NCBI RefSeq assembly: GCF_000495255.1
Contig: NZ_AVAO01000003.1
Location: 124,001 to 188,000 of the forward strand
From: Candidatus Phytoplasma tritici
GTDB taxonomy: Bacteria > Bacillota_I > Bacilli_A > Acholeplasmatales > Acholeplasmataceae
Length of the DNA: 64,000 nucleotides
Reading direction: 5' to 3'
Below the pieces are notes generated by a model, which was not told the DNA's origin, searched no databases, and saw only the letters and a program-made list of their open reading frames with translations. Both the position numbers and the translations under genes were made by a program. Positions 1 through 64,000 of this stretch are shown here, piece by piece (position 1 is the stretch's first letter; the number at the start of each line of letters is the position of its first letter).

Positions 1-3000
1 AGCGTGCTTTTCTCCTAATAATTCTTTAATGTAATTGTGGGCTTGGCTTTGGTAATCGCCTGCAAAATTTAGATCAATATCAGGAGTTTTATTGCCTTCA
101 AATCCTAGAAAAGTTTCAAAAGGAATATCGTGGCCGTCTTTTTTGAATTGGATGTCGCATTTGGGACAAGGCATGTTTGGCAAATCATATCCCGAAAAAA
201 CCTTATCAAGCTCGTTGTGGTATTTTTCCTCTTTTGGGTTGTGATATTGTTCTTTTTCTTGGGGTTTTAATTGGACAATAGTGTAGTTGCATTGCGGGCA
301 ATAATAATGCGGTTTTAACGGATTTACTTCGGTAATTTCTAACATAGTTGCTACTAAAGAAGAACCAATTGAACCACGTGAGCCTACTAAATAACCTTTT
401 TCCAAAGAATTTTTAACTAATAAATGTGATAAATAGTAAACAGAAGCAATATTTTGATTAGATTTTTCGTTTTTTGTCTCTCCGATAATGCTTTTTAACT
501 CTTTATCCAATCTTTCTTTAATTAAAGGGTGTGGAGTTGAACCATACATTTGTTTAACTTTTGCATCAACTAAACGCTTAATTTCTTCTTTAATGCTTGG
601 TATTTGTAAGTTTGTTTTGAAAGCGTTGTCTTTGAAAGAAAATAGTTCCGAAGAAAAAGCTTTAATTTTTTCAATTTTGGAATTAAGCAAATGAGTATTT
701 GCAATTACAATTTTATAAATCAAGTTTTCATCCTGTAAAAAGGCAAATGCATCTATCATTTCTTGGGTAGTTAAAAGGTGGTTTTTTGGCAAGTTTTTAT
801 TTTCGTATCTAGATAATTTGTGTAAGCCACCTCCTACCATTTTGGCACTAATATAAATTTCGCGATAATCTTTTTCCCAAGGATGAATATAATGAACGTC
901 TCCGGTGGCAATTACTATTTTTGCTTGTTTTTGGGCTTCTGTTATGATTGTTTTGAGAGTAGTTTCAATTATTTGAAGCCCGTTTTTTCCTAAATCATGA
1001 ATTAAATGTTTATAAGCTTGGGGAGGTTGTACTTCGATGTAATCGTAAAAAGAAATAGCTTTTTGTAATTTGAAAATATTTTGATTGAGAGCTATTTCAA
1101 AAATATTGCTATTCATGCAACCACTACCTACTAAAAGACCTTGCCTTAAATTGGCTAAATTAGATTTTAAAACACGAGGACTTTTGTTAAAATCTTTAGT
1201 TAAAGCGTTGCTTAAAAGTTCAAAAAGATTTCGATAACCCTTTTGGTTAGCCACCAAAATATTGATATGATAAGATCTTTCGTATTTGGGATCGATTTTT
1301 TCTTGTAAGTCAAAAAAATTAATTACTTGTTCGTCTTTGGGATCTTTGTTTGGATCTGCTAATTGATCAATCATTTTGATAAAAACTTCTGCTGTGGCAG
1401 TGGCATCCGCAAGTGCACGGTGATGGTCTTCTAATTTGACTTTAAAAACAGTTGCTAATCTTTTTAAAGAAAAATATTTTAAAAAATTGCTAAAATAACG
1501 TTGAGACAACGCCATGGTATCAATAATAGGTTGTGGTTCTAAAAATATTTTTAGTTCTTTTGATTTTTCTTTTAAAAAATCAAAATCAAAAGAAGCGTTG
1601 TGAGCAACTAAAACACAGTCTTTGGCAAAAGCTAAAAATTGTGGCAAAACTTGGTCAATTGTTTGTTGTCCTTGAAGCATTTCATCCTTAATATTGGTAA
1701 TATCTGTGATAGTTTTGGTTAGTTTTTGTTGTGGGTCAATAAATTTTTGAAACTCGCCTATTTTATTCCCGTTTTTAATTTTTACTCCAGCGATTTCAAT
1801 AATTTTGTCACGAACATTAGATAATCCAGTAGTTTCCAAGTCAAAAACCACATAAGTAGCTTCTTTTAAAACAAAATCTTTTTCTAAATTATCTTCTTTT
1901 TTATTGGTGATATAAATAGGTTTTTCTTCAATAAAATCAACTTCTACTCCATAAATAGGTTTGATTTTTTTATTTTTGGAATGTTGGTTAATTTCAGGAT
2001 AAGCATAAATGCCGTCATGATCCGTAAAAGCTATCGCTTCGTGTCCCCATGATTCTGCTATTTGTAAATATTCTTTGGCGCTGTTAATTGCGTCTAAATT
2101 AGACATTTTAGTGTGAGTGTGAAATTCAATTCTTTTTTTGCCTTGAAAACCCAAGTCTTTGCGGATTAATGAAGGCGAAATTAAATCTGATTCTAGAGTT
2201 TCGTATTGTGCCATCATTAAATAAACATCGTCCCAAACACTATAATTAATTCGAGCTGTGATTCTAAATAATTTTCCAGTTTGGTAATTGGCTTTTAAAA
2301 ATTGTTCTTTTTCATCTTTGGAAACTTTTTTTTGAATTAAAATAGCATCTTTATTTTCGATAGAAAAATCATTACCGTTTTCTTCTATAACAAATTTTAA
2401 ATAAGAATACTGAAAATTAACTTCTTTAATGGGATGAGCCAAAAAACCTTCAACAATTACATAAGTATTGGGGTTTTGGCGGTTGAATTCTTCCAGCTCT
2501 TGTTTATTTTTAGGAATCTCTTTTATTTTTATGTTTTGAGTTATCATTTTAGAATTGCTATTATAAACTCCTTTATTATAATTATATGCTTTTGGTTGGG
2601 GTGTTGTTTTTACTTGTTTTGTTTGTTCTGTTTGAGAAGTTTGGTTTTCTTTGTTATTTAGATTTTTTTCTTGATTTTGTTCGTTGGAGTTGTTGGTTTG
2701 ATGATTTTGATTTTTTTTCGACTTTTCGATTTCAATATTTGTGGATTTTTTTCTATTGATATCAATTTTTCTATCTGTTGATAAGATAAATTCATTTTTA
2801 AAACCATAAAATTTATAAAAAAAATCTTGAAGAAGTCCTATTTTTTTGTTTAAAAATTTAAACGCATTGGGATTTACAAAAATGATAAATTTTCCATTTT
2901 GAAAATTTACTTGGTGATTTTGAATTGCAAAATAATCTAAATCATGATATTTTTTTATTAAACTGGCTTGGGTTATAATATAATTAAAATAACTTTCTGC

Positions 3001-3285
3001 CAAAGATTCTAGATAATCCCAATTTTCAAAATCGATGTGGTATTCAATTTGGGGTAAATTAGGTGTGGTTTGGGTTTGGTTTTCCCATAAAATAGTTAAT
3101 TCTTGTAGTAATTGTTCTAAAAAAAATGCTAAATCACAAACCAAAGGCAAATGTTTAAATGTGATTTTTAAAACCCATTTTTTGCTTTTTTGGCAAACTG
3201 ATATTTTTTTTACTTGAGGATTTTGAAAATATTTTTTGCAAAAACCTTTTTGTTCGATAAAATGTTTAAATGAATGAGTAGACAT
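1..3285 (-). CDS. polC: DNA polymerase III PolC-type alpha subunit, partial (N-terminal ~1095 residues)
   Basis: Replicative Gram-positive-type polymerase with built-in proofreading exonuclease. The frame is open from an ATG at 3285 to the left window edge with no stop, so the gene is cut, not broken. N-terminal region (about residues 1-270) is poorly conserved and holds an Asn/Lys/Gln-rich linker near 190-230. An OB-like segment follows near 280, then a PHP domain (IEFHTHTKMS near 385 and FTDHDG). The inserted DnaQ-like exonuclease shows FDLETTGL near 478, HNASFDFDFL and HHRALADA, so ExoI, ExoII and ExoIII residues are present. The PHP domain resumes afterwards and ends in the zinc-finger-like CPQC and CPKC motifs and PDIDLNF near residue 1070. 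The catalytic palm and C-terminus lie outside the window. SD is TAGGTGG, 7 nt before ATG. Confidence 0.97.
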   Translation of the reverse strand, partial: MSTHSFKHFIEQKGFCKKYFQNPQVKKISVCQKSKKWVLKITFKHLPLVCDLAFFLEQLLQELTILWENQTQTTPNLPQIEYHIDFENWDYLESLAESYFNYIITQASLIKKYHDLDYFAIQNHQVNFQNGKFIIFVNPNAFKFLNKKIGLLQDFFYKFYGFKNEFILSTDRKIDINRKKSTNIEIEKSKKNQNHQTNNSNEQNQEKNLNNKENQTSQTEQTKQVKTTPQPKAYNYNKGVYNSNSKMITQNIKIKEIPKNKQELEEFNRQNPNTYVIVEGFLAHPIKEVNFQYSYLKFVIEENGNDFSIENKDAILIQKKVSKDEKEQFLKANYQTGKLFRITARINYSVWDDVYLMMAQYETLESDLISPSLIRKDLGFQGKKRIEFHTHTKMSNLDAINSAKEYLQIAESWGHEAIAFTDHDGIYAYPEINQHSKNKKIKPIYGVEVDFIEEKPIYITNKKEDNLEKDFVLKEATYVVFDLETTGLSNVRDKIIEIAGVKIKNGNKIGEFQKFIDPQQKLTKTITDITNIKDEMLQGQQTIDQVLPQFLAFAKDCVLVAHNASFDFDFLKEKSKELKIFLEPQPIIDTMALSQRYFSNFLKYFSLKRLATVFKVKLEDHHRALADATATAEVFIKMIDQLADPNKDPKDEQVINFFDLQEKIDPKYERSYHINILVANQKGYRNLFELLSNALTKDFNKSPRVLKSNLANLRQGLLVGSGCMNSNIFEIALNQNIFKLQKAISFYDYIEVQPPQAYKHLIHDLGKNGLQIIETTLKTIITEAQKQAKIVIATGDVHYIHPWEKDYREIYISAKMVGGGLHKLSRYENKNLPKNHLLTTQEMIDAFAFLQDENLIYKIVIANTHLLNSKIEKIKAFSSELFSFKDNAFKTNLQIPSIKEEIKRLVDAKVKQMYGSTPHPLIKERLDKELKSIIGETKNEKSNQNIASVYYLSHLLVKNSLEKGYLVGSRGSIGSSLVATMLEITEVNPLKPHYYCPQCNYTIVQLKPQEKEQYHNPKEEKYHNELDKVFSGYDLPNMPCPKCDIQFKKDGHDIPFETFLGFEGNKTPDIDLNFAGDYQSQAHNYIKELLGEKHA

Positions 3286-3357
3286 AATAAATACCACCTA
3301 ATAGTTGATTGGGAAAAGAGGCAAGAAATCAAAATCGTTGTTTAAAATCGTTTTTTT

Positions 3358-3420
3358 AAAAAATATAACAAATAAAAAAATACATGAAATTCATGCAATT
3401 TTTTATTTGTTATATTTTTT
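3358..3420 (-). terminator. Strong hairpin between tRNA-Leu and polC
   Basis: Almost perfect inverted repeat centred at 3389: about 30-bp arms with two mismatches, core CATGAA/TTCATG, and A/T-rich flanks giving a T run on either strand. It lies just after the minus-strand tRNA-Leu and before polC, so it probably terminates the tRNA transcript. Confidence 0.7.
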
Positions 3421-3452
3421 CATAGATTTAATTATAAATAAAAATAAATTAA

Positions 3453-3537
3453 TGGTACTGATGGTCGGACTCGAACCGACATGAGTATTGCTCGCTTGAT
3501 TTTGAGTCAAGTGCGTCTACCATTCCGCCACATCAGC
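3453..3537 (-). tRNA. tRNA-Leu (anticodon CAA)
   Basis: On the minus strand a complete cloverleaf can be folded. The acceptor stem is GCTGATG/CATCAGT with a G-U first pair. The anticodon stem-loop is CTTGA-CTCAAAA-TCAAG, giving anticodon CAA (reads UUG). A long class II variable arm is followed by the T loop GGTTCGAGTCC, discriminator A and an encoded CCA. The 85-nt length and variable arm fit a leucine tRNA. Confidence 0.95.
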
Positions 3538-3765
3538 TTTTGTTTTAAATGATAAAAATATCATACTTATATATTATATCAGTTTTATTTTGATTTTTGT
3601 TTTTTTTCATCAAAACTTATTTTTTTCATGAGTAGTTGCTAAATTGATATTTTTGGAATTGCATTTTTAATCTTTTTGGGGTTAAAATTTGTAAAATGAT
3701 ATTTAAAATTATTTTTTTCCTCAAAATCATAAACCAAATAATATTTACACGCACGCGTCACCCCA

Positions 3766-3795
3766 AAAAGACCACATTAGCTAATGTGGTCTTTT
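3766..3795. terminator. Perfect 15-bp palindromic terminator after the transporter genes
   Basis: Left arm AAAAGACCACATTAG is followed immediately by its exact complement, with A and T runs outside. It lies 30 nt past the stop of the minus-strand transporter gene ending at 3826, so it is its likely rho-independent terminator. Confidence 0.85.
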
Positions 3796-3825
3796 ATCAG
3801 GTTTTAGTTGTTAAAACTTTGAAAA

Positions 3826-5652
3826 TTATTTATGAATGATATTTTTAGTAAATGTTTTGTTTAATAAATTAGTAATACTAATGATGCTTAAATAAAAACA
3901 AGATATCATCACAAAAGGAAGAATCGGATTAAAGGTAGAGCCCATATTGCTTTGCGCTTGCCAAGAAAGTTCGGCAATTCCTATAATGGCAAAAAAAGAA
4001 CTATCTTTAATGTTTGTAATGAATTGTTGGACAATAAAAGGAACTGATCTTTTTAAAGTTTGGGGGAAAATAATAGAGAAAAAAACTTGTTTTTGTTTCA
4101 TCCCCAAAGAATGAGCGGCTTCAATTTGTCCTTTATCTAAGAATTTAATATTTTGCATTAAAATTACAGTAATGTTTGCTAAAGAATTAATTACCAAAAC
4201 AAAAAGCCCTGCATACAAACTTTTAATTTCAAAAAGATCTTTGCAAAGATAACCAATACCATAAAAAACAAGCATTGCTTGGGCAGCTATAGGAATTCCT
4301 TTTAAAATAAAAAATAAAGTATCTAAAAAATAAGTTATTCCTTTATTAATTTTAGATATTATTTTATTATTTGATTGAGAGTTTTTAATTAAAGTATATA
4401 AAATTGCAAATAAAAAACCAATAATAAGACTATCAATAGCTAAAATTAAAGTGGTTTTGAGTCCTTCTAGATAAGATGGAAAAGTTTCTTTGATTTGATG
4501 CCAAGTAGTACTTTTAGAAAGTATTTCTTTGTGTTTGTCAAAAACTGTTTTTAATCTTGTTTCTGATTCACCTTCTATTGTTTTTATTTGGTTGTCTATT
4601 TGGTTGTATTTTTCTTTTCCTTCTGATAAATTTTTACGTTTTTCCTTTAAGTCTATGATGTCTTTTAAACTTTTGTTTTCATCTTTTGCAACTAATTTTA
4701 AATCGCATAAAATTTTATCCATTTTTTCTTTTAATTCTAGGCTTTGGGTTTCTTTTTCTCCTTTAGGGAAAAATATCCCTAAACCTTGAGGACAAATAGA
4801 ATATTTTGGATCATCTGAGGTCATATCAAAGTATACTAAGTCATCTTCTTTTTTACAAGCACATCTAGCCAAATAACTATCTATTACAAAAATATCTGAT
4901 TTTCCTTGTAAAACATCTTGAAAACATGCAGGAGGGCTAGTTAATTCGTTGTTTTTTTTAATATATGATTTGATATCATCTTTATTTGTTATTTCGTCTT
5001 CAATCATTTTGATTGCAGTAGTGCTAGTAACTGTTACAAATTTAATTGGTTTTTGAGGTGTGCCTTTTTCTTTTAATTCTTTGCAAAAGTCATCATATTC
5101 TATTTTTTTATTTTCAACTATCTTTTTGAATCTTTCATCTTTTCTTCTTACTACCATGCTTGTTGCAGTTTGTGTGTAGGCTTTAGAAACGATTAATTTT
5201 GCTTTTCTTTCGTTTGTAATACTTAAAGTTGTGATTGCCAAATCCACATCTCCTTTTTTTAAGGCAGTTATAACTCCTGCAAAATCAAAGACATGAATTT
5301 CTAAATTATACTTTAATCTTTCAGCTATATCATTGATTAAATCTATATCAAATCCTGCTATATATTCGCCATTTATAGCTTTTATAGCGTTTTTTTTATT
5401 TGTTATAGCTTTAAAAGTATTGGGAATAGAACTATTAGTCATTGCCACTTTTAAAGTTTTGGAATATTTTTGAGTATTTTGGTTTTTTGTTTTGTTTGAA
5501 AAATTCCATCCAAATACTGAAAAATGTAACCATATTAAAAATATAGAACTAATCAATAATGTAATAATTTTGAATATTTTTATATTTTTTTTCTTTTGAA
5601 AAATATTTTTTAAAAATGAGTTTTTATTAATTAAATTAATGAAATTTTTCAC
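3826..5652 (-). CDS. Fused amino-acid ABC transporter: substrate-binding protein plus permease (paralogue 2)
   Basis: Polar amino-acid importer subunit combining receptor and membrane channel in one 608-residue chain, like GlnP-type fusions. An N-terminal membrane anchor (about residues 28-48) precedes a type II periplasmic-binding domain (NGEYIAGFDIDLINDIAE near 95, DVDLAITTLSITNERK near 135). A charged, probably coiled segment lies near 310-390. The C-terminal permease has about five membrane segments and the EAA loop GQIEAAHSLGMKQKQVF, the contact site for the ATPase. No ATPase gene is in the window, so a GlnQ-type protein must be encoded elsewhere. It lies 22 nt after a paralogue, clearly a tandem duplication in one operon. 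The annotated start is GTG embedded in AAGGAAGTGA (see findings). Ligand is not predictable from sequence. Confidence 0.93.
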   Translation of the reverse strand: MKNFINLINKNSFLKNIFQKKKNIKIFKIITLLISSIFLIWLHFSVFGWNFSNKTKNQNTQKYSKTLKVAMTNSSIPNTFKAITNKKNAIKAINGEYIAGFDIDLINDIAERLKYNLEIHVFDFAGVITALKKGDVDLAITTLSITNERKAKLIVSKAYTQTATSMVVRRKDERFKKIVENKKIEYDDFCKELKEKGTPQKPIKFVTVTSTTAIKMIEDEITNKDDIKSYIKKNNELTSPPACFQDVLQGKSDIFVIDSYLARCACKKEDDLVYFDMTSDDPKYSICPQGLGIFFPKGEKETQSLELKEKMDKILCDLKLVAKDENKSLKDIIDLKEKRKNLSEGKEKYNQIDNQIKTIEGESETRLKTVFDKHKEILSKSTTWHQIKETFPSYLEGLKTTLILAIDSLIIGFLFAILYTLIKNSQSNNKIISKINKGITYFLDTLFFILKGIPIAAQAMLVFYGIGYLCKDLFEIKSLYAGLFVLVINSLANITVILMQNIKFLDKGQIEAAHSLGMKQKQVFFSIIFPQTLKRSVPFIVQQFITNIKDSSFFAIIGIAELSWQAQSNMGSTFNPILPFVMISCFYLSIISITNLLNKTFTKNIIHK

Positions 5653-5674
5653 TTCCTTTTTTATTATTTTTCTT

Positions 5675-7573
5675 TTATTTTTTCGATTTGTTAATATTTT
5701 TTTTTAATATTTTGTTTAAAAAACTAATCATACTAATAATTATTAAATAAAAACAAGATATCATCACAAAAGGCAAGATTGGATTTAATGTAGCTCCCAT
5801 ATTGCTTTGTCCTTTCCAAGAAAGTTCGGAAACTCCTATAATGGCAAAAAAAGAACTATCCTTAATGTTTGTGATGAATTGTTGGACAATAAAAGGTATT
5901 GACCTTTTTAAAGTTTGAGGAAAGACAATAGAGAGAAAAACTTGCTTTTGATTCATCCCCAAAGAATGGGCTGCCTCAATTTGTCCTTTATCTAAGAATT
6001 TAATATTTTGCATTAAAATCATTGTAATACTTGCTAAAGAATTTAGTATTAAAACAAAAATTCCTGCGTGTAAAGGATTAAAATTTTTTTTAAAAAGAAA
6101 AGTAATACCGTAATAAATAAGCATTGCTTGAGCTGCTACAGGAATACCCTTTAAGACAAAAAACAAAGCATTTATTGAAATATTTATCATTTTTATTATA
6201 GTAATCATAAATAAATTATTTTTGTGAGAATCTAATTTTATATTTTTAATTAAAGTGCATACAATAGCTAATAAAAAGCCAATAATAAGACTGTCAATGG
6301 CTAAAATTAAAGTAGTTTTGAGTCCTTCTAGATAAGATGGAATGGTTTTTTGGGCTTGGATGAAAATGTTTTTTGTTGGTAGTTCAATTGTTTCTTTATT
6401 TTCATCAAAGACTTTATCTAGTCGTTCTTTGGCTTGTTTTTCTATGTTTGTAATTTGTTCTTTTATTTCTTCTATTTTCTTTTGATCTTCTACGTTAACT
6501 TCTTTGTTATTTTCTTTTAATTCATGAATTTTTTTCTTTAATTCTATTATGTCTTGGAATTCGCCTTTTTCATCTTTTTTAACTAAATTCAATTCTACCA
6601 ACTTTTCATTTATGTCTTTTTGTAAATTTGTTATTCTTCTATCTTCATCATTTTTTTTAGGTAAAAATATCCCTAAACCTTGGGGACAAGTAGAATGTTC
6701 TAAATTATCAGAATAAACATCAAAATATGTCAAATCTTGATTTATTTCGCAAGCCCATCTAGCTAAACAATTATCTGTTATAAAAATATCTGATTTTCCT
6801 TGTAAAATATCAGTAAAACATGCAGAAGAACTTGTTAATTCGTTATTTTTGATGACATACTCTTTTTCTTTATTGGTATCTGATTTGATTTTTTCAATTA
6901 CTGGGATTGCAACAGTATTTAAAAATGTTATAAATTTAATGGGTTTTTCTTTTCCTAAAACTTTTAATTTTTGGCAAAATTCATTATAATTTATTTTCAT
7001 TTCTTTGATATTTTTTGGGTCTTGTTGGTTTCTTAAATCATGAAATAAATAATCAAATCTTTTGTTTTTTTTTATTACCATGCTAGTTCCAGTTTGCATA
7101 TAGGTTTTAGAAACATCGTATTTTTCTTTTCTTTTGTCTGTAATACTCAAAGACGCAACTGCGATGTCAATTGTTTCTTGTTCTAAGGCATTAAGAAGTC
7201 CTGCAAAATCAAAGACATGAAATTCTAATTCTAAATCTTTAAATTTGTCTATTTTTTTTAATTCTTCTGATATGTTATTTATTAAATCAATATCAAAACC
7301 TGCTATATATTCGCCGTTTACAGCTTTTTGGGCTCCTTTATTTGGTTCTAAAACTTTAAAAACATTAGGAGCAGAATTGTTGTTAACTCCTATTTTTAAA
7401 ATTATTTTCTTTTTGGAATGATTTTTTATATGGAAATATCCAAATGTTGATAAATTCAACCATATTAAAAATAAAAAACTAATTAATAATGCAGTAATTT
7501 TCAATATTTGGGTTTTATTGGTATTTTGGAAAATGTTTTTAAAAAAATGTTTTTTATCAATGAAAATAATCAC
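5675..7573 (-). CDS. Fused amino-acid ABC transporter: substrate-binding protein plus permease (paralogue 1)
   Basis: 632-residue homologue of the next gene downstream, with the same architecture: membrane anchor near residues 26-46, type II periplasmic-binding domain (GEYIAGFDIDLINNISEE near 95), a Lys/Glu-rich helical insert near 330-400, and a permease with the EAA loop GQIEAAHSLGMNQKQVF. The permease halves of the two copies are nearly identical, while the binding domains differ more, which suggests different ligand preferences. First gene of the two-gene unit; argS lies 172 nt upstream on the same strand. Start GTG sits inside AAGGAAGTGA exactly as in the paralogue. Annotated as ArtI/ArtM- or GlnH/GlnP-type; which amino acid is carried is unknown. 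Confidence 0.93.
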   Translation of the reverse strand: MIIFIDKKHFFKNIFQNTNKTQILKITALLISFLFLIWLNLSTFGYFHIKNHSKKKIILKIGVNNNSAPNVFKVLEPNKGAQKAVNGEYIAGFDIDLINNISEELKKIDKFKDLELEFHVFDFAGLLNALEQETIDIAVASLSITDKRKEKYDVSKTYMQTGTSMVIKKNKRFDYLFHDLRNQQDPKNIKEMKINYNEFCQKLKVLGKEKPIKFITFLNTVAIPVIEKIKSDTNKEKEYVIKNNELTSSSACFTDILQGKSDIFITDNCLARWACEINQDLTYFDVYSDNLEHSTCPQGLGIFLPKKNDEDRRITNLQKDINEKLVELNLVKKDEKGEFQDIIELKKKIHELKENNKEVNVEDQKKIEEIKEQITNIEKQAKERLDKVFDENKETIELPTKNIFIQAQKTIPSYLEGLKTTLILAIDSLIIGFLLAIVCTLIKNIKLDSHKNNLFMITIIKMINISINALFFVLKGIPVAAQAMLIYYGITFLFKKNFNPLHAGIFVLILNSLASITMILMQNIKFLDKGQIEAAHSLGMNQKQVFLSIVFPQTLKRSIPFIVQQFITNIKDSSFFAIIGVSELSWKGQSNMGATLNPILPFVMISCFYLIIISMISFLNKILKKNINKSKK

Positions 7574-7745
7574 TTCCTTCTTTTAATTATTGGGTGGTTA
7601 TTTAGGTTTTCTTTTTTTAGTTTTGGGTTGATGTTTTGGTTTTCCAACCCAAAATATTTATTTGTAACAAAATAAAAAAAGTCTTTGCAGATTTTTCTTT
7701 GGAATTTAATTGTTTTATGAAAAATAAGGTATTTTTTAAAAACTA

Positions 7746-9419
7746 CTACATATTTTCTAAAAAAGGAATTCCTAAAATTCTTAAACTTTCTTTAAGAGTA
7801 ATAAAAACTGCTTGGATCAACAAAAGATTAGTGTTTGTAGTGGTTTTATCATCTGTTAAAATCTTTTCTTGTGAATATAAAAAGTTAACATTTTGAGTTA
7901 TTTTTAACATGTATCTTGCCAAAATACTTGGCATATTGTCTTTTTGGGCTTTTTGCAAAATTAAAGGGAACTGGTCTAATAATTTTACTAAAATAAAATA
8001 ATGGTCTTTTTGATAAATGGTTTTGTCAATTAAGCTTATGTCTATTTTTTCTTTGTTTAAAAGAGAATTTAAACGTGCTGCTGTGTATTGGAGATAAGGG
8101 CCTGTTTGTCCTTTGAATTGTAAAATAGTTTTTAAATTAAAATCAATATCTAGATTTCTATCGTTTTTAAGGTCATTAAAAATGATTGCCCCTACAGCGA
8201 TTTTTCGTGCAGTTTGGTTGAGATCTGATAAATGAGGATTTTTTTCTTCAATGTTTTTTTGAGCTAAAATAGTAGCTTGATTAATTACTTCAATTAAGGT
8301 AGTAAATTTGTGATGTCTAGTAGAAATTTTTTTGCCATCCATCAAAACTAAACCAAAATTGATGTGTTTTATTTTAGTGTCACAGTATCCCATTTTTTCA
8401 ATTATTTGGGCTAATTGTTTAAAGTAAAGTTTTTGTTCGTTACCTACAACATATAAAACATTTTTACAATTAAAAGTGTTGTAACGATATTTAAAAGTAG
8501 TTAGATCTCTTGTTAAATACAAGGTGCTACCATTAGTTTTTTTCACTAAGCCAGGAGGTAAATTATCAAGTTCTATAAGTAAAACTTTGTCTTCTTCTTT
8601 TAAAAGCTTTTTTTGTTCTAATTCTTCAAAAAGAGGAGCAATTTTGTCATTATAAAAAGATTCTCCCAAGTAAAAATCAAATGAAATCCCCAAAATATCA
8701 TAAATTTTGCAAAATTCTTGTAAAGAAACTTCGCGGAACCATTTCCATAAATCGAGATATTTTTGGTTTTGTTTTTCTAATTGTAAAAAAGCAAAATTGG
8801 CTTGTTCGTTTAATTTAGGATTGGTTTTGGTTTTTTGATGAAAAAAAACGTATAATTTTTGTAGTTCGTTAATTGGGTCTTTTAGGATTTTTTCTTTGTT
8901 ACCCCATTTTTGATAAGCTACAATCATTTTACCAAATTGGGTTCCCCAGTCTCCTAAGTGATTGATGCCTACTACCTTAAAACCTAATTTTTGATAAATA
9001 TTTTTGAGAGCATTTCCAATAACAGTAGAACGCAGATGGCCAACAGAAAAGTTTTTGGCAATATTAGGAGAAGAATAATCAATAACTATGGTTTGATTTT
9101 GATTTGGAAAATTGCCATAATTAGCTTGTAATTTGTTGATTTGAAGTAATATTTCGTAAGCTAATGAAGCTCTTTTAAGTTTTATATTTAAAAAACCGTT
9201 TAAAAACATTAAATCTTGAATTTCGTTTATTTCGACAAGGTTTTTTTTGATATTTTCAAAAATAATATGAGGATTGTTTTTGGTTTTTTTAGCATAAGCG
9301 AACAAAGGTAAAGAAAAATCAAATTTGTCATTTGCCAGTTTTTCTTGTAAAGTTACTTCTTCTAATAAAACTTTTTGGATTGCATTTTGGATTTTGCTTT
9401 TGGTGGTTTGTAAATTCAT
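7746..9419 (-). CDS. argS: Arginyl-tRNA synthetase
   Basis: Class I synthetase charging tRNA-Arg. 557 residues, the usual bacterial length. N-terminal Add1-type tRNA-binding domain, then the HIGH-type signature SPNIAKNFSVGHLRST near residue 116 and a KMSKS-equivalent GKKIST near 361. Near 415-440 is AVGAIIFNDLKNDRNLDIDF and the chain ends in an all-alpha DALR anticodon-binding domain. ATG start with AAGGAAA upstream. Stands alone; the transporter genes follow it at a 172-nt distance. Confidence 0.97.
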   Translation of the reverse strand: MNLQTTKSKIQNAIQKVLLEEVTLQEKLANDKFDFSLPLFAYAKKTKNNPHIIFENIKKNLVEINEIQDLMFLNGFLNIKLKRASLAYEILLQINKLQANYGNFPNQNQTIVIDYSSPNIAKNFSVGHLRSTVIGNALKNIYQKLGFKVVGINHLGDWGTQFGKMIVAYQKWGNKEKILKDPINELQKLYVFFHQKTKTNPKLNEQANFAFLQLEKQNQKYLDLWKWFREVSLQEFCKIYDILGISFDFYLGESFYNDKIAPLFEELEQKKLLKEEDKVLLIELDNLPPGLVKKTNGSTLYLTRDLTTFKYRYNTFNCKNVLYVVGNEQKLYFKQLAQIIEKMGYCDTKIKHINFGLVLMDGKKISTRHHKFTTLIEVINQATILAQKNIEEKNPHLSDLNQTARKIAVGAIIFNDLKNDRNLDIDFNLKTILQFKGQTGPYLQYTAARLNSLLNKEKIDISLIDKTIYQKDHYFILVKLLDQFPLILQKAQKDNMPSILARYMLKITQNVNFLYSQEKILTDDKTTTNTNLLLIQAVFITLKESLRILGIPFLENM

Positions 9420-9634
9420 GATTGCATTTCCTTTCTTTTTAGATTGTAAAATAAAAATTGATTTCTGAATGATGACAACAAATGATAAAATAATGATTTT
9501 TTTACTTATTTTTTCTCATTAATTTTGATAAACGTTTTTAATATTTTAAGATATAATAAACACATTTTATAAAACTATTATAGCATTTTTTATAATTTTT
9601 GTTTGAAAAAAGTTAAGATACTTATTTTGGTATT

Positions 9635-9700
9635 CCTAATTAAAATTAAAAAACAACCCTTTAATTTGCAAAAGAGTTGTTTTTTTTAATTTTAATTAGG
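9635..9700 (-). terminator. Long hairpin between a small ORF and argS
   Basis: Left arm 9635-9657 (CCTAATTAAAATTAAAAAAC...) is matched by the right arm 9676-9700 with a 2-nt T bulge and an 18-nt loop. It lies downstream of the small minus-strand ORF ending at 9732 and upstream of argS. Terminator is the simplest reading. Confidence 0.6.
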
Positions 9701-9731
9701 AAAGTAAATATTTTATCTAGTTTTGGTAAGG

Positions 9732-9938
9732 TTAGTTAATATTTCTTAAAAAATCAACTTTTAAACCAAATTTTAATATTAAAATTAATAAAATAATACC
9801 AATAATTATTTTGATGATACTACGTAAAAAGAAAAAAAATAATCCAATGATAAAAGCAATAATTATCATTTGATAATTGGGACTTAATTCGTTCCAAAAA
9901 GAAAATGCATTGCTTATAATTTGTTTTTTATTGATGAT
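9732..9938 (-). CDS. Small hydrophobic membrane protein, possible non-AUG start
   Basis: Unrecognised. The frame codes for a basic N-terminus, two strongly hydrophobic stretches (MIIIAFIIGLFFFFL and IIKIIIGIILLILIL) and ends in VDFLRNIN. From its only ATG (9869) it would be 45 residues, but no SD precedes that codon. The frame is open further upstream to a stop near 9950, and an AAGG motif (9946-9949) stands 7 nt before an ATC codon at 9938-9936, giving 68 residues. So either initiation is non-AUG or the gene has lost its start. A hairpin follows the stop. Confidence 0.4.
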   Translation of the reverse strand: MINKKQIISNAFSFWNELSPNYQMIIIAFIIGLFFFFLRSIIKIIIGIILLILILKFGLKVDFLRNIN

Positions 9939-10095
9939 TTTAAAACCTTACTAATAAATTGTATATTTTTAATGTTTAATAATATTAAAATGCTATATTA
10001 AAAGTCTAAAATATTTTAATAAACAATAAACACCAATATTAATTATAAGGGATTTTTGATTTTTTTAAACTTGTTTTAATGATTGGGGTGTTTTT

Positions 10096-10974
10096 TTAAA
10101 ATAAATTTTTTAACTCAGGGTTAAAAGTTTTGGCTTTAATCATTTCAATTTCGCGTTTATAAGGTTCTTTGTTGTTGATATAGGGAGTTTCTAAAATTTT
10201 AGGGATAAAAGCAAAAGCGCGATGATATATAATTTTGAGTAAAGTTTCAAAACCGATTTTGCCAAAACCGATGTTTTCGTGACGGTCTTTGTGACTATTA
10301 CATTCGTTTTTAGAGTCGTTAATATGAATTACAGAGACATTTTGAAAGCCTAAAATGGAATCTATCTTTTGTATAATTTCTTCTAAGTTTTCTTTTAAAT
10401 CATAGCCAGCATCAAAAAGATGACAAGTATCAAGACAAAAAGAAACTCTTTTGTTGTTTTTAACTTGATTTCTTATTTGTTGCAATTCTTCTAGTCTTTT
10501 ACCAATTTCAGTTCCTTTGCCTGCCATAGTTTCTAAGGCAATTTGGGTTTTTAAATGTTTAGTTTTTTCAAAAATTAAATTAATACTTTGAGCAATTAAA
10601 TTAATTCCTTCTTGGGGATTTGTTTTGAGATAGTTTCCTGGATGTAAAACCATTTTATTAATTTTCATTGCTGCAAAACGTTCTAATTCTTGGGATAAAA
10701 AATCAATTGCAAAAGTTCTTTTAGTCTTGTCGGGATTAGCAAGATTTATAATATAAGGAGCGTGTCCTACCAAATTATTTAAATATAAATTGTTGTTTTG
10801 GGCAATTTGTAAAGATTCTTTAATTTTTAATTCTCTGGTTTTGGTTCTTATCGTATTTTGTGGAGCGCCGCTATAAACCATCAAAGCATTAGCACCATAA
10901 GAAATGGCAGTTTGTATGGCTCCTTGAAAATTATGTGGTTTTTTCATAGCAACATAACTTCCCAAAAATAACAT
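10096..10974 (-). CDS. nfo: Endonuclease IV (AP endonuclease)
   Basis: Base-excision-repair enzyme that cuts 5' of abasic sites; zinc-dependent TIM barrel. 292 residues, standard length. Metal-ligand signatures are visible: [12 protein letters not shown] near 66, [10 protein letters not shown] near 103, [13 protein letters not shown] near 145, [14 protein letters not shown] near 180 and [22 protein letters not shown] near 215. ATG with AAAGGAG 8 nt upstream. Complements the UvrABC and LigA genes elsewhere in the window. Confidence 0.96.
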
Positions 10975-11173
10975 AATAAAATCTCCTTTATTTGTTTATT
11001 TTTTTGATTCATTAGTTTAAATTAGTTTAATTTTTTCTTAATAGTTAGTTTTGTAATTCAGTAATTTATTTTTTTGATATTTTTTGTGATTTGTATTTGT
11101 ATTTTGATTTAAATTTTGTTTGAAAAAAGTGCTTTTTCTTTTGGGAGATTGGTTTTCTTTTTGATTCTTTTTC

Positions 11174-12523
11174 TTATAATTGGGTTTTTCTTGTTTGCTT
11201 TAGTTTTTTATTGTTATTCTTTATTTCTTGGACTGTGTTTCGGGTTTTATTTGGTGCTTCCAAATTTGAATCTTTATTATTTTCTTTTTTAGGAAGTTTG
11301 GAATCTTTGGTAAATTTGTTTTGTTTGAAAAATTGTTTTTGGCTAGATTGGTTAGTTTGGTTGTTTTTGTTATTTTTATTGTTTTTATTTGTCTTATTAG
11401 TTTTGGTATTTGTAACAGTTTTTGGATTTTTAGTTCTTATAAAACCATCTTTGCTTAAAGAGCTTTGATGAAAAGTAATTCCTAATTGGATTAATTTATT
11501 AATTTTTTCTTTTTGTTTAATGTCTTGGGGATCGTACAAAACAATGATTTCACCTTTTTTGCCCATTCTTGATGTTCTACCACTTCTGTGAAAAAAAAAT
11601 TCAAGGTGTGAAGGTAAATTGTAATGGATGACACAAGAAGCATCAAAATCAATTCCTCTGGCTGCAAGATCTGATGCAATTACGTACTGATATTTTAATT
11701 TATGAATAGCTTTAAGGCTTTGTTTTCTTTTTTTAACTGATAAAGCAGAGTTGTAATTAAGTAATTTGAGACTGTCATTTTTTAAAGTTTGAAATACTAA
11801 TTCTTGTTCTTTTTTTTCATTGACAAATACGATCGCTAAATAAGGATTAAGGACTTTGGTTAGATGAATTAAGGTCTGTATTTTACTTGTAGTTGTTTCT
11901 AATAAATAAAAAGTACGGTTAAGATTACTTTGATTATAAACATTAATAAAAGTAGATTTACCAAAATAACGATTAATAAAAGGTTTTAATTGTTCGGTGA
12001 TGGTAGCTGAAAATAATAAAATTTTGGCTTTAAGATGGCTAATTAAAGGGTCTAGGGAAGTTAAAAATAATTCATCAAACATCATATCAGCTTCATCAAG
12101 GACTAAATAAGATACATATTTTAAGTTAATTTTTTTGAGTTTAAATGCGTATTCTAATAATTTATCGGGAGTTGCAATAATTAATGGAGGTTGTTTTTTT
12201 TCAAAAGTAGTAATTGCTTTTTGTTTATCCATTCCTCCGTAAAGAATTTTTGTAAAATTAGTTTTTTCAATTTGTTTAAACATTTCCCATACTTGAAATA
12301 CTAAATCATTGGTAGGGACTAAAATAATTGCTTGAGTAAATGGTTTTTGAAAATCAATTTTACTTAATATCGGTAAAAGATAAGCATGAGTTTTGCCTGT
12401 TCCTGTAGGAGCAATTCCTACTAGATTACCTGGTTTTTCAAATTGTGAAAAGACTTCTTTTTGGATGGGAGTTAAAGTTTGGAATTGAAGCTGTAATTTT
12501 TTTTTTTGAATATAGTTTTGCAA
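11174..12523 (-). CDS. DEAD-box ATP-dependent RNA helicase
   Basis: RNA-remodelling helicase of the CshA/CshB/SrmB type, probably for ribosome assembly or mRNA decay. Motifs in order: Q-motif-like LTPIQKEVF, Walker A PTGTGKT near 40, DEAD near 144, SAT near 173, ARGIDF near 292 and HRSGRTSRMG near 313. The tail from about 360 to 449 is low-complexity Lys/Asn/Thr and basic, a usual nonspecific RNA-binding extension. The start is TTG, supported by a perfect AGGAGG (12532-12537, minus) 8 nt upstream. A TATAAT-like -10 lies at 12552-12557. Confidence 0.95.
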   Translation of the reverse strand: MQNYIQKKKLQLQFQTLTPIQKEVFSQFEKPGNLVGIAPTGTGKTHAYLLPILSKIDFQKPFTQAIILVPTNDLVFQVWEMFKQIEKTNFTKILYGGMDKQKAITTFEKKQPPLIIATPDKLLEYAFKLKKINLKYVSYLVLDEADMMFDELFLTSLDPLISHLKAKILLFSATITEQLKPFINRYFGKSTFINVYNQSNLNRTFYLLETTTSKIQTLIHLTKVLNPYLAIVFVNEKKEQELVFQTLKNDSLKLLNYNSALSVKKRKQSLKAIHKLKYQYVIASDLAARGIDFDASCVIHYNLPSHLEFFFHRSGRTSRMGKKGEIIVLYDPQDIKQKEKINKLIQLGITFHQSSLSKDGFIRTKNPKTVTNTKTNKTNKNNKNNKNNQTNQSSQKQFFKQNKFTKDSKLPKKENNKDSNLEAPNKTRNTVQEIKNNNKKLKQTRKTQL

Positions 12524-12551
12524 GTTAAAAACCTCCTTAAATCATACATAT

Positions 12552-12579
12552 ATTATACCAGTATTTTTGTAATTTGGAA
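12552..12579 (-). promoter_or_regulatory. Likely promoter of the DEAD-box helicase gene
   Basis: Minus-strand TATAAT at 12557-12552, with TTCCAA about 16 nt upstream as a weak -35. It lies about 30 nt before the TTG start and its AGGAGG site. Confidence 0.45.
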
Positions 12580-12710
12580 TTATTTTAATAATAAATTAAT
12601 TTTGTTTTAATAAATTGTTGAAAAAAACTTATTTCCAGTTAAAATATAAGTAAGTCTTTGACTTGATTATAAAATTATAACGACATATATTAAGGAAATA
12701 AAATAGTGTA

Positions 12711-12956
12711 ATGAAAACAAATAAAAATAATAAGAATAACAATAATAAGAAAAATAAAAAACAAAACAATAATGATTTAAAAAAAAGTAAGAAATATAAT
12801 AATAAAACTAAATTAATCAAAGATAATAAAAATGTTAAATCAAATAAAAAAGGTTTTAACTTTAGTTTTTCTAATTTATTAGCTTGGGTTGTTGTTATTT
12901 GTTTGTGTGTGAGTTCCGTAGCTTCTATTTTTTTATATATTTTTTCAAATAAATAA
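12711..12956 (+). CDS. Small Lys/Asn-rich protein with one C-terminal membrane helix
   Basis: Unrecognised, 81 residues. Residues 1-55 are almost entirely Lys and Asn; residues 56-78 form a hydrophobic helix (LLAWVVVICLCVSSVASIFL) followed by a short tail, so a tail-anchored topology with a basic cytoplasmic part is likely. The architecture recalls SecE-like small membrane proteins but there is no convincing motif. An AAGGA lies 14 nt before the ATG, further than usual. The opposite strand is also open but would encode a composition artefact. Confidence 0.5.
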   Translation: MKTNKNNKNNNNKKNKKQNNNDLKKSKKYNNKTKLIKDNKNVKSNKKGFNFSFSNLLAWVVVICLCVSSVASIFLYIFSNK

Positions 12957-13058
12957 ATAATTAAAATTTAATCTAAGGATATATAAAAACTATTCTCTTA
13001 ATAAAAATATTTTTATCTTTATATATGGGATTGTTTAATTATTATGTTTATTATTCTT

Positions 13059-13262
13059 TTATTTCTTTTTCTTGGGTAGATAATTGTTCGTATATTTTAT
13101 TATAACGATTTTATGCATATTTTTTTGGATCTCTTTTAAAGATTTTTGTTCTATTTTGAATTTTTTTATTTATGTTTCTAGATTGGATTTTTCCTTAAGT
13201 GCTTTTTGTTTTGCGGCTAATACTTCATTAATTTTAGTTTGCAATGCATTCAATAATTGTCT
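13059..13262 (-). pseudogene. Decayed coiled-coil protein fragment, copy 1
   Basis: Read on the minus strand, the frame encodes a heptad-rich segment: QLLNALQTKINEVLAAKQ, then ALKEKSNLET, a TAA stop (consistent with a CAA codon changed to TAA), and continues IKKFKIEQKSLKEIQKN in the same frame. There is no start codon. Composition resembles coiled-coil proteins common in phytoplasma mobile units; exact family is not determined. The 70-residue plus-strand ORF over the same bases has hydrophobic, low-quality composition and is a shadow. Confidence 0.55.
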
Positions 13263-13388
13263 TTATTATAATTTTATGCTTTTTGCTCTATCTTAGATAA
13301 AAAAAAGTTAAAAACTCCCATATAAAACTATTCTCTTAATAAAAATATTTTTATCTTTATATATGGGATTGTTTAATTATTATGTTTA

Positions 13389-13601
13389 TTATTCTTTTAT
13401 TTCTTTTTTCTTGGGTAGATAATTGTTCGTATATTTTATTATAACGATTTTATGCATATTTTTTTGGATCTCTTTTAAAGATTTTTGTTCTATTTTGAAT
13501 TTTTTTATTTATGTTTCTAGATTGGATTTTTCCTTAAGTGCTTTTTGTTTTGCGGCTAATACTTCATTAATTTTAGTTTGCAATGCATTCAATAATTGTC
13601 T
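13389..13601 (-). pseudogene. Decayed coiled-coil protein fragment, copy 2
   Basis: Second copy of the preceding fragment within the tandem repeat, carrying the same internal TAA. The extra T in this unit shifts the last codons, so the frame runs to a different stop at 13389. The shared nonsense codon shows the gene was dead before it was duplicated. Confidence 0.55.
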
Positions 13602-13766
13602 TTATTATAATTTTATGCTTTTTGCTCTATCTTAGATAAAAAAAAGTTAAAAACTCCCATATAAAACTAAAAATTATATTTTTTTTACGAAATTATGTTA
13701 TTTTGGTCAAAAAAATGTGCAAAAAGATAACCTTTTTCAAGGTTGAAAAATTGAAATAAAAAAATA

Positions 13767-14691
13767 TTATCTAAAATTCAGGGAATATTGAATTGGTGAT
13801 GAATAATTTAATTTAGCTAAAATCCATTGATTGTTCCAAAATTTAGGGAAATAATTGATTATTTTTTAACTTTGTCTATTGATTTTTGAAATAAAAAAGA
13901 TGTTGATGTTGTGATATAGTCTTCATTTGGCCGAAAAAATTTTCAATAACAGCGTTATCATGTGGAGTAGATTTTCTTGACATGCTGATAAAAAACCTTT
14001 TTTAGTTAGTGTTTGTTGTACTTTTTTTGATTGATAAACTGTTCCTTGGTCGGAATGAACAATACAAAGGTTCTTTTAATGGAGTTAATTTTTTAATTGT
14101 ATTTGAAACTAATTGTTTATTTTGGTGTTTTGAAGCATGGGAAGCGATTATTTGATTTTTAAAATAGACGATGGAGATTTTTTAAATAAGTAATATCGTT
14201 GAATAATTTTTGTAAAGAGGCTATTGATAAAAAGTCTTGATTGATTAAATTATCTACTACTTTTAATTTAGATTTTAAATTGTTTTTATAATAATATTTA
14301 TTTTTTTAATTTTTAAACGACAAAAAAATACCATTTTCTTTTATAATAGTATAAACTTTTTTCTTAGTAATAGGTTAGTTAAAGGTTTTTTGGTATAAAT
14401 CAGTGATTTTGCGATGACCGTAAAAATATTGTTGGTGTAAACATAAAGCTTTAATGCGATTTTGTTGTAATAATTGTTTTCTTCTTTTTTTTGATTTTAT
14501 TTTCGACTTTCAACCAATAATAAGTGCTTTTTTTTGATTTTGATAGTTTTTAAAATAGTTGTTAAATTTAGTTTTTGATTGAATTGTTTAATCAATCAAA
14601 AAACTTTTTTATCAGTTTTTTGATTTTGTCATTAGAGTTTACAATAATTTATTTTTTATTTTAATATTTCTTTTAATTTTTCATTTTTCAT
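13767..14691 (-). pseudogene. IS3-family transposase ORFB (tra5-like), heavily degraded
   Basis: Reading minus-strand frames piecewise recovers the whole order of an IS3 OrfB: MKNEKLKEILK start near 14691, LCLHQQYFYGHRKITDLYQ, NDITYLKNL (first catalytic Asp), NNQIIASHASKHQNKQLV, HSDQGTVYQSKKVQQTLT (second Asp), SMSRKSTPHDNAVIENFFGQ (Glu) and the C-terminus NNQWILAKLNYSSPIQYSL ending at 13767. Many stops and several frameshifts interrupt it, so it is inactive. No OrfA and no clear terminal inverted repeats were found. This is the insertion-sequence type abundant in phytoplasma genomes. Confidence 0.85.
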
Positions 14692-14699
14692 GATTTAAA

Positions 14700-14872
14700 T
14701 ATTGTTTCCTTTTTGTATATTGTATGCATCAACTTTAATTATTTCTTTCAAAATAGTAGTTTTTCCAACTTATCTTTTACCATAAATTAATCCAAATTCA
14801 AATTTAGAAGTAAGAATCAAATCATTTAAATCTTTTAGTTATTTAGTTCTTCCAATAAATTTTATAACCATA
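14700..14872 (-). pseudogene. 5' stub of an archaeal-type/DUF234-like ATPase gene
   Basis: Minus-strand frame reads MVIKFIGRTK, stop, LKDLNDLILTSKFEFGLIYG, KR, stop, VGKTTILKEII and VDAYNIQKGNNI. This is the beginning of AAA-type ATPases with an FIGR...YGRRRVGKTT Walker A arrangement. Both stops fall at positions where a single change could have produced them. The rest of the gene is absent; the IS3 remnant starts directly downstream, so insertion may have cut the gene. Confidence 0.6.
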
Positions 14873-15233
14873 AAAATTATCTAATTAATGAAATTTTCAA
14901 AAAAAAATACTTATATTATAATGTTTTTTGTAAAAAAATAACAAATAAAATTTAATTTATTAATATACTTAACAATTCCTCATTTTCAATCTTTTTGTTT
15001 ATCTAATAATTTTATTTAATTTTGACAACCAAAAACCTCATTATATTAAAAGAAAAGTAAGGTCTGTGGTAAAATTATATAGTAAATTTTTTATTTTATA
15101 AACACATAATTATTAAATTTTTTATAAAATTAAAAAAACTAAATTAATAGCAAACACAACTAATAATTACAACTTAACAACTCATTAAATAAATTATAAA
15201 TTTTTGAAACAATAAATGAAATGAAGGTGCAAA
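14873..15233. other. Non-coding AT-rich leader region of plsY
   Basis: No gene seen. It holds a consensus -35 TTGACA (15022-15027) with a TATATT/TATTAA -10 near 15042-15049, and otherwise only AT-rich sequence up to the plsY SD AAGGTG. Confidence 0.5.
15022..15049 (+). promoter_or_regulatory. Candidate promoter for plsY-ligA
   Basis: TTGACA at 15022-15027 and TATTAA at 15044-15049, 16 nt apart (an overlapping TATATT would leave 14). It would give a leader of about 180 nt before plsY. Confidence 0.4.
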
Positions 15234-15938
15234 ATGGAAAACTTATCGTTTTTATTCTTATTCTTGTTTTTTTATATTTTAGGGTCGATTCCTACAGGTT
15301 TAGTTATTGGCAAGTTGGTGCAACAAAAAGATTTGCGAAACACAGGTTCTGGCAATATTGGAGCAACTAATGCTTTGAGAGTTTTGGGGAAAAAATGGGG
15401 AATATTAGTATTTTTGTTAGATTTTTTCAAAGGATTTGTGCCACTTAAAATTTGTTTGCATTTCTCAGAATTTTGGTTAACAGAACCATCCACACAAACT
15501 TTTTTACAACCCCCCCACCTCACAATGAAAATCTCTCTTTTGGCAATATCTCCTATTTTAGGACACATGTTTTCTTTATTCAATAAATTCAAAGGTGGCA
15601 AGGCAATTGCAACTTCGGTAGGCATTATCACTTCTTTTAATCCTTTGATTGGTATTTCTGGTATCATTTTTTTTGCCATTTTTTTAAGACTTTTTGGTTA
15701 TGCTTCGTTAGCTTCAATTATTACAAGCGCTTTAGTTAATATTTTTTTATGGCTAAATTATTTGTATTGTGGCAATTTTGGAACTTTGGAACCAATTCAA
15801 AACCAGATTCCAAAACTGGAATTATTTTACTTTTCGATTAATTTTGTTACCTTAATTATTATAGCTAAACATTATTCTAATATTTTACGCCTTATTAAAA
15901 GAACAGAAAATAAATTTAATTTTAAAAAAGAAAAATAA
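15234..15938 (+). CDS. plsY: Glycerol-3-phosphate acyltransferase PlsY
   Basis: Membrane enzyme making lysophosphatidic acid from acyl-phosphate and glycerol 3-phosphate, the first phospholipid step. 234 residues with about five to seven hydrophobic segments. The three family motifs are present: [12 protein letters not shown] near 16, [16 protein letters not shown] near 38 and [19 protein letters not shown] near 111. A 7-C run codes in frame near 15512, unusual in this AT-rich DNA. ATG with AAGGTG 5 nt upstream. PlsC, the next enzyme, is at 56750-57559. Confidence 0.95.
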
Positions 15939-16021
15939 ACATCTAAATCTAAACCTAAAAAAATCAAAATCAAAAACTCTCAACCAAAAAACTACTTTTA
16001 TTTATAAAAAGGTGTAAAGAA

Positions 16022-18037
16022 ATGCAAAATTTTGATCCAATCAAAAAAAAAATTAAATCATTGGTAAAACAACTCAACAAAGCCAATTATCAATACTATA
16101 ATCTAAGTAATCCCGATTTAAGCGACCAACAATACGACGCTTTACTTAAAGAATTAATCAATTTAGAAAAACACTATCCTCAACTTAAACTTCCTTATAG
16201 CCCTACTTTAAAAATCGGTGGTTTTGTAGAAAAAAAATTTAGTACCATTAAACACAAAACTCCAATGATGTCTTTGGAAAATGTTTTTAATTTTGAAGAA
16301 CTCAAAGCTTTTTATGATCGTATTGTCAAAAAAATTCCTATTTTTTCTTTGTTAACTGAATTAAAAATTGACGGTGTAGCGATAAGTTTAAAATATCAAA
16401 AAGGCATTTTAGTGCAAGCTTTAACAAGAGGAAACGGCATTTGGGGCGAAGATATTACCAAAAACGCCCAGACTATCAAAACCATTCCTTTAAGATTAAA
16501 TGAAGATTTTGATTTAGAAGTTAGAGGAGAAATTTATTTATCCCATCCCGCTTTTGAAAAACTAAACTCCCAAAGAAAACAAGAAAACAAACCCCTTTTT
16601 TCCAATCCCAGAAATGCTGCTTCAGGAACTTTAAGACAACTTAATTCGGCAATTGTGGCTCAAAGAAATTTGTCTATTTTTGTCTATGGTATTGCAGATC
16701 CTTATTTGACCAAATCCACCCAAAAAGATACTTTGGATTTTTTAACTGATTTGGGATTTACCACAAACCCCCATTATTATTGCGTACCTAATTTTGAAAA
16801 TTTGCTTAGTGTAATTGAAAAATACAAAACCATTAAGGAAAAACTTACCTACGATACTGATGGCATTGTCATCAAAATTAACGAGCTTTCCTTTCATTCT
16901 TTAATTGGTGCCACTGCCAAAGCTCCCAGATGGGCAACTGCTTACAAATTTGCAACTATCACAAGCCAAAGCATAGTTCAAAACATCATTTTTCAAGTGG
17001 GACGCACTGGTGTTATAACCCCAGTTTGTGAAATTATGCCTGTTATGGTAGATGGAAGTTTGGTCTCAAAAGTGGTTTTACACAATTATGACTACATTTG
17101 CAAAAAAGATATCAGAATAAAAGACCATGTCATAGTTCATAAAGCAGGCTCAGTTATTCCTGAAATTTTAGAAGTTATTAAAAGCAAAAGAACTGATTTG
17201 CAAAAACCCACTTTAATGATTGAAAAATGTCCTGCTTGCAAAACAATTTTAGAAAAACAACCAGGCGAAGTTGATTATTTTTGCATCAACCCAAATTGTC
17301 GCGAGCAAAAAATCCAAAAACTCATTCATTTTGTATCTAAAAATGCTATGGATATCAATGTTTTAGGAGAAAAAACTATCATTACTTTTTTTGATAAAAA
17401 TCTAATTACCAAACCTTCTGACCTTTATTTATTGAAAAACCACCAGCATATTTTACAAGAAATGCCAGGATTTGGCGCTAAAAAAATTACTAATATTTTG
17501 GATGCCATTGAAGCAAGCAAACAAAAGAGATTTGAAGATGTTTTATTTGCTTTAGGAATCAAACATATCGGAAAAAAAGTATCTCAAGTTTTGGCAAAAA
17601 ATTTTCAAACTATCGAAAATCTCCAACAAACCACATCAGAAACAATTACTCAAATAAGAGAAATAGGAATCAAAATTGCCCAAAGCATCCAACAATATTT
17701 TTCCAATTCTTGTAATTTAGAAGAAGTCACCAAACTCAAAAAACTAGGAGTTTCTTTTCAAAGAACTAACCCCCAAAATCCAATTACCCAAACTATTTTT
17801 ACCAATAAAAAAATTGTTTTAACAGGAACTCTCCAAAAATATTCCCGCCTTCAAATCCAACAAATCTTAGAACAAATGGGAGCAATTATAACTAAAAGTT
17901 TATCTTTTCAAACTAATTATTTAATAGTTGGCATCAATGTTGGTTCTAAAATAACCAAAGCCCAAAAACTCCAAATTCCTATTATCGAAGAAAAAGAATT
18001 ACAACAAATTATAGAAAATAGCCAAATTAAATCATAA
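16022..18037 (+). CDS. ligA: NAD-dependent DNA ligase
   Basis: Seals nicks in replication and repair. 671 residues, full length. Order: Ia domain ([20 protein letters not shown] near 22-41), adenylation motif [10 protein letters not shown] with the nucleotidyl Lys near 115, OB fold ([11 protein letters not shown] near 325), a four-Cys zinc finger (CPAC...CINPNC near 405-428), helix-hairpin-helix repeats near 480-570 and a C-terminal BRCT domain (KIVLTGTL near 600). SD AAAGGTG 7 nt before ATG. Followed by whiA at a short gap. Confidence 0.98.
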
Positions 18038-18110
18038 CAAAAATACCGTTATGTTTCCTAAAACTCAAACCCTACCTACAACAAATAAAAACAAATCCAA
18101 GAAGGTGCCA

Positions 18111-19145
18111 ATGTCTTTTAACATTAAAATCAAAGAAGAAATTGCTTGTCAAAAATTCTTGCCCATAGAAAATTTTTTTGAATTGACAGCTTTATTACAT
18201 TTTGGCTGTGAATTAGAAAAAAACCACCAAAAAACTTTATTGTGGTTCCAAACCAAAAACATCAAAATTGCTAGGCGTTTTCTGATTTTAATCAAAACTT
18301 TTTATCCTAATACTAACTCTTTTTTGATGACTAGCAAAGAATATAATTTACCACATTTAAAAAGCATTCATATAGGAATTGAAAAAGACATCTCCTTAAT
18401 TTTAGAAAAACATCATTTTTTTAATCAAACTCCAAGCGATTTTTTACCTTTGCTAAAAAGCCCAAAAGCCAAAAAATCATTTTTAAGAGGTATTTTTTTA
18501 TGCATAGGTTTTGTAAACAATCCCAAAAAAACTAATTATCATCTAGAATTTTTTCACAAAGACAACAATAAAATTGAATTAATTAAAACGTTGATGCTTC
18601 ATTTTAGTCTTAATGCCAAACAAATTAATCACAAAAAAGGTTTTTTAGTTTATTTGAAAGAATCTCAAATGATTATTGATTTTTTAAGGTTAATTGGCGC
18701 TTTAGAAATGGTTTTTCAATACGAAAAAACAATAATTCAAAAAGACTTAAACCATATTATTAAATCTTATATTAATTTTGAAATCTCAAATGAAAAAAAA
18801 ATTCTTACTTCTGCCAATTTACAATTACAACAAATTAATTTGATTGAAAAATACTTTCAAACCCCAAACCCCAAAACCAAAAATACAAATATAAAAATTA
18901 AAAATCCAAAAAATTTCAAAAGCCAAAAACAATTTTCCAACCTTGAACCTAAATTATTGCAAATCATTTTATTAAGAAAAGAAAACAACGATGCAAGTTT
19001 ACAAGAATTAACTAAAAAATATTATCACAAACATAATCAACAAATCACCAAATCAGGATTAAATTATTATTTTCAAAAAATCAAAAAACTAGCTTGTGAA
19101 ATTGAAACTTACCAAACTTTGGCACCATCTAAGGAAAAAAAATGA
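18111..19145 (+). CDS. whiA: WhiA-type regulator
   Basis: Homologue of the conserved Gram-positive DNA-binding protein WhiA, which combines a LAGLIDADG-like N-terminal half with a C-terminal helix-turn-helix. In Firmicutes it affects division and metabolism; role here is inferred. The start at 18111 is preferred over an in-frame ATG at 18051 because AAGGTG lies 4 nt upstream and the protein then begins SFNIKIKEEIA as family members do. The HTH is near the end (DASLQELTKKYYHK..). A Lys/Asn-rich linker near residues 255-280 is lineage-specific. The stop overlaps acpS by ATGA. Confidence 0.88.
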   Translation: MSFNIKIKEEIACQKFLPIENFFELTALLHFGCELEKNHQKTLLWFQTKNIKIARRFLILIKTFYPNTNSFLMTSKEYNLPHLKSIHIGIEKDISLILEKHHFFNQTPSDFLPLLKSPKAKKSFLRGIFLCIGFVNNPKKTNYHLEFFHKDNNKIELIKTLMLHFSLNAKQINHKKGFLVYLKESQMIIDFLRLIGALEMVFQYEKTIIQKDLNHIIKSYINFEISNEKKILTSANLQLQQINLIEKYFQTPNPKTKNTNIKIKNPKNFKSQKQFSNLEPKLLQIILLRKENNDASLQELTKKYYHKHNQQITKSGLNYYFQKIKKLACEIETYQTLAPSKEKK

Positions 19146-19522
19146 ATATGGAAAATATTGGCATAGATTTAGTTGAAATTAAAAAAATTAAAAAAATAGG
19201 TAAAGATATTTTAGCAGCAAGGGTTTTATCCTCAGAAGAATACCAAATTTATCAAACCATCCAAAATCCCCAAAGACAACTTACCTTTTTGGCAGGAAGA
19301 TGGGCTTCTAAAGAAGCTCTTTTTAAAGCTTTTCAAACACCCTCAAAAATCAATCCTACTTGCCAAAACTATTATAACTGGTCTATTATTAACGACAAAA
19401 ACGGAGCTCCTTATGTGAAAAATAATACATGCGACAATTTTTTCATCCCCATTTTAATTTCTATCACTCACACCGATAATTACGCCTTATCTCTTGTTAT
19501 TGTAAAAAAGTTGTCACAATAG
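19142..19522 (+). CDS. acpS: Holo-[acyl-carrier-protein] synthase
   Basis: Transfers 4'-phosphopantetheine from CoA to acyl carrier protein. 126 residues, normal length. Signature IGIDLVEIKKIKK (Mg-binding Asp) at the N-terminus, then FLAGRWASKEALFKAF near 50-65 with the catalytic Glu, and ISITHTDNYALSLVI at the end. ATG overlaps the whiA stop; AAGGA lies 6 nt upstream, which favours 19142 over the second ATG at 19148. Retention without a full fatty-acid pathway is common in phytoplasmas. Confidence 0.93.
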   Translation: MNMENIGIDLVEIKKIKKIGKDILAARVLSSEEYQIYQTIQNPQRQLTFLAGRWASKEALFKAFQTPSKINPTCQNYYNWSIINDKNGAPYVKNNTCDNFFIPILISITHTDNYALSLVIVKKLSQ

Positions 19523-19599
19523 CGCTCCATATTCGAATTCGTTTTTTTTTTTTTTTGATTATCCCTTAATTTTATTTATTTTGTCAAGTGTTTTTTAGG

Positions 19600-19605
19600 T
19601 ATAAT
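19600..19605 (+). promoter_or_regulatory. -10 element of nox
   Basis: Consensus TATAAT. A TTGTCA at 19581-19586 is only 13 nt away, shorter than canonical. Transcription would start near 19612, so the in-frame GTG at 19611 cannot be the start codon. Confidence 0.45.
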
Positions 19606-19676
19606 TAAAAGTGTATAGTAAAAATAAACTTAAATACAAAAATAAATCAAAATCCAAAGGAGTTAATAACAAAAAT

Positions 19677-21020
19677 ATGAAAGTTATCGTTGTTGGTTGT
19701 ACTCATGCAGGAACCGCTGCAGTAAAAACAATTAAAAAAAACAATCCCCAAGCTGATGTTTTTGTATATGAAAGAAACGATAATATCTCTTTTCTTTCTT
19801 GTGGAATTGCTTTGTATGTTGGAGGAGTTATCAAAGACAGTCTAGGACTTTTTTATTCAAATCCTGATGAACTGATAAGTATGGATGTTTGCACCAAACT
19901 TAAACATGAAGTATTAAAACTAGATTTTGACAAAAAAGAAGTTTTAGTTCAAAGTTTAGAAACTGGCAAACAGTTTAAAGACAATTACGATAAATTGGTA
20001 ATTGCTACTGGTTCTTGGCCTGTTATTCCTCCTATTAAAGGAATTGATTGCAAAAATGTTTTAATGTCTAAAAACTTTGATCATGCCAAGGATATTATTA
20101 ATTACAGCAAAAACGTTAATAAAATAACAGTAGTAGGTGCTGGATATATCGGAATTGAATTAGCTGAAGCATTCGCGGTACAAAAAAAAGAAGTAGTTTT
20201 AGTAGATGCAGAAGATAGAATTATGTCTAAATATTTAGACAAAGAATTTACAGATGTAGCTCAAAAAACCTTAACTGACCACGGAGTTACACTAGCATTA
20301 GGACAAAAAATATCAGGATTAGAAACTAAAGATGGCTTAGTGACTCATGTAAAAACTGATAAAAACACCTTTGAGACCGAAATGGTAATTATGTGTATCA
20401 GCTTTAAACCTAACACCCAATTATTTGCTCATCATCTCGAAACATCATTTAACGGTGCTTTAGTTGTTAACGAATATATGCAAACTTCAGACCCTGATGT
20501 TTATGCTTGTGGCGACTGTGTTAACGTTTATTACAATCCTACCCAGGAATTAAAATATATGCCTTTAGCAACTAATGCTATTAGAATGGGAACACTTGTA
20601 GGACTTAATATTGAAAAACCTTGCGTAAAATATTTAGGAACTCAAGGAACAAGCGGCATTAAAATTATTGATTTGAGTATTTCTTCAACAGGACTTACTG
20701 AAAATGTAGCCAAATCCTTAGGTAAAAACTATGGTGCTGTTACAATCAAAGATGCTAACAGACCTGAATTTATGCCTGATTATGATGCTGTAATGTTAAA
20801 GCTTGTTTTTGATAAAGACACTCGCAAAATTTTAGGAGGACAAATTGTTTCTCGCGTTGATTTAACTGAAAAAATGAATACTTTAAGTGTTTGTATGCAA
20901 AACCAAATGACAGTAGAACAACTTGCTTTTGTTGACTTTTTCTTCCAACCTCATTTCAATAAACCTTGGGGATTACTCAATTTAGCAGGACTTAAAGCTT
21001 TAGAAGTTAAATCTCAATAA
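19677..21020 (+). CDS. nox: NADH oxidase / CoA-disulfide reductase-family flavoprotein
   Basis: FAD enzyme that reduces O2 to water with NADH and regenerates NAD for glycolysis. 447 residues from the ATG at 19677. FAD-binding start KVIVVGCTHAGTAAVK; redox Cys in NISFLSCGIALYVGG near 42; central NAD(H) motif TVVGAGYIGIELAEAF near 155; FAD-contact YACGDCVNV near 280; C-terminal dimerisation domain. AAAGGAG lies 14 nt upstream, a bit far. Pairs with SodA in oxygen handling. Could be a CoA-disulfide reductase, but Cys42-type Nox is the usual call in phytoplasmas. Confidence 0.92.
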   Translation: MKVIVVGCTHAGTAAVKTIKKNNPQADVFVYERNDNISFLSCGIALYVGGVIKDSLGLFYSNPDELISMDVCTKLKHEVLKLDFDKKEVLVQSLETGKQFKDNYDKLVIATGSWPVIPPIKGIDCKNVLMSKNFDHAKDIINYSKNVNKITVVGAGYIGIELAEAFAVQKKEVVLVDAEDRIMSKYLDKEFTDVAQKTLTDHGVTLALGQKISGLETKDGLVTHVKTDKNTFETEMVIMCISFKPNTQLFAHHLETSFNGALVVNEYMQTSDPDVYACGDCVNVYYNPTQELKYMPLATNAIRMGTLVGLNIEKPCVKYLGTQGTSGIKIIDLSISSTGLTENVAKSLGKNYGAVTIKDANRPEFMPDYDAVMLKLVFDKDTRKILGGQIVSRVDLTEKMNTLSVCMQNQMTVEQLAFVDFFFQPHFNKPWGLLNLAGLKALEVKSQ

Positions 21021-21192
21021 TTATTAAACAAACTAACAAATACTTAAAAAAATAAATTATATAAAAAAACATAAAAGACAAAAACACAATAAAACATTGT
21101 TTGTTATAATTACAGACAGTGTTTTTATTCCATTTTATCACAATTAAAACGCTATCCCAATTTTTTTCATTAACCATTAAAGGAGCAAACAA

Positions 21193-21801
21193 ATGAACTT
21201 TACTCTACCTTCTCTTCCTTATCAATATGATGCTTTAGAACCTTTTTTTGATACTCAAACTATGCAATTACATCATCTCAAACACCATCAAACGTACATT
21301 AACAACCTCAATGATGCTCTCAAAAAACACCCTCAACTAAATTTATCTTTGGAACAAATGCTAACTAATTTATCGTTAGTACCACAAGATATCAGACAAA
21401 CAGTTAGAAACAATGGAGGCGGACATTTTAATCATTCTTTTTTTTGGACTATTCTAAAAGTAAATAATGGCAATACTCCTCAAGGATTATTAAAAGAAAT
21501 GATTGACTGCGAATTTGTTTCTTTAGAAACTTTCAAAGACAAATTTGCTAATATTGCTAAAACCATTTTTGGAAGCGGTTGGGCTTGGCTTGTATTAACA
21601 CCACAAAAAAAACTTGCAATTACTTTTACTCCTAATCAAGATGTAGTTCTAAACCAAGGAACTCCTCTTTTAGGTCTAGATGTTTGGGAACATGCTTATT
21701 ATTTAAGTTATAAAAATCTTAGAGTTGATTATATTGAAGCTTTTTTTAGTGTCTTAAACTGGGAAAAAGTACAAAATAACCTCACTCAAGCATTAAAATA
21801 A
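21193..21801 (+). CDS. sodA: Superoxide dismutase (Mn/Fe)
   Basis: Dismutes superoxide to hydrogen peroxide. 202 residues. All four metal ligands are visible: His in LHHLKHHQTYINNL near 27, His in GGHFNHSFFW near 77, and Asp and His in DVWEHAYYLSYKNLRVDYI near 164-182. SD AAAGGAG 5 nt before ATG; a TATAAT lies at 21105-21110. A plausible defence against host oxidative burst. nusB follows only 6 nt downstream, so the two are probably co-transcribed. Confidence 0.97.
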   Translation: MNFTLPSLPYQYDALEPFFDTQTMQLHHLKHHQTYINNLNDALKKHPQLNLSLEQMLTNLSLVPQDIRQTVRNNGGGHFNHSFFWTILKVNNGNTPQGLLKEMIDCEFVSLETFKDKFANIAKTIFGSGWAWLVLTPQKKLAITFTPNQDVVLNQGTPLLGLDVWEHAYYLSYKNLRVDYIEAFFSVLNWEKVQNNLTQALK

Positions 21802-21807
21802 TTCACC

Positions 21808-22230
21808 ATGAAATATCCTCAAAATAAAAAAGAATTACGGTTATTACGAATTGAAGTGATGAAATTATTATATAAATATGATTTTTACCAAAATAATTTG
21901 ACTTTGTCACAAACAAATCCCAATCCCATTTTTACTTTTTTTCAAAAAATTATTACCAATCTTAAATTTATTGATGAAATTATTACCAAAAGTTTATATG
22001 ATTATAAAATAAATCGCCTTAACAAAGTGGACAGAGCAATCATTCGCCTAGCTACTTATGAATTGTTAGAAACAAACATTTCTCATGCCATTATAATCGA
22101 TGAGGCAATAGAACTTACCAAAAAATTCTGCAATTTAAATGATGAAAAACAACATAAATTCAACAATAAATTATTAGATCAAATATATCACCAATTACAA
22201 ATGTATAAAAAAAACTTATTACCTAATTGA
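21808..22230 (+). CDS. nusB: Transcription antitermination factor NusB
   Basis: RNA-binding partner of NusE (S10) in rRNA antitermination. 140 residues, all-alpha. Family blocks are clear: RLLRIEVMKLLYKYDF near 10 and LNKVDRAIIRLATYELLE near 70, followed by AIIIDEAIELTKKF. Directly after sodA, without its own promoter. A hairpin terminator follows. Confidence 0.94.
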   Translation: MKYPQNKKELRLLRIEVMKLLYKYDFYQNNLTLSQTNPNPIFTFFQKIITNLKFIDEIITKSLYDYKINRLNKVDRAIIRLATYELLETNISHAIIIDEAIELTKKFCNLNDEKQHKFNNKLLDQIYHQLQMYKKNLLPN

Positions 22231-22265
22231 ATTTAAAAACTACCCAAATTAAAAATAATTTTTTT

Positions 22266-22300
22266 AAAGACTTTTCTAATTGAAAGGTCTTTTTTTATTT
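22266..22300 (+). terminator. Terminator of sodA-nusB
   Basis: AAAGACTTTT / GAAAGGTCTTT stem with a 7-nt loop (one G-U pair) followed by a 7-T run. It lies 36 nt past the nusB stop. Confidence 0.8.
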
Positions 22301-22705
22301 TATTTGATATCACATCTATGAATAATTATTAAAAATTCACAATAATTCTATACCAAAAATTAAAAACAAAAACAATAAAATAATTAATACCTCATCAATA
22401 AAAACAAAAAAACCAATTTTGGGTATTTTTAAAAAAACTTTTAAAATAACAAGTTTAGTAAAAATTTCTTTTTCATTTAGAAAGCATAATGAATGGCTCA
22501 TTTTTATAATAATTTTTTTGATTTGATAACAGTAGCAAAAACTAAACTTGCCAAACTAAAAAAATATAGATATCCTCCTTAAATCTTTTTAACTACAGAA
22601 ACATTCAAAAAAACTTTAGCTTGAGCAGTTAAAAAACTAAAATAAAATAATTATTAATATTCATTTAACCCTATTATTTTATTTTTTATTAAGGAAACAA
22701 ATATT
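22301..22705. other. AT-rich intergenic region
   Basis: No gene recognised. It contains only short broken frames and AT tracts, ending in AAGGAAA, the likely SD of the next gene. Confidence 0.5.
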
Positions 22706-23626
22706 TTGAATATTAAATTATTTAACCAAAAATATAAATTAGTGTCTTTTTTGTGCGTTATTTCATCAATAATATTAATATTATTGTTATTAATATTAAG
22801 TTTACAAAAAAGACATTCAACCTTTAAACCATCAGAAAAAACACAATTAACTAATAACCAAACAAAAAAACCCAATCAACAAAATTTGGTCAAAACTCCT
22901 AATTTGGAAAAATCAAAAACACAAGAATTACAATCAAAAAAACTAGAACCCCTAAAAGAAAAAAGCCCAACATCCAAAATAGAATCACAAGAAATAAAAC
23001 AAACCCAATTCCAAATCAAAAACCCCAAACAAATCATCGCAGAAAAAGAACCACTACCTCTTTATATTCAAACAGTAAATGGCAAAAAACATTATCATTT
23101 TATATTACCTGATAGTGAATTTATGGAAGATGGCACTCTTAAAAATTCTGAAACTCATGTTTATATGGAAAACTTAAAACCTACTTTAATGCATAAAATT
23201 ATCTACAAAATACAACCTCAATATGATGGTTGGATAGCTCGTTTCCCTTCATTTAATGGACAAGATCTTTCAGGCGTTTTTTTATATAGTGTTATGACAG
23301 GAATCAAAACTCCTCCTTTGGATTTAGTAGGGATTTTTTTTGAATCTCCTTTTGATAAGTATGATGTTGGTGATTGGAACAAATACACTTTGGATGATAT
23401 TTTACAAATGAAAAACGAAAGCCAAAATATTTATTTTTTTTGGAGAACCCCAAAAATGACTAACATTTATAAAAAATATCATTTATTTAAACCAGGCAAT
23501 GAAAAATACCATCCTACATTTAATAAACCTAGAAGTCCTCAAAATTCCTTAATACTTACCGAAGAATTTATAGATAAATTCATCCCAAATTCACCTTTAA
23601 AAAATTCCAAAGAAACTGAACAATAA
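22706..23626 (+). CDS. Exported or membrane-anchored protein of unknown function
   Basis: 306 residues, unrecognised. Basic N-terminus then a long hydrophobic helix (about residues 14-33), consistent with a signal peptide or an N-terminal anchor. Residues 40-110 are a Lys/Gln/Pro-rich hydrophilic stalk, and from about 115 a compact domain is rich in aromatic residues (YDGWIARFPSF, DVGDWNKYTLDD, NIYFFWRTPKM). Start is TTG with AAGGAAA 9 nt upstream. Nearby terminators isolate it. Architecture resembles the 403-residue protein at 61950. No known effector motif. Confidence 0.7.
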   Translation: MNIKLFNQKYKLVSFLCVISSIILILLLLILSLQKRHSTFKPSEKTQLTNNQTKKPNQQNLVKTPNLEKSKTQELQSKKLEPLKEKSPTSKIESQEIKQTQFQIKNPKQIIAEKEPLPLYIQTVNGKKHYHFILPDSEFMEDGTLKNSETHVYMENLKPTLMHKIIYKIQPQYDGWIARFPSFNGQDLSGVFLYSVMTGIKTPPLDLVGIFFESPFDKYDVGDWNKYTLDDILQMKNESQNIYFFWRTPKMTNIYKKYHLFKPGNEKYHPTFNKPRSPQNSLILTEEFIDKFIPNSPLKNSKETEQ

Positions 23627-23682
23627 ATTATTTATTTACAATATTTTTCAAAATTTGCCATATTTTTCAAATTAAAAAAAAC

Positions 23683-23713
23683 AAAAAAGATCAACTTTAA
23701 GTTGATCTTTTTT
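23683..23713 (+). terminator. Terminator of the exported-protein gene
   Basis: 15-bp inverted repeat AAAAAAGATCAACTT - T - complement, ending in T7. Confidence 0.85.
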
Positions 23714-23827
23714 TGCTACTTATTATTCTTATTTTATAATTTTTGTGCCAAAATAAATTTTGATTTAATTGTATTTTAACATAATTTATAAATTTAATAA
23801 ATTTTTGAATTACAAAAAACACTAATT

Positions 23828-23858
23828 TTGTACATAGAAACTATTTTTTTGTTATAAT
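23828..23858 (+). promoter_or_regulatory. Candidate lepA promoter
   Basis: TATAAT at 23853-23858 with TTGTAC at 23828-23833; the 19-nt spacer is long. It leaves a leader of about 140 nt. Confidence 0.4.
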
Positions 23859-24004
23859 AACTTTTGAATTAGATATTAAATAATTTAAATTAAAATGATT
23901 TATAATTAACCAAAAATAAATATAAAACATCATTTCACAATTATAAAAAAAATATAAAAACAATAAAAAAAACCAACCAACCAAAATATAAAGGAAACAA
24001 AAAA

Positions 24005-25822
24005 ATGAACATAGAAAAATTAAAAGAAAGGCAAAAACTCATCCGCAATTTTTCCATTATCGCCCACATTGACCATGGTAAATCAACTTTAGCCGACCGT
24101 ATTTTAGAATTTACAGGCACGATTGACAAAAGAATAATGAAAGAACAAATTTTGGATTCTATGGATTTAGAACGCGAACGCGGAATTACTATTAAATTAA
24201 ATGCCGTAGAAATTAACTACCAGTCTAAAGATGAAAAAAATTACATTATGCATTTGATTGATACGCCGGGACACGTTGATTTTAGTTATGAAGTATCACG
24301 TTCTTTGGCGGCTTGCGAAGGTGCTCTTTTAATTATTGATGCTGCCCAAGGTATTCAAGCCCAAACTCTTGCCAATGTTTATTTAGCTGTTAATAACAAT
24401 TTAACCCTTATTCCTGTTTTAAATAAAGTTGACTTGCCAAGCGCAGATGTACCCAAAGTTAAAAAAGAAATTAAAGAAACTTTGGGACTTGACCCCAAAC
24501 AAGCCTTAATTGCAAGTGGAAAAACAGGGCTTGGAGTAATTGATATTTTGGAACAAATAGTAACTAGAATATCACCTCCTAAAGGAGACATTCAAAAACC
24601 CTTACAAGCCTTAATTTTTGATTCTTATTTTGATTCTTATAAAGGAGTTGTGCCTTCCATTAGAATAGTCAATGGAACAGTTAAAAAAGGCGATCAAATT
24701 CGTTTTATGGCAAGCAATAGTGTTTATGAAGTAGTTGAAGTAGGAGTTTATAATCCTAAACAAATTGTAAAAGATTTTTTGGCACCAGGTGATGTAGGCT
24801 ATCTTACTGCTGCTATTAAAAGTATTAATCATGTAAGAGTTGGAGACACCATTACTTCGCAAACCAATAAAGCTTTACTGCCTTTGCCGGGATACAAACA
24901 AATGAATTCAGTAGTTTTTTGTGGACTTTATCCTGTCGAAACTAATAAATATGACATTCTCAAAGAAGCTTTGGAAAAACTAAAACTTAACGATTCTTCC
25001 TTAACTTTTGAGCCTGAAAGTTCTAATGCTTTGGGACTTGGTTTTAGAACTGGTTTTTTAGGACTTTTGCATATGGAAATTATTCAAGAAAGAATTAGTC
25101 GTGAATTTGGAGTAGAAGTAATTGCTACTGCTCCTTCTGTTATTTATCATGTTTATTCTATCAAAGGAGAAAAACTTTTAGTTGATAATCCCTCCAAACT
25201 TCCATCCACTCAAATGATTGATCGCATTGAAGAACCCTTCATTAAAGCTACTATTATGTGTCCTGAAATCTATATTGGTAAAGTAATGGAGCTTTCCCAA
25301 AATAAAAGAGGATCCCTTCAAAATATTGAATATATCAATAGTCAAAGAGTAATGATTAATTATTTGCTGCCTTTTTCAGAAATTATTTATAGTTATTTTG
25401 ATAAGTTAAAATCATTAACCAAAGGCTATGCTTCTTTTGATTATGAAATAGATAAATATCGTATTTCTAAATTAAAAAAAATGGATATTTTATTAAATGG
25501 AGAAATTGTTGATGCTCTATCTTTAATTGTTCATCATGATTTTGCCTATGAAAGAGGAAAAGCTATTTGTGAGACTTTAAAAGATTTTATTCCTAAACAA
25601 ATGTTTGAAATTCCTATTCAAGCAGCTTTAGGTAAAAAAATTATTGCCAGACAAACTATCAAAGCTATGCGTAAAGATGTAACAGCTAAACTTTATGGAG
25701 GTGATGTTACTCGTAAAAAGAAATTATTAGAGAAGCAGAAAAAAGGCAAAAAGAAAATGAAAACATTAGGAAAAGTGCAATTGCCTCAAAAAGCCTTTCT
25801 TGCTATTCTCGCTACTAAATAA
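24005..25822 (+). CDS. lepA: Elongation factor 4 (LepA) GTPase
   Basis: Ribosome-associated GTPase affecting translation initiation and back-translocation. 605 residues, full length. G1 [10 protein letters not shown] near 20, G2 [11 protein letters not shown]3 DTPGHVDF near 88, G4 NKVD near 140; the LepA-specific C-terminus with basic tail ([20 protein letters not shown]) is present, which separates it from EF-G. SD AAGGAAA before ATG. Single-gene unit with its own terminator. Confidence 0.97.
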
Positions 25823-25852
25823 TTATTCGTTTCAAATATAAAAGAATATTGA

Positions 25853-25883
25853 AAAAACTCCTTATAATACATAAGGAGTTTTT
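25853..25883 (+). terminator. lepA terminator
   Basis: Stem AAAAACTCCTTA / TAAGGAGTTTTT with a 7-nt loop, about 30 nt past the lepA stop. Confidence 0.85.
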
Positions 25884-26613
25884 GTTTTATTTAATTGTTG
25901 TCATTTATTTTTGTTCTTTTTTGGGTATTTATATTATTTTTTGTATTGGTTATTTGCACCATTAGGAGATTATTTGTGTTTTTGCATATATTTTACTTAA
26001 AAATTAATTGACTAAATATTCTTCCTTTCGTTACTATCTACACCCATTGGAAGGTATCAAACTGTACATATCCAAAAAAATATTTCTACTATAATAAAAA
26101 AACTTATTAAAGAATGTAATGTGTATTTTGTTTTAAAATGCTATCTATATGAAATGAAATAAACCCAGAAGATAACAAAATCACCAAAAAGAAAAAGAAA
26201 TTAAAAATATTTTTAATTTGAATTTTCCAAAAATCTTTTTGTCTTCCTCCTTTTTATCTAATTCTGGTTTAAAAATAAAAAATTAAATTCCAAACATTTA
26301 CTTGCCTCTTTTCTTTTTATAATATTATAATGATTTTAAAAATAAATATTTATATTATATCCAGTTTTTAAGTTAATATTTAATGATGAAATGCAATAAA
26401 TGAATTAAAAAAATCCTTATTTCAATGTTTTTATGTTTTTATATGCTCCCTTTTATTGTAATTTTATATATAACATATTCTTGATAAAAATAAACAAATT
26501 AACAAAATAATAATAAATAAGCATTTAAAAAATTTATATAATATGCTTTAAAAGTTTAAAAAAATGATAAAATAAAAGAGATTTACAAACAATATAAAGG
26601 AGAATATTATTTT
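25884..26613. other. AT-rich region with no intact gene
   Basis: Frames on both strands are interrupted every 10-25 codons. Patches near 26030-26070 are less AT-rich and may be gene debris, but no family could be recognised. It ends with AAAGGAG, the SD for tldD. Confidence 0.45.
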
Positions 26614-27993
26614 ATGTTAAATAAAGAAGATATTCAAAAAATTCTAAATTTATCTTTAGGTGAGGGAGCTGATTTTGCAGAATTATTTTTTGAAAATACT
26701 TATTCTCACACCCTTAAAGTAATTGGCAAAGATGTAGTTTCTGCTGATGCTTCTAATATTTTTGGAGTAGGAATTCGCTTATTAAAAGGCTTTGATGAAG
26801 TTTATGGTTACACTAATAAAACTGATTATCAAAATGTTTTATCCTTGCTTTTAAAACTAAAAAAATCTTTTCAAGGAAAAGCAAATAAAGTTATTGCCTT
26901 GCAAACCGAAAAACCCCTAAAAAATACTATCCAAAAAAATTATAACAGTATGACTCAAGAACAAAAAGCCCAAAAATTACTTAAATTATCGGCTATTATT
27001 CAAAATTATGATCCTCAAATTATTCAATCCATTACCTCTTTAAGCCAAAAAGAACAAAATGTTTTAATTGCTAATACTTTAGGAGTTTATCAAAATGACA
27101 CACGCAATTATATTAGGTGTGGACTTGTAGGAGTGGCACAAAGAGGACAAGAAATGCAAGAAGCCTTTGAAGGTCCTGGACGCTCAATGGGATTGGAATT
27201 TTTGGATGTAATTGATTTAGAAATAATTGCCAAACAAGTAGCCAAACAAGCAGTTGCTTTGTTAGATGCTAAATCTTTAAAACCTCAAACTATGCCAGTT
27301 GTAATTAATCACGGTTTTGGAGGAGTTATTTTCCATGAGGCTTGCGGACACCCCCTTGAAGCTACTGCAGTTGCTAAAGGTCTTTCTCCTTTTTGTAACA
27401 AATTAAATCAAAAAGTTGCTTCTGAAGTTGTAACTGCTTATGATGATGGAACTATTCCAGGAGCTTGGGGAAGTCTTAATTTTGATGATGAGGGCAAACC
27501 AACCCAAAAAAATCTTTTAATTGAAAAAGGTATACTTAAAGGTTATTTAATTGATTTTAGAAACGGACGCAAAATGAATATGCAATCGAACGGTTCTTCT
27601 CGCAGACAATCTTATAAATACTCTCCTACTTCACGCATGAATTCTACTTATATCGAAAAAGGCACAGAAACGCCTGAACAAATTATTGAAGATACTCCCT
27701 ACGGTCTTTATGCAAAAAGTCTGGGTGGTGGCACAGTTGTCCCTGCTACTGGCGAATTTAATTTTGTAGTTAACGAAGGCTATTTAATCGAAAATGGCAA
27801 ATTAACAACCCATGTTAAAGGAGCAATGTTAATTGGTCATGGAGCAGATATTTTATTTAAAATCGATCGCGTTGCTAATGATTTAGTTTTAGGTCAAGGA
27901 ATGTGTGGTTCTTGTTCTGGTTATCTACCAGTTGATGTAGGACAGCCAACTATTAGAGTAAAAGAAATGATTGTAGGAGGAAATCAAAAATGA
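26614..27993 (+). CDS. tldD: TldD-type metalloprotease subunit
   Basis: Catalytic partner of the TldD/TldE zinc protease, which processes modified peptides and unfolded polypeptides. 459 residues. The zinc site HEACGHPLEA is intact near residue 241. The C-terminal half carries the typical NGRKMNMQSNGSSRRQS and FVVNEGYLIENGKL segments. SD AAAGGAG 9 nt before ATG. The stop TGA overlaps the start of tldE (ATGA), which shows both coupling and that UGA is a stop. Substrate in this organism is unknown. Confidence 0.93.
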   Translation: MLNKEDIQKILNLSLGEGADFAELFFENTYSHTLKVIGKDVVSADASNIFGVGIRLLKGFDEVYGYTNKTDYQNVLSLLLKLKKSFQGKANKVIALQTEKPLKNTIQKNYNSMTQEQKAQKLLKLSAIIQNYDPQIIQSITSLSQKEQNVLIANTLGVYQNDTRNYIRCGLVGVAQRGQEMQEAFEGPGRSMGLEFLDVIDLEIIAKQVAKQAVALLDAKSLKPQTMPVVINHGFGGVIFHEACGHPLEATAVAKGLSPFCNKLNQKVASEVVTAYDDGTIPGAWGSLNFDDEGKPTQKNLLIEKGILKGYLIDFRNGRKMNMQSNGSSRRQSYKYSPTSRMNSTYIEKGTETPEQIIEDTPYGLYAKSLGGGTVVPATGEFNFVVNEGYLIENGKLTTHVKGAMLIGHGADILFKIDRVANDLVLGQGMCGSCSGYLPVDVGQPTIRVKEMIVGGNQK

Positions 27994-29369
27994 TAAACGA
28001 CGTAACAAAAACACCAAACCACCAAAAACAAACCACCCCCCACACAAACCCCACTCCTAATAATTATCAAAAATGGTTAGAAAAAGGAATGCAACAAGGT
28101 TTTGAAGCATTAGAAATTTCAATTCATGAAAGTCAAACTTTTAAACTATCTTTGGATAAAGGCAAAATAGATGCTTGTGTTTGGAGTGATGTCGCTTCTG
28201 CAGTTATAAAGGGTATTTTTGCAAACAAAAAAACTTCTATTTCTTTAGAAAAATTAACTGACAGCGCTTTTAATAATGCTTTTACAACCCTTAAAGAAAA
28301 TTGCCAAACAATTACTTCTAAAGAACCTGCTCTTATTTTTGAAGGGTCTTCCAGTTATCCTGAAGTATTGGAAAATAACTTTGATTTTGGACAAGTTCCA
28401 TTAGAACAAAAACAAAATTTGTTGTTGCAGTTAGAAAAAATAATGTTGCAAAGCTCCCATTTGCAAGCTACTAACGACATTATTTATCAAGAAGTTTTTC
28501 ATAAAAAAACATTGTTAAATTCTAAAGGACTCAATTTATCGCACAAAAACAGCTATGCTTATTTATATGCTTCTGCGGTTTTTCAAAAAGAAGGTGAAGT
28601 TGAAAGTTATGGCAAAAGTGTTTTATCTAAAGATTTTGTAACCCTTAATCCTGTTAAATTAGGTACTGAAATTGTTGAGATGGGCGAAAAAAAATTAGGA
28701 GCTAAATCTTTGGTATCTCAAAAATATCCAGTTGTATTTTCTAATGAAATGTTTGCAGACCTTTTGGAAAGTTTTAGCGATATTTTTACTGGAACAAGTG
28801 CTTATCGCAACTTAACTAAATTAAAAGATAAAGTTAATTGTTTAATTGCTTCTGAAAAAGTTAGCATTATTGATGATCCTTTAAACGATGGTTCTTATTT
28901 TAAAGAAAAATTTGATGATGAAGGAGTAGCTTGCCAAACCAAACCAATTATTACTAAAGGAGTTTTTCAAGGATTTATTCATAACTTAAAAACTGCTCGC
29001 ATTTTTAAACAAGCTCCAACTGGAAACGGTTTTGGTGGTAGCACTTCTATGATTAATTGTTATTTGGTTCCTGGCACAAAAAATTTTGCAGAAATGATTA
29101 AACCTATTCAAAATGGTATTTATATTACTGATTTAGTAGGGATGCATGCAGGAATTAAAACTGTTAGTGGAGATTTTAGTCTACAAGCTAGTGGTTTTAT
29201 AATTGAAAAAGGCAAAGTTACAACTCCTGTTAAAATGATTGTTGTTTCTGGTAATTTTTTTGATATTCTTAAAAATGTAGATACTATTGCTAATGATTTT
29301 GAATTTCAAACTTCAGGATTTGGTAGTTCTAGTGTTTATGTGGGGTATTTAAATATTGGAGGAAAGTAA
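27990..29369 (+). CDS. tldE: TldE/PmbA-type protease subunit
   Basis: Second subunit of the TldD/TldE heterodimer; homologous fold but no HExxxH motif, as expected for TldE. 459 residues. Family features: a beta-rich N-terminal domain, a central loop near 255-275 (SDIFTGTSAYRNLTKLKD), IDDPLNDGSYFKEKFDDEG near 305 and TGNGFGGSTSMINC near 350. Translationally coupled to tldD by a 4-bp overlap. The N-terminus has a Thr/Asn/Pro-rich extension (residues 5-30) that may be dispensable. Confidence 0.9.
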   Translation: MINDVTKTPNHQKQTTPHTNPTPNNYQKWLEKGMQQGFEALEISIHESQTFKLSLDKGKIDACVWSDVASAVIKGIFANKKTSISLEKLTDSAFNNAFTTLKENCQTITSKEPALIFEGSSSYPEVLENNFDFGQVPLEQKQNLLLQLEKIMLQSSHLQATNDIIYQEVFHKKTLLNSKGLNLSHKNSYAYLYASAVFQKEGEVESYGKSVLSKDFVTLNPVKLGTEIVEMGEKKLGAKSLVSQKYPVVFSNEMFADLLESFSDIFTGTSAYRNLTKLKDKVNCLIASEKVSIIDDPLNDGSYFKEKFDDEGVACQTKPIITKGVFQGFIHNLKTARIFKQAPTGNGFGGSTSMINCYLVPGTKNFAEMIKPIQNGIYITDLVGMHAGIKTVSGDFSLQASGFIIEKGKVTTPVKMIVVSGNFFDILKNVDTIANDFEFQTSGFGSSSVYVGYLNIGGK

Positions 29370-29440
29370 TTTTCTTTGTAAATGATTTTTTTGACTCTAA
29401 TTTAAGTTTTGAAAACCTTTTATAATTATGTATAAAAATA

Positions 29441-29467
29441 AAAAAACCATCTTTAAGATGGTTTTTT
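29441..29467. terminator. Bidirectional terminator between tldE and lon
   Basis: AAAAAACCATCTT - T - AAGATGGTTTTTT. It serves the converging plus-strand tldDE and minus-strand tig-lon units. Confidence 0.88.
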
Positions 29468-29476
29468 GTATCTTAA

Positions 29477-31852
29477 TCAAACAAATACTTGTGAAAAAAC
29501 ATCAGAAATATTTGATACAGGAATAATATTTAATTTAGTTCTTACTTCTTCAGGAATATCTTCAATATCTTTGATATTTTCTTGAGGAATAAAAATAGTG
29601 TCAAGACCGCTACGATTAGCAGCAATAGCTTTTTCTTTTAAGCCTCCGATAGCTAAAATATTTCCTCGTAAAGTAATTTCTCCTGTCATTCCCAAACCTT
29701 TTTTAATATATTTTTTGGTAATTGCAGATACAAGGGAAGTAGCAATAGTAATGCCAGCTGAAGGACCGTCTTTAGGAATAGCTGTTTCTGGAAGATGAAT
29801 GTGAAAGTCGTTTTCTGCAAAAATATTGGCATCAATTCCTAAATTTTGACAATTAGCTTTGATGAAACTTAAAGCAGTATAAGCACTTTCTTTAAGGACT
29901 TCTCCTAATTTACCTGTAAGGACTAATTGTCCTTTACCTTTGTAATAAGTAACTTCTACTGGAAGTAAATCGCCTCCAAAATAAGTATAGGCAAGTCCGT
30001 TAGTAGAACCTATTTTTTCTTTTTGCTCATCTAAAAGATGTAGATATTTTTCTTTACCTAAGTATTTAGTAACGTTTTTAGGAGTAATAATTACTTGTTC
30101 TTTTTTAGTAATTAAACATTCTTTAACTGTTTTTCTAGCTAGCTCTGCAAGTATTCTATCCAACTCTCTTACTCCTGCTTCTTTGGTGTAATGTCTAATT
30201 AAATAAAGGATGGTATCATTGTCAATAACTAAATTTGTGTCAGTGATTCCGTGGTTTTTAAGTTGTTTTTTTAAAAGATATTTAGAAGCTATATTAATTT
30301 TGTCTTTTTCAGTGTAAGAGCTTATTTCGATAATTTCCATACGGTCTTTTAAAGCTTCGGGAACGTTGTCAAGATAATTGGCAGTAGTAATAAATAATAC
30401 TTGGGATAAATCAAATGGTTCGGATAAAAAATGATCCATAAAATTAATATTTTGTTGTGGGTCAAGCACTTCTAATAAAGCTGATGCAGGATCAAAGTTA
30501 TAATTGGCTACTAGTTTGTCAATTTCGTCTAATAAAAAGACAGGATTAACTGTTTTGGCGTCCCTAATGCCTGCAAGAATGCGTCCTGGCATAGCTCCAA
30601 TATAAGTTCTTCTGTGGCCTCTAATTTCTGATTCTTCCTTTAAACCGCCTAAAGATTGTCTGACAAATTGGCGTCCTAAAGCTTTGGCAATAGAAGAGGC
30701 AAGTGAGGTTTTTCCCACTCCTGGAGGACCTACAAGACATAAAATATTTTGAGGGTTTTTCTTAGTCATTATTTTGACTGCTGCATATTCTAAAATACGT
30801 TCTTTTACTTTTTCAAGTCCGTAATGTTGGTTGTTTAAGGATTTTTCAATGGCAACTAAATCATTTTCATCTTGGCTGGTTTTGCCCCAAGGTAATTCCA
30901 GTAAAAAATCAAGATAATTTTTAATTACAAAAGATTCTGCCATTAAAGATGATGATGATTGATAACGTGATAATTCTTGTAAAGCTTTTTTTTTGATTTC
31001 AAGAGATAAAGGAGTTTTTTTGATTTTATTGCGTAATTCTGCAATTTCTTCTTCTTTTTTGGCTTTGTCCCCTAATTCTAGTTGAATGGCTTTCATTTTT
31101 TCTCTTAAATAAAATTCTTTTTGGTTTTCATCAATACTTTGTTTTACTTTTTCATTGATTTTTTGTTCTAAATCAATCCCTATAAGTAAACTTTGGATGT
31201 CTTGAAGAATGTAAAAAATTCTTTTATTAAGGTGAGATTCTTTAAGATATTTGTATTTATCTAAATTATCAATTTTTAAATTAAAGACAATGATATCAGT
31301 GATATTTTCTGTTTCTGGTTCTGTTTTTATGATATCTAAAAAATTATTGGTGTTTTGAACAAGCAGTTGAAAAGGTTTGTCCATAATTTTTTCTATAACT
31401 AACTTAATTAAGGCTTTTTCTTCTTCAACATTTCCATAAACGGTGTTGACTTTTTCGTATGAGGCTTTTAAAAAAGGTTCTTTTTGCAAAAATTTATCAA
31501 TTTTTACTCTTTGTAAAATGCGAAATCTCACTTTAAAATCGCCGTGAGGGATTTTTACTTTGGTAATTATTTGTGCTAATACACCGTAACGTTGAAGGTT
31601 AGTTAGTTTGGGTTTGTTGGGTGATAAATCTTTTTGAGTTAAAAGAATAACAAAAGATTTTGTGTTAGTTTCTGACTCTTTTAAAGCTTTTAAATAAGAA
31701 TTATCTGATACTTCGATACGAAAATCAACATTTGGAATAGGCATTATTTCGCTGATAACTACAACTGGGAGTTGTTCAGGAATTTCTTGAAAAATATCTT
31801 CAAATGCGTCCATAGAAAGATCGGATTTTAATTTTTTGCTTTTGGTTTTCAT
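29477..31852 (-). CDS. lon: ATP-dependent protease Lon
   Basis: Cytoplasmic AAA+ serine protease for damaged proteins. 791 residues. N-terminal substrate domain, Walker A GPPGVGKTSL near 378, Walker B VFLLDEIDKL near 445, sensor region, and the Ser-Lys protease dyad in KDGPSAGITIA near 694 and GLKEKAIAANRSGLDT near 737. ATG with AAAGGA upstream. It follows tig by 89 nt on the same strand, a sensible chaperone-protease operon. Confidence 0.97.
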   Translation of the reverse strand: MKTKSKKLKSDLSMDAFEDIFQEIPEQLPVVVISEIMPIPNVDFRIEVSDNSYLKALKESETNTKSFVILLTQKDLSPNKPKLTNLQRYGVLAQIITKVKIPHGDFKVRFRILQRVKIDKFLQKEPFLKASYEKVNTVYGNVEEEKALIKLVIEKIMDKPFQLLVQNTNNFLDIIKTEPETENITDIIVFNLKIDNLDKYKYLKESHLNKRIFYILQDIQSLLIGIDLEQKINEKVKQSIDENQKEFYLREKMKAIQLELGDKAKKEEEIAELRNKIKKTPLSLEIKKKALQELSRYQSSSSLMAESFVIKNYLDFLLELPWGKTSQDENDLVAIEKSLNNQHYGLEKVKERILEYAAVKIMTKKNPQNILCLVGPPGVGKTSLASSIAKALGRQFVRQSLGGLKEESEIRGHRRTYIGAMPGRILAGIRDAKTVNPVFLLDEIDKLVANYNFDPASALLEVLDPQQNINFMDHFLSEPFDLSQVLFITTANYLDNVPEALKDRMEIIEISSYTEKDKINIASKYLLKKQLKNHGITDTNLVIDNDTILYLIRHYTKEAGVRELDRILAELARKTVKECLITKKEQVIITPKNVTKYLGKEKYLHLLDEQKEKIGSTNGLAYTYFGGDLLPVEVTYYKGKGQLVLTGKLGEVLKESAYTALSFIKANCQNLGIDANIFAENDFHIHLPETAIPKDGPSAGITIATSLVSAITKKYIKKGLGMTGEITLRGNILAIGGLKEKAIAANRSGLDTIFIPQENIKDIEDIPEEVRTKLNIIPVSNISDVFSQVFV

Positions 31853-31941
31853 ATATTTTCATCCTTTCGATATTTTTTTAACTTTTTAACTTTTTCATTT
31901 TTAAATTGTGGAGTGAATTTTTTTTGGTGGGGTGAAAAATT

Positions 31942-33237
31942 TTATTTAGCAACAACAACAGCTTTATTAATAACAAGTTTGAAGGCTTCATCCATCAAAA
32001 GAGAATGTTGTAAGTTTTTTTCAGGAAGGTTTTGTTTGATTTGATTAACTGAAACTTTGTAATGTTTACTTAAGTTTTTATATTGTTGTTCGATTTTTTC
32101 TTGGGAAATTGTTAGTTTTTCTTGGGAGGCAACTTGTTCCATAATAAGTTGGTATTTGAGGTTTTTTTGTGTTTGTTGGCTGAATTCTTTTTCCATTTTT
32201 TCATCATCAATACCTAAATATTGTTTGTATTGTTCCAAAGTTAAATTTTGTTTTTTTAATTGTTCTTCAAATTCTTTTTGGAGGCGGGTTTGTTCTTTGA
32301 AAATAATTTCTTGAGGAATCTGTAATTCGGAATTTTTAACTAATTGTTCTATTACTTGTTTTTCAACGTTTTCTTTGTCTTTTTGTTTTTTTTGATCTAA
32401 AAGAGCTTGTTTAGTGTTGTTTTTTAATTCTTCTACGGTTGAAACATTGGCAATTTTAAGTGATTTTACCAAATTGTCTGTTAGTTGAGGAAATTTTTTA
32501 GTTTTGATTTGGTGTAGAGTTACTTTAAAAACAACTTTTTGATTAGCTAGGTTTTTTTGGTGGTAATCGCTTGGAAAAGTGATATTAATATCTTTGGTTT
32601 GGCCCTGTTTCATCCCTAACATTTGGTCTTCAAAACCAGGTACAAATTGACCAGAGCCAATTTCTAAACTAAAATCTTTGGCAGTGCCTCCTTCAAAAGG
32701 TTTATCATCAACAAAACCTTCAAAATCAAAAATAGCAGTGTCTGTTAATTCCAAAGAATCGTTTTGGGTTTTGGGTTCCAAAGTTGCTTGTTTTTCTAAT
32801 AAGGAATTTATTTTTTTTTCCACTTCGCAATCTTTTACTTCGAGGTCGTCTTTTGTAATTTCTAACCCTAAATATTTTTTTAAAGTGACTTTGGGTTTAA
32901 CGATAAATTCCAGTCCAAAAGTAAAATTTTGTTTGTCTTTAAGTTTTTTTTCGTCTAAATCAATCACTTGAGGCATTCCCATGCTTTCGAAATCTTTTTT
33001 TTGCAAGACTTCTTGATATTTGGTTTGCACGATATTTTCTAATGCATCAGAGTATAAATTGTCTTTGCCAAAACGATTTTCAAAAATTTTTCTTGGAACA
33101 TGCCCCTTTCTAAAACCTTTAATTTCTACTTTTGGTTTAATTTTTTCGTAAGCGCTAGCCAGTTGGGTTTCTAATTCCTTTGAAGAAACTTCAAAAAAAT
33201 ATTGTACTTTTTGATCGTTGATTTTTTTAATTTCCAT
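31942..33237 (-). CDS. tig: Trigger factor (ribosome-associated chaperone)
   Basis: Ribosome-bound chaperone and peptidyl-prolyl isomerase acting on nascent chains. 431 residues. The ribosome-docking signature is KGFRKGHVPRKIFENRFG near 39-56. The FKBP-type domain runs about 145-245 (DTAIFDFEGFVDDKPFEGG). The long charged C-terminal arm forms the cradle. ATG with AAAAGG upstream. Probably co-transcribed with lon. Confidence 0.95.
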   Translation of the reverse strand: MEIKKINDQKVQYFFEVSSKELETQLASAYEKIKPKVEIKGFRKGHVPRKIFENRFGKDNLYSDALENIVQTKYQEVLQKKDFESMGMPQVIDLDEKKLKDKQNFTFGLEFIVKPKVTLKKYLGLEITKDDLEVKDCEVEKKINSLLEKQATLEPKTQNDSLELTDTAIFDFEGFVDDKPFEGGTAKDFSLEIGSGQFVPGFEDQMLGMKQGQTKDINITFPSDYHQKNLANQKVVFKVTLHQIKTKKFPQLTDNLVKSLKIANVSTVEELKNNTKQALLDQKKQKDKENVEKQVIEQLVKNSELQIPQEIIFKEQTRLQKEFEEQLKKQNLTLEQYKQYLGIDDEKMEKEFSQQTQKNLKYQLIMEQVASQEKLTISQEKIEQQYKNLSKHYKVSVNQIKQNLPEKNLQHSLLMDEAFKLVINKAVVVAK

Positions 33238-33937
33238 TTTTAATACCTTTTCTTTTGTATTTAATTGGGATTTGTTTTATGTTTTGGTGTTATCCATTTT
33301 GATTATGAAGCATCAATAAAAACTAAAAAATATTGTTTTTGGGAGTTATTTGGTTTGGTTTTTTGCAAATAGTTTCAAATAATTATTAGTTTTTGTATTT
33401 ATATATTAATTATATAATCAAATTCCAATTAAATTAGTATTCATTATTTTTTGGGTTTACAATTTGACAACTAATTTATAATTAAGTTTTTTAACTAAAT
33501 TAAAAGTTGTTTTTTTGGGTTAATGTGTTTATTTAGTTTAATTTTTTTAGCTTTTTTTAATTCATTTAATCTTTTTTATAAATATTTTGTGATAGAAAAA
33601 TAATTGTCATTTATAAACTTTGTAATTGTGTAAATTACTTTTCTTTCCTACTATTTATTATACCATAATAACTAAATATTTCTTGAAATTATTAGTTATT
33701 ATTTCTTTCTGATTAAATGTTTTTTTTGATGGGTTGCAATTAAAATATTTTTTTTGTAGAAGACTAAAATATTTCCTAAAATTGTTTGGTTGGTGTGAGT
33801 TTAAAAGTGGTTTTTCTTTTGCCCATTTTGCAATTTTTTTAAATATTAGTTTTTTTATTAAATTCCTAAATTTCTTTTTTAAATTGCCTTATTTAAATTA
33901 AAAATTTGGTTGAATCTTTAAATTTTTGGATTTATTT
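33238..33937. other. 700-nt intergenic region between uvrA and tig
   Basis: No gene seen. Contents: a minus-strand TATAAT (33662-33657) about 420 nt before tig, an imperfect dyad at 33667-33700 just upstream of it, and AT-rich sequence. The uvrA stop at 33938 has no obvious strong terminator. Confidence 0.45.
33657..33700 (-). promoter_or_regulatory. TATAAT and adjoining 16-bp imperfect dyad upstream of tig
   Basis: Dyad AATAACTAAATATTTC - TT - GAAATTATTAGTTATT (two mismatches) at 33667-33700, with minus-strand TATAAT at 33662-33657 directly beside it. It could be an operator overlapping the -35 region, or a uvrA terminator without a T run. Not CIRCE (TTAGCACTC). Confidence 0.35.
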
Positions 33938-36850
33938 TTATTCATTAAGAATCTTTTTTAAATATTTACCAGTATAACTTTTTTCATTTTGGCTTACTTG
34001 TTCTGGGGTTCCTGTTGCAACTACATATCCGCCACAAGCTCCTCCTTCAGGACCTAAATCAATGATATAATCAGCGTTTTTAATTACATCTAAATTATGT
34101 TCAATTACAACAATAGTAGCTTTTTGATCTGTCATTTGATGAAGAACTTTAAGTAATTGTCTAACATCTTCTGAATGAAGTCCTGTGGTAGGTTCATCTA
34201 AAATATACAAAGCACCTGGAATAACTTTTTTGTGTAGTTCGCTTGCTAATTTAACTCGTTGGGCTTCTCCTCCGGATAAAGTTGGTGAGGACTGTCCTAA
34301 TTTAATGTAGCCAAGCCCTACATTTTGTAAAATTTCTAATTGGTGTTTAATTTTAGGATGATTTTGGAAAAATAAAACACCTTCTTCAACACTCATAGCA
34401 AGAATATCTGCAATAGTTTTGTCTTTGTATTTGATGCTTAAAGTTTCTTTTTGATAACGAGTTCCTTTACAAACTTCACACATAACATAGACATCTGGTA
34501 AAAAATGCATAGATATTTTTTTAACTCCATCGCCACTACAAGCCTCACATCTACCACCTTTAATGTTAAAAGAAAAACGCCCTTTTTGATAACCTTTCAT
34601 TTGGGCTTCTTTTGTTTTGGAGTAAAGTTCTCTAATTTCATCAAAAACACCAGTATAAGTAAGGGGATTACTGCGAGGAGTTTTACCAATTGGGTCTTGT
34701 GAAATTTCAACTATTTTTTTGACTTTGTTAAAATCATTAACTAAATAACTAAAATCTTTTTGTTTGTTTTTATTTTTTTTGTTGTATTTTTGTTGTAAGC
34801 AATCAAGTAAAACATCATTTACTAAAGTAGATTTTCCCGAACCAGAAACGCCTGTAACTACAATTAATTGTTGCATAGGAAAGCAAACATCGATTGATTT
34901 AAGATTATTTTTGGAAGCTTTGGTTACTAAAATATGATCTTTATTACTTTTTCTTCTAGTTTTGGGAAATGTAATTTGGATTTTTTTGGATAAGTATTTT
35001 CCTGTAAGACTATTTTTATTTTGCATTACTTCTTGGGGTGTTCCAAAAGCTTGTACTTTTCCTCCCAAAATACCTGCTTGAGGACCAATATCAATTAAAT
35101 AATCAGAGGCAAGCATTGTATCATGATCGTGTTCTACTACAATTAAAGAATTACCTAAATCTCGCATTTTTTTAAGTGATTTAATTAAAAGATCGTTGTC
35201 TTTTTGGTGCAATCCAATTGAAGGTTCATCAAGGACATAAAGTACTCCTGAAAGTTGGGAGCCAATTTGAGTAGCTAGCCTAATTCTTTGTGCTTCTCCT
35301 CCTGAAAGAGTTGCTCCACTGCGCGATAAAGAAAGGTATCCTAACCCAATTTCTTGTAAAAAAGTAAGACGATTAATAACTTCTTTGAGGGCTAAATTAA
35401 TAATTTTTGTCTCTTCATTTGACAATTCTAAATTTTGGAAAAAATCAAGGGTTTGTTCAATTGATAAATCAGTTATTTCATAAATATTTTTATTATTAAT
35501 TTTAAAAAGTAAAGCCCCTTGATTAAGTCTTTGTCCTTGACATGTTTTGCATTTTTTTTTCATCACATAATTAGAAAGCCATTTTTTGAGCCATTCGCTT
35601 GTTGTTTCTTCAAAACGTCTTTTAAGCATAGAAGCTATACCTTCAAAAAAATCATATTTAAGATTTTTGGTGGTAGTATTTTTGGAAAAACGAGAAAAAC
35701 TTAAAGGAGGCGTTAAAGGAATTTGGTCAGGCGAACCATAAAGAATAATATTTAGTTTTTGGGGATCTATTTTTTTTAAAGGAACAGTCATATCAATTTG
35801 ATAATGATTGCATACAGCTTTTAATTCTTGTTCTTTGCTAGTAAAATTATTGTATTCATTATTGCTTTTAAAAATTAAAATTGCACCTTTATTTAATGGT
35901 TTTTCATAATCTAGAATCATATCACAATCAATTTCTGCTGTTTTTCCAATCCCTTTACAACTTTGGCAAGCTCCTAAAGGAGTATTAAATGAAAAAAGTC
36001 TTGATTCGCGTAAAGGAATATCAAAATTAATTCCTTCTAAATGATAATTGCAATTTAGTTTTAATATTTGACAGTTTTTATTTTTATTATCATCCTTATT
36101 ACTATCATTACTATTTTTACTTTGATAATTCATAATAAAAACTTTTCCTTGAGATAAATTTAGAGTTTGTTCTAAGGCTTCAAAAAGACGAGTTTGATTA
36201 TCTGAATTAACTTCAAAACGATCAATTACTACATAAATATTATGATGTTGATTTTTTGATAAAGAAGGAATATTGTCCATTAAATAAATAATATCATTAA
36301 TCATTACTCTATTAAAGCCGTCTTTGGCAAGAGCTTCTAAGGTTTTTTTATGTGTTCCTTTTTTTCTTTCAATTATAGGAGCAAGAATTAAGACCAGTTT
36401 CTTGGGAAATGTTTGATTAGTTTTAGTAATCATTTGTTCGATGGTTTGTTTTTCTAAGACAATATTTTTTTCAGGATGAAAAGGAACTGCAATATTGGCA
36501 TAAATTAATCTTAAATAATCATATATTTCTGTAATAGTTCCCACAGTAGAACGAGGATTATTAGAAGTTGTTTTTTGGTCAATGCTAATAGAAGGACTCA
36601 AACCTTCAATACTATCTACATTAGGTTTTTCAAAACTACCTAAAAAATGTCTAGCATAAGCACTTAATGATTCTACATACCTTCTTTTTCCTTCTTGATA
36701 TAAAGTATCAAAAGCTAAAGAAGATTTGCCAGAACCTGATAATCCTGTTATAATAACTAATTTATTTTTGGGAATATCAATATTAATATTTTTTAAATTA
36801 TTTTGACGAGCTCCGCGAACTTTAATAAATTGATTTTTATTAGTTTTCAT
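33938..36850 (-). CDS. uvrA: Excinuclease ABC subunit A
   Basis: Damage-recognition ATPase of nucleotide excision repair; loads UvrB. 970 residues. Two ABC modules: Walker A GLSGSGKSSL near 33 and GVSGSGKSTL near 650; signature LSGGEAQRIRLA near 505 and LSGGEAQRVKLA near 845. Zinc-finger Cys pairs CQSC, CKTC, CEAC and CEVC are visible. UvrB and UvrC are at 42.3 and 40.4 kb, so the whole system lies in this window but in separate units. ATG start. Confidence 0.98.
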   Translation of the reverse strand: MKTNKNQFIKVRGARQNNLKNINIDIPKNKLVIITGLSGSGKSSLAFDTLYQEGKRRYVESLSAYARHFLGSFEKPNVDSIEGLSPSISIDQKTTSNNPRSTVGTITEIYDYLRLIYANIAVPFHPEKNIVLEKQTIEQMITKTNQTFPKKLVLILAPIIERKKGTHKKTLEALAKDGFNRVMINDIIYLMDNIPSLSKNQHHNIYVVIDRFEVNSDNQTRLFEALEQTLNLSQGKVFIMNYQSKNSNDSNKDDNKNKNCQILKLNCNYHLEGINFDIPLRESRLFSFNTPLGACQSCKGIGKTAEIDCDMILDYEKPLNKGAILIFKSNNEYNNFTSKEQELKAVCNHYQIDMTVPLKKIDPQKLNIILYGSPDQIPLTPPLSFSRFSKNTTTKNLKYDFFEGIASMLKRRFEETTSEWLKKWLSNYVMKKKCKTCQGQRLNQGALLFKINNKNIYEITDLSIEQTLDFFQNLELSNEETKIINLALKEVINRLTFLQEIGLGYLSLSRSGATLSGGEAQRIRLATQIGSQLSGVLYVLDEPSIGLHQKDNDLLIKSLKKMRDLGNSLIVVEHDHDTMLASDYLIDIGPQAGILGGKVQAFGTPQEVMQNKNSLTGKYLSKKIQITFPKTRRKSNKDHILVTKASKNNLKSIDVCFPMQQLIVVTGVSGSGKSTLVNDVLLDCLQQKYNKKNKNKQKDFSYLVNDFNKVKKIVEISQDPIGKTPRSNPLTYTGVFDEIRELYSKTKEAQMKGYQKGRFSFNIKGGRCEACSGDGVKKISMHFLPDVYVMCEVCKGTRYQKETLSIKYKDKTIADILAMSVEEGVLFFQNHPKIKHQLEILQNVGLGYIKLGQSSPTLSGGEAQRVKLASELHKKVIPGALYILDEPTTGLHSEDVRQLLKVLHQMTDQKATIVVIEHNLDVIKNADYIIDLGPEGGACGGYVVATGTPEQVSQNEKSYTGKYLKKILNE

Positions 36851-38487
36851 TTTAATTCCTTTATATTTAATTATAACAAAAAAAGATTAGTAAAAAGTAA
36901 TAAAAGATAATAAAAGTAATGGAAAATGAGCGAAAAACTTGCAAAAAATAGTAAAATAAAGATAAGATAAAAATTTTACTCTTTGCCCCTTTTCAATCCC
37001 TTTTGGGTATAAAAATAACCCTAATGAGGAATCAAATGGATTTAAAAAGGAAAACATTAACTTATATTAAAAAAACACAATTGTTTAAAAAAATAAAAAA
37101 ACAACTAAAATCACTAATTTTTTTACATTTTCATGAAGACATTTCGTACTTTCATAACCTAAAATATAAGTGAGAGGGGGTATAAAATCAACCCAAAAAA
37201 TATTAATTTTTTAGACTTTACAAACAAAATATATTATATTATAATATATATGTAAGATTTGGAATCGAAAATTCCTAACCACTTTGATTACTAACACCTC
37301 AATTTATCCTATATTGCTACTATTAATTCACATAGTGGCTTTACACTATCTTTATATTCCACAAGATTTTTTGAACCAACTAAACAACTAAGAACAACAA
37401 TTTTCAACACGAAAATAGTACAAAACAAAAACCAATAAGTCCCACAAACTTAAAAAAAATCCACAAAATCAACCCAAACAACTGCCAAACAACCAAAAAG
37501 ACTACATTAAAGATATTTTAAAAGTAATTGTCCCTAACCAAACTAGAAACATAAAATGAATCAAATCCAAGACCCAAACAAGCTAGATAAGTAGGAAAAC
37601 CCCACTAAAACTAATTATAAAAAAAGTCTTAACATTTTTTAATTGTTAGTGGGTTTTGGGTTATAGGGTTAAAACCACAAGACAAAAAAGAAAACGTATT
37701 TCTTATAAAAACAAAAGTTTACGCCATTTTAAATGAGTTTGTAGTTGAAAAAGAGAATAAAACCTACCTAATATTGACACAAATAAAAAAAATACTACAT
37801 AGCCATGAAAGCCCCTCAAAAAACTAAATTTGATTATTGCGTAGTAATTAATTTTGTAGAAAAACTTAGTAAAATACAATAAAAAATTTCAAACCTTACC
37901 ACAATAAACTAAAAACCAATTTCAATCTTGAAAAGTTTCAAAAAATGTGGCAATTAATTTCTGAAAATATTTAAAAATAAAAAACATTTCAAAGTTGAAA
38001 AAAATAACTCTAATTTTATTAAAATACCATTTTGAAACTCAAAAAAAAGATAAAAAGGGTTTAAAAAAGTGATAAACTAAAAAAAATATTAGTATATTAA
38101 TTAAATATATTAACATGACGTTTTCCTTTGGTTTTATACCTATTTTTACATGATGATATATTATAATTGAGAATGACACATTATATTTTGAATTTTTGTT
38201 TTCTTATTGTTATGTTGTTTTGTTATATTTGGTTATCTTTTTTATAAGATTTAGTATATTTTTTATGTTTCAACTTCTAATATATTTGATAATTTGGATT
38301 AAATTGGATTAGAGGTTTTTTTGAAAACAAAAAAGAAATAAAAACGCAAATGCAAACTTTGAAAAATATTTTTTTGCTGTTTAAATTGTTTTCTTTCCAA
38401 AATTACAAAAACTAACTTAAAACATTGTGAAATCACTCAACATTTAAATTATTTTAAATAAAAATAACCAAATCTTAGGAGTTTTTT
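36851..38487. other. 1.6-kb gene-poor region
   Basis: No intact gene recognised. Plus-strand fragments of protein-like sequence occur, for example an ATG frame at 37036 of 45 codons (Lys-rich, ending FHNLKYK) and a segment near 37700-37810 reading YAILNEFVVEKENKTYLILT, both closed by stops. A TATAAT-like site is near 38160. Probably degraded genes; families not identifiable by eye. Confidence 0.5.
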
Positions 38488-39093
38488 ATGGATTTTTTAA
38501 AAATTAAAAGTGTGCGTCAATTTTGCACCAATCATGAAATACCAAACAACATTTTAGAAGAAATTTTGGCTACAGTTTTCCAAGCGCCCTCTGCTTTTAA
38601 TTTACAACCATGGCGTTTTTTTGTTTTTAAAGGCGAAAAGAGCAAACAAAAAATAGCTCCTTTTTTATATGGCAACAAAACTCAATTAGAAACTTGTTCT
38701 GCTATGATTTTGTTGTGTTGCGATACTCAAAAAAATGCCTTAGCTGAAAAAATTTATCAACAAGAAGTTTTACAAAAACAAATATCTGATACAACCAAAT
38801 TACAAGTAATTACAAAAATTGATGATTATTACAAACAAATTTCCAAAGTAAAACTACAAAATGAGTTATTTTTAGAAGGTGGCATAGGAGCGTTGCAATT
38901 GATGTTAGCTGCTAAAAAATATGGTTATGATGTTTGCCCTATGGGAGGATTTAACGCAAAAAAAATCAATGAAGGACTAAATATTGATGTTCAATATTTG
39001 CCTGTATTATTAGTTGCTATTGGTAAATCACAAGAAAAACCAAAAAATAAAGCTTTTCGAATGGATTGCAAAGATTTTATTTTTTGGATGTAG
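38488..39093 (+). CDS. Nitroreductase-family FMN protein
   Basis: NAD(P)H-dependent flavin oxidoreductase of the nitroreductase fold; physiological substrate unknown (quinones, nitro compounds or flavin). 201 residues. N-terminal FMN-phosphate motif SVRQFCTNHEIPN near 8-20, then QAPSAFNLQPWRFFVF near 30-45, and GGIGALQLMLAAKKYGYDVCPMGGF near 131-155. SD TAGGAG 6 nt before ATG. Isolated between gene-poor stretches, yet the frame is intact. Confidence 0.92.
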   Translation: MDFLKIKSVRQFCTNHEIPNNILEEILATVFQAPSAFNLQPWRFFVFKGEKSKQKIAPFLYGNKTQLETCSAMILLCCDTQKNALAEKIYQQEVLQKQISDTTKLQVITKIDDYYKQISKVKLQNELFLEGGIGALQLMLAAKKYGYDVCPMGGFNAKKINEGLNIDVQYLPVLLVAIGKSQEKPKNKAFRMDCKDFIFWM

Positions 39094-39225
39094 TTAAAAT
39101 TGCAAAAAAAAATAACTGTATTCAAACACTAAAAAATTAAAATATTTCCAAAAATAACATTATGGCTGACTTAAAAAGTTGGTCTTTTTTTATAAAAAGG
39201 CAATTTTTTTTACTTAATAAATAAT

Positions 39226-39930
39226 TTAATAGTTAATTTCTATAACTTGAGGCAATTTTGCTTAATTAACTTGTTTATATAAAACAGATAAAAATTGCAA
39301 TTTTTGTTGCTTCATTAAGATAAAACAAACAGCATTAGCCAAATCATTTTTAATATTTCTTTCATATTTCAAATAAAAAACTTATAAAAAGAATAGCAAA
39401 TAAATCTCCTGTACCTGCCAAATATCAATTTTTTTCTTTATTATGTGCCTGTACCAAATATTTTTTTGTAGAACTTGATGCAAAAAATTGAAAATATTTT
39501 TCATCTTGAAAATTAACACCTGTAATAATATCTGCTTGCAAATTATTTTTTTAAAAAAAGAAGTTATTTTAGGCTTAAAAAAACATCTGTTATTGACCAT
39601 TACATGGTAACATAAATATAAAATTATGCAACAATTTCCAAAACAACTTCGCAAATATCTATAAAGACCCCCTAAATCTCCAATTAAAATATAGCTTGAC
39701 ACTGTTTTTCTACTCCAATATCAAAAAGAACTTCTACCAAATCAACTATATTTTGTTTATTAAAAACTTGTTCTTGCTGTTTTTTTATAGTCTGTATGAT
39801 TGAAAAATTGAAATGTATTGATGGGCCAAAACATAAAAATTCATATTTTGAAAAGGATAAACTGCTGCTTTATTTTCGACATAGCAATATATATACTACA
39901 TGAGATTGAATAAAAAGAGAATGCTTTTGA
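39226..39930 (-). pseudogene. pdxK: Pyridoxal kinase, disrupted by frameshifts and stops
   Basis: Reading the minus strand in pieces gives IQSHVVY (39911-39891), then YCYVENKAAVYPFQNMNF, VLAHQYISIFQ, NKQNIVDLVEVLFDIGVEK, LQADIITGVNF, YLAGTGDLFAILFISF and KNDLANAVCF, ending LPQVIEINY at 39226. These match a PdxK/PdxY-type pyridoxal kinase in the correct order (SHVVYG.VGN.A..P, NT.QFSNH, GTGDLF). At least four frame changes and several stops show it is dead. A shadow frame of 106 residues over 39382-39702 mixes parts of it. B6 would then have to be imported as PLP or phosphorylated by another enzyme. Confidence 0.85.
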
Positions 39931-40365
39931 GTATTGGGTGTATTCGTTTTGGAACTCTCCTTTATTTAGTTGCTTTCAAGTGTTTTAGTTTTGATATTTT
40001 TTTACTTTACTATTTTATAATTTAAAAATATACTTCTATTCTAAATCAAAAATAAACTTATTTTGCAAATTATTTATTAATTATTATTTTAATTTGAAAA
40101 AAATCAGTTTATTACCAAAAATGCTTCAAATTTTTTTTAATCATTTCAAAAAAAGAATATTAATTTTGATATAATAAAGTTAATGAAAACAAACGAAGAA
40201 ACAAATATTTCAAAAATCAACAAACAAAGAAAGCAAATAAGTTTTTTTACAACAAAATAAAATAAGTAAAATGAAAAAACGCCAAATTAAAACGTTAAAA
40301 ATAAAACTATCTTTAAATTAGTTAAAAAAACAAAAAAACAATTCAATAAACGGAAGTAATTTAAA
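39931..40365. other. Leader and promoter region of uvrC
   Basis: AT-rich; contains TATAAT at 40170-40175 and a 25-codon Lys-rich frame at 40183 without an SD. No gene recognised. Confidence 0.45.
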
Positions 40366-42135
40366 ATGTCAATTCTTTTAGAAAAAATAAAAACTTTACC
40401 GCCCAATCCTGGTTGTTATCTTTTCAAAAACACAAACGACACTATTATTTATGTTGGTAAAGCCAAAAATTTAAAAAAACGCGTCCAAAGTTATTTTACC
40501 AAAAGCAACAACTTAAAAACAGCGATGTTAATTGCAGAAACCCAAGACTTTTTCTACATTATTACTAACAACGAACAAGAAGCCTTAATTTTGGAAGTTA
40601 ACTTAATCAAAAAACACACTCCTAAATATAATTTTAAACTTTTGGATGACAAAACTTACCCTTATATTGAAATTACCAAAGAAAAACACCCACGATTAAA
40701 AATTTCACGATTCAAACAAATTCCTCCAGGAAAAATAATTTTTGGTCCTTATCCCAATCTTAAAAGCACCAAAGAAACCTTAAAATTGTTGCATCTTTTG
40801 TATCCTTTAAGAAGATGTTTGTTAGCATCAAAAAAACCATGTCTTCATTTTCACATCAATCAATGCCTCGGCGCTTGTGCAGGAAACACAATTAATTATA
40901 AGCCAAATATTGAGGCAATTACTAAATTTTTAAAAGGTAATATCAAAGATATTTTAAAAAAATTACACCATTTAATGCAAACAGCCAGCGAAAAAATGTT
41001 TTATGAAAAAGCCCAAGAATACCTCGACATTATTGATTCAATTAAACAGACCACCAAAAAACAACTTATCAGCAATCAAAAACTCAAAAATTGCGATATT
41101 TTTGCTTATGCATTTAATCAAGACCAAATAGCAATTCAAATTTTAAAAATGCGCCAAGGAAACATCGTTGATTCTTATCGCAGCGTTTTTTCATATGTGG
41201 GCTTTGTGTGGGAAAATATTTTAACTTATCTTAATTGTTATTATCAAAAAAACCTTAAACCAGACACAATTATTACAGGCAAAAACCAAGATGAAAATAT
41301 TTTGCAACAAATGATAACTAACCAAACTTTATTGGAACAAATCTTGCAAACCAAAGTAAATATTTCTCATAAGGGAGACAAAAAGAAACTTTATTTGTTA
41401 GCCTTAAAAAACGCCCAAAATGATTTATCCAATAATAATTTAATCTATCAATCCAAAGACCAAAAAATTCAAGAATCCTTAGACAAATTGTCAATTATTT
41501 TTAATAAAGATATCAAAAGAATTGATGTTTTTGACAATTCTCAACTATTTGGACAAGCCTTTGTGGCGGCAAGAATTGTATTTAATCATTTTAAATTTGA
41601 CAAAAAACTTTATCGAACTTTTCACATTAAAGGTGAATTGCCTAACGAATATAAAGCTTTTGAAGAAACACTTACGCGTTGTTATAACAAAAACAAGGAA
41701 GCTGAAAATGATGCACCAGATTTAATTTTGGTTGATGGCAGTTTAGGACAGTTAAGTCAAAGCCAAAAAACTTTAAAGAAGTTGGGCTATGAAATTCCTT
41801 TAGGAGCATTGAAAAAAAATAACAAACATCAATTAACTCATCTTGTAACTTTGCAAGAAAAATTAATATTGGAACAAAACCCTAATTTATTTCATTTTTT
41901 AAAAAGTTTAAGCGAAGAAGTCCATCGTTTCACCGTTGATTTTCACCGCAAAACCAAAAACAAACTGGATTATAAAACCACTTTATCAAATATAAAAGGA
42001 GTTGGCGTTGTTAGAAAAAAAGCCATCTTAAATCATTTTGAAAGTTTAGAAGCCATCAAAAAAGCTACTTTGCAAGATTTTCAAAAAATAGGAATTAATC
42101 AAAAGTTGTTTTTGTTAATTAAAAAGAGTTTATAA
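40366..42135 (+). CDS. uvrC: Excinuclease ABC subunit C
   Basis: Dual-incision nuclease of nucleotide excision repair. 589 residues. N-terminal GIY-YIG domain (PGCYLFKNTNDTIIYVGKAKNL near 14-35), UVR/UvrB-binding motif near 200-235, RNase H-like C-terminal nuclease (RIDVFDNSQLFGQAFVAARI near 385, LILVDGSLGQLSQ near 455, HRFTVDFHRKTKNK near 525) and helix-hairpin-helix near 545-585. uvrB follows 126 nt downstream on the same strand. Confidence 0.97.
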   Translation: MSILLEKIKTLPPNPGCYLFKNTNDTIIYVGKAKNLKKRVQSYFTKSNNLKTAMLIAETQDFFYIITNNEQEALILEVNLIKKHTPKYNFKLLDDKTYPYIEITKEKHPRLKISRFKQIPPGKIIFGPYPNLKSTKETLKLLHLLYPLRRCLLASKKPCLHFHINQCLGACAGNTINYKPNIEAITKFLKGNIKDILKKLHHLMQTASEKMFYEKAQEYLDIIDSIKQTTKKQLISNQKLKNCDIFAYAFNQDQIAIQILKMRQGNIVDSYRSVFSYVGFVWENILTYLNCYYQKNLKPDTIITGKNQDENILQQMITNQTLLEQILQTKVNISHKGDKKKLYLLALKNAQNDLSNNNLIYQSKDQKIQESLDKLSIIFNKDIKRIDVFDNSQLFGQAFVAARIVFNHFKFDKKLYRTFHIKGELPNEYKAFEETLTRCYNKNKEAENDAPDLILVDGSLGQLSQSQKTLKKLGYEIPLGALKKNNKHQLTHLVTLQEKLILEQNPNLFHFLKSLSEEVHRFTVDFHRKTKNKLDYKTTLSNIKGVGVVRKKAILNHFESLEAIKKATLQDFQKIGINQKLFLLIKKSL

Positions 42136-42261
42136 AAGTGGACAAATAAACATTTATTAAAAATATTGACAAAATTTTTGGAACGCAGAAAAAAATCATC
42201 TAAATATTTTGAAATTAAACCAAAAAAACACCAAAACTAAAAAAAATGCAAGGAGCAACAG

Positions 42262-44277
42262 ATGAGTTTAACAAATTTATTTAAATTACAAAGTTCTTTA
42301 AAACCAAGTGGCGACCAACCCCAAGCAATTAAAAAATTGATTAATAACTTTAAACAAGGTTTACAAGAACAAATTCTTTTGGGAGCTACTGGCACTGGAA
42401 AAACTTTTACCATTGCAAACATTATTCAACATTTACAAAAAAAAACTTTGGTTATTGCTCATAATAAAACATTAGCAGGACAACTTTACAACGAATTAAA
42501 AACCATGTTTCCCAACAATCGCGTAGAATATTTTATTTCTTATTATGATTACTACCAACCAGAAGCATATGTAGCATCAAGCGACACTTACATTGAAAAA
42601 GACTCCAAAATCAATGATGAAATTGATCAGTTGCGTCATAGTGCCGCAGGTTCGTTACTTAACCGCGATGATGTAATAGTAGTTGCTTCAGTTTCGTGCA
42701 TTTATGGAGTAGGCGACCTTAAAGATTATCAAAAATCAACACTACATTTACAAATTGAAGACAAGTACGAAAGAAACGATTTAATTAACAAGTTAATAGA
42801 ATTAAAATACCAAAGAAACGAAATTAATTTTCAAAGAGGAACTTTTCGAGTTAGAGGCGACATTGTAGAAATTATTGCTTCATCTAGTAAAGAAATCGGT
42901 ATACGCATTATTTTTTTTGGCAATGAAATTGAAAATATTCAAAATTTTAATGTTTTAAATGGCAAAGCAATTACTAATCTTAAATTAATTACTCTTTTCC
43001 CTGCTAGTCTATATGCTACAAATACCCAAAAATTACAAGAAAGCATAAAAAGAATTCGCCAAGAATTAAAGGAACAAATTAATCATTTTGAAGAAACTAA
43101 CCAACTTTTAGCAGCTCAAAAAATTAAAATGCGTACTTTACATGATTTAGAAATGTTAGAACAAATAGGCAATTGCAATGGTGTTGAAAATTATTCAAGA
43201 CATTTGGCACTCAAAGAAAAAGGCGAAGCGCCATCAACTTTAATTGATTTTTTTGGAAATGAATTTTTAACCATTATTGATGAATCTCATGTAACTATTC
43301 CCCAAATTAAAGGAATGTATTTTGGTGATTTTTCTCGTAAAACCAACTTAGTAAATTTCGGTTTCAGACTACCAAGCGCCCTTGATAACAGACCTTTAAA
43401 ATTCAATGAATTCCAATCCAAAATGAATAAAGTTATCTATCTTTCAGCTACTCCTGGAAACTATGAATTAACTAAAAAAATCCCCATTGTAGAACAAATT
43501 ATAAGACCTACTTTTGTCCTTGATCCAGAAATTGAAGTAAGACCCACCAACAACCAAATGGACGATCTTTACTTTGAAATTAAACACCAAACTAAAAACA
43601 ATAAAAGAATTTTAATAACCACTTTAACTATTAATATGAGCGAGGACCTAACTACTTATTTAAAAAATTTAGGCATCAAAGTAGCTTATTTACACAGTGA
43701 AATTAAATCTTTACAAAGACTTGAAATTTTAAAAGATCTAAGATTGGGAAAATATGATTGTTTGGTGGGAGTTAATCTTTTGAGAGAAGGACTTGACTTA
43801 CCTGAAGTAGCTTTAGTAGCTATTTTGGATGCTGACAAACAAGGTTTTTTAAGAAACGAAAGAAGCCTTATCCAAACTATTGGAAGAGCAGCTAGAAACA
43901 TTACAGGCAAAGCTATTATGTATGCTGATTGTATTTCTCCCGCTATGCAAATTGCTATTGAAGAAACTTATCGTAGAAGAAAAATCCAACAACAATACAA
44001 TGAAAAAATGAAAGTAACACCAACCGCTCTTAACAAAACTATTTTAGAAACAATTTCAATCAAACAAAAGGAAAGTGCCAAAAATAAAAATGAAAAGGTT
44101 AAGGGTCAAAAAAAATTTCAAATACATAAAAATATGACAGATAAAAATAAAGAAATTAAACTTTTTAAAAAAATGATGAAAGAAGCTGCCAAAGCCCTTG
44201 ATTTTGAAAAAGCAGCTACATTAAGAGATTTGATTTTGGAGTTAGAGAAAAAGGCAAAAAAGATTAATATAATATGA
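42262..44277 (+). CDS. uvrB: Excinuclease ABC subunit B
   Basis: Helicase-like damage-verification subunit. 671 residues. Walker A LGATGTGKTF near 41, the beta-hairpin YYDYYQPEAYVASSDTYI near 93-110, DESH near 338, TTLTINMSEDL motif, and motif VI QTIGRAARN near 540. C-terminal UVR motif (KALDFEKAATLRDLI near 640) contacts UvrC. SD AAGGAG 8 nt before ATG. Downstream of uvrC, upstream of lplA. Confidence 0.98.
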   Translation: MSLTNLFKLQSSLKPSGDQPQAIKKLINNFKQGLQEQILLGATGTGKTFTIANIIQHLQKKTLVIAHNKTLAGQLYNELKTMFPNNRVEYFISYYDYYQPEAYVASSDTYIEKDSKINDEIDQLRHSAAGSLLNRDDVIVVASVSCIYGVGDLKDYQKSTLHLQIEDKYERNDLINKLIELKYQRNEINFQRGTFRVRGDIVEIIASSSKEIGIRIIFFGNEIENIQNFNVLNGKAITNLKLITLFPASLYATNTQKLQESIKRIRQELKEQINHFEETNQLLAAQKIKMRTLHDLEMLEQIGNCNGVENYSRHLALKEKGEAPSTLIDFFGNEFLTIIDESHVTIPQIKGMYFGDFSRKTNLVNFGFRLPSALDNRPLKFNEFQSKMNKVIYLSATPGNYELTKKIPIVEQIIRPTFVLDPEIEVRPTNNQMDDLYFEIKHQTKNNKRILITTLTINMSEDLTTYLKNLGIKVAYLHSEIKSLQRLEILKDLRLGKYDCLVGVNLLREGLDLPEVALVAILDADKQGFLRNERSLIQTIGRAARNITGKAIMYADCISPAMQIAIEETYRRRKIQQQYNEKMKVTPTALNKTILETISIKQKESAKNKNEKVKGQKKFQIHKNMTDKNKEIKLFKKMMKEAAKALDFEKAATLRDLILELEKKAKKINII

Positions 44278-44349
44278 GTTTACATAACTAAAAAATGATA
44301 TAATATTACTGGAAAAAACATTTATAACACTTTACAAAGAGATTTTATT

Positions 44350-45366
44350 ATGATTTTGATTAAAATTAATCGCATCTGCGACCTAAAACCTTATTTTTAT
44401 TACGCCCTAGAACAATACGCCCTTAATCATTTATTAAAGAAAAACCTTGAAAAAAGCTTCTTTTTTATTTGGAAAATAAAAGGAGTTGTAGTTGGCAAAA
44501 ATCAAATAATTGAAAACGAAGTTAATTTAGATTATCTCAAAGAACATAAAATCCCTTTATTTAGAAGACCTACTGGTGGGGGATGTGTTTATAACGACAC
44601 TCAAACTCCTCTTTTTAGCATCATTTCCAAAAAAGAAAAAAATTTCAGTTTTAAACCTTTTTTAGCTAAAATTGTTGTTTTATTACAAAAATTAGGACTT
44701 AATGTTGAATTTAGTGGCAGGAACGACATTTTACTAGAAGGCAAAAAAATTTCTGGAAATGCCTTTATGCAAAACCAAAATGGCATGGTAACTCATGGAA
44801 CACTTCTTTATAATTGCGATTTTCAAACTATGATAAACACAATTACTCCAAACGACCAAAAATTAATTTCTAAAGGAATTGCAAGTTTACGTTCCCGAGT
44901 AACTAATATTAAAGGCTATCTTCCATATATGTCACAAGAAAAGTTAATCCGGTATTTAACTGAGGCTTTAACTGACCAAACTTATGTACTTAGCGATCAA
45001 GAAATAAAATTAATAGAAAAAGAATCTCTCCAGTTTGCTTCCAATGAATTTTTATTCTTAACCCAGCCCCATCACACCAAAATACTTAAAAGACGTTTTT
45101 CTTGGGGAGGATTAGAAATTTTTTTAGATATTAGATTTGGTTTAATTGAAAAAATGACTTTGATTGGAGATTTTTTTCATAAAGAAGATAATTTAGAAAA
45201 ATTTAGCAAACTTTTTGAAGGAATAACTTATCAAACTGAAAAACTACAAGAAGTTTTGGAAAAAACAAACATCAGTTTTTATATTTTGGATGCTACTAAT
45301 GATGATTTTTTGAACTTACTTAAAGAAGGCATTTTAGAAGAAAAACTTAAAAATTTAAGTTATTAG
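44350..45366 (+). CDS. lplA: Lipoate-protein ligase A
   Basis: Activates and attaches scavenged lipoate to E2/GcvH-type proteins. 338 residues. Signature RRPTGGGCVYNDTQTPLFS near 77-95, then GLNVEFSGRNDILLEGKKISGNA near 117-139 with the catalytic Lys, and a C-terminal accessory domain. Required for pyruvate dehydrogenase when lipoate cannot be made. A putative import component gene follows 64-125 nt downstream, depending on start. Confidence 0.93.
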   Translation: MILIKINRICDLKPYFYYALEQYALNHLLKKNLEKSFFFIWKIKGVVVGKNQIIENEVNLDYLKEHKIPLFRRPTGGGCVYNDTQTPLFSIISKKEKNFSFKPFLAKIVVLLQKLGLNVEFSGRNDILLEGKKISGNAFMQNQNGMVTHGTLLYNCDFQTMINTITPNDQKLISKGIASLRSRVTNIKGYLPYMSQEKLIRYLTEALTDQTYVLSDQEIKLIEKESLQFASNEFLFLTQPHHTKILKRRFSWGGLEIFLDIRFGLIEKMTLIGDFFHKEDNLEKFSKLFEGITYQTEKLQEVLEKTNISFYILDATNDDFLNLLKEGILEEKLKNLSY

Positions 45367-45490
45367 CAATTACTAAAATAGTTTTAAATTTAAAAATTTT
45401 ATATAGATTATCAAAAAGTATAGATCAACAATGAAAAAAACACAAAAAAATAGCAAAATAAAATATGAAAATAAAATCAAAGGTATATTT

Positions 45491-46174
45491 ATGTTAAATA
45501 ATCAAAAAAATGTTTTAAGAAAAATCATTGCCATTTCTTTCTTATTATTTTTGGCTTTTGTTTTGGAACTTCTTTCTCGTTATACTATTAATGGAGGAAT
45601 CCCTTGCAATTATGCTTTTTTTCGCATTGAATTAATTTTTATCATTTTAATAGGTTATCTTTTTGGACCTAAATACGGATTTTGGGCTAGTTTATTTTAT
45701 CTTTTAATTCATTATGTTTTAGAATTTTCTTTTATGGAAGTGTTATTACACCATACACACGAAAATCATAATCACATTTATAACCATAAAAATGAACATG
45801 CAAGCAAAACCCTTATTTTCCTTTACAGATTTTTTCTTCCCTATATTGTCTGCTCTTTTTCGGGCTTATTTTATCGAAAAAACTTAAATCATCTCACGAA
45901 AAAAACACCTATTATAATAACTTTAGTGTTAATTAGTGTAGTTCAAATTATTTCAAGCATTTTATTTATTAATTTATTACAAGAAAACTTTGCCAAAAAA
46001 ACTTTTTTAAAGTGGTTCATCCAAAGCCCTTCTTATTCCTGGTCGCTTAATATTATTTATAGTTTTTCATCAGTTATTGTAAATAATACAATTATGGGAG
46101 TTTTATTTTATTTAATTAATTTACGTCTTAAAGATAATATGGAATTTTTATATGGTTTTTCCAAGGAAAATTAA
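45491..46174 (+). CDS. ECF-type S component-like membrane protein with His-rich loop
   Basis: About 227 residues with six hydrophobic segments. GYLFGPKYGFWASLFYLLI near residues 55-75 fits the S-component pattern of energy-coupling-factor vitamin importers (G-P-x-x-G). The loop between TM3 and TM4 is strikingly His-rich (HHTHENHNHIYNHKNEH, near 97-113). Start at 45491 is preferred over an in-frame ATG at 45431 because AAAGG lies about 7 nt upstream. It directly follows lplA. A lipoate (LipT-like) or metal substrate are both possible; assignment is inference. Shared T/A1/A2 module is not in the window. Confidence 0.6.
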   Translation: MLNNQKNVLRKIIAISFLLFLAFVLELLSRYTINGGIPCNYAFFRIELIFIILIGYLFGPKYGFWASLFYLLIHYVLEFSFMEVLLHHTHENHNHIYNHKNEHASKTLIFLYRFFLPYIVCSFSGLFYRKNLNHLTKKTPIIITLVLISVVQIISSILFINLLQENFAKKTFLKWFIQSPSYSWSLNIIYSFSSVIVNNTIMGVLFYLINLRLKDNMEFLYGFSKEN

Positions 46175-46300
46175 ATTTTGGAAAATCTTTTTTAAAATCC
46201 AAACAACATATTTTTTGTGTACTATTTCACTTTTATTAATTTAATTACAATAATTTATAACCTTTTCTTTTTATAAATTTCATCATGGAGCCTCTACTTA

Positions 46301-47554
46301 GTGTTTTTAAAATTTTTTAACAAAAACAAAATTATTATATTCTTTATTTTGCCATTATTTTTAATTTTATTATTTTTAATTAGTCTAGAATTATCATATT
46401 TTTGGATAGAAAAAAATCAATTAAAAAACACTTCTTTAATAAATATGTACGAACTGTTTGAAAAATTAAAAAAAAACGAAATTAAAAAAATTCATTATAC
46501 TTATAAAAGCCAATACAGCATTTGGACCAAAGAACATTATTTAATCCAAGCAGAAAGTTTTAATAATCAAAAATATTATTGTAAAATGACAACCTCCAAT
46601 TATGATTATTTAGTACATGCTTTTTATTTATATAAAGATGTTTTGGTGGAAATCAAAGAAAATATCCAATTTAATTTTTTAGAATTATATTTCAAATTTA
46701 TAAGTTATTTTGTTTCTTTTATTTTTGGATGTTATATTTTAATTCACCTTAAACAAATGTTATCAAAAAAAATAAATAGATTTAATGCAAAAAATGATTT
46801 TTCCGAAGACAAAATAACTTTTGCAGATATAGCAGGTCTCGAAGAAGAAAAAAAAGAAATCCAAGAATTAGTTGATTTCTTAAAACATCCTCAAAAATAT
46901 CATAAAATGGGCTTTGCAATTCCTAAAGGAGTATTATTAGAAGGTCCTCCGGGAACAGGTAAAACCTTACTTGCAAAATCATTAGCTAATGAGGCAAAAG
47001 TCCCTTTTTATGCTGTATCTGGTTCTGAATTTGTCGAAATTTATGTAGGAGTTGGAGCTTCTAGAATAAGAGAATTGTTTCAAAAAGCCAAAACAACTAC
47101 TCCTTGTATTATTTTTATTGATGAAATAGATACTTTAGGAGCTAAAAGAAAAAACAATCCTATCATAGAATCACGCGAACACGACCAGTCTTTAAACCAA
47201 CTTTTATTAGAGATGGATGGGTTTTTTAAACTTTCACAAATAATCATTATTGCTGCTACTAATAGAATAGATATGTTAGATCCTGCTTTGATTCGTCCAG
47301 GTAGGTTTGACCGTAAAATAAAAATTAATTTACCCAATCTAAAAGCTAGAGAAGCTATTCTAAAAGTTCATGCTAAAAATAAAAATATTTCTTTGGATGT
47401 TGATTTTTACAAATTAGCTTTAATTACTGAAGGTGCATCAGGTGCCCAACTTGCAGCCATACTCAATGAGGCTTTAATTTTAGCTATCAGAAATAACAAA
47501 GATCAAATTGATAAACAATTTTTAGAACAAGCAATTAAACGCATATTAAATTAA
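46301..47554 (+). CDS. FtsH-like AAA ATPase lacking the M41 peptidase domain
   Basis: 417 residues. Two N-terminal membrane helices (about 12-32 and 128-147) bracket an extracytoplasmic domain, then an FtsH-type AAA module: Walker A EGPPGTGKTLLAKSLA near 216, Walker B CIIFIDEIDTLGAKR near 268, SRH TNRIDMLDPALIRPGRFDRK near 325-344, and the lid GASGAQLAAILNEALILA near 382. The protein ends right after the lid, where FtsH continues into the zinc peptidase HEAGH, so protease activity is missing. GTG start with GGAG 10 nt upstream. A natural stand-alone unfoldase or a truncated FtsH paralogue are both possible. Confidence 0.9.
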   Translation: MFLKFFNKNKIIIFFILPLFLILLFLISLELSYFWIEKNQLKNTSLINMYELFEKLKKNEIKKIHYTYKSQYSIWTKEHYLIQAESFNNQKYYCKMTTSNYDYLVHAFYLYKDVLVEIKENIQFNFLELYFKFISYFVSFIFGCYILIHLKQMLSKKINRFNAKNDFSEDKITFADIAGLEEEKKEIQELVDFLKHPQKYHKMGFAIPKGVLLEGPPGTGKTLLAKSLANEAKVPFYAVSGSEFVEIYVGVGASRIRELFQKAKTTTPCIIFIDEIDTLGAKRKNNPIIESREHDQSLNQLLLEMDGFFKLSQIIIIAATNRIDMLDPALIRPGRFDRKIKINLPNLKAREAILKVHAKNKNISLDVDFYKLALITEGASGAQLAAILNEALILAIRNNKDQIDKQFLEQAIKRILN

Positions 47555-47577
47555 TATTGTAAAATCCCTAAAATATA

Positions 47578-47609
47578 AAAAAGTTAACTTTAAAATAAGT
47601 TAACTTTTT
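47578..47609. terminator. Bidirectional terminator
   Basis: AAAAAGTTAACTT / AAGTTAACTTTTT with a 6-nt loop, between the converging AAA-ATPase and methyltransferase genes. Confidence 0.85.
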
Positions 47610-47625
47610 ATTTTATAAAATGATA

Positions 47626-48945
47626 TTATTTTGTAGCATCAGTAGCAGCAAAAATAAAAACTTTGGTTGGTAAAATTGCACTAGAAACAAAAATTTGATT
47701 TTTAGTATCTTTAATTTCTTCTACACCATCTCCAATATTGTGTTTTTCAAGTAAAAATGGCAAAAATCGATATTCAACAAACCTAATCTTATTTTGTTTA
47801 ATTACTGTGGCAAGGTTTTTATTTAGTTCTTGCAATTTTTCTTGGGAAAAAATACTCAAAGGCAAAGTAGATACTATACCTTTTATTTGGTCTATCAAAA
47901 TTTTTTGATTTTTTAACAATTTAATAAAATCACAAGCATCTCCTTCGATAACTGTTAAATTTGGAAATTTATTTCTCAAAACATTACATAATTCTTTATC
48001 ATATTCCAAAGCAATAACATTTTTGACTCCAAACTTTTGTACTAAATATTTAGTAACATTACCACTGCCTGCTCCTAGTTCCAAAATTTTTTCATCTTTT
48101 TTTGAATTTAAGTCTTGTTTTCCTTCAAGCACCAAATTACTTAATTGTTTAGCGATATCTTGTGATTCAGGAAAAAGAGAAGATCCCATTTGTTGAGGAT
48201 GAAACACCAATTCTTTGGCATGATTCCAATCACTTTTTTCCCTAGTAATAATACAAATCAAAAATGCTCCTAACACTAAAAGTACGCTTTTATAAAAAGG
48301 ATGAATTTTTATTTTTTGCACTACTATTAAACCCATTGACAAAAGAAAAAAAGAGACGAAAATTTTAAAATAAGCTAATATTAAATGGTTTTGGTAATAA
48401 GGATTAATAAAATGCGATTTCAAATCCATTTTAAAACCAAAAATAATAGCAGATAACAAAAAGTAGCAAAAAGGATGAACAAAAACTATCCACACTTTTT
48501 TCCAACCCAAAAAAGTAATTGATCGTTTCCAAACATAAAAACAATAAACCAAAGGAGCAAAGACATATTGCAAATAATAAGGAATGAGTTGTATTTGCCA
48601 ATTTGCAGAAATAAAATGCTGTCTGCGGTCTTCAATAAAATCACAAAAAACCAAACTTATAATTAAAATATTTACCAAAGCAACAAAACTTAATATTTGA
48701 TAAAATTTAGTATTTCTATATTTAGTTAAAGCAAGTATTGCAACTATCAAAATTAAAAAAATATTTTGTCTTGTGTAATGAAAAATATTTTTAAAATAAG
48801 TAAATAAATCTAGATGGGTTTGTAAACAACTATCAAAAATTCCCCAAATCAAAGTTATTGAAGAAAAAATAACTAATAATAACGAGCTTAAATTTTTTTT
48901 AAAAAACGAAGAATTAAAAATTTTGTAAAAAGATGTGATTTTCAT
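47626..48945 (-). CDS. Membrane domain (Pr6Pr-like) fused to a PmtA-like SAM methyltransferase
   Basis: 439 residues. Residues 1-235 contain six to seven membrane helices; YVFAPLVYCFYVWKRS and KVWIVFVHPFCYFLLSAI resemble the Pr6Pr family of integral membrane proteins. From about 288 a Rossmann methyltransferase begins: ILELGAGSGNVTKYLVQKFG (motif I), NVIALEYDKEL, VIEGDACDFI and IVSTLPLSIF. The order resembles phospholipid N-methyltransferases of the PmtA type, with some rRNA dimethylase resemblance. Phosphatidyl-group methylation at the membrane is a testable guess. ATG start; 19-bp direct repeats lie just upstream. Confidence 0.75.
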   Translation of the reverse strand: MKITSFYKIFNSSFFKKNLSSLLLVIFSSITLIWGIFDSCLQTHLDLFTYFKNIFHYTRQNIFLILIVAILALTKYRNTKFYQILSFVALVNILIISLVFCDFIEDRRQHFISANWQIQLIPYYLQYVFAPLVYCFYVWKRSITFLGWKKVWIVFVHPFCYFLLSAIIFGFKMDLKSHFINPYYQNHLILAYFKIFVSFFLLSMGLIVVQKIKIHPFYKSVLLVLGAFLICIITREKSDWNHAKELVFHPQQMGSSLFPESQDIAKQLSNLVLEGKQDLNSKKDEKILELGAGSGNVTKYLVQKFGVKNVIALEYDKELCNVLRNKFPNLTVIEGDACDFIKLLKNQKILIDQIKGIVSTLPLSIFSQEKLQELNKNLATVIKQNKIRFVEYRFLPFLLEKHNIGDGVEEIKDTKNQIFVSSAILPTKVFIFAATDATK

Positions 48946-49325
48946 TTTGATACCTCAAAAAAATGTTAAATTAATAAAAAAATGTTAAATTAATAAAAAA
49001 ATGTTAAATTAAAATTATTTTATTAATTTAAAACAACAATTAAATTATATCATTTTTTTAAAAAAACCTTTTTATAATTATCAACAATTAAAAAATAACG
49101 AAAAAATACAAAAAAAATAACGAAAAGCCATAAAAAAATGTTAAAATTAAGTTTGATCAGTTTTTTAATTTTATAAATATGTTAGGCATCAATTATATAT
49201 TTATTACAAATCAAAATTAAATCAAAACATATTTTAATAAAACTAATTATTATTTGCAGCAGCATCAAAAACCAAATTAATATCAAATATCACCCCAACC
49301 CCCCCCAATTAAAGGAGTTTTTATA
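48946..49325. other. Divergent intergenic region with direct repeats and a C8 tract
   Basis: Separates the minus-strand fusion gene and plus-strand alaS. It holds three 19-bp direct repeats (48957-49016), AT-rich sequence, and C4-AA-C8 (49293-49306) before the alaS SD AAAGGAG. Confidence 0.6.
48957..49016. repeat. Three 19-bp direct repeats
   Basis: Unit ATGTTAAATTAATAAAAAA starts at 48963, 48982 and 49001 (the last unit is cut short). A related sequence recurs at 49134. Located 10-70 nt upstream of the start codon at 48945 (minus). Confidence 0.9.
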
Positions 49326-51920
49326 ATGACATCTTTTGAAATTAGACAAATGTGGCTCAAATTTTTTGCAAGCAAAAACCATCACATCGTAAAATCATCT
49401 TCTTTGATACCGCGAAACGAATCTAACTTATTATGGGTTAATGCAGGTATTACCCCTTTAAAAAAATATTTCGATGGCACACAAATACCTCCTTTTAGAC
49501 GTATTACTAACGTGCAAAAATGCATTCGTACCAATGACATCAAAAAAGTAGGCAAAACCTCACGCCATCACACTTTTTTTGAAATGTTAGGCAGTTTTTC
49601 TATCGGAAATTATTTTAAAAAAGAAGCTATCCACTACGCCTTTGAGTTGTTAACTTCGCCTAAATGGTTTGCTTTTCCATTAGAAAAACTCTACATCACG
49701 TATTTTTTTCAAGACAAAGGTACTTATCAATATTGGCTTGATTTAGGAATCGACAAAACACACCTTATTCCTTTAAAGGACAATTTTTGGCAAATAGGTC
49801 CTGGTCCTTCTGGTCCTTGCACCGAGATTTTTTTTGACAGAGGCAAAACTTTTGACCCTCGCAACAAAGAACTAATTATTCAAGATTTAGAAAACGACCG
49901 TTTTATCGAAATTTGGAATATTGTTTTTTCTCAATATAATTGCGATCTTAAATTACCTATCGAAAAATATCAAGAACTACCAAGCAAAAACATTGATACT
50001 GGGGCTGGTTTAGAACGTTTAGCCTGTATTTTGCAAAACACCAAAACCAATTTTGAAACAGACCTTTTCTTTCCTTTAATAAAATTTTTGGAAAAAATGA
50101 CACAAATCACATACACAGGACAAGAAAGTTTTCAAATTATTGCAGATCACTTAAAAACTTTGGTTTTTGCAATCAATGACGGAGCAGTCCTCACTAACGA
50201 AAAAAGGGGATATGTCTTAAAAAAATTATTACGAAGAGCTGCTAACGAAGGCAAAAAACTAGGTTTAGACAAACCTTTTTTACATAAATTGGTTCCTCCA
50301 ATAGTTGCAATGATGAAAGATTTTTACAAAGAATTACGCAACAACCAAGAAATGATTGCCAAAGTTATATTGCAACAAGAAAATATTTTTGAAAAAACTC
50401 TCAAAACTGCCGAAAAAACTTTTTTACAACACCTCACCCAAAAAACTTTATCAGGACAAAACTTTTTCAAATTATACGACACTTATGGCATTCCCGAAAA
50501 TTTAATTTTGGATTATGTTAAAAAGAAAAACATTACAACAGACTACCAAAAATTTCAAGAATTACTCAACGAACACCAAAATTTAAGCAAACAAAACCAA
50601 AAATCAAAAACACATATGAACAAACAAGAAGAAGCGTTTCTCCAATTTTTAACTCCCAGCGAATTTATAGGTTATACAAATTTTGCTTGTAAAACCAAAG
50701 TAATCAAAGTTTTTGATAAAGGAATAGTGCTTGAAAAAACACCTTTTTATGCTAATATGGGAGGACAAATAGAAGATGAAGGTTGGATTAACAACACCAA
50801 AGTTACCAAAATAACTAAACTACCAAACGGACAAATTTTGCACGAATTTCAAGGCAACTTTTGTGAAGGTCAAGAAGTTTATGCCTGCATTGACAAAACT
50901 AAACGAAAACAAATTTCTTATCATCACACAGCAACACATCTTTTGGAAGCAGTTTTGCAAAAAAAATTAGGCAATCACATCAAAAAACAAGGTTCATCAG
51001 TGGGATTTGGATCTTTGCGTTATGATTTTAATCATTTTGAAAAAATATCTCCTCAAACTTTATTACAAATAGAAAAAGAAGTAAACCAACTGATTCAAAA
51101 AACAATTCCAGTCAAAATTGAACAACTTTCAATCCCAGACGCCCAAAAAAAATACGCCACTCTTCTAGAACAAAATCAAAAAGCCAAATACAAAGACAAA
51201 GTAAGAATCGTAAGTATTGATACTTTTTCAGTGGATTTATGCGGAGGAACACATGCCACAAACACTAAAGATTTAGAACATTTTACTATTTTGTCGTGCG
51301 AAAGCATTAGCTCTGGCATCTACCGCATTGAGGCAGTTTGTAATAATAATTGCAAAGAAAGTCTCAACGCTAAATTAGCTCCTTACCAAAACGAATTGCA
51401 CCAATTAACCCAAAAAGCAAAATCCTTACAAACACAAAAACTCACTTTTGAAATTAAAAAATTTCCTCCAATAACCAAAAGTTATCAAGATATTATCAAT
51501 TATCAAAAACATATCAAAACACAACAACAAGCCTTAGTTCTTTTTGAAAAAAAAGTTTTAGAATATCATCAAAAAAAGATGTTACAAGCAGAATCTAATT
51601 TTTTACCACCACGAATTACCAAAAAAATAATGTTAACCATTAAAGAAGAAAAACCTTTAGAAGTTCTCAAATTTTTTATGAATCATATTTTTGATAAATA
51701 TCATTTAGAAGTTTTATTTTTATCTTATGTGCAACCTGAAAAAATTGTTTTTTTATGCAAAAGCAAAACTCTACATGCAGGCAATTTGATTAAAGAAAGT
51801 GTGTCCTTGGCTTGTGGTTCTGGCGGTGGCAATGCCAGTTTAGCTCAGGGTGGCACCAAAAAAACTCAAAATTTAGAAAAAGTTCTTAATTTTGTAAAAA
51901 ACAAATTAGAAATAAATTAA
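49326..51920 (+). CDS. alaS: Alanyl-tRNA synthetase
   Basis: Class II synthetase with editing domain. 864 residues. Catalytic core at N-terminus (FFEMLGSFSIGNYFKKEAIHYA near 80-101, GPGPSGPCTEIFFDRG near 158-173); editing-site zinc motif HHTATHLLEAVL near 538 and CGGTHATNT near 640; C-terminal C-Ala domain with GSGGGNASLAQGG near 833. Start is ATG after AAAGGAGTTTTTATA. First gene of a conserved Firmicutes block with ruvX, trmR and greA. Confidence 0.98.
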   Translation: MTSFEIRQMWLKFFASKNHHIVKSSSLIPRNESNLLWVNAGITPLKKYFDGTQIPPFRRITNVQKCIRTNDIKKVGKTSRHHTFFEMLGSFSIGNYFKKEAIHYAFELLTSPKWFAFPLEKLYITYFFQDKGTYQYWLDLGIDKTHLIPLKDNFWQIGPGPSGPCTEIFFDRGKTFDPRNKELIIQDLENDRFIEIWNIVFSQYNCDLKLPIEKYQELPSKNIDTGAGLERLACILQNTKTNFETDLFFPLIKFLEKMTQITYTGQESFQIIADHLKTLVFAINDGAVLTNEKRGYVLKKLLRRAANEGKKLGLDKPFLHKLVPPIVAMMKDFYKELRNNQEMIAKVILQQENIFEKTLKTAEKTFLQHLTQKTLSGQNFFKLYDTYGIPENLILDYVKKKNITTDYQKFQELLNEHQNLSKQNQKSKTHMNKQEEAFLQFLTPSEFIGYTNFACKTKVIKVFDKGIVLEKTPFYANMGGQIEDEGWINNTKVTKITKLPNGQILHEFQGNFCEGQEVYACIDKTKRKQISYHHTATHLLEAVLQKKLGNHIKKQGSSVGFGSLRYDFNHFEKISPQTLLQIEKEVNQLIQKTIPVKIEQLSIPDAQKKYATLLEQNQKAKYKDKVRIVSIDTFSVDLCGGTHATNTKDLEHFTILSCESISSGIYRIEAVCNNNCKESLNAKLAPYQNELHQLTQKAKSLQTQKLTFEIKKFPPITKSYQDIINYQKHIKTQQQALVLFEKKVLEYHQKKMLQAESNFLPPRITKKIMLTIKEEKPLEVLKFFMNHIFDKYHLEVLFLSYVQPEKIVFLCKSKTLHAGNLIKESVSLACGSGGGNASLAQGGTKKTQNLEKVLNFVKNKLEIN

Positions 51921-52053
51921 CCTTTTAGAAATTTTTATAATAAAAATACTCAAAGAAAAAATTTCTAAAATTATTAAAAATCTTTAAAATTCCTAAAAAT
52001 TGTTAAAAGGTGTTCGAAATGACAAAAAACAAAAAAATAAAAAAGGAAAAAAA

Positions 52054-52254
52054 GTGAAAAAAAAGTTAAAATTAAATTCTTTTAAAAAACCCAACCCACT
52101 ATTTTTCAATTATTTTAAACAATTATTAATAAAATTATTTGCCTCAAAACACAAAAAAATTGATAAAATAAAGTTGAACCAAAACCAAGAAAAAAAGAAT
52201 AATTTTTATCATTCAAACCATTTTTTAACAAATGAGAATGTTTTATTATGTTAA
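52054..52254 (+). CDS. Small basic hypothetical protein between alaS and ruvX
   Basis: Unrecognised. From the GTG at 52054, which has AAGGA 7 nt upstream, 66 residues rich in Lys and Asn (KLKLNSFKKPNPLFFNYF). In Firmicutes this slot holds IreB/YrzL, but no IreB motif is seen. Overlaps ruvX by 7 nt. May be a real small gene or an open frame by composition. Confidence 0.35.
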   Translation: MKKKLKLNSFKKPNPLFFNYFKQLLIKLFASKHKKIDKIKLNQNQEKKNNFYHSNHFLTNENVLLC

Positions 52255-52712
52255 ACTACCAAAATAATGCATCTTTGGGTTTGGATTTAGGTGAAAAAAC
52301 TTTAGGAATTGCTTTATCACAAACAGGAGTTATTGCCCAAAACCTCAAAACCATTTTTTTTGACACCCACAAATACGATCAATTGATTTCACCTTTACAA
52401 GAAATCATTTATCAATATCAAATTAAAACAATTATTTTGGGATACCCCAAACACATGAACAACGATATAGGAATTAAAGCCAAAATAAGTAATGATTTTA
52501 AAAAAACGCTAGAAAAAAAGTTTAGGCAAGTAAAAGTAATTTTATGGGATGAACGATTATCTACCGTACAAGCAATCCAAATGTTAAAAACCAATAACAA
52601 AAAAAAAAGCAAAATTTTACAAATGAAAGACGAAATTGCAGCAGCCATCATTTTACAAAATTATCTCGATTATATCAAATTATACCTAAACAAAGAGAAT
52701 CGAAATGTTTGA
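52248..52712 (+). CDS. ruvX: Holliday-junction resolvase-like RuvX (YqgF)
   Basis: RNase H-fold nuclease, implicated in pre-16S rRNA 5' processing and junction resolution. 154 residues. SLGLDLGEKTLGIALS at residues 10-25 with the catalytic Asp, IILGYPKHMNND near 64, and ILWDERLSTVQAIQ near 103-116. Overlaps the next gene by 8 nt (coupled). Confidence 0.93.
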   Translation: MLNYQNNASLGLDLGEKTLGIALSQTGVIAQNLKTIFFDTHKYDQLISPLQEIIYQYQIKTIILGYPKHMNNDIGIKAKISNDFKKTLEKKFRQVKVILWDERLSTVQAIQMLKTNNKKKSKILQMKDEIAAAIILQNYLDYIKLYLNKENRNV

Positions 52713-53289
52713 TTTTAACAAAGAAAAGCACTTACAAAAATTAAAAAAATACGCCCAAGAAAACAAAATACCCATTATTCAAGACCAAGGATTAGCTTTG
52801 TTAATTGATGTAATTTCACAAAACAAAATCACAAATATTTTAGAAATCGGAACTGCCATTGGGTATAGCTCTTTGGCTATGAGTTCTCTTACCACTAAAA
52901 TTGATACCTTGGAAAGAGATTTTATAAATTATAATTTAGCTAAAAAATTTTTAAAAGAAACTCCCTATCACATAAATGTCATTTGGGCAGAGGCGTTAAT
53001 TTATCCTACTTGCAATTTAAAAAACTATGATTTAATTTTTATTGATGCTGCCAAAGCCCAATATCAAAAGTTATTTTGCAAATATGCTCCTTTCCTCAAA
53101 AAACAAGGAATTATCATTTTTGATAACCTCAATTTAAGTTGTTTTAAAAAAGCAAAAACTACTAAAAATAATAAAGGAATTTTCAAAAAAATGCATAATT
53201 TTCAAACTTTTTTAACAAATCACCCAGATTTTACCACCACTTTTCAAGATGTAGGCGATGGATTAATTATTTCTTATCTCAAAAAATAA
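52705..53289 (+). CDS. trmR: SAM-dependent O-methyltransferase (TrmR/YrrM-like)
   Basis: Class I methyltransferase of the COMT family. 194 residues. ILEIGTAIGYSSLAMSS (motif I) near 50-66, DTLERD, YDLIFIDAAKAQYQKLF near 107-123 and IIFDNLNLS near 135. In Bacillus subtilis yrrM/trmR, next to yrrK(ruvX), methylates 5-hydroxyuridine in tRNA anticodons; the same neighbourhood here supports that role. Substrate not proven from sequence. Confidence 0.85.
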   Translation: MFDFNKEKHLQKLKKYAQENKIPIIQDQGLALLIDVISQNKITNILEIGTAIGYSSLAMSSLTTKIDTLERDFINYNLAKKFLKETPYHINVIWAEALIYPTCNLKNYDLIFIDAAKAQYQKLFCKYAPFLKKQGIIIFDNLNLSCFKKAKTTKNNKGIFKKMHNFQTFLTNHPDFTTTFQDVGDGLIISYLKK

Positions 53290-53340
53290 TTTAGGAATTT
53301 TGAAAAACAACCAAAAAATAAAAAAGAAGGTCTTTTATTT

Positions 53341-53811
53341 ATGAATAATAAAATTTATGAACTTACCCAACCAGGAATAGAAAAATTAAAAAAAGAATTA
53401 ACTTTTTTAAAAGAAGTTAAAAGAAAAGAAAATTTAGAAGCCTTAAAAGAAGCTCGCGAACAAGGAGATTTATCGGAAAACGCTGATTATGATGCTGCTA
53501 GAAACGAACAAGCTTTAATAGAACATCGCATTTCAGAAATCCAAAATATTTTAAAAAATGTCCGCGTAGTTAAAGTTTCCAAAGAAAGAGAAGTAAGTAT
53601 TGGCAAAAAAGTATCTTTAGAGCTTTTACACACCAAACAACAACAAGAAATTGAATTAGTAAGCACCTTGGAAGCAGATCCTTTTACAAAAAAAATTTCG
53701 ATTGAATCTCCTTTGGGGAAAAACATCAAAGGGCATCAAATAGGAGATGTTGTTTTTGTTACCAGCGAAACTGGAAACACTTTTAGAGTCAAAATTGTAG
53801 ATGTCCAATAA
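53341..53811 (+). CDS. greA: Transcript cleavage factor GreA
   Basis: Rescues backtracked RNA polymerase by stimulating transcript cleavage. 156 residues. N-terminal coiled coil with the acidic tip EQGDLSENADYDAARNEQA near 40-58 and a C-terminal FKBP-like domain (ISIESPLGKNIKGHQIGD near 119-136). SD AAGAAGG upstream. End of the alaS-ruvX-trmR-greA block; the next gene overlaps its 3' end by 11 nt. Confidence 0.96.
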   Translation: MNNKIYELTQPGIEKLKKELTFLKEVKRKENLEALKEAREQGDLSENADYDAARNEQALIEHRISEIQNILKNVRVVKVSKEREVSIGKKVSLELLHTKQQQEIELVSTLEADPFTKKISIESPLGKNIKGHQIGDVVFVTSETGNTFRVKIVDVQ

Positions 53812-54370
53812 AATGACTTGTCCCAACAAACTTTTCATCCCTCAACACTATTTTCCTTGTGTCTTGCAAATTCCTTTTGGGTTGTTTCAAAAACAAGGAA
53901 TTAAAGCGTTAATTTTTGATCTAGACAACACTTTAATTGAATGTAACAAAGATATTCTAGATGAGCAAATTAAAACCTTTTTAACTAAGTTATCTATTAT
54001 TTTCAAAGTTGTTATTCTTTCTAACGCCTCTAAAAAACGCCTTCACAAAGTTTTAAAAAATGATTTTGCTTTTATATATTTGAATTTATTAAACAAAAAA
54101 CCATCCCCTACAGCTTTTAAAAAAGCATGCCAACTTCTCAATTTAGAGCCCACACAAATGTTGATGATAGGAGACCAACTACAAACAGATATCAAAGGAG
54201 CTAATCAAGCAGGTTTTTGTTCTTTGTTAGTAAAACCCCTAAATCGCCTTCAAGAAAGTGCGTTTACCAAATTCAATCGTTTTTATCGTGAAAAAAAGTT
54301 TTTAACCAATCTAAAAAAACAAGATTATCATTTTTGGAAAGAAAAATTTCAAGACTTTGAAGAAAAATGA
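53801..54370 (+). CDS. yqeG: YqeG-family HAD phosphatase
   Basis: HAD superfamily IIIA phosphatase, physiological substrate unknown. 189 residues. Catalytic DLDNTLIECN near 38-47, VVILSNASKKRL near 68, and MIGDQLQTDIKGANQAG near 121. An alternative ATG at 53813 falls right after the greA stop; neither has a clear SD. In Firmicutes yqeG sits by yqeH, yqeI and yqeK; here the broken yqeK follows directly. Confidence 0.88.
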   Translation: MSNKMTCPNKLFIPQHYFPCVLQIPFGLFQKQGIKALIFDLDNTLIECNKDILDEQIKTFLTKLSIIFKVVILSNASKKRLHKVLKNDFAFIYLNLLNKKPSPTAFKKACQLLNLEPTQMLMIGDQLQTDIKGANQAGFCSLLVKPLNRLQESAFTKFNRFYREKKFLTNLKKQDYHFWKEKFQDFEEK

Positions 54371-54964
54371 AAATAACATATTGTTGCACAAAATTCGTCA
54401 AGCTATAGAAACTAAATTAAAAAATTATCCTTATCTGTTAGAATACAATATAAGAGTTTATCGCACCGCTACCACAAAATGGCAAGACATTATAACAAAC
54501 CTTTATTACCTATTCAAAATGCAGCTTTATTTCATGCTTACACCAAAAAAGATACCTTAGAAAAATAAAAACCCTTATATTCATTCTTAATCAAGCCAAT
54601 ATCCAAAAATACATCAAAACGCCTACCATTTTTCACATTCTGTCTGCTGTAAACACCTTAAAAAAGAATTCGGTATCACAAATATCACTATTCTTAATGC
54701 CATCAAAAAAACATGTTTGGGGTGATAAAAATGAATTATTGCGATAAAATTTTATTTTTAAGTGACAAATTAGAATCTAAACAAAATTTTTCCCAAATAA
54801 AATACTTTCAAAAGCTAACTTACCTTAACCTTAATCAAACTGTCTATGAGCTTCTTAAAAGTAATTTTGATTATTTCAGTCAAAAAGGGTCCCCTTTACC
54901 TTGCAATTATCAAGAAATTTTATCCTCTTTAAAAAAACCCATCAAAAGAAAAATATTTTTATGA
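54357..54964 (+). pseudogene. yqeK: YqeK-type HD-domain phosphohydrolase, broken by frameshifts
   Basis: Pieces in different frames line up as one YqeK (about 200 codons): HKIRQAIETKLKNYPYLLE and RVYRTATTK, then MARHYNKPLLPIQNAALFHA, YTKKDTLEK, YHFSHSVCCKHLKKEF, ITNITILNAIKKHVWG and KILFLSDKLESKQNFSQIKY, ending VYELLKSNFDYFS. The order and the LSDKLE block match the diadenosine-tetraphosphatase-like HD proteins. At least three frame changes and stops break it. The rsmD start overlaps the last codon. Confidence 0.78.
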
Positions 54965-55521
54965 CAAAAACAACAATTATCATTGGAGGAAAATTTAAAG
55001 GGCACAAAATTAAACTAGTACCATCAATTCACACCAAAGCCACTAGCTCTTTGGTCAAAGAAGCTCTTTTTAATACTTTGGGAACCTCGGTAAAAAACAA
55101 AATCTTTTTAGATTTATTTGCAGGCAACGGTTCTTATGGTTTTGAGGCTTTAAGCAGAGATGCTAAACAAGTCTATTTTGTTGATGCTTCCTTAAAATCT
55201 TTTAAAACCTTAAAAGAAAACCACCAAAAATTAAAACTGGATTTGAAAAAAAGCATTATTTTTTATGGTCATTTTATTCAAGCTTTAAAAAAATTCCAAA
55301 AAGACAACTTGATTTTTGATTTTATTATTTTAGACCCTCCTTATTTTAAAGATTTTTATTTACCTACTTTTGAATATTTGAACAAATTAACACATCAAAA
55401 TAGTATTATTATTTGTGAATTACATCGAAAAATTGTTTTACCTACACAAATTAAAGAATTTATTTTACAAAAAGAAAAACAATACGGTAATAAAAAAATC
55501 CAATTTTATCAAAAAATTTAG
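54961..55521 (+). CDS. rsmD: 16S rRNA (guanine-966-N2)-methyltransferase RsmD
   Basis: SAM methyltransferase acting on the small ribosomal subunit. About 186 residues from the ATG at 54961; an in-frame upstream TTG at 54901 would overlap the yqeK remnant and adds no conserved sequence. IIGGKFKGHKIKL at the N-terminus, motif I FLDLFAGNGSYGFEALSR near 48-65, and catalytic DPPY near 124. Confidence 0.92.
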   Translation: MTKTTIIIGGKFKGHKIKLVPSIHTKATSSLVKEALFNTLGTSVKNKIFLDLFAGNGSYGFEALSRDAKQVYFVDASLKSFKTLKENHQKLKLDLKKSIIFYGHFIQALKKFQKDNLIFDFIILDPPYFKDFYLPTFEYLNKLTHQNSIIICELHRKIVLPTQIKEFILQKEKQYGNKKIQFYQKI

Positions 55522-55569
55522 ACTTTCATAAAGAAAAGAAAAACAAAAAAAGAAAAAAAGGAGTTCAAA

Positions 55570-55785
55570 ATGAACAATATTTGGTTATATATAAATCCAA
55601 TTATAGGATTTTTATTAGGCGGAGCTTTAGGAGCTTTTTTAATGTTTCGTTGGTTTAAAAAACATTTACAAAAAAATCCTCCCATCAGCGAAAAACAAAT
55701 CAAAGAAATGTTTCGACAAATGGGACGTACCCCTTCTGAAAAACAAATTCGTCAAATTATGAACAGCATGAAACAAGGCAAATAA
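55570..55785 (+). CDS. UPF0154/YneF-family small membrane protein
   Basis: 71 residues: one N-terminal membrane helix (NPIIGFLLGGALGAFLMFRW) and the conserved cytoplasmic tail NPPISEKQIKEMFRQMGRTP / SEKQIRQIMNSMK. Function unknown. AAAGGAG 6 nt before ATG. Precedes another small membrane protein by 4 nt. Confidence 0.92.
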   Translation: MNNIWLYINPIIGFLLGGALGAFLMFRWFKKHLQKNPPISEKQIKEMFRQMGRTPSEKQIRQIMNSMKQGK

Positions 55786-55789
55786 AATA

Positions 55790-56137
55790 ATGTTTGAAAG
55801 TGTCTTTTTTAAATTTATTTTTATTGTTTTTATTTGTCTTTTAGTTATTTTTATAATGAATTATTTTTATAGCAAAAATGTTAAAAAAAAAATTATAAAT
55901 TATTTATTGTCTTGTAGCAATTTAGAACAAGAAATATTAAAAAGTTTTTTACAAAATCCTCACAAAACTTTTCCCTTAACAAAAGATGCCCACATTACTA
56001 AAAATTTATTACAATTGAATATCATTTTTTTAAAAGAAATAGTTTCGGATGCTAAATATAATAATTATGTTTTTAACCCTTTAATAAAAAAAATTATTCA
56101 CAAAAATAAAGATTTAAAAAAAATTTATCATGAATAA
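55790..56137 (+). CDS. Small N-terminally anchored protein of unknown function
   Basis: Unrecognised, 115 residues: one strong membrane helix (about residues 8-27) then a soluble basic tail. Starts 4 nt after the yneF-like gene, so co-transcribed. No domain recognised. Bidirectional terminator follows. Confidence 0.7.
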   Translation: MFESVFFKFIFIVFICLLVIFIMNYFYSKNVKKKIINYLLSCSNLEQEILKSFLQNPHKTFPLTKDAHITKNLLQLNIIFLKEIVSDAKYNNYVFNPLIKKIIHKNKDLKKIYHE

Positions 56138-56164
56138 TAATTTTTTTTAAATCATTTAAACATT

Positions 56165-56203
56165 ATAATAAACAAACACCTTTAAAAGGTGTTTGTTTAT
56201 TAT
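56165..56203. terminator. Bidirectional terminator, 19-bp perfect stem
   Basis: ATAATAAACAAACACCTTT - A - AAAGGTGTTTGTTTATTAT, between the plus-strand rsmD-yneF group and the minus-strand osmC-like gene. Confidence 0.88.
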
Positions 56204-56218
56204 ATAACTTTGAAATTT

Positions 56219-56647
56219 TTATTCTGTAATCAATTCATTGTAATTTGCAACTTTAACAGAAACATTTTCATCAGCACTAATTAAACGAGAAATAGGGCAT
56301 CTTTTATGAGTTGAATCTGCAATTATTTCAGTTTGTTCCAGTGTCATATCTTGGATTCCTAAAATAGCAGTAGGTTTAAAATAAAAACCTTTATCGTCTT
56401 TTTGCATTTCTAAAGTTACTTTTACTTTCAAATCTTTATTTGTGTAGTTTTGTTCTGCTAAAATCTTTTTAGAAGTTTTATAAAAACAAATTGCCCAACA
56501 AAGACAAAATAAATCAACAGGTCCTGATTTTTTGTTGCTTGGTTCTAAAGCTGAAACTAGTTTTTTAGTAATTCCTTCTTTTTCTTCAAAAAAACACAAT
56601 TCATCTAAATGAGGATTAAAATAAGCAGTTGTTTTAAAAATAATCAT
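56219..56647 (-). CDS. OsmC/Ohr-family thiol peroxidase-like protein
   Basis: 142 residues. Small redox protein reducing organic hydroperoxides in characterised members. Cysteines in DLFCLCWAICFYK (near 46-58) and STHKRCPISRLI (near 112-123) fit the OsmC pair. The fold order LDELCFFEEKEG to VKVANYNELITE is consistent. Single-gene unit. OsmC versus Ohr subgroup is uncertain. Confidence 0.85.
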   Translation of the reverse strand: MIIFKTTAYFNPHLDELCFFEEKEGITKKLVSALEPSNKKSGPVDLFCLCWAICFYKTSKKILAEQNYTNKDLKVKVTLEMQKDDKGFYFKPTAILGIQDMTLEQTEIIADSTHKRCPISRLISADENVSVKVANYNELITE

Positions 56648-56749
56648 ATTATAAAACCTTTCTTTTATTAAAAAAATATTTCTTTTTTATGCATTTATTT
56701 AAGCATCTATTTTATTATAACATCAAAATAAGTTGAAAATATAATTATT

Positions 56750-57559
56750 TTAATTAAAACTAGAGTTAATAATATTTTGCACATCAATAGCTACTTGATG
56801 CATATTTGTATTGCAATAATGATCGTATTTTAAGGGAGGGTGAATAATTATTTCAACTACTTTTTTTTGCCAAAAGCGCTTATTTTTAATTTGACTGGCT
56901 CCTTTGATAGTTAAAGGCAAAATGGAAGCTTGACTTTTGCAAGCAATTTTGAAAGCCCCTCCTAAAAGTGGCATTGCTTTTTCATTATTTCTATCTTTAA
57001 TGCCTCCCTCAGGAAAAACTACCATTACCATACCATTTTTAACTTTGGGAACTGTCTTTATTAAATTTTGGGCAGTTTTTCTGATGTCATCCCTTGATAT
57101 TACCATACAATCCAAAGAAAAAAAAGCTAATTTTAAAAACCATGCAGTTCCAAAAAAACAATTAAAATTTTGTTTGGGAGCAAACGACAAAGTTCTTGGA
57201 ATAACACTTGCAATAACAAAAGGATCAGTGTATGATTTGTGATTAGCATAAATAACAAAATTTTCTTTTGAAGGAATCAAATGAGGATTTTGGACTACTA
57301 CTTTAATTCGTAAAAAATGATTGACAAAACGCGACAAACTACGCGAAAAAAACCCTTTAAAGTAATGATTAGGAGGTAAAAAAGTCATTAAAACGAGACA
57401 AAAAACCAAAATTATAAACGTTATTAAAAAAGACAACAACAATCCCAAAATTAAATTAACTGGAAGTTTGTAGCAAAAAGAAAAATCAACTGGCATAGTT
57501 TTGAGAATTTGCAAAAAAACAAATGTCAACCAAATGGCAACAAAAATAAAAGTCAACAT
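56750..57559 (-). CDS. plsC: 1-acyl-sn-glycerol-3-phosphate acyltransferase PlsC
   Basis: Makes phosphatidic acid from lysophosphatidic acid, following PlsY. 269 residues: two N-terminal membrane helices (about 5-20, 32-60), acyltransferase motif VIYANHKSYTDPFVIAS (NHxxxxD) near 102-118, and VVFPEGGIKDRNN near 179-191. Overlaps folA by 7 nt and is the last gene of thyA-folA-plsC. Confidence 0.94.
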   Translation of the reverse strand: MLTFIFVAIWLTFVFLQILKTMPVDFSFCYKLPVNLILGLLLSFLITFIILVFCLVLMTFLPPNHYFKGFFSRSLSRFVNHFLRIKVVVQNPHLIPSKENFVIYANHKSYTDPFVIASVIPRTLSFAPKQNFNCFFGTAWFLKLAFFSLDCMVISRDDIRKTAQNLIKTVPKVKNGMVMVVFPEGGIKDRNNEKAMPLLGGAFKIACKSQASILPLTIKGASQIKNKRFWQKKVVEIIIHPPLKYDHYCNTNMHQVAIDVQNIINSSFN

Positions 57560-58044
57560 TTGTGCGTATCTAATTTCTTTTGATAAATGGCAAAAATTAA
57601 TTGTGGATAAATTTCTTTTTGGATTAGTTGATATTGTGATAAATCAATTTTGGGGAAAAAAACGTTTCCTTGATGTCTTTGTAAAATATGAGTGATGTAT
57701 AAAGTTGTTACCCAAGGTAGAGTTTGTTGATAGATTTTTCCTCCACCAATAATAAAAATATCTTGGGCAACATCACTTTCCAAAAAGGATTTCAAATCAG
57801 AAACAACAGTAAAATTAGGCAATTCCAAATCATGTTTTAAAGACGCTACATAAGTTTTTTTAAAATTAAAGGGCTTGTTTTTGAAATAACTTTTTAAAGA
57901 TTTATAAGTTTCATAACCCATTAAAACATTTTTATTAAGGGTAATTTTTTTAAAATATTGTAAATCTTGGGGATAATGCCAAGGTAATTTATTTTCTTTG
58001 CCAATCAAATAATTTCCATCAAAGGCAGTAATTAAATTAATCAT
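57553..58044 (-). CDS. folA: Dihydrofolate reductase
   Basis: Regenerates tetrahydrofolate after ThyA. 163 residues. [29 protein letters not shown] (cofactor and folate site with Trp-Asp/Pro region), [10 protein letters not shown] near 40 and [16 protein letters not shown] near 95-110. Start overlaps thyA end by 4 nt, so the pair is translationally coupled. Confidence 0.95.
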
Positions 58045-58907
58045 ACAGCAACATCACCTTTCAAAATTCCATCACATTGATAATTTTGTAAAGTAAAATC
58101 ACTAAATTTAAAATCATCAATATTTTTGATGTCAGGATTTAAAATCATTTGAGGTAATTTTTTAGGAGTTCTTTGAATTTGGGTCTGAACTTGTGTTAGG
58201 TGATTGGAATAAATGTGGACATCTCCTAAAGTATGGATAAATTCATAAGGTTGTAAGTTAGTTACTTGTGCTACCATCATAAGCAATAAAGAATAAGAAG
58301 CAATATTAAAAGGTATTCCCAAAAAAACATCTCCACTACGTTGATATAGTTGCAAGGAAAGTTTGCCTTGGTGAACGTAGAATTGAATTAAGACATGACA
58401 AGGTGGCAATGCCATTTGATTTAATAAGGGAGGATTCCAAGAATTAAGAATCAAACGCCTAGAATTGGGATTGGTTTTGATTTCAGAAATTAAAAATTTA
58501 ATTTGATCAACGCCATTAAAATCGCGCCATTGTTTACCATAAACAGGACCTAAATTACCGTGTTTGGTGGCAAAAAGAGGATCATTTTTGATTTTTTTCA
58601 CAAATTCTTTCAATGTTTCATTTTGAAAAAAAGCTGATTGTTGATATTTTTGATAAGGCCATTCATTCCAAATATTAACATTATTTTTTACCAAATAACA
58701 AATATTAGTATCCCCTTTTAAAAACCATAAAAGTTCGTGGATAATGGATCTAAGATTCATTTTTTTAGTAGTTAACAAAGGGAAACCTTCTTCAAGATTA
58801 AAGAGCATTTGGTAGCCAAAAATACTTTTAGTACCTGTATTAGTGCGGTCGTTTCTGAAACTGCCTTTTTGTAAAATAAAACGGCATAAATCTAAATAAG
58901 TATTCAT
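58041..58907 (-). CDS. thyA: Thymidylate synthase
   Basis: Makes dTMP from dUMP with methylene-THF. 288 residues. [17 protein letters not shown] near 18-34, KPW-type [14 protein letters not shown], catalytic Cys in [12 protein letters not shown] near 165-176, and [16 protein letters not shown] near 190-205. Coupled to folA. pepV lies 45 nt upstream on the same strand. Confidence 0.97.
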
Positions 58908-58952
58908 AATTTGTATAACTCCTTATTTTTTAATTGAATAAATGTTTGATGT

Positions 58953-60329
58953 TTATCGGGACAAAAGATACAAAGCTTCTGTGTAAATGGTAGTTAAAGT
59001 AATTAATTGGTCAATTGAAATAGATTCATTTTTTTGATGAATTAAGGAAATTTCATCGACAAAAGTAGGTCCAAAAGGTACTAAATTAGGAGCACATTTA
59101 GCAAAAGAACCACCACCAACACACATAGGTTTAGAAACTAAATCATTAGTGTGTTTTTGATAAACTTTCAATAATGTTTGCATCAATTCACTTTTAGGAT
59201 CAATATAAATAATGGGATGATGAAGGGTAGTTTTGAGGTAAAAATTTTGATTATTGGCTGCTTTTTCCAATTGAAAAAGGATTTTTTCAAATGTAATTCC
59301 TTTAGGATATCTTAAATTAAGAGTGAAAAAGGCTTGATTATTTTCTAATTTTAAAACTCCAGAAAAACAAACTAAATTATAAGTTTCTTCATCAAAGTGA
59401 TTAATACCTAATTTTTTTCCATCCAAACTATCTACCAAATATTGGTCAAAAAAAACAACCAAAGTATTTTTAATTCCCAACGCTTTAAGAACTTTCATCA
59501 AATCATAAAGGGAATTTTTTCCTGTTTCAGGAGTCGAACCATGCGCAGAAATGCCATAAACTTCAATTTTTAACAAATCTCCTTGCAGTTCTAAAGTTGC
59601 TTTGATATTTGTGGTTTGAATAAAATTATGGAATAAATCTAGGTAGTTAGGATCAAATTTTAGAATTGCTTGTGCCAAATCAGGAACAACATTAGAGGCT
59701 TGTCCGCTTTGAATGCTTACAATTCTATTATCTAAAACTTCACCTTTAAAAGTAAAATCCCCAATTCCTTTTTCGCAATAAATAGCAGGAAAATGGCTGT
59801 CAGGAACAAAACCAGATACAGGTAATTCAGGAATTTGTTTAAAATAATGTTTCATACAACGAAATCCAGTTTCTTCATCGACACCCAAAATTAATTTAAT
59901 TCTTTTGGAAAGCGGCAAATTTAGTTCGTGCAATATTTTCAAAGCCCAGAAAGTTGCCATTGTAGGACCTTTATCGTCTTGGGTTCCCCTGCCATAAATT
60001 GTGCCATCAACAATTAAAGCCTCATAAGGTGGATAGTCCCAACCATTTCCTGCAGGAACAACATCCAAATGACCAATCATACCAACCCATTCTTTTTGGT
60101 CTCCGTATTCAATATGACCAGCGTATCCTTCCAAATTAAGGGTTTTAAAGCCACTTTGGGAGCCTAAATCAAGCATAAAATTAAGGGCTTGTTGGTTGCC
60201 TTTTCCAAAAGGAGCGCCTGTTCTATTAGGGTCAAAAGTAGTAAGTTCGGTGTTAATTTTTAATAATGTTTGCAAAGTTTCAATTAAGGCGTCTTTTCTT
60301 TTTAAAACCTCTTTTTTAAAATCAATCAC
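58953..60329 (-). CDS. pepV: M20-family dipeptidase (PepV-like)
   Basis: Zinc dipeptidase releasing amino acids from imported or internal dipeptides. 458 residues. Metal-site sequence in order: GHLDVVPAGNGW near 88-99, GRGTQDDKGPTMA near 112-124 and LGVDEETGFRCMKHYF near 146-161; the lid domain runs about 190-340. The last His is in the LKTTLHHPIIY region. ATG start. Supports amino-acid scavenging with the ABC transporters. May head the thyA-folA-plsC unit. Confidence 0.92.
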   Translation of the reverse strand: MIDFKKEVLKRKDALIETLQTLLKINTELTTFDPNRTGAPFGKGNQQALNFMLDLGSQSGFKTLNLEGYAGHIEYGDQKEWVGMIGHLDVVPAGNGWDYPPYEALIVDGTIYGRGTQDDKGPTMATFWALKILHELNLPLSKRIKLILGVDEETGFRCMKHYFKQIPELPVSGFVPDSHFPAIYCEKGIGDFTFKGEVLDNRIVSIQSGQASNVVPDLAQAILKFDPNYLDLFHNFIQTTNIKATLELQGDLLKIEVYGISAHGSTPETGKNSLYDLMKVLKALGIKNTLVVFFDQYLVDSLDGKKLGINHFDEETYNLVCFSGVLKLENNQAFFTLNLRYPKGITFEKILFQLEKAANNQNFYLKTTLHHPIIYIDPKSELMQTLLKVYQKHTNDLVSKPMCVGGGSFAKCAPNLVPFGPTFVDEISLIHQKNESISIDQLITLTTIYTEALYLLSR

Positions 60330-60828
60330 TTTATAACCTCTTTTTTTATTGTTTTTATTTTTTTGATAATTTTGGTAATTTTAATTTTTTGTTTGGTTTG
60401 TATATTTTGTTGGATGCACTTGCAAAAAGAAAAACACAAAAAATGTAAGAGTAGATAAAGACATTTTTTATTGATGATTCTTTCATAACATCAATATTTA
60501 TCCACATAATAAGCAGATGTTTGCTCGAAAATAGGGGGAAAAGGCAGAAAGCGAAAAACAAAAATATTAATTCTACATTTATTTTTATACCTTATCTACA
60601 TCTTAATACTTAAATTTTAACATTATTTTAACATTAAAAATAAAAAAAGTGTTTCTTTTTAGTTTTGATTCGGTTATAATATTAGTGGATTTTAAAGGAA
60701 TTCGAGAAATTTTAAAAAACCGCTAGTAATAAATTCGTTTAAAATTCTTTAGTTCATCTTAAATTTTTTGCATTTTACATTGTGTATTTTGCAAAGATTA
60801 AGATATTAGAAAGAAAAATTTAAAATCA
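60330..60828. other. Divergent intergenic region with DnaA-box-like sites
   Basis: No gene seen. Three 9-mers resemble DnaA boxes: AGTAGATAA (reverse) at 60450-60458, exact TTATCCACA at 60498-60506, and TTATCTACA at 60592-60600. A TATAAT (60675-60680) faces the plus-strand gene. Confidence 0.55.
60675..60680 (+). promoter_or_regulatory. -10 element upstream of the exported protein gene
   Basis: TATAAT about 150 nt before the TTG start at 60829. No good -35 hexamer is visible. Confidence 0.4.
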
Positions 60829-61857
60829 TTGAAAAATATTTACAAAAAACAACCTTGTTTAAAACAAAGGTTTATTTATTGTTTAAGTGCATTATTACTT
60901 TTGATCTTATTTGTAATAAGTTTTAATTGCACTTTAAAAGCTGATCCAACAGATCCAACAGAACCAACAGATATCAGCACTCTTGAAAAAAATATAGGAT
61001 CTTTTGAAAACAAACCAAATGAAAAAAAAATAATTGAAAAAATTGCAAAAATTTACAAAAATAAAAATAGTATTTCTATTGGAGACGATTTAGAAGTTGT
61101 TTCGATAATCAATAACAAAGCAACTGTCAAAGCAAAAGACAATTCTAAAAAAATTAAAGGTCAAGTAGAAGTTATTTTTAATATCAAAGAAGACCTAAAT
61201 GATTTAATTAAAAATAAAGCTTTAGGGGAAATAGAATTAAGTAAAATTCACAGTGAGGCATTAATTTCTTATGAGGATTTATTAAATGCCATCAAAGATA
61301 AAAATAATGGTTTAGTAATTACAAAAGAAGATATTAATTTTCCTAAACAAAATCGCTCAAAAGGTGTTATAACCATTGAAGCATTGGATCAATCTCCTAA
61401 ATATAAAGGAAAAGCTAAATTAACTTATCAAATTAAAAAAATAAATAAAGAAGAATTCATTGAAGAAATTAAAAGCAATTATAATATTATTCCAATTGAC
61501 TCATCCATAACAAAAAATCAATTAGATGAAACAATTGAAAATGTAATTGCAGAAGAAATAGGAAACCCAGATTCAACTAAAGAATTAGTTATAAAAAAAG
61601 TTCAAGAAGCAGTCACACTTTTATTAAAAAATGGTGATACTTTTTCTGAAACACTAGAAACTTCTATTTCAAATGAAGAAGAGTTACAAAAAAACTCACA
61701 AACAATATTGTCTCATAAAACAACAAGCGAAAAAACAGATAATAACGAAAATACAAATTATGGATTTTATATTGTTATTGCTTGCATTATATTAATTTCC
61801 ATCACTTTTTTAAGTTTGCTTTTTGTTATTTTTAAAAAAAGAAATATTCAATCATAA
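60829..61857 (+). CDS. Surface-type membrane protein, signal peptide plus C-terminal anchor
   Basis: 342 residues, unrecognised. Basic start then a hydrophobic segment (about residues 16-34) ending near FNCTLKA, a signal-like sequence followed by a PTDPTEPTD motif (about 41-49). Two related blocks follow: VVSIINNKATVKAKDNSKKIKG near 85-105 and VITIEALDQSPKYKGKAKLTY near 180-200, similar to the beta-rich repeats of Mollicutes surface lipoproteins. A C-terminal helix (FYIVIACIILISITFLSLLF, near 313-332) with a basic tail would anchor it outside-in. Architecture resembles immunodominant phytoplasma membrane proteins, but no sequence identity can be claimed. Start is TTG with a weak SD. Confidence 0.7.
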   Translation: MKNIYKKQPCLKQRFIYCLSALLLLILFVISFNCTLKADPTDPTEPTDISTLEKNIGSFENKPNEKKIIEKIAKIYKNKNSISIGDDLEVVSIINNKATVKAKDNSKKIKGQVEVIFNIKEDLNDLIKNKALGEIELSKIHSEALISYEDLLNAIKDKNNGLVITKEDINFPKQNRSKGVITIEALDQSPKYKGKAKLTYQIKKINKEEFIEEIKSNYNIIPIDSSITKNQLDETIENVIAEEIGNPDSTKELVIKKVQEAVTLLLKNGDTFSETLETSISNEEELQKNSQTILSHKTTSEKTDNNENTNYGFYIVIACIILISITFLSLLFVIFKKRNIQS

Positions 61858-61868
61858 TTAAAAAATAT

Positions 61869-61894
61869 CAAAGAGGTTTATAGCCTCTTTTTTA
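61869..61894 (+). terminator. Terminator
   Basis: AAAGAGG / CCTCTTT stem (7 bp) with a 7-nt loop, ended by T6; it follows the surface-type protein. Confidence 0.75.
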
Positions 61895-61949
61895 TTTTAT
61901 ATTTATAAATTTATAAAAAATAAAATAGAAATGTTGGAAAAAAAGATAA

Positions 61950-63161
61950 GTGAAAATACCATCTTTTAAAAAAAACATAATTATTGTAATAATAATCTTT
62001 TCTATACTTTTAATAATGTTTGGTTGGTTAGGATGGCAAAATAACTTTTTTGCTTTAGAAACTTCACAAAATTCTACTAAAAATACTTCTTTATCCTATA
62101 AAAATTTTAATTATAATGATTTACAAGATTTACCAAAAAACAAAAATGAAAAAAATGAAGAACAAGTTCCAGAAGTCAAAGAAAAAGAAAACATTTTAGA
62201 TAATATCAATCAAAAAGACCAAAAAACATTGTATCCACAAATAAAAGAAATTGAAGAAAAAAAAGAACCACCCAAATACATACCAAAATCAACTCACAAA
62301 ACAAAACAAAACAACAACATACAAACTATCAAAAAAAATCCTTATTCACAAAAAGCCAAAAATAAAAGAAAAATGATGCAAAAAAAACTGGTTTACCAAA
62401 ACCAAAAAATTATCGATTTAAAAGAACAAATATTAATTTTGGAAAATGAAAAAAACAAACCCAAAGAACTAGATAAACAATTTAGTGACCAAATTAAACC
62501 TCAATTAGAATCTCAAATCCAAGGAATGAACATTTATAATGTATATTTAGGGAAAAAAAGCGATAAAGATGTTGCGTTAGAATGGTTACGAAAAAACTTT
62601 TCTAATCAACATTATCAAATTAACTTTTCTTATGGTTTGTATAATTCTCAAATTATCCAATCCACAGTTTTTTTTAATTCTCGCATAAAAGAACCGCCAC
62701 CCCAAAACCTTTTATTAGTTTATTTTGATGGAGGCACAAGAGATAAAGCTAATAATTGCTATTCTTTAGAGGCATTAAAAAATTTAGGTAATGGTGCTCA
62801 AAATATGTATATTTTTTGGCAAGATGAAAACCCTTTTAATGACAAAAACTTTATTCAAAACAACTTTTGCACTGACCTTATTTATGAAAAAGGCTCTTTT
62901 TTAGGTGGACCTTCTTATTTGAATGTCAAACATATCGCTTTAAAAAATATTAACACTAATGAAATTATTGCCACTTTTCCTGTTAAATGTCAAATTGAAG
63001 TACCTTGTTCACTTGATGGACTAGATTTAGAGTTAAAATTTCCTTTTTATAATTACAAAATAGAAGGTTTATTGTCAAATACTCATATCAAAAGTCTTAG
63101 AAAAATTGATGTATATTCTAAACACACAGGACAATCAAAAACACTTCATTACAAAATTTAA
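61950..63161 (+). CDS. Anchored protein with coiled-coil stalk, unknown function
   Basis: 403 residues, unrecognised. N-terminal membrane helix (about residues 11-28), then a Lys/Glu/Asn-rich stalk (about 45-150) that includes a coiled-coil-like segment near 140-170 (KKLVYQNQKIIDLKEQILIL). A globular C-terminal domain follows with several Cys (near 273, 306, 350 and 355) and NMYIFWQDENPFNDKNF near 285-301. Start GTG with weak GGA upstream. It shares the anchor-stalk-globule layout, and an N[MI]Y[IF]FW core, with the 306-residue protein at 22706. No secretion effector motif seen. Terminator follows. Confidence 0.7.
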   Translation: MKIPSFKKNIIIVIIIFSILLIMFGWLGWQNNFFALETSQNSTKNTSLSYKNFNYNDLQDLPKNKNEKNEEQVPEVKEKENILDNINQKDQKTLYPQIKEIEEKKEPPKYIPKSTHKTKQNNNIQTIKKNPYSQKAKNKRKMMQKKLVYQNQKIIDLKEQILILENEKNKPKELDKQFSDQIKPQLESQIQGMNIYNVYLGKKSDKDVALEWLRKNFSNQHYQINFSYGLYNSQIIQSTVFFNSRIKEPPPQNLLLVYFDGGTRDKANNCYSLEALKNLGNGAQNMYIFWQDENPFNDKNFIQNNFCTDLIYEKGSFLGGPSYLNVKHIALKNINTNEIIATFPVKCQIEVPCSLDGLDLELKFPFYNYKIEGLLSNTHIKSLRKIDVYSKHTGQSKTLHYKI

Positions 63162-63163
63162 AA

Positions 63164-63203
63164 AAATAAACAGTAGATTGAATTTACAATCTACTGTTTA
63201 TTT
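63164..63203. terminator. Bidirectional terminator, 17-bp stem
   Basis: AAATAAACAGTAGATTG - AATTTA - CAATCTACTGTTTATTT, between the plus-strand protein above and minus-strand pyk. Confidence 0.88.
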
Positions 63204-63276
63204 AATATAAAATATGAAGCAATAACTACCTAAATTATAATTTGAATGTTTTTTTTGATATATATTTGGTTTGTTA

Positions 63277-64000
63277 TTATTTAATATTATTATTTAAAAA
63301 AAGCATACCATCTTTAAAAACAAGACAATTACTACTTTGATTTTGTGTAAGTTCTTCCAATTTATTTTTTAATTTAGTTTCATAAACAAAAGGAAAAACA
63401 CCAAAATTTAGTACTAAACGACGAGCTTCTTTTTCAGTTTTAACTAAAGCCAAAACAGGAACAGATGGATGAAATTTAGAAACATTATAAGCATCTTCTA
63501 AATCATAGACAACAATTGCTTTAACATCAGTGCGTAAAGCCAATTCAACAGCACTTAATAAAAAATTTTCTTTGGAGTTTTTAGGTTGGTATACTTTTGA
63601 TAAAGCTTGATAATTGACTACTTTTTCAGCTTGATAGTTAATTTTTTTCATATAAGTTACAGCTTCTACAGGATATTCACCTGAAGCGCTTTCACCTGAT
63701 AACATAGTAAAGGTTGTACCTTCTTTAACTGCATTAAAAACATCAGAAATTTCAGCTTTGGTTGGGCGTGGATTTCTTTGCATAGATTCTAACATTTGAG
63801 TAGCTACTACAACTGGTTTGCCGTATTCTAAACATTTAGTAATCATACGTGTTTGGTAAAGTGGTACTAATTCACCATCAACTTCTATTCCTAAATCACC
63901 TCTTGCAACCATAATACCGTCTGATTCTTGAATGATTTCTTCTAAATTATCAACACCTTCTTGATTTTCTATTTTAGAAATAATTTGGATGTTGGAATTT
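63277..64000 (-). CDS. pyk: Pyruvate kinase, partial (C-terminal part)
   Basis: Last step of glycolysis (PEP to pyruvate, ATP). The frame continues open across the right window edge. From the edge it reads IISKIENQEGVDN, DGIMVARGDLGIEV (Mg/substrate site), TRMITKCLEYGKPVVVATQM, and NPRPTKAEISDVFNAVKEGT with MLSGESASGEYPVEAV. It ends with the C-terminal domain (VPVLALVKTEKEARRL). N-terminal TIM-barrel portion is outside the window. Confidence 0.97.
   Translation of the reverse strand, partial: NSNIQIISKIENQEGVDNLEEIIQESDGIMVARGDLGIEVDGELVPLYQTRMITKCLEYGKPVVVATQMLESMQRNPRPTKAEISDVFNAVKEGTTFTMLSGESASGEYPVEAVTYMKKINYQAEKVVNYQALSKVYQPKNSKENFLLSAVELALRTDVKAIVVYDLEDAYNVSKFHPSVPVLALVKTEKEARRLVLNFGVFPFVYETKLKNKLEELTQNQSSNCLVFKDGMLFLNNNIK

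Follow-up and report, generated by a model that had tools for sequence, protein, structure and literature searches.

Phytoplasmas cannot be cultured, and the gene described here encodes a membrane protein fused to a methyltransferase. The described lipid metabolism of phytoplasmas ends at PG and PE (PMC3322544). The initial annotation of this gene had proposed a PmtA-like activity unreported for the lineage, in agreement with our literature search, where no mention of a phospholipid N-methyltransferase in phytoplasmas was found. By the literature searched, a membrane-anchored PmtA-like methyltransferase is apparently undescribed in these bacteria. The gene lies in a stretch of 64,000 nucleotides from Candidatus Phytoplasma tritici, which is called the window below, and its features are collected in Table 1.

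Table 1. Features of the fusion gene, in positions of the window
Feature	Positions	Strand	Basis
Whole fusion gene, 439 aa	47626..48945	-	ORF prediction, search for relatives
Shine-Dalgarno-like GAGGT, 6 nt 5' of ATG	48952..48956	-	By eye
Pr6Pr-derived 6-TM region, residues 1-211	48313..48945	-	AlphaFold2 (AF2) models; hhalign to Pr6Pr set
Tyr127 codon, at the invariant Pr6Pr His position	48565..48567	-	Alignment
TM7, residues 216-233, extra helix of the fusion form only	48247..48300	-	AF2, charge analysis
Interfacial helix and pre-Rossmann motif W240-x-H-A...M-G-S-S-L-F-P259	48169..48228	-	Profile alignment
PmtA/OlsG-type SAM methyltransferase domain, residues 262-434	47644..48162	-	AF2, Foldseek, hhalign, profile searches
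SAM-binding motif I ELGAGSG, residues 289-295 (ExGxGxG)	48061..48081	-	Alignment; E and three G in 16/16
Glu314 = AtPmtA Glu84 (SAM ribose), 16/16	48004..48006	-	Alignment, PDB profile
Asp336-Ala337 = AtPmtA Asp106-Ala107 (adenine)	47935..47940	-	Alignment, PDB profile
S-T-L-P 359-362, counterpart of AtPmtA S-A128-V-P	47860..47871	-	Alignment, PDB profile
Tyr392, counterpart of catalytic AtPmtA Tyr161, 16/16	47770..47772	-	Motif order

Integrity, neighbours and distribution of the fusion gene

The initial placement of the open reading frame and its description as a fusion of a membrane protein and a methyltransferase were both borne out. The reading frame starts with ATG and contains no internal stops under codes 4 or 11, and the AlphaFold2 model of the full protein (pLDDT 83, pTM 0.81) has two parts, with seven membrane helices within residues 1-235 followed by a Rossmann methyltransferase. 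Of the six to seven helices first suggested for the N-terminus, the model supports seven and not six, the seventh being specific to the fusion form. A perfect tandem repeat of 19 bp x 2.9 (48957-49012) lies directly 5' of the Shine-Dalgarno-like sequence and is absent from OY-M and from two further genomes (G048 and G066). The window lacks about 50 bp near this repeat, and the N-terminus is consequently shorter than in the relatives.

The neighbours of the gene are an FtsH-like gene, to which it is convergent, and alaS, from which it diverges. No conserved operon was found, and the fusion gene stands alone in most genomes that carry it. An exception is a copy in P. pruni (G068:C1, L054:4329-6773) that lies upstream of, and codirectional with, pgsA-like and recA-like genes, the former being a phospholipid synthesis gene. 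The FtsH-like protein of the window (46301-47554, forward strand) stops short of the peptidase, its sequence covering the AAA and lid domains (profile positions 4-403 of 598); since the orthologue in G064 has 592 amino acids, the protease part seems to have been lost in this clade. Adjoining it is a gene for an ECF transporter S-component-like protein, weakly of the folate type (45431-46174, forward strand), and the pair is kept together in the nearer relatives.

Our search covered 88 genomes of Acholeplasmataceae and found full-length relatives in phytoplasmas only, with identities to the window protein of 93, 88, 88, 59, 58 and 39-35%. When counted by its methyltransferase part, the fusion is present in 15 of the 29 phytoplasma species genomes, with three intact copies in P. 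pruni ChTDIII (G068), of which two lie in tandem. Among the GTDB species genomes scanned, the full form occurs in the OY-M, P. pruni, P. ziziphi, P. pini, P. vitis, Texas Phoenix palm, Cynodon and Melaleuca phytoplasmas and in no others. The absence of the fusion from 14 of the 29 genomes, some of which are only 75-90% complete, indicates that it is not essential to phytoplasmas as a group. A decayed copy with internal stops was seen in P. pruni CX (L055:3509-4547, G062:C8). The dN/dS ratio of near pairs was 0.11-0.74, mostly around 0.3, for both halves of the protein, and with orthologues in many assemblies and ratios mostly well below 1, the fusion is real and under constraint. An origin in sequencing or assembly, the weakness that the initial annotation had foreseen, is ruled out by the many independent assemblies that carry the fusion, the fused form having been found in 14 species genomes besides that of the window.

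The membrane domain and its Pr6Pr relatives

The AF2 models place the helices at residues 19-41 (TM1), 57-72 (TM2), 80-103 (TM3), 116-140 (TM4), 148-168 (TM5) and 188-211 (TM6). Profile comparison by hhalign of the N-termini of the fusions with 29 Pr6Pr-type proteins gave a probability of 98 and an E value of 1.8e-13, which upholds the Pr6Pr resemblance first noted by inspection, although the window protein itself gave no match to the Pr6Pr model NF038065 (cut-off 30 bits) among the families listed. Relatives within Acholeplasmataceae (L019, L024 and L029) score 45-62 bits on this model, against the same cut-off of 30. The profile match, together with the nesting of the fusions among phytoplasma Pr6Pr-like paralogues in the tree, supports common descent of the six-TM region with Pr6Pr. 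The order of the six helices is the same in Pr6Pr and in the fusions, but the fusions add TM7 and the methyltransferase and have lost a His.

This His belongs to a set of residues (T, SN, T, H...P and YPY) that are invariant or nearly so in Pr6Pr-type relatives. At the Tyr127 position it is found in 29/29 Pr6Pr proteins, in 28/29 TM-only proteins and in 0/16 fusions, where the residue is Tyr in 14 and Phe in 2. Other polar residues of Pr6Pr are likewise rare or missing in the fusions (Thr92 in 0/16, Tyr168, which is the second Tyr of YPY, in 0/16 and Asn48 in 3/16). P131, Y161 and F179 are largely kept, and P131 is described as structural. The polar site of Pr6Pr has been dismantled in the fusions, and the domain has the look of a former active site retained as a scaffold. 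TM-only Pr6Pr-like paralogues in which the His is kept also occur in phytoplasmas, in several clades, and this search found two of them in the window's genome (L049:4115-4879 and L050:4462-5433, G000:C3).

No mention of Pr6Pr was found in the literature searched. The Pfam match of the TM part to Sbt_1 was below cut-off, no trustworthy Pfam match was obtained for the Pr6Pr relatives, and neither Foldseek (none under 0.001) nor the profile search gave a solved structure for the TM domain. Pr6Pr resembles the six-TM Thr/His lipid hydrolases AIG1 and ADTRP in having six TMs, about 230 amino acids and an early Thr with a later His. The catalytic pair of ADTRP is T47 with H131 in one report (PMC8123165) or with His149 in another (PMC8394805), as the sources differ. 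If the analogy holds, the counterpart of the catalytic His would be Tyr or Phe in all fusions. As no sequence or Pfam link was detected, the likeness of Pr6Pr to AIG1/TMEM164/ADTRP is to be read as an analogy.

The methyltransferase domain

The assignment of the C-terminal half as PmtA-like was supported by several comparisons. Foldseek gave AtPmtA (9ko3) as the best PDB fold for the AlphaFold2 model, with an E value of 2.6e-8 and a TMt of 0.77-0.80, compared with 3.4e-5 and 0.50 for KsgA, and 9ko3 also topped the list of the PDB profile search (1e-9). In hhalign, the fusion methyltransferases matched a set of 37 PmtA-like proteins, mostly alphaproteobacterial, with an E value of 1.3e-25 over 180 columns that run from the pre-Rossmann motif to the final strand, while the match to true KsgA proteins gave 2.1e-8 over 86 columns of the Rossmann core. 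The possibility raised at the outset, that this half matches only KsgA/Erm, is therefore not upheld. When 7 of the 37 reference proteins were scanned, six scored best on the PmtA model (94-117 bits) and the remaining one, from Daejeonella, scored best on OlsG and reached 52 bits on the PmtA model. The NCBIfam scores of the domain itself were 60 bits for OlsG, the best of them, 45 for PmtA, 43.5 for Erm and 41.8 for KsgA, all far below the curated cut-offs (250 bits for PmtA, NF045881, and 350 bits for OlsG, NF041658). Because it reaches 45 of the 250 bits and departs from the soluble architecture, we class the domain as PmtA-like and not as PmtA.

The likeness to AtPmtA (PDB 9KO3/9KO5) lies in the fold, in the ExGxGxG motif, in the preceding interfacial segment and in a domain size of about 190 amino acids. 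The stretch from W240 to P259 is the counterpart of the PmtA motif 'W..P..GA..P(S/T)', and a C-terminal strand with a conserved Pro is shared with the PmtA-like relatives. However, AtPmtA is a soluble cytosolic protein of 197 amino acids with one amphipathic helix, whereas the fusion domain, which is about 18% identical, is carried on seven TM helices and is predicted to lie outside the cell.

The motifs listed in the initial annotation (GAGSG, LEYD, EGDA and LPLS) are genuine and correspond to residues of PmtA, both in the alignment and in the PDB profile search. Tyr392 lies beyond the printed PDB alignment, and its equivalence to Tyr161, which sits in the substrate groove of AtPmtA, comes from the order of the motifs. 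In AtPmtA, mutants of E84 and D106 lose activity and mutants of A107 and Y161 largely lose it (PMC12139422). The Ala337 position is Ala in 15 of the 16 fusions, while that of Asp336 is Asp in 9 and Asn in 7, and given the requirement for D106 in AtPmtA, these seven sequences would count against a PmtA-like reading. Thr36 of AtPmtA is replaced by Glu260 in the window protein, and T36A is tolerated in AtPmtA. Position 390, which corresponds to Ile159 of AtPmtA, is V, M, L, I or K in the fusions and never the Phe that makes BdPmtA stop at MMPE, which would leave room for methylation as far as PC.

In the tree, the fusions form one clade (support 98/88) nested in the phytoplasma radiation of TM-only Pr6Pr-like paralogues, and one fusion event followed by losses would be the simplest reading. 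Within Acholeplasmataceae the search detected no PmtA-like domain apart from those in the fusions, and the other matches span the Rossmann core only. The nearest relatives of the methyltransferase domain that were found, in a scan limited by the patterns used, are alphaproteobacterial, and the domain is likely to have been acquired horizontally.

Orientation, substrate and proposed activity

In each of the 16 fusions, TM7 is hydrophobic and uncharged. The mean net charge per residue, taken segment by segment over these proteins, is 0.243 at the N-terminus, followed by 0.053, 0.241, 0.024, 0.245, 0.017, 0.283 and, after TM7, 0.017, and taken individually, 15 of the 16 proteins follow the expected alternation. 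The TM-only relatives have the same alternation and a K-rich tail after TM6, which indicates that both of their termini are inside; with the added TM7, the same positive-inside alternation predicts that the methyltransferase is outside. Phytoplasmas are wall-less and intracellular, so that outside means the host cytosol, where SAM is available. On the charge pattern, we consider it fairly probable that the methyltransferase faces the host cytosol, and an enzyme so placed would have to draw on host SAM. At about 17-20 residues TM7 is short; it could be a re-entrant helix, in which case the enzyme would stay in the cytosol. MetK was found neither in the window's genome nor in its near relatives, and Kube et al. 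noted that not all phytoplasma genomes have it. It is absent from 7 of the 15 fusion-carrying genomes and from 3 of the 14 without the fusion, counts too few to sustain a link between the two, which was dropped. Other carriers of the fusion encode MetK, so its loss does not explain the fusion. The initial annotation had noted neither the predicted outside orientation nor the missing Pr6Pr His and MetK.

Genes for psd and CDP-alcohol phosphatidyltransferases are present in 29/29 phytoplasma genomes, in agreement with what has been published on PE and PG modules (PMC3322544), and neither OlsB (PF13444), for the making of the ornithine lipid on which OlsG acts, nor MprF (PF09924) had a match in the window's genome. 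PE is the only lipid with an amine headgroup for which a synthesis route was detected and would be the likeliest substrate; host lipids are possible. The homology of the domains, the kept catalytic residues, the conservation, the one origin and the seven helices, all shown by computation, together suggest that the protein is probably a membrane-anchored aminolipid N-methyltransferase with a PmtA-like mechanism. The Pr6Pr-derived six-helix domain, having lost its own polar site, would act as an anchor or scaffold, from which TM7 would lead through the interfacial helix (237-248) to a methyltransferase resting on the membrane surface. SAM would donate methyl groups to a lipid headgroup amine, most likely that of PE, and the products would be mono- or dimethyl-PE and possibly PC; we infer the number of methylations, as we do the PE substrate and the outside orientation. 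More tentatively, the protein may sit at the surface as a lipid N-methyltransferase and, with SAM from the host cytosol, methylate PE of the outer leaflet, or of host membranes in contact with it, toward PC. A horizontally acquired PmtA-like domain would then have been joined to a retired Pr6Pr enzyme, with the added helix flipping the topology.

The enzyme could also work on the cytosolic face, with TM7 as a re-entrant or surface helix, imported or endogenous SAM and inner-leaflet PE as substrate, like an ordinary PmtA. We regard this as rather doubtful: all characterised Pmts are cytosolic (PMC12139422), several fusion-carrying phytoplasmas encode MetK and TM7 is short, but the positive-inside pattern of 15/16 proteins and the uncharged, hydrophobic TM7 of 16/16 speak for the other side, and TM7 would be superfluous for a cytosolic enzyme, since the 6-TM relatives already end in a K-rich cytosolic tail. 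It is unlikely that the methyltransferase acts on another amine or on an oxygen, be it of a host lipid, a surface protein or a small molecule. Such a substrate would suit the high sequence divergence, the top NCBIfam score for OlsG and not PmtA, and the change of the substrate-groove Ala128 to Thr360 in most fusions; however, OlsB was not found in the window's genome, PE synthesis is universal (29/29) and the catalytic Tyr is kept together with the membrane-binding preamble.

Patchy distribution and the decayed copy in one P. pruni assembly (G062:C8) are what would be expected of a pseudogene, an inactive relic or an artefactual fusion, but with the gene intact in 15 species genomes, dN/dS mostly well below 1 and the catalytic residues invariant, this is very improbable. 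Even less probable is a membrane-tethered RNA dimethylase of the KsgA/Erm type, to which the Pfam RrnaAD match of 38.9 bits (cut-off 24) might point. That match covers residues 278-340 only, and what is shared with KsgA/Erm is the Rossmann core; the fusion has neither GQNFL nor N(L/I)PY, with MGSSLFPES and STLPLS standing where the two motifs are expected, and it lacks the C-terminal helical domain, its chain ending after the Rossmann sheet. With a separate true KsgA in the window's genome (190.8 bits) and Foldseek favouring PmtA, we ruled out a KsgA/Erm rRNA dimethylase.

A conserved PmtA-like enzyme would add parasite-made methylated PE or PC to the lipids of phytoplasmas, and PC matters for plant interaction in Agrobacterium and Bradyrhizobium (PMC12139422). 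If it faces outward, a bacterial enzyme at the cell surface would be drawing on the SAM of its host, which would be a rare case and, if confirmed, a new route for parasite surface remodelling. Should the tentative reading of a surface lipid N-methyltransferase be true, the membrane of the parasite would be made to resemble that of its host.
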